Source: Deltaproteobacteria bacterium (GTDB lineage Bacteria > Desulfobacterota > Syntrophorhabdia > Syntrophorhabdales > Syntrophorhabdaceae). Taken from it: DNA of 32,110 nt. The translations under genes were made by a program, and so were the position numbers. Shown here in pieces: positions 1 through 32,110 of the stretch; position 1 is the first letter of the stretch, and each line of letters starts with the position of its first letter. The notes beneath the pieces were generated by a model. That model was not told the DNA's origin and ran no database searches. It saw only the letters and a list, made by a program, of their open reading frames with translations. The stretch covers positions 1-32,110 of the forward strand of contig JAKORG010000011.1 of assembly GCA_029777945.1 (NCBI GenBank), in the 5' to 3' direction.

Positions 1-64
1 AACCTCCGAAGGCTGCGCCAACAGATTTACAGTCTGCCCCCTTTGGCCACTCGGGAACCTCTCC
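1..64 (-). tRNA. tRNA-Tyr (GTA), 3' end cut by window edge
   Basis: The reverse strand reads a 5' acceptor half GGAGAGG at 64-58, a D arm, an anticodon loop with GTA, and the start of a long variable arm typical of class II tRNA-Tyr. About 20 bases (T arm and 3' acceptor) lie beyond position 1. It follows tRNA-Thr after a single base, so both come from one precursor. Confidence 0.9.
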
Positions 65-65
65 A

Positions 66-141
66 TGGAGCTGGTGATGGGACTCGAACCCGCAACCTGC
101 TGATTACAAGTCAGCTGCTCTGCCGATTGAGCTACACCAGC
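66..141 (-). tRNA. tRNA-Thr (TGT) with encoded CCA
   Basis: The reverse strand folds into a full 76-base cloverleaf: acceptor GCTGGTG pairs with CACCAGC, the anticodon loop is CTTGTAA (TGT, reading ACA), the T loop is TTCGAGT, and CCA is encoded at 68-66. It is the first gene of a tRNA operon that continues out of the window. The Thr(TGT)-Tyr(GTA) order matches thrU-tyrU of the E. coli thrU-tyrU-glyT-thrT-tufB cluster, so glycine and threonine tRNAs and tuf may lie just outside (inference). Confidence 0.96.
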
Positions 142-217
142 TTAAATAGTTATTTTAATACAAGACTACTATAAAAAGCAATAGTTTGATAAATTTTTTT
201 ATTTTTTCAGCGCTTTT

Positions 218-246
218 ATTATACATATAAATTGCCTTGTTGACAA
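218..246 (-). promoter_or_regulatory. sigma-70 promoter of the tRNA-Thr/Tyr operon
   Basis: On the reverse strand TTGTCA (246-241), a 17-base spacer and TATAAT (223-218) form a near-consensus promoter. The bases after the -10 run AAAAGCGC, a GC-containing discriminator such as is common at stringently controlled stable-RNA promoters. Predicted start is near 211, giving a leader of about 70 bases. Its -35 box overlaps that of plsY on the other strand. Confidence 0.6.
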
Positions 247-268
247 GAATAATTACATTGCATATTAT
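240..268 (+). promoter_or_regulatory. sigma-70 promoter of plsY
   Basis: TTGACA (240-245), a 17-base spacer and TATTAT (263-268). Transcription would be expected to start about seven bases after the -10, at or next to the ATG at 275, so the message would be leaderless or nearly so. No Shine-Dalgarno sequence lies before that ATG. Confidence 0.6.
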
Positions 269-274
269 AAAAAA

Positions 275-859
275 ATGATAATTTATCCCTTTTACGCTAT
301 TCTGGCATATCTTATCGGTTCTATACCTGTGGGAATAATCCTGTCCAAATTTAAAGGAAAAGATCCCCGGCAGGTTGGAAGTGGTAATATAGGTGCAACG
401 AATGTTATGAGAACAGCAGGGAAATTGATGGGTGCCTTGACACTGATCGGAGACACTGCAAAGGGTTTTTTGCCAGTTTTTTTTATCCAATATGGAGAAA
501 AAAATATGGTCTTGACTGCTTTTATTGGTTTTGCTGTTTTTATTGGCCATCTTTATCCGATTTATTTGAAATTTAGGGGTGGCAAAGGTGTTGCTACTGC
601 CCTTGGTGTTTATATTGCCCTAACCCCCCTTGCCGTTTTAATAGATGTTTTAATTTTCGTTCTTGTAGTTTTAAAATGGCGATACGTATCCCTCGGTTCA
701 TTAATTGCCACATGTGCGATGCCCATAATCTTACTTTTTTTGAAAATGCCATCTGAATTTGTTTCCCTTTCTGTTTTGATAGGTATATTTATTTTTTTAA
801 AGCATAGTGAAAACATCAAACGCCTTAAAAACGGCACCGAAAACAGGGTTAAAATCTAA
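275..859 (+). CDS. plsY: Acyl-phosphate glycerol-3-phosphate acyltransferase PlsY
   Basis: PlsY is the inner-membrane enzyme that moves an acyl group from acyl-phosphate to glycerol-3-phosphate, the first step of phospholipid synthesis in most bacteria. The 194-residue product is of normal family size and very hydrophobic, with several membrane helices. The family motifs are visible: GSIPVG at 15-20, GSGNIGATN at 35-43, RGGKGVAT at 101-108 and a C-terminal KHSENIKRLKNGTE around 176-189. The start must be the ATG at 275, because conserved motif 1 begins only 14 residues later and no other Met precedes it. There is no ribosome-binding site, and the promoter sits directly upstream, so a leaderless message is likely. 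It converges on the adenine deaminase homologue with only 10 bases between them. Confidence 0.95.
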   Translation: MIIYPFYAILAYLIGSIPVGIILSKFKGKDPRQVGSGNIGATNVMRTAGKLMGALTLIGDTAKGFLPVFFIQYGEKNMVLTAFIGFAVFIGHLYPIYLKFRGGKGVATALGVYIALTPLAVLIDVLIFVLVVLKWRYVSLGSLIATCAMPIILLFLKMPSEFVSLSVLIGIFIFLKHSENIKRLKNGTENRVKI

Positions 860-869
860 GCTTTTGGCT

Positions 870-2462
870 CTATAAAAATATAGAAACGAGTTTTTTACTC
901 TTTATATCCACAATGCCTTTATCTGTGATGCGAAGAAAAGGAAGCCCTGTAAAGGGTATGGTCTGTATGGTCAGAAAAGGCCTTTCAAAATTAGATCCAA
1001 TAACCTTTAATTTTGCTGAAAATTCAAGGGTTTTATCCCTTACCTCCTCTATGCTGTTTAATGGTATTGTTCCAAACACAGGCATGGGAAATTCATAGAT
1101 AACCTCACCGTTTTTTACAATGACAGCCCCACCTTGAATCCTTTTTAATGTTTTTACTGCCTCTGCCATATCCTTTTCATCGCTTCCAATGACGAGAATA
1201 TTGCACGTATCCCATATAATGGTTGTTGCAATGGCACCGTTTTTAATCCCCGTGCCCTTAATAAAACCTTTTCCAAATTGATAAGGCTTAGTTTTGTTTA
1301 TCACTGCGATAGGTATGATGTCGTTTTCTAAATCCTTTTCTAAAAAACCATTTTTTGACACTAACTTTGTAACCACTTCCTTTGTGATCGTCTGAGTTGA
1401 AATCTCTATAACCCTTATTCTATGTTCTCCTATTTCGGCCTTTATTAGAAAATCTTCTGGCTTGTAATCTCCTATTGTTATGGTATGCTTTAATGCCTCT
1501 GGATAATTATAAGGCTTTAATGTTTTTAAGAATTTGTTTTCTGCAAAGACTATCTCCCCATTCACCATAACCTTTTCAATGGATAGCTGCTTTAGGTCTT
1601 TTAAAAAGATTATATCTGCATACCTCAAAGGTGCTATGGCGCCTAAAAATCTCAATCTGTGATAATCAGCAGGATTTATAGTAGCCATCTTTATGGCATC
1701 AAAAAATGAAAAACCGCATTCTATGGCCTTTTTTACAACTGCGTCCATATATCCCTCCTCACAGAGCATTACCGCATCGAATACGTCAGATACAAGTATC
1801 AGTCGCCTTTTATCTATATCCATATCTGCCAGCCTTGACAGTTCTTTTAACTCCCTTCTTACCCATCCTTCTCTTATCATCACATACACGCCATTTTTTA
1901 TCTTTTCTACAGCCTCATTGGCATTTACCGATTCATGACATGATGTGATACCTGTAATGAGATATTCATTTAGCCTTTGACCTTTAGCACCGGATGAGTG
2001 ACCATCGAGGGCTTTGTTTAAGGATATGGCCCATGCAGCCTGCTCCAAAACCCTTTCATCCCCATCTACCACACTTATCCAGTATGCCTCTCCAATTCCG
2101 AGAAAATCCTTTCTTTTTAAGATTTTTTTAAACTCATCCAGTGTTATTCCTACAGACTCTTCCATCTCTGGGAGGGGTGGTGTTAATGGCGGTGCAACAA
2201 AAAAACATCTTAATGGATAACCCTTTGTGCTTTTAATATAACTTTCAATGCCTTTGAAACCGCTGGCATTCGCTATATTTGCACACTCTGTTATGACAGT
2301 CGTTGTCCCGCCTCTTATGGAATAAGGAACGAATTCGTAGAAGGGATACATACTGTCAACATGTGTATGGGCATCGATAAACCCGGGGCATAAAAAAAGA
2401 CCTTTTGCATCTATAATTTCTGGGTCTCCGCAGAATTGGTTGTTTTTGTCTGAGATAGACAC
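870..2462 (-). CDS. ade: Adenine deaminase-like amidohydrolase, main reading frame after an in-frame stop
   Basis: This frame encodes 530 residues resembling adenine deaminase (adenine to hypoxanthine plus ammonia), a metal-dependent amidohydrolase. PGFIDAHTHVDS carries the HxH metal ligands, and GIGEAYW, DGHSSGAKGQRLNEYL, SCHES, VMIREG and MATINPADY are diagnostic of the family. The GTG at 2462 is only the first start after an in-frame TAG (2468-2466). Reading upstream in the same frame gives 47 more codons from an ATG at 2609 with a strong AAGGAG site, which restores the usual length of about 579 residues. Some family motifs look altered: the segment that is normally DPHEIAN reads ECANIAN, and the C-terminal SHDSHN segment reads IIWDTCNI. 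It may therefore be a pseudogene, a changed-function homologue, or contain a sequencing error. It is the last gene of the DUF39 operon and ends in TAG. Confidence 0.75.
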   Translation of the reverse strand: MSISDKNNQFCGDPEIIDAKGLFLCPGFIDAHTHVDSMYPFYEFVPYSIRGGTTTVITECANIANASGFKGIESYIKSTKGYPLRCFFVAPPLTPPLPEMEESVGITLDEFKKILKRKDFLGIGEAYWISVVDGDERVLEQAAWAISLNKALDGHSSGAKGQRLNEYLITGITSCHESVNANEAVEKIKNGVYVMIREGWVRRELKELSRLADMDIDKRRLILVSDVFDAVMLCEEGYMDAVVKKAIECGFSFFDAIKMATINPADYHRLRFLGAIAPLRYADIIFLKDLKQLSIEKVMVNGEIVFAENKFLKTLKPYNYPEALKHTITIGDYKPEDFLIKAEIGEHRIRVIEISTQTITKEVVTKLVSKNGFLEKDLENDIIPIAVINKTKPYQFGKGFIKGTGIKNGAIATTIIWDTCNILVIGSDEKDMAEAVKTLKRIQGGAVIVKNGEVIYEFPMPVFGTIPLNSIEEVRDKTLEFSAKLKVIGSNFERPFLTIQTIPFTGLPFLRITDKGIVDIKSKKLVSIFL

Positions 2463-2465
2463 AAT

Positions 2466-2609
2466 CTATCCATCTTTTATTGTGATTGATACATCCTCAT
2501 CTATTGTATTCGTAAACACATTTATGACATTGGCGTTTTTTATAACTGTATCAGGGGGTATAATACCTTTGCAAACGTTGAGAAGCTTTTTTAGTGTCTT
2601 TCCAGTCAT
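2466..2609 (-). pseudogene. ade: N-terminal fragment of the adenine deaminase homologue, ended by amber codon
   Basis: From the ATG at 2609, preceded by AAGGAG at a good distance, 47 sense codons are followed by TAG at 2468-2466. The peptide includes VIKNANVINVFTNTIDEDVS, which is the standard N-terminal beta-sandwich strand pair of adenine deaminases, and ends IKDG where family members continue with one residue and then an IxxI strand. The stop is in phase with the 530-residue frame beginning at 2462. One base change (for example to AAG, CAG, GAG or TGG) would restore a full-length gene. Confidence 0.7.
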
Positions 2610-2635
2610 TTGTCACTCCTTAAAATTTTTATATT

Positions 2636-3622
2636 TCATATTTTAATTTGTTCCAAATATTCAAAAATGTCTGCCTTTAATGGGCACTCTAAAATTTCAA
2701 CATCATCTATACTTATGGTAATCTTTTCTTCCTTTATCTTACTATAATGACCTATTATGTTTGCCGTAAGTTTGATGACCCACTGATTGATGTCGCCTTT
2801 TATAAGGGCAGATGGACCGGGAAAATTAAAAGGGGTAACAGATGTAAATCCTTCTTTAAGCAATAAGAGCTTTTCGTTTTCCCCTTTGTCCCTACCCACA
2901 ATTATTTTAGTTTTTTCATCAACCCTGAAGTGCCTACCTATGGTTAGAAGTTCAATGTCGGTCATGGTTATATTGCTTTGGTATTTTATCAGGTCTTTAA
3001 ATTTTTTTGAAAATATAGGGTCTGTCAAAAGACACCCTCCACCGGGAAGGCTAAACTCTTTTAAATTGTAATTTTGAACCATTGCAAATTGAACTTCCCT
3101 TGACCTTCCTGCAATGTCGAGTAGTTTTGACCGGTCTATCTGGCCTTTTTGTTCTGGAATGGTGGGAGGGAAGAGTTTTGCAGAAAGGGGTCTTAATATC
3201 AAACCCTTTAAACCGCTTTTCTTTTCTATGAGATTTATCGCATCTTTCCTTTGTGACATAGGTCTTTGGCCGAGAACCTCTCCTGTAATTAAAAATTCAG
3301 CACCTTCTTCGAGCATAACCTCTTTTGCCTTTTTTAACATGTAAATCCTGCAATCTATACATGGATTCATATTTTTTCCGTATCCGTGGGAAGGGTTCAT
3401 AATCAAATCGATATAGTCCATGCCCTTTTCTATTATTATCAATTTTATACCGAGCTCTTCAGCACTTTTTTTTGCCATAAGGCCTCTTTGTGATTTCATT
3501 TTGTTTTGAAACACAGATGTAAAGTGAAGCCCAATTACTTCAATGCCTTGATCCATTATTAGTTTTGTGGAAACGACACTATCTAATCCGCCTGAAATCA
3601 ACGAAATTGCCTTTGTTTTCAT
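2636..3622 (-). CDS. PP-loop ATPase resembling tRNA 2-/4-thiouridine synthases (MnmA/ThiI type)
   Basis: A 328-residue cytoplasmic protein with an N-terminal PP-loop signature SGGLDS at 10-15, which in this superfamily binds ATP to adenylate a tRNA base before sulfur insertion. Cysteine pair C88/C91 in NPCIDC and C197 in PGGGCLL are placed like the catalytic cysteines of thiouridylases. The C-terminal third (IGRHFRVDEKTKIIVGRDKGEN) does not look like the ThiI THUMP or MnmA barrel and slightly resembles an NFACT-R RNA-binding domain; that part is uncertain. It lies 25 bases after the DUF39 gene and 26 before the deaminase gene, in one operon. No clear ribosome-binding site precedes the ATG. 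The DUF39 neighbour suggests a sulfur-transfer role, but the exact target is unknown. Confidence 0.75.
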   Translation of the reverse strand: MKTKAISLISGGLDSVVSTKLIMDQGIEVIGLHFTSVFQNKMKSQRGLMAKKSAEELGIKLIIIEKGMDYIDLIMNPSHGYGKNMNPCIDCRIYMLKKAKEVMLEEGAEFLITGEVLGQRPMSQRKDAINLIEKKSGLKGLILRPLSAKLFPPTIPEQKGQIDRSKLLDIAGRSREVQFAMVQNYNLKEFSLPGGGCLLTDPIFSKKFKDLIKYQSNITMTDIELLTIGRHFRVDEKTKIIVGRDKGENEKLLLLKEGFTSVTPFNFPGPSALIKGDINQWVIKLTANIIGHYSKIKEEKITISIDDVEILECPLKADIFEYLEQIKI

Positions 3623-3647
3623 AATGGTAGATTTTAAACCTTTGGGC

Positions 3648-4862
3648 TTATGTATTATTGTTCAAGGTTCTTATTTCAAGGGTGTTCATCTTTATATTTG
3701 AATCTATCCCCGGTAATGGGGCAACAGGGTTTGTAAGTAAAAAGTTCTCTGAAAGTATCCAATTTTTTAATATCTTTGCAATTTCCCGGGCCTTTGGATA
3801 ACTTGAAATTGGAAAGGTAGGGACCTCTTTACCGTTTATTGTTATCTTCCCGGATTTAAGCTGGGCATAGTTTACCTCGCACAGACTTACCGGATTTCTG
3901 TTAGGATAGTCGCTTCCGTAATCAACGACCTGTGCCCAGTAATCCTCATCACTTCTTGAAGTAAAATATGCCATCTCTTCATCTATAATGGGAATGGGTA
4001 TTCCGAGACCCACAAACATCGTTGCTCCGTATCCGATGAAGCTCGCACCCTTTAAAAAGTCAGGACTCATATGTTTTGCATCGCCAATTACAGCAAGGGT
4101 TCCTGCACCAGCCCTTGGTATTCCATCGGGGCTTCTTGGCACGCAGGGATTATGCTGTGTGCCATACCATGAGACATAACCAATACCACCGCCTAAAAAG
4201 ATCTTTGTGCCAATACCGATTGTTCTATATTTAGGGTCTTTTAAAAGAGGAGATAGTTGACCGGCACTACAATAATTTGCACTGTTTAAATTTGGTTTGA
4301 TGATACCCATATAAGTATATATAATACGATTGCTCAGGTTCACTGCTACATTATAATTTTGATAGCCGTTTCGAGGATTAAAAAGATATGCTTCGTTTAC
4401 ATTGTATTTATTAATATAAGTCTCGATCTTCTTTTTAGGATAGCAGTCTGTGCCATAAGCAGTGGCTACGAGCTTTATATCTTTCCCTGCTACAAATTCT
4501 TCTATTACATGGCCGCCACCATATTTAAATGCGCCCGGATAAACCATATTTTTAGGGTCATCTTCAGGTAGTGCCGTTGCTCCAATATATATATCTACAG
4601 CAGCAATACCACAATAAGCAGGAACATCGTTTAGCAAGCATTTGCCACCGCCTATCTTTATCCTCGGTTTAGAGTGTCCTACATTTAAAAACATTCCGCT
4701 ACTACACATAGGCCCAAACGTGCCTGTTGTAACCACATCCACGTATTCTGATGCCTTTTTTGTTCCTTTTTCTTTTACAATGTCTATCATTTCCTCTGCA
4801 GTTAAAACAACGGCCTTGCCCTTTTTAATCTTTTCGTTTATTTCATCTATTGTCTTCAACAT
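3648..4862 (-). CDS. DUF39 homocysteine biosynthesis protein
   Basis: A 404-residue member of the DUF39 (COG1900) family, which in methanogens and sulfate reducers is implicated in making homocysteine from aspartate semialdehyde and a sulfur donor. Recognisable family stretches are TTGTFGPMCSSGMFLNVGHS near the N-terminus, the GGGKCLLNDVPAYCG block, FLGGGIGYVSWYGTQHNP and SYPKAREIAKILK. Conserved cysteines occur in the first two blocks. The ATG at 4862 is chosen because GAGGAGG precedes it at the right distance; a GTG at 4886 would add eight residues but lies upstream of that site. Many homologues carry C-terminal CBS or ferredoxin domains; this one stops after the core, and no ferredoxin/NIL partner is adjacent. 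First gene of a three-gene operon. Confidence 0.88.
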   Translation of the reverse strand: MLKTIDEINEKIKKGKAVVLTAEEMIDIVKEKGTKKASEYVDVVTTGTFGPMCSSGMFLNVGHSKPRIKIGGGKCLLNDVPAYCGIAAVDIYIGATALPEDDPKNMVYPGAFKYGGGHVIEEFVAGKDIKLVATAYGTDCYPKKKIETYINKYNVNEAYLFNPRNGYQNYNVAVNLSNRIIYTYMGIIKPNLNSANYCSAGQLSPLLKDPKYRTIGIGTKIFLGGGIGYVSWYGTQHNPCVPRSPDGIPRAGAGTLAVIGDAKHMSPDFLKGASFIGYGATMFVGLGIPIPIIDEEMAYFTSRSDEDYWAQVVDYGSDYPNRNPVSLCEVNYAQLKSGKITINGKEVPTFPISSYPKAREIAKILKNWILSENFLLTNPVAPLPGIDSNIKMNTLEIRTLNNNT

Positions 4863-4946
4863 TACCTCCTCTTCATTGAGTAACACACAATTTTATCACC
4901 GTAAGTTAATAAAATCTATAGTAATCAATATTAAAGCTAAAACCTC

Positions 4947-4976
4947 TTGTTTAATATTTGCAGGGTATGGTATAAA
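4947..4976 (+). promoter_or_regulatory. Probable promoter of tRNA-Ser
   Basis: TTGTTT (4947-4952), an 18-base spacer and an extended -10 TGG-TATAAA (4968-4976). The tRNA starts nine bases later, so the 5' leader would be only one or two bases. The -35 box is a weak match. Confidence 0.4.
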
Positions 4977-4984
4977 AGAAGTAG

Positions 4985-5075
4985 GGAGAGATGTCCGAGA
5001 GGCCGAAGGAGCACGACTGGAAATCGTGTGTTCCGCCACAAAGCGGGACCGAGGGTTCAAATCCCTCTCTCTCCG
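4985..5075 (+). tRNA. tRNA-Ser (GGA)
   Basis: A 91-base class II tRNA. The acceptor GGAGAGA pairs with TCTCTCC, the anticodon loop is CTGGAAA (GGA, reading TCC/TCT), a long variable arm is present, and the T arm is GAGGG/CCCTC around TTCAAAT. The discriminator is G, as expected for serine. CCA is not encoded; the gene is followed directly by a run of five T. Confidence 0.96.
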
Positions 5076-5289
5076 TTTTTCATTAGACATATTAAATTAT
5101 TACGAGTTCTAAGCAGTTTTTAAACAGTTATTTAGTATGGTTTTGCAGTGTAAGGATTGATGGTATATCCGTTGTAATCCGCAATCTCACATCATTGGCG
5201 CTGACAATTGAAACACAGGCGTCAAACCTTTTAGATCCTGCATCGATCCTTGATAAAAAGGTGAGGTGGTTTCAGACAAACAATTATTC

Positions 5290-7695
5290 CTAATGTCCCA
5301 TTACTATATCATTTTCCACCATCTCCCAGACGCCGCAGGGACATACATTCGCACAGAAACCGCAACCAATGCACCTTTTATCATCCACTGTGTATTCGTA
5401 TGTGCCGTCTTCGTATTCAACCCTATTTATTGCATTAAAATAACATGTAACCTCACATACGTGGCAGTCCCTACATGTGCCACAGGACATGCACCTTGTG
5501 GCCTCTGAAACAGGGTCTGAATAACAAGACAAGTCTATCCCGTAGTATTGACTTTTTATCCTCCCATAGGGTATTACGTCTTTTCTTTCATAGGAATAAG
5601 GGGCAGATGTGAGTCTGGAATGGATATACTGGGATATAAGTCTTCCCTGACCTATGGCGTGGGTTACAAGACCAAGGCCTGTTACATCACCTATGGCATA
5701 TACCTTTGGATCAGAGGTCTCGTAGAATTCGTTCACCACAATCCAGCCATTCTCTGAATGAACGGAAGGTGGTATAAAATCAAGTACAGGCATATCACCT
5801 ATTGCCACAATCAGAAGATGGGCATCCATGGATGTGCCGTCTTTGAAATGTACCTTTTTTTCATGAGCGTCGTATCTATCCACCATCTTTGGCCAGATGA
5901 TCTTTGTGCCTTTTTTCTTGGCGAGATCAAGCTCCTTACCTGATGCAGCAGGTTTCTGTATGTCTATGGCAATAACCTCTTTTGCCCCATATATATAAGC
6001 CTCTGATGCCACATCCATACCCACATTCCCAGCACCTATTACAACCACATGTCTATCCTTTAAATCAGGTATTTTCCCTTCATTTATGGACCTCAAAAAA
6101 TCATAGGCAGATATGGCGTGTTCGTAACCAGGGAATGTAAGCATCCTTGGTTTATGGGCGCCACAGGCTATAACAACTATATTGTTTTCCCTGTATAGCC
6201 TCTGGAAACCTTCCTTTGTTATCCTGCAATTTAGATGTATTTCTATTTCCTTATCTTTGAAGCGCCCTATCTCCTTTTTCAACACCTCATGGGAGAGCCT
6301 GTGTTTTGGTATACACTGCCCTATCTTACCTCCCAGGTCTTCGTGGGCCTCATAAATGCTTACCTTATGACCCTTTAACATGAGCTGCCAGGCAACACTC
6401 ATACCAGCAGGACCACCTCCTATAACAGCGACCCTTTTCCCTGTTGATGCTTTAGTTTTTGGTGGTGGGGTATTAAGATTTAATTTCCCCAGCATATCTA
6501 TATTTAATGGTCTGTTGTGGTTTCCCCTTGTACAGGCATCCATGCATAGATTAGGGCATATTTCACCACAGACTGTCTGTGGAAGGGGTGAATATTGCAT
6601 CATAAGCTCTATTGCCTCGTTTAACCTTCCTTCCCTTATGAGCCTTGTCCTTTTATGTGTTGGGATTTGGGTTGGGCAGGCATATGCGCAGGGCGGTAGG
6701 TATCTCTCATTTGACCATATAGGCCTTTGTCTTCTAAACTCCCCTGTGGCTATGTATGGTATTACGCTCCATCTGTCATGGTCAATATATTCTGCGAATA
6801 GACCTCCATTACCTACTTCCTTTTCCCAGATGTCTTTACGGAAATCAGTAATAGATAAGACAAATCGTCTTTTTGACTGTCTCTCCTTGAGTGTATAGGG
6901 GATGAATTTTTTCCATTCAATGGGGTTGCGGGTAAGTTCCTCGTAGTAAGACATCCTGTTGATTGAGGTAAGAAATGAAACCATATTTGTTTTCAGCCAT
7001 TCCCAGTCCTGTTCAGAAATGTCAAGGAGTTTTACATCTTTCTCGCTGAAGGCCTGAACCCTCCCTCTGAAGTATATTATACCATCTATCATGCCTACAC
7101 ATGGTCTATATCCCAGTATATTGTCGGGGTTTCTCGGTTCTACACCGCAGACCACAGAGATCCCGCCTGCCTTGAATTCTGCAAAGCTGTCACCTACATC
7201 CCTGAAATACCAGGACTGGGGCGGATCGAACCGTGGATTATGCTTTGTGAGGGTATCGCACCTTGCGCCACCGCCTCCCTGGACGTAGAGTATGCCCTGG
7301 GCTGCTGCATTGAATGCACCGTTTGTTACATCACCGAGGATAGTAATCTTTGCCCCGCAGTTTAGCCACCCCACATCGTCTGACGCTGAATTCAAAACAA
7401 TGATTTCAGTCCCGGGCATACCCATGGAACCACACCTCTGGCCAACAGGACCACGGACAATGACCTTTATTGCCTCTTCCTTAGGCCATATCCTCCCACC
7501 TATACCGTGCTGACCATCGGCCTCGATGTGGAGTATCCTCGCACCATCTTCTACTGCCTTTTGTATCAATTCCTCGAGGTCCTTAGAGGGGATCCTTCTA
7601 TCCTCTATAAAACCATGGATGAGGACGGTTCTGTCATCAATCCACTCGATAATATTCGAATCTTTAATAAAAGGGCTAATTCTTTCAGCATACAT
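5290..7695 (-). CDS. gltD: Glutamate synthase fusion: GltB GXGXG domain + GltD-like NADPH oxidoreductase + ferredoxin
   Basis: An 801-residue fusion acting in the glutamate synthase complex. Residues 1-240 are the right-handed GXGXG helix domain normally at the C-terminus of GltB. From about 330 comes a GltD-type module: cysteines 336, 340, 376, 380, 384 and 388 for [4Fe-4S], FAD motif GGGPAG at 426-431 and NAD(P)H motif GAGNVG at 554-559. Residues 735-790 form a cysteine-rich ferredoxin (C735, 738, 741, 744, 747, 751, then 775, 778, 781, 785, 787). It would feed electrons from NAD(P)H or ferredoxin to the FMN subunit. The start overlaps the end of the upstream gene by 11 bases, showing tight coupling. 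Archaeal-type split glutamate synthases usually keep the GXGXG domain as a separate small protein, so the fusion is notable. Confidence 0.9.
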   Translation of the reverse strand: MYAERISPFIKDSNIIEWIDDRTVLIHGFIEDRRIPSKDLEELIQKAVEDGARILHIEADGQHGIGGRIWPKEEAIKVIVRGPVGQRCGSMGMPGTEIIVLNSASDDVGWLNCGAKITILGDVTNGAFNAAAQGILYVQGGGGARCDTLTKHNPRFDPPQSWYFRDVGDSFAEFKAGGISVVCGVEPRNPDNILGYRPCVGMIDGIIYFRGRVQAFSEKDVKLLDISEQDWEWLKTNMVSFLTSINRMSYYEELTRNPIEWKKFIPYTLKERQSKRRFVLSITDFRKDIWEKEVGNGGLFAEYIDHDRWSVIPYIATGEFRRQRPIWSNERYLPPCAYACPTQIPTHKRTRLIREGRLNEAIELMMQYSPLPQTVCGEICPNLCMDACTRGNHNRPLNIDMLGKLNLNTPPPKTKASTGKRVAVIGGGPAGMSVAWQLMLKGHKVSIYEAHEDLGGKIGQCIPKHRLSHEVLKKEIGRFKDKEIEIHLNCRITKEGFQRLYRENNIVVIACGAHKPRMLTFPGYEHAISAYDFLRSINEGKIPDLKDRHVVVIGAGNVGMDVASEAYIYGAKEVIAIDIQKPAASGKELDLAKKKGTKIIWPKMVDRYDAHEKKVHFKDGTSMDAHLLIVAIGDMPVLDFIPPSVHSENGWIVVNEFYETSDPKVYAIGDVTGLGLVTHAIGQGRLISQYIHSRLTSAPYSYERKDVIPYGRIKSQYYGIDLSCYSDPVSEATRCMSCGTCRDCHVCEVTCYFNAINRVEYEDGTYEYTVDDKRCIGCGFCANVCPCGVWEMVENDIVMGH

Positions 7696-9352
7696 AGCTT
7701 ATCTGTAACCTCTCAGCCACATCCTTGTCATCTATCCCTAATGCATCGGACATGCCAATAGGCAGTTCTGTGCTTCTGCCCATGGGTGCAAAGATCTTTT
7801 TCAGTTCCATTTCGCATGCCTTTATCACATCAACCAACCTCTCTGCCACCTTCTCTGAGTCAAGCCGTCTGTACAGCCTTGGATCCTGGGTTGCAATCCC
7901 CCTCGGACATTTTCCAGTGTTGCAGAGATTGCACCTATTTAATTCGTCGCCGAGACACTCTGCCGTTGCCTGCATGATGTATTTACCTACCTGAACAGCA
8001 GAGGCACCGAGCATGATAAGGGCTGCAGCATTCGCTGCCAGATTGCCCTTTTTACCAACACCGCCCGCACCGATTAAAGGCAGTTCGTTCTGTTTACCCT
8101 GTTTTACAAGTTCAAGGTAACAATCCCTTATATTGGATGCTATTGGATGGCCCATCTTGTCTAAAGAGACACCATATGCAGCCCCTGTCCCACCATCTTC
8201 ACCGTCTATGGCAAGGGCAGATGCATAGGGATTACGAGCAAGGTTATTAAGGACTGCTTTGGCTGTCCTCGTCCCTGATATCTTTGGGTATACGGGGATT
8301 CTAAACCCAAAGGCCATGGACATGGACTGGATCATCTTTGCTACTGCCTCTTCTATGGAATATTTTGTTTGATGCGTTGGAGGCGATGCGAGATCAACGC
8401 CCTCTGGCACACCCCTTATCTCTGCTATGAGCCTTATCACCTTTTGAGCCATCAAGAGCCCGCCATCACCTGGCTTTGCACCCTGATCGTATTTGATTTC
8501 AATGGCTGCCGGGTCTACCACTATATGGGGGATACTGTGGATAATCTCATCCCATCCAAAATAACCAGAGGCAATCTGGAGAATAAAGTATTTGAGATAC
8601 CTTGATGTGAGAAGTCTTCTCGGAACACCGCCCTCGCCTGTGCACATAACTATAGGGATACCTTCCACCTCATTGAGATAGGCAACGCCCATAGCAAGGC
8701 CCTCCCACATAGGCGGGGATAAGGCACCAACGGACATGGAGCCTATCATGACAGGGAATATCTCCCTGACAGGCGGGATAAAGATATCACTATCTTTGTT
8801 CAATGTAAGATGGCCATTTATGCCCTTTAAAGGTAAAATCTCAGGCTGAAGAATCCTCCCGATATAGGTCCTTATCCTGAACTCGTGTCTTTGGGCATCA
8901 AGGGCAGGGTCTGTAAGCATAGATATTCTGGTAAACTTTATCCTGTCAAGTATCGATGGAGATGGGTCATTTCTCCTACCACCTCTTCTATAAGGTTCAC
9001 CGCCCTGGTTTTTGTAATGATAGAACTTATGCTGGGGATTGTATTTAGGTTCTATGGCATTGTTAGGACATACAAGCTGGCACATGGCACAGCCTGTGCA
9101 GTAATGTTCTATATCCCTTAGCTGTTCTATCACATGGATCACCTTTGTTTTGATTGAAGGGGTAGGGATACTACCTTCAGATTCTATGGTTCTTAATAAT
9201 TTTACAGCTGGACTTATGGCGCCTTGAGGACATACGGATGTGCACTGGCCGCATCTTTTACACCTGTCTTCCCTCCACTGTATTATATAAGGGAAATCCA
9301 TCAAGGAGAGTGTATGGTTGAAATCAGGCCTCGCAATGTGAGTATCTGTCAT
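7685..9352 (-). CDS. gltB2: Glutamate synthase FMN-binding synthase subunit with N-terminal ferredoxins
   Basis: A 555-residue protein. The first 110 residues hold two [4Fe-4S] sets (C31, 34, 37, 41 and C85, 88, 91, 95). The rest is the FMN/2-oxoglutarate barrel of glutamate synthase, with GEGGVPRR, DGEDGGTGAAYG, GAGGVGKKGN and the cysteine cluster around RCNLCNTGKCPRGIATQDP that binds [3Fe-4S]. It makes glutamate from 2-oxoglutarate and the ammonia delivered by the glutaminase subunit. It lacks both the N-terminal amidotransferase and the C-terminal GXGXG domains of GltB, which are encoded by its two neighbours. Its ATG overlaps the TGA of the upstream gene (ATGA). Confidence 0.93.
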   Translation of the reverse strand: MTDTHIARPDFNHTLSLMDFPYIIQWREDRCKRCGQCTSVCPQGAISPAVKLLRTIESEGSIPTPSIKTKVIHVIEQLRDIEHYCTGCAMCQLVCPNNAIEPKYNPQHKFYHYKNQGGEPYRRGGRRNDPSPSILDRIKFTRISMLTDPALDAQRHEFRIRTYIGRILQPEILPLKGINGHLTLNKDSDIFIPPVREIFPVMIGSMSVGALSPPMWEGLAMGVAYLNEVEGIPIVMCTGEGGVPRRLLTSRYLKYFILQIASGYFGWDEIIHSIPHIVVDPAAIEIKYDQGAKPGDGGLLMAQKVIRLIAEIRGVPEGVDLASPPTHQTKYSIEEAVAKMIQSMSMAFGFRIPVYPKISGTRTAKAVLNNLARNPYASALAIDGEDGGTGAAYGVSLDKMGHPIASNIRDCYLELVKQGKQNELPLIGAGGVGKKGNLAANAAALIMLGASAVQVGKYIMQATAECLGDELNRCNLCNTGKCPRGIATQDPRLYRRLDSEKVAERLVDVIKACEMELKKIFAPMGRSTELPIGMSDALGIDDKDVAERLQISYVC

Positions 9353-10488
9353 GCCGCATGTCTCCTGTCTTCTTTAAATTCACCTGCAAGCTGATTCCAT
9401 ATTAAGACTTCAGAAGCACCGGGCGGCACTATCACCATATCGTATTTCATGGGGTATATATCCTTTGAGCTGTCCCTTTCAGGGATAATCCTATCAACCC
9501 CGCATACCTCTGACATGAGGCAGTATTTCCCAGGTAGACCACCGACCACACCCGGTCTTAGTTTCTTTGAATCGTGAACCATAAAACAGGTGCCATCGGG
9601 CGTAAACCCTATAACACAGTTTGGCCCATCTATTACAAGGTACCTGAGGGATTTCTTGAGTATATGGAGAACTTCTTTTTCAGGTCTTAAATTAATTTCC
9701 TTTGAGCTAAGGGGTGTGATTACATCTTTGTAGTACTGGATAGGTAGGCCAAGCCTTTCTACTACATAATGGAGTATGTGGGCGAACACCTCACTATCGC
9801 TTTGATACCCTGTATAACCATAAAATCCCCTTGACATAAGAAATTCCCTTATGGGCACAAAGGCCGTATTCTCTCCATTTGTCATGGTGGCATACCCCTG
9901 AATAAAAAAGGGGTGACAGGCATATAGATCAATGGAATAATTCGTATTCTGTCTTCCCTGAGCAAGGATGATCTTTGCCATAAGTTCACCATTGTCAATG
10001 GCAAAGAACTCTCCAAGCTCAAGTGGGTCACCTACCTCTTTTAATGTTATGACATCAGGATAGAAACTAAAGGCAAGAATAGAGCCATCTTTTTCGCCTA
10101 TCTGGCGAAGCTCTATCCTCGTTTTAACGAGTAGCTCTTCCCTCTCTTTCTGCGATATCTCAATATAAGGCTCCGGGTAATCGTATATCCTTGCAAAATA
10201 ATGGCCCCTCTTTGAAACACCTCTTTTTGGCCTTATCTTTGGGCTCCATTCGAATATAAGTTTGAACCCTTTTCTATTCATGTATTCATCTAATAGCCCT
10301 TTTTTATCTTCCTTACATATGCCTGACAGGATTGGATATCCCTTTAGACCCTCAAAGAGACCGCCCAGATCTTTAAGCACAAGTCCCATACCTGAGCTAT
10401 CGTGACCCTCCTTCATTGTCTCAAGGGCCGCTATATTCTCCATTGGAGAGAGATACCTATTTGATGTTATGGCTGCAAGCCTGCACAT
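9349..10488 (-). CDS. gltB1: Glutamate synthase class II glutamine amidotransferase subunit
   Basis: A 379-residue Ntn-type glutaminase. The product starts MCRLAAITS, so Cys2 becomes the catalytic N-terminal nucleophile after Met removal. EGHDSSGMG, YATMTNGENTAF and GYQSDSEVFAHIL match the GltB/PurF-type glutaminase fold. It releases ammonia from glutamine for the FMN subunit encoded next. The start at 10488 is fixed by Cys2 and has GAGGA upstream, which lies inside an 18-codon leader peptide in the same frame that stops three bases earlier. In large GltB proteins this domain has a cleaved propeptide; here the mature N-terminus is encoded directly. First enzyme gene of the glt operon, which has its own sigma-54-like promoter. 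Confidence 0.92.
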   Translation of the reverse strand: MCRLAAITSNRYLSPMENIAALETMKEGHDSSGMGLVLKDLGGLFEGLKGYPILSGICKEDKKGLLDEYMNRKGFKLIFEWSPKIRPKRGVSKRGHYFARIYDYPEPYIEISQKEREELLVKTRIELRQIGEKDGSILAFSFYPDVITLKEVGDPLELGEFFAIDNGELMAKIILAQGRQNTNYSIDLYACHPFFIQGYATMTNGENTAFVPIREFLMSRGFYGYTGYQSDSEVFAHILHYVVERLGLPIQYYKDVITPLSSKEINLRPEKEVLHILKKSLRYLVIDGPNCVIGFTPDGTCFMVHDSKKLRPGVVGGLPGKYCLMSEVCGVDRIIPERDSSKDIYPMKYDMVIVPPGASEVLIWNQLAGEFKEDRRHAA

Positions 10489-10491
10489 AGA

Positions 10492-10548
10492 TTATCCTCT
10501 ATTATGACGTTTTATATCTGGTTTTATTATGATTCCTGTCTCTTTCAT
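10492..10548 (-). CDS. 18-residue leader peptide before gltB1
   Basis: An ATG at 10548 preceded by GGAGG opens the frame MKETGIIIKPDIKRHNRG, which ends in TAA at 10494-10492. It has the best ribosome-binding site of the glt operon. It lies about 10 bases after the predicted sigma-54 transcription start, so it would be the first thing translated. It is in phase with gltB1, and the stop is separated from the gltB1 ATG by one codon. It could couple translation, act as an attenuator peptide, or be a relic propeptide. I recognise no homologue. Confidence 0.5.
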   Translation of the reverse strand: MKETGIIIKPDIKRHNRG

Positions 10549-10568
10549 ATAACCTCCGCATTATATTT

Positions 10569-10584
10569 TGCAATTTTTGTGCCT
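10569..10584 (-). promoter_or_regulatory. Sigma-54-like promoter of the glt operon
   Basis: The reverse strand reads AGGCAC-AAAAA-TTGCA, matching TGGCAC-N5-TTGCA at 10 of 11 fixed positions with exact spacing. Predicted start is about 10558, ten bases before the leader-peptide ATG. It lies after glnK, so glt could be expressed separately from amtB-glnK. Confidence 0.6.
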
Positions 10585-10596
10585 ATCCGTGAAAGA

Positions 10597-10612
10597 CCCT
10601 TTTATTAAAGGG
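10597..10612 (-). other. Inverted repeat at the glnK stop codon
   Basis: CCCTTT-TATT-AAAGGG is a perfect 6-base-arm palindrome overlapping the glnK TAA. On the transcript it forms a modest hairpin followed by UCUUUC, without a good U tract. It may be a weak terminator or processing site between glnK and the glt promoter. Confidence 0.3.
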
Positions 10613-10943
10613 CCGGCTCGCCCTCTTCACCTGTTCTAATCTTTATAACCTCGTCTACGGTGGAGATGAAGATTTTACCATCCCCTATCTCACCGGTTCT
10701 TGCATTTTCTATGATGGTCTTTTTGATGGCAGAGACTTCACTGTCCTTTGTTACTATTTCTATCTTTACCTTTTGTATTAAATCCACTTTATATCGCTCG
10801 CCTCTCCATTGCTGGATTATCCCCCTCTGTTTACCATGACCCAAGACATCAGAGATCATAAGGCCTGCATAACCCACCTTTTCAAGGGCATGTCTTACAT
10901 CATCTAATTTTTCAGGGCGTATTATGGCTGTTATCCTTTTCAT
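10605..10943 (-). CDS. glnK: Nitrogen regulatory protein P-II (GlnK)
   Basis: A 112-residue PII signal protein that senses ATP/ADP and 2-oxoglutarate and gates the ammonium channel. It starts MKRITAIIRPEKLDDV, carries the T-loop uridylylation tyrosine at Y51 in QWRGERYKVD, and the C-terminal signature RTGEIGDGKIFI. The ATG at 10943 is chosen because GGAGGAG precedes it; a longer frame reaching into amtB has no support. The gene follows amtB by 25 bases, the reverse of the common glnK-amtB order. Confidence 0.96.
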   Translation of the reverse strand: MKRITAIIRPEKLDDVRHALEKVGYAGLMISDVLGHGKQRGIIQQWRGERYKVDLIQKVKIEIVTKDSEVSAIKKTIIENARTGEIGDGKIFISTVDEVIKIRTGEEGEPAL

Positions 10944-10968
10944 TTTCTCTCCTCCTTTTTTAATTAAT

Positions 10969-12309
10969 TCAATTTTCATTTGCTGCTGATCTTGCCTTTC
11001 CAATATATGAGTAGACAGGCCTATGGATGAGAAATTCAGGATAGGCATTGTTTCCATGCTCGCCTATATCCAATCCCTCTATCTCTTCGTGGAGCGTGAC
11101 CCTTATGCCGAACACTGCCTTGATGACAAGCCATACCACCAAAGATAGGAAAAAGACAAAAAGACCTGACGAGACAACACCTGTAATCTGCGCGCCTAAA
11201 AGACTAAATCCACCACCAAAAAAAAGGCCATTTCCTGTTTGTGTCCCTGCTATTTTATCCTGGGCAAAGAGACCAACCGATATGGTTCCAAATATACCGT
11301 TCACAAGGTGGACTGATAGCGCACCCACAGGGTCATCTATCTTTATACGGTCAAAAAATATCACCGATAGCACAACGAGCACGCCTGCAATTGCGCCTAT
11401 GATAATTGCACTACCCACACTCACAAAGGCGCAGGGCGCTGTAATTGCCACAAGACCTGCAAGGCAACCATTTAAGGTCATACCTAAATCAGGCTTACCG
11501 AGTACGATCCATGATATGATGGTAGAGCTCAATATGGCTGCTATGGCAGATGTATTTGTGGTCATAACTACATGGGATATGGCTGCAGGATCTGCTGCCA
11601 TGGTAGAACCTGGATTAAATCCAAACCAGCCGAGCCAGAGGACAAAGACACCTATGGTGGCTATACTGAGATTGTGACCCGGGATGGGATGAATCTTTCC
11701 ATCATCAGTATACTTACCAAAACGGGGACCCAAAACGAGAATACCTGCAAGTGCTGCCCATCCACCCACAGAGTGCACAACGGTGGATCCAGCAAAATCG
11801 AACATGCCCAGTTTGGCAAGCCAGCCGCCTCCCCATATCCAGTGACCCACTATTGGATATATAAAGATGGACATGACAAAGGAAAAGATAATAAATGATC
11901 CATATTTTATCCGTTCTGCCACCGCACCGGAGACTATGGTGGCAGCAGTACCACAGAAAACAAGCTGGAAGAAGAACTTTGCCAGAAGCGGGACACCTGT
12001 CCAGTTCAGGGCAGAATACACACCCTTATATGCATCGCCAGTGGCAGGGGAATTATCAGGTCCTGTTAGAAAAAAGAGCCCGTTGGTTCCGAAAAATATA
12101 TTACCATCTCCAAACATCAGTCCCCATCCTAAAAGGAGAAAGCCTAAAGACGAGATGGCAAAGACGATGAAGTTTTTTGACAGGATATTTACACAGTTTT
12201 TTGCCCTTGCAAAACCTGCCTCAACCATGGCAAAACCGAGGTTCATGAAAAATACCAGCATGGCTGTAAATAAGACCCATATGGTGTCGAAAACTATCTT
12301 TGTCTCCAT
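10969..12309 (-). CDS. amtB: Ammonium transporter Amt
   Basis: A 446-residue inner-membrane ammonium channel with about 11 helices. NLGFAMVEAGFARAKN and ERIKYGSFIIFS are family signatures, and the pore histidines fall in STVVHSVGG and LSVHLVNG. The second is usually HGVGG, so the Leu and Asn after the histidine are mild deviations. The C-terminal tail EGLDIGEHGNNAYPEF is the conserved segment that contacts PII. GGGAGG lies before the ATG. It sits between the outer-membrane protein gene and glnK in one operon. Confidence 0.96.
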   Translation of the reverse strand: METKIVFDTIWVLFTAMLVFFMNLGFAMVEAGFARAKNCVNILSKNFIVFAISSLGFLLLGWGLMFGDGNIFFGTNGLFFLTGPDNSPATGDAYKGVYSALNWTGVPLLAKFFFQLVFCGTAATIVSGAVAERIKYGSFIIFSFVMSIFIYPIVGHWIWGGGWLAKLGMFDFAGSTVVHSVGGWAALAGILVLGPRFGKYTDDGKIHPIPGHNLSIATIGVFVLWLGWFGFNPGSTMAADPAAISHVVMTTNTSAIAAILSSTIISWIVLGKPDLGMTLNGCLAGLVAITAPCAFVSVGSAIIIGAIAGVLVVLSVIFFDRIKIDDPVGALSVHLVNGIFGTISVGLFAQDKIAGTQTGNGLFFGGGFSLLGAQITGVVSSGLFVFFLSLVVWLVIKAVFGIRVTLHEEIEGLDIGEHGNNAYPEFLIHRPVYSYIGKARSAANEN

Positions 12310-12333
12310 TTTATACCTCCCTTTCTTTAATAT

Positions 12334-13173
12334 TTAAAAACTGTAAACAAATCCAATACCGTAAACTATGTTGTATTTAACCGGGCCGTTAGGGTTATAC
12401 GAATCCTTTATATCACCGGCAGTGGGGTATTCTTTCTTTGCATCTGATGAGAGGGGAAACCAGTACTGTATAGATGGCTGGATGGAAAACGACTTTGTAG
12501 CAGGGATTGATAGGCCTGCCTTTACCATACCATCGTGAAAACCCTTATATTTTTTTCCTGTATATGACCCTGCTGATTTGTCGTAGGTTCTCCAGTAGTC
12601 ACTCTCACCTGCAAAATAACCAAAGGATCCAGATAAATCGAGGGTTGTCCCCTTATATAAGGGAAAGGAGTGTGAAAGCCCCAAGTTCATATAAGTACCT
12701 TTATAACTTGTTATATCCCTGTAGATGGAAAGGATGGGCTTACCAGGTATATCCAGTGCAAAAGATATAAAGACCTCCTCTGTCTCATCGGCATATTTTG
12801 TCCCATAATAGATATAACCACCTGTCACAGCAAGGATTTTTATGTTATAGGTATAGCTCAATGTGAGGTCAGTCTCGTTTATGCCCTTTTTGAACTCATT
12901 TGTAAAGGTAGCTGTCTTTGTATTTCTCTGGTTTGTATCTATGTTGCCCCAGATGGAGGCAGAAAAACCTTTATAAGAAACACCTATTGATGGCTGAATC
13001 ACAACCCCCTTTTGGCCTATCTCATATCCACGAAAGATATACTGGTTATATATCCCGGTGGATATTGAAGCCGATATGTTTTTTGCCTGCTGGGCATAAG
13101 ATGTCTTTTTGGAACATACCAAAAACATTACCAACAAAATTATTATTGCCTTTAGAACACTAAATCTTTTCAT
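12334..13173 (-). CDS. Outer-membrane beta-barrel protein, Gcw_chp/TorF-like, in the ammonium operon
   Basis: A 279-residue exported protein. It has a signal peptide (hydrophobic run ending near CSKKTSYA), then alternating aromatic strands (NQYIFRGYEIGQKG, VTGGYIYYGTKYAD, NLGLSHSFP, PSIQYWFPL), and it ends in YSF, the C-terminal aromatic typical of outer-membrane barrels. The IFRGYEI-type motif resembles the Gcw_chp (TorF putative porin) family; I am fairly but not fully sure of that assignment. The ATG at 13173 has GGGAGG at the right distance; a GTG at 13179 lies inside that site. Being first in the operon with amtB-glnK and behind a sigma-54-like promoter, it may pass ammonium or another nitrogen source through the outer membrane (inference). 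Confidence 0.75.
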   Translation of the reverse strand: MKRFSVLKAIIILLVMFLVCSKKTSYAQQAKNISASISTGIYNQYIFRGYEIGQKGVVIQPSIGVSYKGFSASIWGNIDTNQRNTKTATFTNEFKKGINETDLTLSYTYNIKILAVTGGYIYYGTKYADETEEVFISFALDIPGKPILSIYRDITSYKGTYMNLGLSHSFPLYKGTTLDLSGSFGYFAGESDYWRTYDKSAGSYTGKKYKGFHDGMVKAGLSIPATKSFSIQPSIQYWFPLSSDAKKEYPTAGDIKDSYNPNGPVKYNIVYGIGFVYSF

Positions 13174-13211
13174 AAACACCTCCCGGGATTTAATAAACTT
13201 ATAAATGGTAT

Positions 13212-13227
13212 TTCAAGGGCTGTGCCA
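13212..13227 (-). promoter_or_regulatory. Sigma-54-like promoter of the porin-amtB-glnK operon
   Basis: The reverse strand reads TGGCAC-AGCCC-TTGAA. The -24 box is perfect, the spacing is correct, and the -12 box has A where C is usual. Predicted start is about 13201, 28 bases before the ATG. Confidence 0.5.
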
Positions 13228-13234
13228 TTTGATA

Positions 13235-13250
13235 AGTAATTGAGATTACT
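13235..13250. promoter_or_regulatory. Palindrome in the activator/porin divergent region
   Basis: AGTAAT-TGAG-ATTACT is a perfect inverted repeat with 6-base arms, eight bases upstream of the -24 box. It is a candidate regulator site; no protein can be assigned from sequence. Confidence 0.35.
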
Positions 13251-13320
13251 AACTATTTAAAATATTTCATTTAAAAACTTAAAACAAAAGTGTAATTTTT
13301 ATACAAATATGTTATAAATA

Positions 13321-14844
13321 GTGACAAAAATGGAGACCTTAAAGAGAAAAAATGCCGAACTTACTGCACTACTTGATGTGAGTATGGTATTGAGCTCATC
13401 CTTTGAGCTCGAGAAGAACCTCTTAAAGGCCATGAAGATACTCTCAGATCACCTCGATATGAATCGTGGGACAGTAACCCTTTTGGATGCGAAGACAGGT
13501 GAACTTAGTATAGCCATTGCATATGGGCTCACAAAGGAACAGATAGCAAAGGGTAAATACAGGATAGGAGAGGGTATTGTGGGGAGGGTAGTTGAAACAG
13601 GTTTACCCATGGCCATCCCTGATTTAGGCAAAGAGCCCCTCTTTCTCAATAGAACCGGTGCAAGGATAGATAAGAACAACATCTCCTTTCTCTGCGTCCC
13701 TATCAGGATAAAGGATGAAACCCTCGGTGTGCTATCAGTAGATAGGATATTCAATGAGTCGGTTTCATTGGATGAAGATTTGAGGGTTCTGCAGATTATA
13801 GCCACCCTTATAGGTCAGGCGATAAAGATCCACAGGGCATACCATAATGAGAGAAAGGAAAAGGAAGAACTAACAACTGAGCTCAGGTCTCGATATAGCC
13901 TACCCAACATCATATCCATATCAGACAAGATGCAGGACGTGATAAAGATATGCCTTAAGGTAGCAAAGAGCAAGGCCAATGTCATGCTAAGGGGTGAAAG
14001 CGGGACAGGGAAAGAGCTCATCGCAAGGGCTATACATTATGAAAGCGATAGATCCGGCATGCCCTTTATAGCATTAAACTGCGCTGCACTGCCTGAGACA
14101 CTACTTGAGGCAGAGCTCTTTGGATATGAGAAGGGTGCCTTCACAGGCGCATACATGACAAAATTAGGCAGATTCGAGCTTGCCAATAAAGGAACGATCT
14201 TCCTCGATGAGATAGGTGATGTAAGTCTACCCATACAGGCAAAGCTATTAAGGGTGATTCAGGAGCAGACCTTTGAACGCTTAGGAGGGACAAAATCCAT
14301 AAAGGTGGATGTAAGGATAATAGCAGCAACAAACAGGGACCTTGAACAGATGGTAAAGGATGGAGGATTCAGAGAAGACCTCTACTGGCGATTAAACGTG
14401 GTGCCCGTATATCTACCTCCCCTTAGAGACAGAGATGAAGACATTCCTCCCCTGATAGACCATTTTCTCAACAAATTCAATAGGGAATACAATAAAAATA
14501 TAGGCATCAACAATGAAGCAATGGCGCTTCTTATGCGATACCCCTGGCCAGGCAATGTGAGGGAGCTTGAAAATACCATTGAAAGGCTTGTTGTATTAAG
14601 TGAGGATGGTATTATAAATGTAAATGATATACCATCATATATCAAAGAGGGGATAACTGTTCGACGCAATAACATAAATGGCTCTTTGATAGTGGAGACC
14701 GAGAGGCTTGAGAAAGAGCGTATAATAGATGCCCTTAAAAGATGCAATTTCAATCAGTCAAAGGCAGCGAAACTTCTCGGTATAACCCAGCGACAGATAG
14801 GATATAAGATACAGAAATACGCCATAAAGAGGGAGGGGCTATAA
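13321..14844 (+). CDS. NifA-like sigma-54-dependent transcriptional activator (GAF-AAA+-Fis HTH)
   Basis: A 507-residue enhancer-binding activator. A GAF sensor domain covers about 20-170. The AAA+ domain covers about 195-430, with Walker A GESGTGKE at 225-232, the sigma-54 contact loop GAFTGA at 272-277, Walker B DEIGD at 296-300 and the PWPGNVREL motif near 408. A Fis-type helix-turn-helix at about 478-500 (SKAAKLLGITQRQIGYKIQKY) is close to that of NifA. The cysteine cluster of oxygen-sensitive NifA proteins is absent. Start is uncertain: GTG 13321 or ATG 13330, neither with a ribosome-binding site, and a TATAAA box at 13313-13318 sits immediately before them. Its position between the two ammonium operons makes it the likely activator of the sigma-54-like promoters here. 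No nif structural genes are in view. Confidence 0.92.
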   Translation: MTKMETLKRKNAELTALLDVSMVLSSSFELEKNLLKAMKILSDHLDMNRGTVTLLDAKTGELSIAIAYGLTKEQIAKGKYRIGEGIVGRVVETGLPMAIPDLGKEPLFLNRTGARIDKNNISFLCVPIRIKDETLGVLSVDRIFNESVSLDEDLRVLQIIATLIGQAIKIHRAYHNERKEKEELTTELRSRYSLPNIISISDKMQDVIKICLKVAKSKANVMLRGESGTGKELIARAIHYESDRSGMPFIALNCAALPETLLEAELFGYEKGAFTGAYMTKLGRFELANKGTIFLDEIGDVSLPIQAKLLRVIQEQTFERLGGTKSIKVDVRIIAATNRDLEQMVKDGGFREDLYWRLNVVPVYLPPLRDRDEDIPPLIDHFLNKFNREYNKNIGINNEAMALLMRYPWPGNVRELENTIERLVVLSEDGIINVNDIPSYIKEGITVRRNNINGSLIVETERLEKERIIDALKRCNFNQSKAAKLLGITQRQIGYKIQKYAIKREGL

Positions 14845-14860
14845 GCCCCTCTTTAGCTTT
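14833..14860 (+). terminator. Hairpin terminator between the activator gene and glnA
   Basis: GAGGGGCT-ATA-AGCCCCTC is a perfect 8-base-pair stem overlapping the activator stop codon and followed by TTTAGCTTT. It may also serve glnA arriving from the other side, though the T run on that strand is poorer. Confidence 0.65.
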
Positions 14861-14865
14861 AATCA

Positions 14866-16197
14866 TTAAAGAATTGGTAGATAACGTTCCAATTCATAAG
14901 GCTGGATCCTTATCCTGTAATCATCCCATTCAACCTTTTTACTCTGAATAAGTTCATTAAAGATATGCTCACCTATGGCCTCTTTTAGTAACCCACTTTT
15001 TTCAGATAACTCTATGGCCTCTACAAGGCTTCCTGGAAGTTCATTTATACCCATGTTTTGTCTCTCTTCAGGTGCAAGGTGATACACATCTATCTCAGTG
15101 GGTTCTTGCAGCTTATATCCCATTTCAACGCCCTTGAGTCCCGCATGGAGCATTGCCGAGAAGGCAAGATATGGATTACAGGCAGGATCAGGTGAACGCA
15201 ATTCTATCCTTGTTGCCTTTTCCTTACCCGGTTTATACATAGGGACCCTCACCAAGGCAGAGCGGTTTCTCCTTGCCCAGCAGATATACACTGGAGCCTC
15301 ATAGCCAGGGACAAGCCTCTTATAGGAATTTACCCACTGGTTAAGGACAAGGGTGATCTCCCTTATATGGGTTAGAAGCCCAGCTACATATGACTTTGCC
15401 ACCTCAGACAGATGGTACTTATCATTAGGGTCAAAAAAGGCATTCTTGTCCCCTTTAAATAAGGACTGGTGCGTGTGCATGCCGCTTCCGTTTTCTCCAA
15501 AGATAGGCTTTGGCATGAATGTGGCATATACACCATATTTTTTTGCTATCTCTTTGACTGTAATTCTATAGGCCATAACAGTGTCTGCCATCTCAAGGGC
15601 ATCTGTGTATCTTAAATCTATCTCGTGCTGGGATGGGGCTACTTCATAGTGGGAATATTCAACATTTATACCCATCTCCTCCAGGGCGAGGATCGTATCC
15701 CTTCTCAGGTCCTCTGCTGCATCGGATGGATAGTCAAAATACCCGCCTTGATCGAGTATTTCTGTGACATTATCTGATTTAAAATAGAAGAATTCCAACT
15801 CAGGTCCTAAATAGAAGTTTGTAAAACCCATGGACTTCATCTTTTCTAAGGCCTTTTTGAGTGCATAACGAGGGTCGCCTTTATAAGGACTTCCATCAGG
15901 CTCGTATATGTCGCAGAACATCTTGGCTGTGGCCTTTTCCTTTGGTCTCCATGGTATGAGCGTAAATGTCTTTGGATCAGGTATGGCAACCATATCGCTC
16001 TCATCTATCCTTGCAAAACCCTTTATAGATGAACCATCAAAGCCCATACCCTCTTCAAATGCGCCATCTAATTCATCCACATGTATTGCAAAGCTCTTCA
16101 GTTGCCCCAGAATGTCACAAAACCATAACCTTATGAATCTCACATCCCTCTCTTTTATAAGCTTCATTACATCCTGCTTATCCCGTGGTTTTTCCAT
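14866..16197 (-). CDS. glnA: Glutamine synthetase type I
   Basis: A 443-residue enzyme making glutamine from glutamate, ammonia and ATP. GFDGSSIKGF, the metal-site EVAPSQHEID, GSGMHTHQSLF and NSYKRLVPGYEAPVYI are the standard GSI signatures. Its length of about 440 fits the GSI-alpha subgroup rather than the roughly 470-residue adenylylated GSI-beta enzymes. A tyrosine is present in VYHLAPEER, at the place of the adenylylation site, so control by adenylylation cannot be excluded. The ATG at 16197 has GAGGAGG just upstream; the ATG at 16212 overlaps that site and is rejected. It lies 32 bases after the amidotransferase gene and is probably co-transcribed from the sigma-54-like promoter at 16957. 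Confidence 0.97.
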   Translation of the reverse strand: MEKPRDKQDVMKLIKERDVRFIRLWFCDILGQLKSFAIHVDELDGAFEEGMGFDGSSIKGFARIDESDMVAIPDPKTFTLIPWRPKEKATAKMFCDIYEPDGSPYKGDPRYALKKALEKMKSMGFTNFYLGPELEFFYFKSDNVTEILDQGGYFDYPSDAAEDLRRDTILALEEMGINVEYSHYEVAPSQHEIDLRYTDALEMADTVMAYRITVKEIAKKYGVYATFMPKPIFGENGSGMHTHQSLFKGDKNAFFDPNDKYHLSEVAKSYVAGLLTHIREITLVLNQWVNSYKRLVPGYEAPVYICWARRNRSALVRVPMYKPGKEKATRIELRSPDPACNPYLAFSAMLHAGLKGVEMGYKLQEPTEIDVYHLAPEERQNMGINELPGSLVEAIELSEKSGLLKEAIGEHIFNELIQSKKVEWDDYRIRIQPYELERYLPIL

Positions 16198-16229
16198 AAA
16201 ATACCTCCTCATTTTTAGATTCTGCCCTT

Positions 16230-16901
16230 TCAGGTTTTAAAAAAGGCGCTGTAAAAACGACTTGCCTTTTGTTTATATTCAAAATAAAATGTTGCCGAAT
16301 CATCTATAATATCCTTTAGATCCTGCCTGTTCTTTGACCATTTCAATATCATCTCAGTAGTCACCTCAGGATGGAACTGGATTCCATAGGAAGTGCCATA
16401 TCTAAATGCCTGCTCGGAGAAAAGTGACGACGAGGCAAGCCTCGTTGTGCCATTTGGCGCATCAAAGGTATCCCCATGCCACATAAAGACCTTTGCCTTA
16501 CCCGATGTATCTGAAAGTGTACTGAAACAAGGGTCTAAAAGTCCTTTTTCAGTGAATTCAATATCATACCATCCTATCTCTTCGCCTTTACCTTTATATA
16601 CCTTTGCACCTAAAACATATGCAAAGAGCTGGCAACCTAAACAGATGCCCAGGACCTTGATGCCACTTTTTAAGGCATGTTCAAAGGCTTTTGCCACAGT
16701 CACCAAGAACGGGTATCTATTTATCTCATATACTCCCATAGGCCCGCCAAGGACAATTAGATATTGATACCTCTTTAAACTACTTATCCTGTGGTTGCGG
16801 TATGCCTCTATGATGTGAAATTTAATTCCTTTGGTATTGACATACTGGATTATATTTCCAGGCCCCTCATGAGGTGAATTTTTAATAATCAGCACGCTCA
16901 T
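16230..16901 (-). CDS. Class I glutamine amidotransferase (GuaA/GATase1-like), glnA-linked
   Basis: A 223-residue stand-alone glutamine amidotransferase domain. The nucleophile elbow GICLGCQLF carries the catalytic cysteine, and the His-Glu pair is in IQFHPEVT. VLGGPMGVYE forms the oxyanion strand, and FMWHGDTFDAPNG resembles proteins annotated as GMP synthase-like glutamine amidotransferases. There is no synthetase domain, so it is not GuaA itself. Its acceptor substrate is unknown. Lying directly upstream of glnA behind a sigma-54-like promoter, it may hydrolyse a gamma-glutamyl compound or supply nitrogen when ammonium is low (inference). Confidence 0.88.
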   Translation of the reverse strand: MSVLIIKNSPHEGPGNIIQYVNTKGIKFHIIEAYRNHRISSLKRYQYLIVLGGPMGVYEINRYPFLVTVAKAFEHALKSGIKVLGICLGCQLFAYVLGAKVYKGKGEEIGWYDIEFTEKGLLDPCFSTLSDTSGKAKVFMWHGDTFDAPNGTTRLASSSLFSEQAFRYGTSYGIQFHPEVTTEMILKWSKNRQDLKDIIDDSATFYFEYKQKASRFYSAFFKT

Positions 16902-16956
16902 AAAGCCTGCCAGGGAATAGATTTCTCAAGGTTAAAACGCATCATGTATTAATTTT

Positions 16957-16972
16957 TGCAATTGTTATGCCA
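16957..16972 (-). promoter_or_regulatory. Sigma-54-like promoter of the GATase-glnA operon
   Basis: The reverse strand reads TGGCAT-AACAA-TTGCA, a full match to TGGCAY-N5-TTGCW with exact spacing. Predicted start is about 16946, 45 bases before the GATase ATG. Confidence 0.68.
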
Positions 16973-16981
16973 ATGAAGTGC

Positions 16982-17003
16982 TGTCTATTTCATTGAATAG
17001 ACA
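16982..17003. promoter_or_regulatory. 22-bp perfect inverted repeat upstream of the glnA promoter
   Basis: Arms TGTCTATT and AATAGACA flank a 6-base centre. The repeat begins nine bases upstream of the -24 box. It is probably a regulator site; it is closer to the promoter than is usual for a sigma-54 enhancer. Confidence 0.5.
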
Positions 17004-17017
17004 TGCATCTTATGATT

Positions 17018-17049
17018 TAACAATTTTGTATTATGTGACAATTTTGTAA
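17018..17049. promoter_or_regulatory. Direct repeat upstream of GATase-glnA, candidate activator sites
   Basis: ACAATTTTGTA occurs at 17020-17030 and again at 17038-17048, 18 bases apart. On the reverse strand the first copy reads ATACAAAATTGTTA, matching the 14-mer before the porin operon (ATACAAATATGTTA) at 12 of 14 positions. It lies about 70-100 bases upstream of the predicted start, where sigma-54 activators usually bind. Confidence 0.35.
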
Positions 17050-17079
17050 TGTAGAAAAGAAGACAAAATTTATCCAATG

Positions 17080-18669
17080 CTAATTGAGCCTTATAACAAC
17101 CCTGCCTTTAAGATATTTTTTTATATCTTCAATGTCTACTTCTCTCCTGTGGAGTATACCTGCAGCAAGGGCTGCCTCTACCTCTGTCTTGGTAAATACT
17201 TCAAAAAAGTGCTCTGGAGAACCTGCACCACTTGAGGCAATAACAGGTATGTTTACATGCTCTGACACTGCCTTTATGAGTTCTATGTCGAATCCAAGGT
17301 TTGTTCCATCCCTGTCTATGGAGTTAAGAAGTATCTCTCCAGCACCGAGTTCTTCACAAATCCTTGCAAGGGTTATGGCATCCATATCCCTTGGTTCCCT
17401 ACCACCTTTTATGAAGCATTGAAACCAGCAGTATTTTTCTCCCTTTGGCCCTGGCTCAGATGTTTCTATAATATGATGGGGGACACCCCGAGGTGAAGAT
17501 TCATAGTGTCTTTTTGGATCAATGGATATTACAACAGCTTGATTGCCGTAAACTCTTGAAATCTCTTCAATGGATGTCTTACCTCTTATGCCGTAATGTA
17601 AGAATTCTTCTGCAATTAAAACAGCATCGCTTCCAATGGAGATTTTATCTGCCCCGGATCTGAAGTAGGCAGATGCAACATCAAGGGCAGAATAACTTTT
17701 TCCCTCTTCATCGATATAGGATGTTATGCCACCACCTATTGTTAATGGGACAAAGACATTTTGAGATGTCTCTTTTAAGACCTCAAGTATGGGCTGGTTT
17801 AAAAGGGGAAAGTTCCTGTAGCCTGTTATATTTAAAAATGCGAGCTCATCTGCTCCTTCCTTATAATATCTCTGTGCCAATAAAACAGGACTGCCCAGAT
17901 CTCTTACCTGTCTTGTCCTCGTATCTCTTACATCATATTGGTCTCCCTTTGTGACAACGAGCCTGCCCTTATCATCCTCCCTTACATCCATACATACCAC
18001 TATACGCTTTGCAAGGCTTGTGGTCTTCTGTGTTAATTTCGGCATAACAGGTTGTATATTATCTTCAAGGAAGTTCCTTAATATCCTTAATCCTACATCC
18101 CCGCTTTTTTCCGGGTGAAACTGTGTGGCCATAACATTGCCTACTTGAACAGAACTTACGAAATCCTCGCCATAGTCTGTTGTAGTGAGTATACAGGCCT
18201 TATCCTGTGGGTCAACCACATAGGAATGGACAAAGTATACGTGTTCATCACCCTTTAGAGAATAAAATAATCTTGAGGCTTTTTTGGGTTTTATGCCATT
18301 CCAGCCTATATGGGGGATAGAGAGGTCAGTTTTTAGCCTTCTTACCATACCTTTTAAGAAACCCAAGCCAGAGATACCAGGGGATTCTTCACTAAATTCG
18401 AATAATGCCTGTAGACCAAGGCATATACCGAGATAGGGCCTGCCTGATTTAAGATAAAAAAGAAGAGGTTCTATAAACTTTTTATTTTCAAGGGTTTTCA
18501 TCATCTCCCCAAAGGAACCTACACCGGGGAAGATGAGTACTTGAGCCTCCTTTAAATCATATGGTGTTTTGATAAGATTTACCTTATAACCAAGGTGTAT
18601 TACTGCATTTATTACACTCCTTACATTACCTGCACCATAATCGAGGATGGTTACTGTTTTTGCGTCCAT
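17080..18669 (-). CDS. hisHF: Imidazole glycerol phosphate synthase, HisH-HisF fusion (eukaryotic HIS7 type)
   Basis: A 529-residue bifunctional enzyme of histidine synthesis. It converts PRFAR plus glutamine to imidazole glycerol phosphate and AICAR. The amidotransferase half (1-205) has C83 in GICLGLQ and H185/E187 in ATQFHPEKSG. The cyclase half begins at about 220 with RIVVCMDVR (catalytic D228) and has the second catalytic aspartate D384 in VVISIDPKR. Details such as LVVTKGDQYDVRD, EPGPKGEKYCWFQC, IKGGRE and ILLNSIDRDG match fungal and plant HIS7 rather than separate bacterial HisF. The ATG at 18669 is chosen because the product then starts five residues before the first conserved strand; a TTG at 18732 lies upstream of the promoter. 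No ribosome-binding site is seen. It stands alone, with no other his genes nearby. Confidence 0.95.
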   Translation of the reverse strand: MDAKTVTILDYGAGNVRSVINAVIHLGYKVNLIKTPYDLKEAQVLIFPGVGSFGEMMKTLENKKFIEPLLFYLKSGRPYLGICLGLQALFEFSEESPGISGLGFLKGMVRRLKTDLSIPHIGWNGIKPKKASRLFYSLKGDEHVYFVHSYVVDPQDKACILTTTDYGEDFVSSVQVGNVMATQFHPEKSGDVGLRILRNFLEDNIQPVMPKLTQKTTSLAKRIVVCMDVREDDKGRLVVTKGDQYDVRDTRTRQVRDLGSPVLLAQRYYKEGADELAFLNITGYRNFPLLNQPILEVLKETSQNVFVPLTIGGGITSYIDEEGKSYSALDVASAYFRSGADKISIGSDAVLIAEEFLHYGIRGKTSIEEISRVYGNQAVVISIDPKRHYESSPRGVPHHIIETSEPGPKGEKYCWFQCFIKGGREPRDMDAITLARICEELGAGEILLNSIDRDGTNLGFDIELIKAVSEHVNIPVIASSGAGSPEHFFEVFTKTEVEAALAAGILHRREVDIEDIKKYLKGRVVIRLN

Positions 18670-18684
18670 ATATGAGATTGAATT

Positions 18685-18713
18685 AGTATAGTCATTTGAA
18701 TATTGCAAATCAA
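18685..18713 (-). promoter_or_regulatory. Sigma-70 promoter of hisHF
   Basis: TTGATT (18713-18708), a 17-base spacer and TATACT (18690-18685) on the reverse strand. Predicted start is about 18678, leaving roughly nine bases before the ATG. Confidence 0.45.
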
Positions 18714-18898
18714 CAGTATTAGACCTTTGCAAGTTTTAGACCTGGTTTACATCTCTATTTGGCCTTTATTTTGCATAAAAAATGTTAAGATTTATTTGCT
18801 TTATGGGCACGATAGAATAAAATACAATCAGTATAACAGGCTCTGGGTTTAAAAGATGCCTATAATCCTTGATAAATCTTAAACGGAAGACCATATAG

Positions 18899-20320
18899 AT
18901 GTGCGGTATATTCGGCATATATAATCATAAAGATGCAGCAAATATAGTCTATTTAGGACTCTATGCGCTACAACACAGGGGTCAAGAAAGTGCTGGGATT
19001 GCATGTTTTGACAAGTCCAAGGTATACTCCTATAAACAGATGGGTCTTGTATCTGAGGTATTTACTCAAGATGTCTTAAAGAAACTTGCAGGGAACAAAG
19101 CCATAGGCCATGTGAGATACTCTACACATGGAGCAAGTGACTTAAAAAATTCTCAACCCATTGTTGTTGAATATCAGGATGGTTATCTTGCATTGGTACA
19201 CAATGGAAACCTTACAAATGCAAATATAATAAGGGATGAGCTGAGAAAATCAGGGGCTATATTCCAGACTACTACAGACACAGAAGTTATCATCCACATT
19301 ATGGCAAGGTCAAAGGAGCATTCAGCTATTGACAGATTTATAGATTCCATTCATAGGTTTGAGGGTTCTTATTCCATTATACTTCTCACGCAAAAGGAAC
19401 TTATAGCAGCCAGGGACCCATTCGGTATAAGACCCCTTTGTCTTGGAAGGCTCAGGGATTCTTATGTAATATCCAGTGAAACCTGTGCCTTTGACCTTAT
19501 TGAGGCAGAGTTTTTAAGAGAAATAGAGCCTGGAGAGATATTGGTTATCAATAAAAGCGGCATAAAGAGCATTTATCAGGTCAAAAAGACGTCACCAAAA
19601 TTCTGTATCTTTGAGTTCATCTATTTTGCAAGACCGGACAGCTTCATGTTTGGAAAGACTGTTTATACAATAAGAAAGGCATTTGGTAGAGAGCTTGCAA
19701 AGGGTGATAATGTAGAGGCAGATATGGTAATTCCCATTCCAGATTCAGGTATAGGTGCTGCTATAGGATATTCACAAGAATCGAGGATACCCTTTGAGCT
19801 TGGCCTCATAAGAAACCATTATGTAGGCAGGACATTTATTGAGCCTGAGCCATCTATAAGACACTTTGGAGTAAAATTAAAGCACAATGCCATCCATGAC
19901 CTGGTAAAAGGCAAAAGGCTTATTGTCATAGACGATTCAATCGTGAGGGCCACTACATCGAGAAAGATTATATCCATGCTTAAATATTACGGGGCAGAGG
20001 AGATACATTTCAGGGTTAGCTCTCCACCCACAAAGTTTCCATGTTTTTACGGTATTGACACACCTTCAAGGAAACAGCTTATTGCCTCATCTCACTCAAT
20101 AGAGGAGATAAAAAAATACATGGGATGTGATTCATTGAGATACCTGTCAAAAGATGCCATGAAACATGCTGTCGGTGATGGGGACTACACTTTCTGCGAT
20201 GCATGCTTCACAGGTGAATACATTATTAAATTTCCAATGGATATGAGTATAGAACAGATGGAGCTATTTTCAGATAAAACTGCGAACAAAGAAGCAAATC
20301 AGACGATTTTAATGTTGTAA
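18899..20320 (+). CDS. purF: Amidophosphoribosyltransferase PurF
   Basis: The first committed enzyme of purine synthesis, making phosphoribosylamine from PRPP and glutamine. The 473-residue product starts MCGIFGIY, so Cys2 is the glutaminase nucleophile with no propeptide. HVRYSTHG, HNGNLTN, the ARDPFGIRPL block and the PRPP loop VIDDSIVRATTS are clear. Cysteines in PKFCIF, PPTKFPCFYG and YTFCDACFTGEY fit the [4Fe-4S]-containing Bacillus-type enzyme. The start is fixed by Cys2; a weak GGAAG lies about 14 bases upstream. It is divergent from hisHF, whose by-product AICAR also enters purine synthesis, and convergent with nadE. The upstream 229 bases hold TTGCTT-N16-TAAAAT as a possible weak promoter. 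Confidence 0.97.
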   Translation: MCGIFGIYNHKDAANIVYLGLYALQHRGQESAGIACFDKSKVYSYKQMGLVSEVFTQDVLKKLAGNKAIGHVRYSTHGASDLKNSQPIVVEYQDGYLALVHNGNLTNANIIRDELRKSGAIFQTTTDTEVIIHIMARSKEHSAIDRFIDSIHRFEGSYSIILLTQKELIAARDPFGIRPLCLGRLRDSYVISSETCAFDLIEAEFLREIEPGEILVINKSGIKSIYQVKKTSPKFCIFEFIYFARPDSFMFGKTVYTIRKAFGRELAKGDNVEADMVIPIPDSGIGAAIGYSQESRIPFELGLIRNHYVGRTFIEPEPSIRHFGVKLKHNAIHDLVKGKRLIVIDDSIVRATTSRKIISMLKYYGAEEIHFRVSSPPTKFPCFYGIDTPSRKQLIASSHSIEEIKKYMGCDSLRYLSKDAMKHAVGDGDYTFCDACFTGEYIIKFPMDMSIEQMELFSDKTANKEANQTILML

Positions 20321-20344
20321 AAAAATATTTTAAATTTGATCTTT

Positions 20345-22054
20345 TTAACGCTTGTATCTATTCGTAATGGGCATCCTGCGGTCTCTACCAAATGCCTTGG
20401 GTGTAATCTTTATACCAGGTGGTGCCTGTCTCCTTTTATATTCGTTTGAATCTACCATGCGAAGCACCTGATATACTGTATCTTTATCAAAACCCATTGA
20501 GATTATCTCGTTTAATTCTTTATCCTCTTCTATATATGCCTTAAGTATGGCATCGAGCACATCATAAGGGGGTAGGGTATCCGAGTCCTTTTGATTAGGC
20601 TTCAATTCTGCAGTGGGTTCTTTTTTAAGGACTCTTTCAGGTATGACTTTTCCTTTTGTATTTCTGTATTCTGCGAGCCTGTAGACAAGGGTCTTGGGAA
20701 CATCCTTTATCACAGCAAATCCCCCTGCCATGTCCCCGTATAGGGTTGCATAGCCAACACTCATCTCAGATTTGTTTCCTGTAGTCAATACAAGCCAGCC
20801 AAATTTATTAGACAGTGCCATTATGATATTTCCCCTTATCCTGGCCTGTATATTCTCTTCTGTGATGTCTTCATCCAAACCTTTAAAATAAGGATTTAGG
20901 GTATCAAGATAAGAATTAAAAATAATATCAATAGGTACCTCATACAATTTTATCCCGAGATTTTTTACAAGCATGGATACATCTTCCCTTGATTCATGGG
21001 ATGTATAGCGAGACGGCATAAATACACCTACAACATTTTCACTACCTATTGCATCACAGGCAATAGCACATACAAGAGACGAATCTATTCCACCGCTTAA
21101 TCCCATGACTACAGTCTTAAAATTGTTTTTTATCACATAGTCTTTAAGCCCTAATATAAGGGCATTATATATCTCTTCTTCAGGTACAAGGGGCGTATAT
21201 GGAGGTATGTATATTTGAGGCTTATCCTTTACAGGGATTTTATCTGTAATCTCTATTATCCTGTGAGACCACTGCCTGGCTTTTTTTTGTTGGCTATCGT
21301 ATATTTTTGTAAGGTAAGATAAGGACATATCAACGGCACACATCTCCTCTTTAAACTGGTTTGCCCTTGCAATTATATATCCATCCCTATCAACGACCAT
21401 ACAGCCACCATCAAAGACAAGTTCATCTTGCCCTCCTACCATATTTGTATAGACAATGGCGATATTGTGCTCCCTTGCCCGTTCAGTTATCACTGCCTCC
21501 CTTATCTTAATCTTACCTGCATGATATGGGGATGCATTGATATTTAAAATCAAGGTTGCCGATGCCATTGCCTGAAGTCTTGTTGGACCCTCTTTAAACC
21601 ATATATCTTCACATATATTTACCCCGAATCTGATGGGCCCAAAGGAAAATACAAGGGGTTCCCCACCTGATTTGAAATATCTCTTTTCATCAAAGACACC
21701 GTAATTGGGTAGCAGTGCCTTGTGATACACACCTAAAATAGAACCCTTATATATAACTGCTGCCGCATTGTAAACCCTATCCTCTTCTTTATTAATAAAT
21801 CCGCAGACCACAACTGTTTCTTTAACCTGTTTTGATATCTCATTTATGGCCTCTATGTTTTCCTGGACAAAATGGGGTTTAAGGACAAGGTCTTCTGGAG
21901 GATATCCGGTTAGGGCAAGCTCAGGATAGCATACTATATCAGCACCAATAGATTCTGCCTTATAGAGGTATTCAAGGATTTTATCCTTATTATCCCGTAT
22001 GTTGCCAACAGTACAGTTTATCTGACACAGTGCAATCCTTAAGCTATCTCTCAT
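20345..22054 (-). CDS. nadE: Glutamine-dependent NAD+ synthetase
   Basis: A 569-residue two-domain enzyme converting deamido-NAD to NAD with glutamine and ATP. The N-terminal nitrilase-type glutaminase has the triad E45 ([14 protein letters not shown]), K112 ([14 protein letters not shown]) and C148 (GVNICEDIW). The C-terminal synthetase has the PP-loop SGGIDSS and the TTGNKSE motif. The ATG at 22054 overlaps the end of carB by 11 bases and has TTGGAG upstream; a start 21 bases earlier is less likely. Last gene of carA-carB-nadE, so its expression is tied to carbamoyl phosphate synthesis and possibly to nitrogen control. Confidence 0.96.
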
Positions 22055-25000
22055 ATTTTGCTCCAAGATTATCACATATTTTATTTAACTTGTAGTGTTC
22101 TTGAATGGGCGTGGCATGAAGCTCATCCTTTTTAAGAGCTAATATTGCGTGCGCCACTGCCTTTGTGCCTGCTACGGTCGTAAAATAGGGTATATTATAG
22201 ATAAGGGCAGCCCTTCTTATATAATATGATTCTTTAGCAGACTTTGCACCTTTTGGAATATTTATAATCATGGCTATCTCATTGTTTTTTATTAGGTCCA
22301 CCACATGGGGTCTACCCTCTGTCATCTTTTTAACGGATTGCACTGAAATGCCGTTTTCCTTTAAAAATTGTGCAGTCCCCTTTGTGGCAACGATTTTAAG
22401 TTGGCATTCTGAAAGCATTTTTACTGCAGATAATATATGAAGTTTATCATCATCGTTTACACTAATAAAAACAGTGCCTTTTAAAGGAAGGGTATATCCT
22501 GCAGCAATTTGAGACTTGGCAAATGCCCTACCAAAATCACAATCAGTGCCCATTGCCTCCCCTGTGGATTTCATCTCAGGCCCTAAAATGGTATCTACCC
22601 CAGGAAATTTTATAAAAGAGAATACAGCCTCCTTTACAGATGTGTATGCCGGCACTATTTCCTCTGTTATACCCATATCTTTTAGTCTTTTGCCTACCAT
22701 GAGTTTAGCTGCAATCTTTGCAAGGGGTCTGCCTGTAGCTTTACTTACAAAAGGGACTGTCCTTGATGCCCTGGGGTTTACTTCAAGGATATAAATATCA
22801 CCATCCTTTACTGCATACTGGCAGTTCATAAGACCGACCACATTTAGTTCCTTTGCCATGAGGATGGTCTGTGTTTTAATTTCTTCTAAAACCTCTTTAT
22901 GTAAAGAGTATGGCGGTAAAGCACATGCCGAATCTCCAGAATGTATCCCTGCCTCCTCAATGTGTTCCATAATACCGCCAATTACCACATCTTCACCATC
23001 GGATATGGCATCTACATCGACCTCTATGGCATTTTCAAGGAACCTGTCGATAAGTATGGGATGCTCGGGAGATGCCTCGAGTGCCCTTTTCATATATGAC
23101 ACAAGGCTATCCATATCATATACGATTTCCATTGCCCTTCCACCAAGGACATAGGACGGTCTTACCATAACAGGATAACCTATGGATTCTGCCACATTTA
23201 GTGCATCTTCAATTGTCCTTGCTGTCCCACTTTCAGGTCTCTTCAGTTTCAGTTTTGTAAGGAGTTCATCAAACCTTTTTCTGTCCTCTGCCCTGTCTAT
23301 GGAATCAGGGGATGTCCCCAGTATGGGCACACCTAAATTAGAAAGGGGCACTGCGAGCTTTAATGGTGTCTGTCCCCCGAACTGGACGATTACACCGTAT
23401 GGTTTTTCCTTATGGACTATGGAGAGGACATCCTCAAGGGTTAAGGGCTCAAAGTAAAGCCTGTCCGATGTATCGTAGTCAGTTGATACTGTCTCCGGGT
23501 TGCAGTTCACCATTATGGTCTCAAAACCCTCTTCTTTTAATGCAAAGGCTGCATGGACGCAGCAGTAGTCAAACTCTATACCCTGGCCTATCCTGTTAGG
23601 ACCGCTACCCAGTATTATCACCTTTTTCCTGTGTGTTGGATTTGCCTCACAATCAAGGATAGGCTTTAAATATAGGTTCTTATTATCCCTTTTATCTTCT
23701 AAAAAGTAAAAAGGTCTTTCATAGGTTGAGTATAGATAAGGGGTATATGCAGGAAATTCGGCACCGCATGTATCTACTGTCTTATAGACAGGCAATATCC
23801 CTGCCTCTATCCTTTTTTGCCTTATACTATCCTCATCTGTTTCAAAAATGCCTGCTATGAATCTATCTGAGAACCCCATTTCCTTTGCCCTCCTTAAGAC
23901 CTCAGTTGGCAAAGGATAAGAGGATTTCTTTAAAAGATCCTCAAACTCTACTATCTCTTTGAAGTTGTTCAAAAACCACCTGTCTATGCCTGTTGATTCA
24001 TATATCCTTTCCACATCCATCCCTGTCCTTATGGCATCTGCTATATACCAGATTCTCTCCCAGTTGGGGGTCCTTAATTTTTCTATAATAGCTTTTATAT
24101 TAGAGGTTTTTCTTGTAAGTCCATATTCGCCTATCTCGAGTGACCTTATGGCCTTTTGCAGGGCCTCCTTAAAAGTCCTGCCTATTGCCATCACCTCACC
24201 AACAGACTTCATCTGGGTGGTAAGGGTCTGGTCTGATTCAGGGAATTTTTCAAAGGCAAACCTCGGGATCTTAACAACCACATAGTCTATGGTGGGTTCA
24301 AAAGAGGCAGGGGTCTTTTTTGTTATGTCGTTTGGGATTTCATCCAAGGTATAGCCAATTGCAAGTTTTGCCGCTATCTTTGCTATAGGAAATCCTGTGG
24401 CCTTACTTGCCAGTGCCGATGACCTCGATACCCTTGGATTCATCTCTATCACGTATAACTTTCCATTTTCAGGGTTTATAGCAAACTGGATGTTTGATCC
24501 CCCTGTATCAACCCCTATCTCCCTTATCACCCTTATTGCCGCATCCCTCATTATCTGATATTCCTTATCCGTTAGGGTCTGGGCAGGGGCAACTGTAATA
24601 GAATCTCCTGTATGGACACCCATAGGGTCTAAATTTTCAATGGAGCATATGATGACCACATTGTCCCTTTTATCCCTCATCACCTCAAGTTCGTATTCCT
24701 TCCATCCAATTACAGATTCTTCAATCAAGACTTCATGATACGGGCTTGCATCCAAGCCATACTGGACATATCTCTCAAACTCAACGGCATTGTATGCTAT
24801 GTTCCCGCCTGTTCCGCCAAGGGTGAAGGAAGGTCTTATAATAAGGGGGTAGGGGATCCTTTTTGCTATATCCATGGCCTCAGATAAAGAAGTGGCATAG
24901 CCACTCTCTGGCACCTCGAGGCCTATTTTTTTCATCGATTCCTTGAAGAGGCTTCTGTCTTCTGCCTTTCTTATGGATTCTACATTTGCACCAATCATCT

Positions 25001-25340
25001 CAACGCCAAATTTCTCAAGGATGCCATTCTCAGCAACCTTCAAGGAGACATTCAATGCTGTCTGACCTCCAAGCGTGGGAAGGAGTGCATCGGGTCTCTC
25101 CTTCTCTATCACCTTTTCCACCATATATGGAGTTATGGGTTCTATGTATGTCCTGTCTGCCAGTTCAGGGTCAGTCATGATGGTTGCCGGATTTGAATTT
25201 ATGAGTATTACTTTAAAGCCCTCTTCTTTTAATGCCTTACAGGCCTGCACACCTGAGTAGTCAAATTCGCATGCCTGCCCTACTATAATAGGGCCTGAAC
25301 CGATAATGAGGACACTTTTTATGTCTTTTCTTTTTGGCAT
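22044..25340 (-). CDS. carB: Carbamoyl phosphate synthetase large subunit
   Basis: A 1098-residue synthetase making carbamoyl phosphate for arginine and pyrimidines. Two homologous ATP-grasp halves are plain: the first opens with [23 protein letters not shown] near residue 8, the second with [22 protein letters not shown] near residue 570. Glycine loops LGGTGGN and the second-half equivalent LGGRAME are present, as is an MGS-like allosteric domain over the last 150 residues. Size is slightly above the E. coli protein. It starts five bases after the carA stop codon and ends in TAG inside the nadE start region. Confidence 0.98.
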
Positions 25341-25345
25341 CTACA

Positions 25346-26491
25346 TCAACGGGCAGGTATCCTGCCTTCCTCCATCATCTTTACAAACCTTTTGAATATA
25401 TAGCCTGCATCATGGGGACCAGGGGATGCCTCTGGATGATACTGGACAGAAAATACAGGTAATCTCTTGTGCGCAAGCCCCTCTACGGTCCTGTCGTTTA
25501 GGTTTATATGGGTTATCTCCACTTCATCGTCAATACCTTCTATGTCCACTGCAAATCCGTGGTTCTGGGATGTGATTTCCACCTTTTTATTTGATAAATC
25601 CATAACAGGCTGGTTTCCTCCGTGATGGCCAAATTTTAGTTTGTAGGTCTTACCACCTAAGGCAAGGCCTATTAACTGATGACCCAAACATATACCAAAG
25701 ATAGGTTTTTTTCCGATAAGTATTTTTATATTTTCAATGGCATATGTAAGGGGCTCAGGGTCACCAGGGCCATTGGATAGGACTATGCCATCGGGATTCA
25801 TTTTAAGCACATAATCAGCATCTGTATATGCCGGGACAACGGTCACGTTACATCCTGCATCAACGAGACTTCTCAAGATATTGAACTTTACACCAAAGTC
25901 ATAGACCACCACATTGAACCTATTTTCTTTTTCTCTGTGCCTTTTATATCCTGATTCAATATCCCAGAAGCCCTCACTCCATTTATACGGGTTTGCACAG
26001 GTAACATACTTTACAAGGTCAAGGCCTGCCATGGATGGGTGTGCCCTTGCTTTATCGACAAGGCTTATCGGGTTATAATCAATCGTTGATATGACACCGT
26101 TTATGGCACCTTCTTCCCTTATGTGTCTTGTAAGTGCCCTTGTATCTATACCGTATATCCCGACAATATTATGATCTTTAAGGTAATCTTCAAGGGTGTA
26201 TTTAACGCGCCAGTTACTGGGATATCTGCAGGGTTCCTTTACAATAAAACCCTCTACCCAGGGCCTTTTGGATTCTATATCCTCCGTGTTTATACCATAA
26301 TTACCTATCTGGGTATAGGTCATGGTAACTATCTGACCTTTGTAGGATGGGTCAGTAAGTATCTCCTGATAGCCTGTAAGGGATGTGTTGAATACCACCT
26401 CTCCCTTTGCCTCTCCCTGGGCACCGAAAGAGTAGCCCTCAAACACAGTCCCGTCTGCAAGGGCAAGTATGGCCTTTTTTAGTGTCTCCAT
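25346..26491 (-). CDS. carA: Carbamoyl phosphate synthetase small (glutaminase) subunit
   Basis: A 381-residue subunit that releases ammonia from glutamine for CarB. The N-terminal domain has the family [27 protein letters not shown] block, and the class I glutaminase domain has [17 protein letters not shown] (nucleophile Cys) and [13 protein letters not shown] (His-Glu). The ATG at 26491 is used; an upstream ATG at 26533 lies before the transcription start predicted from the sigma-54-like promoter and adds 14 residues of unlike composition. The ribosome-binding site is weak (GGAAG, rather far). Confidence 0.96.
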
Positions 26492-26538
26492 AGTACTTTG
26501 TCTTCCAGAATAGCTCTGGTTTCTGAAATGCATTATAT

Positions 26539-26554
26539 AGCAAATATTATGCCA
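26539..26554 (-). promoter_or_regulatory. Sigma-54-like promoter of carA-carB-nadE
   Basis: The reverse strand reads TGGCAT-AATAT-TTGCT, a full match to TGGCAY-N5-TTGCW and nearly identical in its -24 part to the element before GATase-glnA (both begin TGGCATAA). Predicted start is about 26528, 37 bases before the ATG. A TATAAT overlapping at 26537-26532 could alternatively act as a sigma-70 -10 box, but no -35 is well placed for it. Confidence 0.55.
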
Positions 26555-26603
26555 GATTGCAATTTAATAGTGCCATGATTGAGACCTTTAAGCTAATTTA
26601 TAG

Positions 26604-26636
26604 ATACAAATACATTGATGAGAAAAAAATTCATCA
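26604..26636. promoter_or_regulatory. Candidate activator sites upstream of carA
   Basis: ATACAAATACATTG (26604-26617) resembles the 14-mers before the porin and glnA operons. It overlaps an inverted repeat TGATGA (26616-26621) and TCATCA (26631-26636) separated by an A-rich nine bases. Both lie about 75-110 bases upstream of the predicted carA start. Confidence 0.3.
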
Positions 26637-26678
26637 GATTTCTGACGCCTTCACCATGAAAAAATAAATGGGATATTT

Positions 26679-27884
26679 TCAGTCTATATAAACAATGTCG
26701 ATGGGAAAATCTGTCACCCTTTCGAGTCTATCCTTTCTTACTATAAAATCAACTTCAATTCCCGTTGCACCTTTGCCGGGGAAAATGAACTTAGGCTCAA
26801 AGGCAAAGACCATGCCTTCTTTAAGAACAATATTGTGTCTCGGTGTTATCACTGGAAGTTCGTTTATTTCAAGGCCAAGCCCATGACCTATAAAACTAAC
26901 CTTTCCCTTTCCATGACCCATAAAATATTCTTCAAGCCCTGCCTTTTTTACATGTTTTATTGCCCTTTCAAATACCTCTATCCCGTTTACCCCTTCCTTG
27001 GCAAAATCCGTTGTTTCTTCAACTATAATTTTTGCAACCTCATAGGGTTTTTTAAAGAAATCATCTAATTTACCTATTACGTAACATCTTGTCTCATCCG
27101 TTATATATCCATTATAACCACCGCCATAATCGAGTATTACCGGTATGCCCCTTTTTATCCTGTTTATTGATGCACCTTGGGCAATGGCATGGGTAATACC
27201 TACCCCTGCTATTGGCACATCGCCTGCTGAGGGGATGGTGCATGTAGTTTCGTGGGTTACATACACATTCATCATTTCTTGATTTAATCCCCTCATCCTT
27301 AAAAAACCCTGATGTCCAGCCTTTCTTCCTTCTGCACCGAGAATAGCATCTATCTCGAGCTCTGTCATATTTTTTTTTATGTGGTGCTTTGCCATTTTAA
27401 GGACATGGGCAGTAACCTCCCCTGATTTTTTTATCTGTTCAATCTCAAAGGGGCTTTTTATCAGTCTTAAGTCTTTTATTTCATTTGAGATATCCACAAC
27501 GTGTCTGATTTTAAGGATATCCTTCCATCTTTCGCATACCAAGACAGGCACCACATCCAGTTCCATTCCCAGGGTTTCACCTTTAATACCTTTTTCGCTG
27601 AGTATATCCCTGATTTCCTTTTCTCTTTTTATGGGTATCACGTCTAATGGTGATTCGTACTTAACCCTATCGGCGTTTCTTTCCACAAAAAGTATTGGGT
27701 CCCTGTCTATGGGGATGAATAAAGCACCTTTTTGCACAGTCCCTGCAAAATAAAACAAATCTACATTCTGGATAATTAGAGATAGGGGAATACCTTTTTC
27801 TGCCATTTTTTTCTTTAAACTATTTATCCTTTTATAGATTTCTTCTTTTGGTGTCAGTTCACCAACGCTTAAGTTCCTCAACAT
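26679..27884 (-). CDS. M24 family metallopeptidase (Xaa-Pro aminopeptidase-like)
   Basis: A 401-residue cytosolic peptidase of the aminopeptidase P/prolidase type, which cleaves N-terminal residues next to proline. The N-terminal creatinase-like domain covers about 1-150. The catalytic pita-bread domain has the metal ligands in order: Asp in VILDYGGG, Asp in YITDETRC, His in FIGHGLGLE, Glu in FAFEPKF and Glu in TGIEVDF. It overlaps the end of proS by 26 bases and has no ribosome-binding site of its own, so the ATG at 27884 is provisional and translation probably depends on coupling to proS. Confidence 0.9.
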   Translation of the reverse strand: MLRNLSVGELTPKEEIYKRINSLKKKMAEKGIPLSLIIQNVDLFYFAGTVQKGALFIPIDRDPILFVERNADRVKYESPLDVIPIKREKEIRDILSEKGIKGETLGMELDVVPVLVCERWKDILKIRHVVDISNEIKDLRLIKSPFEIEQIKKSGEVTAHVLKMAKHHIKKNMTELEIDAILGAEGRKAGHQGFLRMRGLNQEMMNVYVTHETTCTIPSAGDVPIAGVGITHAIAQGASINRIKRGIPVILDYGGGYNGYITDETRCYVIGKLDDFFKKPYEVAKIIVEETTDFAKEGVNGIEVFERAIKHVKKAGLEEYFMGHGKGKVSFIGHGLGLEINELPVITPRHNIVLKEGMVFAFEPKFIFPGKGATGIEVDFIVRKDRLERVTDFPIDIVYID

Positions 27885-29571
27885 GTTCTATGGTCCTCCC
27901 TACTATGTCTTCCTTTTTTATCTTTAAGGATTCTTTTTTGTCTCTGTGCTTTATCTCCACAAAACCATCTTTTAAATTTTTTTCACCAATAGTGATCCTT
28001 AATGGAATACCCATAAGGTCGCAATCTTTAAATTTAACACCAGGTCTTACATCTCTATCATCTATTAGTGCATCTATGCGTTTTGCTAAAAGATCTTTAT
28101 AAATACGTTCTGCCAGTTCCATACTGTCCCTATGAGAGCTGTTTACAGGAAGGACATCTACTTCAAAAGGGGCAATGGAACAGGGTAGTATCATACCATT
28201 TTCGTCATTTGCCTGTTCTATTGCAGCAGCTATGATTCTGCTTACGCCTATGCCATAGCAGCCCATGACCATGTATTTTTCTTCTCCATTTTTATCGAGA
28301 AATTTTGCTCCCATAGCCTTACTATATTTAAGGCCCAGCTTAAAAATGTGTCCCACCTCTATGCCCTTCGTTGAATTTAAGGTTGCTTTACATCTCGGAC
28401 ACAAATCTCCATCTTTTGCTATTTTTAGGTCAAAGAATGCCTCCACATTAAAATCACTGATATTGGCATTTATAATGTGCATATCCTTTTCATTTCCACC
28501 TACGACAAAATCCTCCATGTAGAGTATATCCCTATCTGCATATAAGGGTATCTTAAGCCCTATGGGACCTGAAAAACCTAAAGGCCCTCCTGTTACCTTT
28601 TCTATGGTTGCCTCATCTGCAAGTTCTATATATTCTAAGGAAAGGATGTTTTTTATCTTTGTTTCATTCATATCCCTGTCTCCCCTTACAAGGACACCTA
28701 TTACACCTCTATCAGTATTATATATAATGGTCTTAACAAGTAGTTGCGGGGGGATGTTTAAAAAAGAAGAAACCTCTTCTATCCTCTTTTTGTTTGGTGT
28801 TTCTACCTTTTTATAATAACCTTTTTTTGCTGAGATTTCTTTATCTTGCTGATATCCCACCTCTGCCCTTTCGAGGTTGGCCGCATATCCACATGAATCG
28901 CAGTATATAATAATGTCTTCACCTGTTTCTGCAAGCACCATAAACTCATGGGAGAAGCTCCCACCGATCTGACCTGTATCAGCCTCAACAATGCGGAATC
29001 TGAAGCCACACCTCTTGAAGATATTCGTATACGCATCATACATATCCATATAACTTTTCTCTGCACCTTCCTCATCCACATCAAAGCTGTAAGCATCTTT
29101 CATGACAAATTCCCTGGCCCTCATGACACCGAATCTCGGTCTAATCTCATCTCTGAATTTTGTCTGGATTTGATATAAATTCAACGGTAGTTCCCTATAA
29201 GATCTTACTTCTTTTCTTACAAGGTCTGTTACAACCTCTTCGTGGGTGGGTCCGAGACACAATTCTCTATTATTTCTATCATAGAAGCGAAGGAGCTCTT
29301 TACCATATTTTTCCCATCTTGTGCTTTCTTCCCACAGTTCCTTTGGTTGAACAAAGGGCATAAGTATCTCCTGGGCACCCTTTTTGTTCATCTCCTCCCT
29401 TATTATAGTCTCTACCTTTTTTAAAGATTTTAGTCCAAGGGGTAACCATGTATAAATACCTGATGCAAGCCTTCTGATAAAACCTGCCCTTAGCATAAGC
29501 CTGTGGCTTATAACCTCGGCCTCTTTTGGATCTTCTTTAACCGTGGGAATGAACATCTTTGAAAATCGCAT
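27859..29571 (-). CDS. proS: Prolyl-tRNA synthetase, bacterial type with editing domain
   Basis: A 570-residue class II synthetase that charges tRNA-Pro. Motif 2 with its loop is around KFRDEIRPRFGVMRAREFVMKD, motif 3 is VMGCYGIGVSRIIAAAIEQ, and the YbaK-like insertion that edits mis-charged alanine lies between them (about 220-390). The C-terminal anticodon-binding domain follows. The ATG at 29571 is chosen because AGGAGG sits before it. It is between two peptidase genes with overlaps or short gaps, forming a probable operon. Confidence 0.97.
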   Translation of the reverse strand: MRFSKMFIPTVKEDPKEAEVISHRLMLRAGFIRRLASGIYTWLPLGLKSLKKVETIIREEMNKKGAQEILMPFVQPKELWEESTRWEKYGKELLRFYDRNNRELCLGPTHEEVVTDLVRKEVRSYRELPLNLYQIQTKFRDEIRPRFGVMRAREFVMKDAYSFDVDEEGAEKSYMDMYDAYTNIFKRCGFRFRIVEADTGQIGGSFSHEFMVLAETGEDIIIYCDSCGYAANLERAEVGYQQDKEISAKKGYYKKVETPNKKRIEEVSSFLNIPPQLLVKTIIYNTDRGVIGVLVRGDRDMNETKIKNILSLEYIELADEATIEKVTGGPLGFSGPIGLKIPLYADRDILYMEDFVVGGNEKDMHIINANISDFNVEAFFDLKIAKDGDLCPRCKATLNSTKGIEVGHIFKLGLKYSKAMGAKFLDKNGEEKYMVMGCYGIGVSRIIAAAIEQANDENGMILPCSIAPFEVDVLPVNSSHRDSMELAERIYKDLLAKRIDALIDDRDVRPGVKFKDCDLMGIPLRITIGEKNLKDGFVEIKHRDKKESLKIKKEDIVGRTIEHVEELKRW

Positions 29572-29626
29572 GTTTTTCCTCCTCAAAGGTTACAGTATCA
29601 TTAAAATGAATTCACTAACCCTTATG

Positions 29627-30934
29627 TTACCTGCATTTAGCAAGAAAGTTTACAATATCCTTTGTCATTTCTATAGCATTTATAAAGTTTTCTACTGATA
29701 TCCTCTCATTTTTTCCATGCATCTTCAAAATCTCTTCTTTATCAAAAACTGCAGGAAAAAAGCCGTATGCAGGAATGTTTAAATTTCTAAAATAACGTAA
29801 ATCAGAGGCGCCAGTCAATAAACATGGTAGCACAGGGATATCGCCCTTGGATCTGCGTATTGTCTCTTTAATACCCTTGAAATATTCCGTGTTATAAGAA
29901 GATGGTTTTGGGTCAACTGCACTTCCATCCAACATTATAACCTCTACATCTTTGCCACATAATTTTTTTATTCTGGAAAAGAAATTTTCCTTGTTTTCTT
30001 GGGGTAGGAGCCTTGCATCGAAATAGATAGTGGCCTCAGATGGTATGACATTTATCTTTTCTCCGCTTTTCAAGATCGTGGGTACTACTGTATTTCTCAA
30101 AAGGGCATTGAAAAGGGGATTTGCCTCTAAGGCCTCTCTTATCTTTTTGTTTTTAAGGCCTTCTTTTAATGTGTTAAACCTTACCCCCTCTATTGTTTTG
30201 TCTTTGAGGATACCGTTTAAATAAGAATTTACAACACCTGTCACCTTTATAGGCCATTTATGGGAAATAATTTCATAAGATGCCTTAATTACTTTTTCAT
30301 TGGCACTATCCTGGGAGGGCATAGAGCCATGCCCACCTTGTCCGTGTGCCTTTAACATAAACTGGCTTATCTTTTTTTCTGCAACGGCAATCTGGGCATG
30401 GATAAAACCATTTTCTTCTATAAAAGAGCCGCCTTCACTTAATACAAAGGATGCTTCCTGAAGTTCTTTAACTTCGTTGAGCATGTATTCAATGCCATTT
30501 TTACCGCCCACCTCTTCATCGCATGTGGCAAGGAAGATCAAATCTCTTTCAGGGACAATACCTTTTTTATAAAGGTCTATAAAGGCAAAAAGCTGGCTTA
30601 TTGTCTGGGATTTCATGTCAATAGCCCCTCTGCCGTATATAAAACCGTCCTTTATCTCTCCTGAAAAAGGATGGACATCCCACTCATCGGGATTGGCAGG
30701 GACAACATCTATATGACTCAATAAAACTATGGGTTTGCCTTTTTTTCTGCCTTTTATCTTTGAAAGTAAATTTGCCCTTTTCTTTACAGGGAGATAAATT
30801 TGAGTTTCAAGGCCTTCCTTTGTGAGGATACTGTCTAAAAATTCAACAGCCTCTTCCTCGTTGCCCGGTGGATTTGATGTATTGATTTTTATAAAATCTG
30901 ATAAAATCTTTACTGCATAATCCTCTTCATACAT
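29627..30934 (-). CDS. M20 family metallopeptidase (ArgE/DapE/carboxypeptidase-like)
   Basis: A 435-residue zinc peptidase or deacylase. The metal ligands are visible: His and Asp in LLSHIDVVPA, the bridging Asp in GRGAIDMKS, the Glu pair in TCDEEVGG, Glu in VLSEGGS and the C-terminal His in KMHGKNERIS. The middle third is the dimerisation lid (KAHGQGGHGSMP). The length and the long lid region suit dipeptidase or aminoacylase-type members; the substrate is not predictable. AAGGGG precedes the ATG. First gene of an operon with proS and the M24 peptidase. Confidence 0.92.
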   Translation of the reverse strand: MYEEDYAVKILSDFIKINTSNPPGNEEEAVEFLDSILTKEGLETQIYLPVKKRANLLSKIKGRKKGKPIVLLSHIDVVPANPDEWDVHPFSGEIKDGFIYGRGAIDMKSQTISQLFAFIDLYKKGIVPERDLIFLATCDEEVGGKNGIEYMLNEVKELQEASFVLSEGGSFIEENGFIHAQIAVAEKKISQFMLKAHGQGGHGSMPSQDSANEKVIKASYEIISHKWPIKVTGVVNSYLNGILKDKTIEGVRFNTLKEGLKNKKIREALEANPLFNALLRNTVVPTILKSGEKINVIPSEATIYFDARLLPQENKENFFSRIKKLCGKDVEVIMLDGSAVDPKPSSYNTEYFKGIKETIRRSKGDIPVLPCLLTGASDLRYFRNLNIPAYGFFPAVFDKEEILKMHGKNERISVENFINAIEMTKDIVNFLAKCR

Positions 30935-31000
30935 TTTTTACCCCTTGAAATTTTTTAAAGAGACATTAGGAAACGATTTTTCATTGTATAAACATGAAAT

Positions 31001-31024
31001 AAAAAAAGGGGGATTACCCCCCTT
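31001..31024 (-). terminator. Intrinsic terminator after the lysine-rich small protein
   Basis: On the reverse strand GGGGG-TAAT-CCCCC (the 5' arm can extend to six G) is followed by seven T. The stem is short but pure GC. It lies about 14 bases after the stop codon at 31038. Confidence 0.8.
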
Positions 31025-31037
31025 GAGATGATGGAAG

Positions 31038-31112
31038 CTATTTCTTTGTCTTCTTGTCCTTTTTTGTTGTCTTTTTTTCATCTTTTTTTGCTGTAGTCTT
31101 TTTGCATCCCAT
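31038..31112 (-). CDS. 24-residue lysine-rich small protein
   Basis: An ATG at 31112 is preceded by AAGGAGG at ideal spacing. The frame encodes 24 residues, half of them lysine, built from degenerate units (KKTTAKKDE, KKTTKKD, KKTKK) after the start MGC, and ends in TAG. It has its own near-consensus promoter and a strong terminator, so it forms a complete transcription unit of about 130 bases. I recognise no family. The charge suggests binding to nucleic acid, ribosomes or anionic lipid; the single Cys3 might be modified. A longer frame on the same strand (30938-31120) is out of phase and lacks these signals. Confidence 0.65.
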   Translation of the reverse strand: MGCKKTTAKKDEKKTTKKDKKTKK

Positions 31113-31138
31113 AATAACACCTCCTTTTTTTTAAATCC

Positions 31139-31167
31139 ATGTTATTTTAAATAGTTGGATTTGTCAA
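31139..31167 (-). promoter_or_regulatory. Sigma-70 promoter of the lysine-rich small protein
   Basis: TTGACA (31167-31162), a 17-base spacer and TAACAT (31144-31139) on the reverse strand; predicted start about 31132, giving a 20-base leader with the ribosome-binding site in it. Confidence 0.6.
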
Positions 31168-31196
31168 TAACAAAAATTACGAATTTGAAAATTTAA

Positions 31197-31418
31197 TTAT
31201 CCTGTTATAACCTCTTTAACCTCCGGTATCTCATCTTTTAATTGTTTTTCAACACCCATTTTCAATGTCATCATACTCATGGGACAGCTACCGCATGCCC
31301 CACGAAGTCTTACCTTAACCACGCCATCTGTTGAGACATCTAATAATTCTATGTCGCCTCCATCTCTCTGTAAATAAGGCCTTATCTTTTCTATCACAGC
31401 CTGAACTTTTTCCTTCAT
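31197..31418 (-). CDS. NifU-like / Nfu-type iron-sulfur scaffold protein
   Basis: A 73-residue stand-alone NifU C-terminal (Nfu) domain that carries or delivers [4Fe-4S] clusters. It starts with the standard [23 protein letters not shown] and has the cluster-binding CxxC in [15 protein letters not shown] lies before the ATG. It would suit the many iron-sulfur proteins of this organism, but it is not linked to nif genes here. Confidence 0.95.
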
Positions 31419-31455
31419 ATTTCCTCCTGCTTTTTATGTTGAAATAAGTTATAGA

Positions 31456-31484
31456 ATTATAAACATATTTTTTTGATAAGTAAA
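31456..31484 (-). promoter_or_regulatory. Probable promoter of the Nfu gene
   Basis: TTTACT (31484-31479), a 17-base spacer and a perfect TATAAT (31461-31456) on the reverse strand, about 38 bases before the ATG. Confidence 0.5.
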
Positions 31485-31549
31485 CAACTGTTGAAAAAAA
31501 GTGTGTCAGGGCGTAAAAAGGATTTAAGAAAAAGGGAAGGGGAAAGGTA

Positions 31550-31999
31550 TTATTCGATTTCAACCTTTATCTCTTTCGGCATTGCCTTTTGTGATTTTGG
31601 AATGGTTATCCTTAAAACACCATCTTTATATGTTGCCTTTGCCTTATCTGCTACTACCTCTGTAGGAAGCTGTATTACCCTCTGAAATGCGCCATATATC
31701 CTTTCAGACCTGTAATAATCTGCCTCTTTTATCTCCTCTTCTCTCTTTCTTTCCCCTTTAACTGTTAATCTGTCTTCTACGATGGATATGCTAACATCCT
31801 TGGGGTCTATTGCCGGAAGGTCAAAGGAAACAACTACATCCTTTTTTGTTTCATGGATGTCTACGGCAGGCACCCACTGGCCTTCTTTTATACCAGGAAA
31901 ACCTGTTTTCTCAAAAAAATCTTCAAAAAGCTTATCCATTTCTTCTTTTAAAGTAGGGAATCTAAACTCCCATAAACTCTTCCATGGTGTAAGTGTCAT
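31550..31999 (-). CDS. Hsp20 family small heat-shock protein
   Basis: A 149-residue ATP-independent chaperone that holds unfolding proteins. The alpha-crystallin domain spans about 45-140: VPAVDIHETKKDVVVSFDLPAIDPKDVSISI, then RLTVKGERK, the YGAFQRVIQLP strand and the family motif KDGVLRITIPK. A short C-terminal tail KEIKVEIE holds the oligomerisation I-x-V. AGGAGG precedes the ATG. An extended -10 TGG-TATAGT at 32079-32071 on the reverse strand may be its promoter; no CIRCE element or clear sigma-32 box is visible. The upstream 111 bases to the window edge hold no other gene. Confidence 0.96.
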   Translation of the reverse strand: MTLTPWKSLWEFRFPTLKEEMDKLFEDFFEKTGFPGIKEGQWVPAVDIHETKKDVVVSFDLPAIDPKDVSISIVEDRLTVKGERKREEEIKEADYYRSERIYGAFQRVIQLPTEVVADKAKATYKDGVLRITIPKSQKAMPKEIKVEIE

Positions 32000-32110
32000 A
32001 AAAACACCTCCTTTCTTATTATTTTAAATTTATGTTAATCCCCTTCCCTTATCTTTTTTTCCAGAAGCTTACTATACCAAGGGGCCTGAAAAAAAGCTGA
32101 ACCAATTCCC

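Follow-up and report, generated by a model that had tools for sequence, protein, structure and literature searches.

Does the short interval between an nfu gene and a peptidase gene encode a protein and, if so, what might that protein do? The initial annotation of the window (the whole 32,110-nucleotide stretch of DNA analysed here) had proposed a complete mini-gene at 31001–31167, and its coordinates and letters proved correct: all elements lie there on the minus strand (Table 1). The frame, MGCKKTTAKKDEKKTTKKDKKTKK, opens with an ATG at 31112, closes with a TAG stop ending at 31038 and contains 12 lysines among its 24 amino acids. The end of the −10 hexamer is 26 bases from the ATG, which predicts a leader of ~20 bases. 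Past the TAG stop, the hairpin starts after 13 bases and gives way to a T run at ~31005–30996. A longer start at 31140 (MDLKK...) was rejected: it lacks a ribosome site and is in frame in a few relatives but not in the window.

Table 1. Positions of the mini-gene elements and of the neighbouring genes in the window.
Feature	Positions	Strand	Remarks
−35 hexamer TTGACA	31162..31167	−	TTGACA at the corresponding position in 18/23 relatives
−10 hexamer TAACAT	31139..31144	−	17-base spacer to −35
Shine-Dalgarno GGAGGTG	31118..31124	−	GGAGG to ATG, 7 bases
24-residue frame MGCKKTTAKKDEKKTTKKDKKTKK, including stop	31038..31112	−	Purifying selection, conserved
Intrinsic terminator hairpin AAGGGGGG-TAA-TCCCCCTT	31006..31024	−	Followed by T run TTTTTATTTC
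nfu (NifU-like domain, 73 residues), upstream neighbour, outside the mini-gene	31197..31418	−	Pfam PF01106, E 4e-31
Hsp20, upstream of nfu, context only	31550..31999	−	Pfam PF00011, E 1e-23
M20-family peptidase, downstream neighbour, context only	29627..30934	−	Pfam PF01546, E 3e-29

A self-contained gene under protein-level selection

Taken alone, the promoter match in the window is at chance level for an AT-rich stretch (6 TTGACA/−10 matches observed versus 5.2 expected in shuffled sequence). The expression signals become significant because they are conserved across relatives. These were sought by way of the neighbouring Nfu protein, whose coding loci were retrieved, in a sample of 46 genomes of the host class. 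A lysine-rich frame directly follows nfu in 20 of the 46, spanning 10 genera (for example, MGCKKATPKKDEKKTTKKDKKTKK, MACKKAAPKKETTKKTTKKEKKTKK, MAKCGTTKKTAKKAAPKKEKKTKK, MATCGMKGDKATPKKATKKTTSKKEKKTKK, MACGTKGGCATPKKATKKTETKKDEKKTKK and MTCGVKGCGAAKAAPKKAAPKKAAPKKAKKTTK), and a profile search added three class genomes with a copy away from nfu (MTCGMKGCGTTKAAPKKAAKKAQPKKASKAKK, MSCGVKGCGTTKKAAKKPAAKKPKSKK and MSCGTKGCGAGKKATKKPAAKKEKGKK). The small gene is thus present in 23 genomes, half of the sample.

Upstream of these 23 copies, TTGACA-N17/18-TAnnAT occurs in 18 (for locus L093 the promoter was counted by eye, the scan having given a tied site), and the start codon lies 22–32 bases past the −10 element. 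All 23 carry a Shine-Dalgarno-type site (GGAGG/GGGGG type), and 19 are followed by a GC hairpin whose stem letters vary; a few lack a good T run. The gene therefore has its own conserved transcription and translation signals. Lysine-rich frames with such signals are rare in the surrounding DNA: a scan of 483 kb (the window plus 80 loci around nfu relatives) for Shine-Dalgarno-preceded frames of 18–45 residues, at least 35% of them lysine, returned 8, of which 7 belong to the small-gene family and 1 is unrelated.

Substitutions within the frame were compared in seven independent close pairs. Codon positions 1, 2 and 3 took 16, 8 and 41 of the 65 substitutions (chi-square p ~1e-6), and 25 changes were nonsynonymous versus 44.7 expected when the same base changes were placed randomly; none of 5000 randomisations gave 25 or fewer. 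Values of pS ranged from 0.16 to 0.71 versus 0.00 to 0.15 for pN, an excess of synonymous change that marks conservation of the frame as protein. The initial annotation had named lack of such conservation as its refutation; instead, the frame is kept in relatives and selection acts on its amino acids. Together, we regard the 24-residue lysine-rich frame as almost certainly a protein-coding gene.

The standard Prodigal gene caller has a limit of 90 bases, and this 24-residue gene, for which protein-level selection is documented, is shorter than such usual limits. The host class consists of uncultured or hard-to-culture syntrophs. Searches for a described counterpart gave no Pfam or NCBIfam match at E up to 10, curated H1-like families included, and no Rfam match for the small gene; the single PHROG match was insignificant (E 0.14). 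A PDB sequence search with a 30-residue member returned no match, ribosomal proteins of solved structures included, and our literature search found no paper on this family. The family thus appears undescribed in the libraries searched. It resembles the unannotated small-protein families of the global GMSC catalogue, likewise multi-genus, below gene-caller length and devoid of a Pfam domain, as are most conserved multi-genus families there (PMC11364881); what distinguishes it is the documentation of selection as well as of promoter, ribosome site and terminator.

Distribution and gene neighbourhood

Roughly half of the class genomes have no detected copy, including 11 of the 12 genomes of one genus, whose sole copy (in G013) is cysteine-free. 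Either some lineages can do without the function or their copies were missed. Among the loci inspected in class genomes whose nfu lacks an adjoining copy, a scan for KKxKK followed by a stop found only the ends of larger proteins or frames lacking a ribosome site. A second DNA match in the host's own genome (C34, L002) was rejected as a paralogue, being A-rich sequence that lies within other genes.

A pattern search of 395 phylum genomes found two genomes of another class (G056 and G128) with MSCGKKGCGKKKA(A/V)KKSSKKK-type frames (MSCGKKGCGKKKAAKKSSKKKK and MSCGKKGCGKKKAVKKSSKKKATKKKK). Here the neighbourhood is different: a gene with 2Fe-2S and 4Fe-4S domains precedes the small gene, which adjoins rplI and lies upstream of it and of a gene that, by sequence, is rpsR. 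The nine-residue head in common argues for homology of these frames rather than convergence. Beyond the host class and these two genomes, the profile and two patterns found no copy in the 395 genomes, which speaks only weakly for absence elsewhere in the phylum because the short profile is insensitive, having missed known copies in G002, G003, G019 and G020.

The Hsp20-nfu gene order (31197–31999 in the window) is kept in most class genomes, whether the small gene is present or not, indicating that the latter is a self-contained unit slotted after nfu. Downstream lies an M20 peptidase or a response regulator-GGDEF protein, depending on lineage. The initial annotation took the strong signals to imply an abundant protein beside Nfu and Hsp20. 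Abundance is a prediction from those signals, and a functional tie to Nfu or Hsp20 gains no support, as most class genomes lacking the small gene still have the Hsp20-nfu pair and three copies lie off nfu; the neighbourhood yields no strong hint on function. Elsewhere in the window, Rfam places two tRNA genes, at 69–141 (−) and 4985–5075 (+).

A lysine tail with a cysteine head

Proteins of the family have 21–33 residues, 9–12 lysines and a net charge of +8 to +12. Pooled over the family, 254 of 615 residues are lysine and 1 is arginine; each protein has 0–3 F/W/Y/I/L/V residues, next to none of them aromatic. AAA and AAG codons are both freely used and locus GC ranges from 0.36 to 0.53, so lysine itself, rather than an A-rich DNA tract, is selected. 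The tail ends in KKTKK or similar. The 'KKTT-KKD units' first described for this frame are real in the window copy, but do not extend to the family, in which lysine pairs, an N-terminal cysteine and the avoidance of arginine are what is kept. This cysteine is found in 22 of 23 copies (the exception is L116). The fullest head, M(T/S)CGxKGCG, has two cysteines in CX4C-type spacing, and relatives of the window copy have shorter heads, MAKCG or MGC; most copies, the window's included, have a single cysteine. We would guess that M(T/S)CGxKGCG is ancestral and was shortened to MAKCG and to the window's MGC.

In composition, the small protein resembles the tails of bacterial histone H1-like proteins (AlgP, PhaF and Hc1/Hc2 of Chlamydia), which are likewise rich in lysine, alanine, proline and threonine, of low complexity and expected to be disordered; its own tail is lysine-rich, hydrophobic-poor and of low complexity, and one variant (L105, AAPKKAAPKKAAPKKA) has the K/A/P composition of H1-type tails. 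Judging by sequence, no curated family includes it. H1-like tails run to tens or hundreds of residues and normally form part of larger proteins, whereas the small protein is free-standing, has a cysteine head and is essentially free of arginine. In vitro DNA binding is reported for AlgP KPAA-repeat peptides (cited in PMC9239181). As a separate observation, an Omnitrophota contig carries an H1-tail-like micro-gene (L014:2653–2754 (+)) whose 33-residue lysine-rich frame, MAVKKKAAKKKVAKKKPAKKKAAKKKTAKKKKK, has a GGAGGTG site, no cysteine and another context.

Our main reading, to which we give a probability of about 0.45, is that the locus is a single-gene unit encoding a polyanion-binding lysine-tail protein with a cysteine head; nucleic-acid or polyanion binding as the mechanism is tentative, somewhat short of an even chance. 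What we infer here, from expression level and disorder to the binding of polyanions and what the cysteine does, would combine as follows. The single-gene transcription unit would yield a constitutively made intracellular protein of 21–33 residues, with a short head bearing one or two cysteines and an unfolded tail in which lysine is the only positively charged residue. Electrostatics may hold the tail along polyanions, with DNA the most probable partner and RNA or polyphosphate possible ones; in the manner of a free-standing histone-H1-type tail, it would neutralise and bridge them. The head could join two tails by a disulfide, bind a metal or anchor the tail to another partner. A simple H1-like tail would not need the conserved cysteine, which speaks against that version. 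One bolder variant, a long shot in our estimate, makes these undescribed, free-standing, arginine-free lysine micro-proteins with the CGxKGCG head redox- or metal-switchable condensers: an oxidised or metal-loaded head would crosslink tails and thereby compact DNA, RNA or polyphosphate in syntrophic anaerobes. If the protein does condense nucleic acid or polyphosphate, few known condensers would be as small; the strict use of lysine in place of arginine, together with the conserved cysteine head, makes a clear, testable puzzle.

The cysteine could instead be the point of the protein, CGxKGCG binding a metal or thiol partner in Fe-S biology and the lysines serving solubility or docking only. 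The near-constant cysteine, the CX4C-type pair of the fullest head, the usual nfu neighbour and, in the other class, the preceding 2Fe-2S/4Fe-4S gene agree with this; the single cysteine of most copies, its loss in L116, the gene's own promoter and terminator, and its position away from nfu in three genomes do not, and we consider such a metal or redox peptide unlikely. The charge could also serve the ribosome. Short basic bacterial proteins such as bTHX and Sra pack into rRNA; bTHX, at ~25 residues and highly basic, is close to the small protein in size and charge, and the location upstream of rplI and rpsR in G056 and G128 would suit a ribosome-associated micro-protein. Ribosomal micro-proteins are rich in arginine and aromatic residues, however, and the near absence of both here, the lack of any sequence match and the patchy presence within the class make this role rather improbable.

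Little credence goes to readings in which the lysine stretch acts through translation or outside the cell. A short frame with runs of lysine codons might form a leader peptide or regulatory RNA whose translation controls something downstream, but in most copies a strong terminator closes the unit and the predicted leader is only ~20 bases, which disfavours it. Moreover, the downstream gene varies while the frame is kept, leaving no constant target on the same transcript, selection falls on amino acids rather than nucleotides, and Rfam gave no match. The protein is small and cationic, as a secreted antimicrobial or signalling peptide would be, yet it has no signal sequence, no exporter or immunity gene beside it and too few hydrophobic residues for membrane insertion, and we hold this, too, to be very improbable. 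A chance reading frame in an A-rich spacer can practically be dismissed: such DNA readily gives lysine codons, and the lone promoter match is at chance level, but the conserved frame and signals, the selection and the family specificity of the 483-kb scan refute it.

A second NifU-domain protein with an in-frame TGA

The nfu loci brought up an observation separate from the small gene. Ten class genomes (loci L192–L201; G021, G009, G006, G004, G002, G010, G033, G039, G044 and G040) encode a second NifU-domain protein, a divergent one, that carries an in-frame TGA at one shared position. We found no paper on a TGA-containing NifU-like protein in a literature search, and for a SECIS element there was no Rfam match, with unconvincing post-TGA hairpins in three of the four cases tested. 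The motif reads ...GG(R/K)L(H/L/M/T)-TGA-CG(D/H/E)xALxLW(V/A)(E/D)KLLKE..., the TGA lying directly 5′ of a Cys codon, about where Nfu has its CxxC. From its letters, this looks like a NifU-like protein with a selenocysteine U-C motif.
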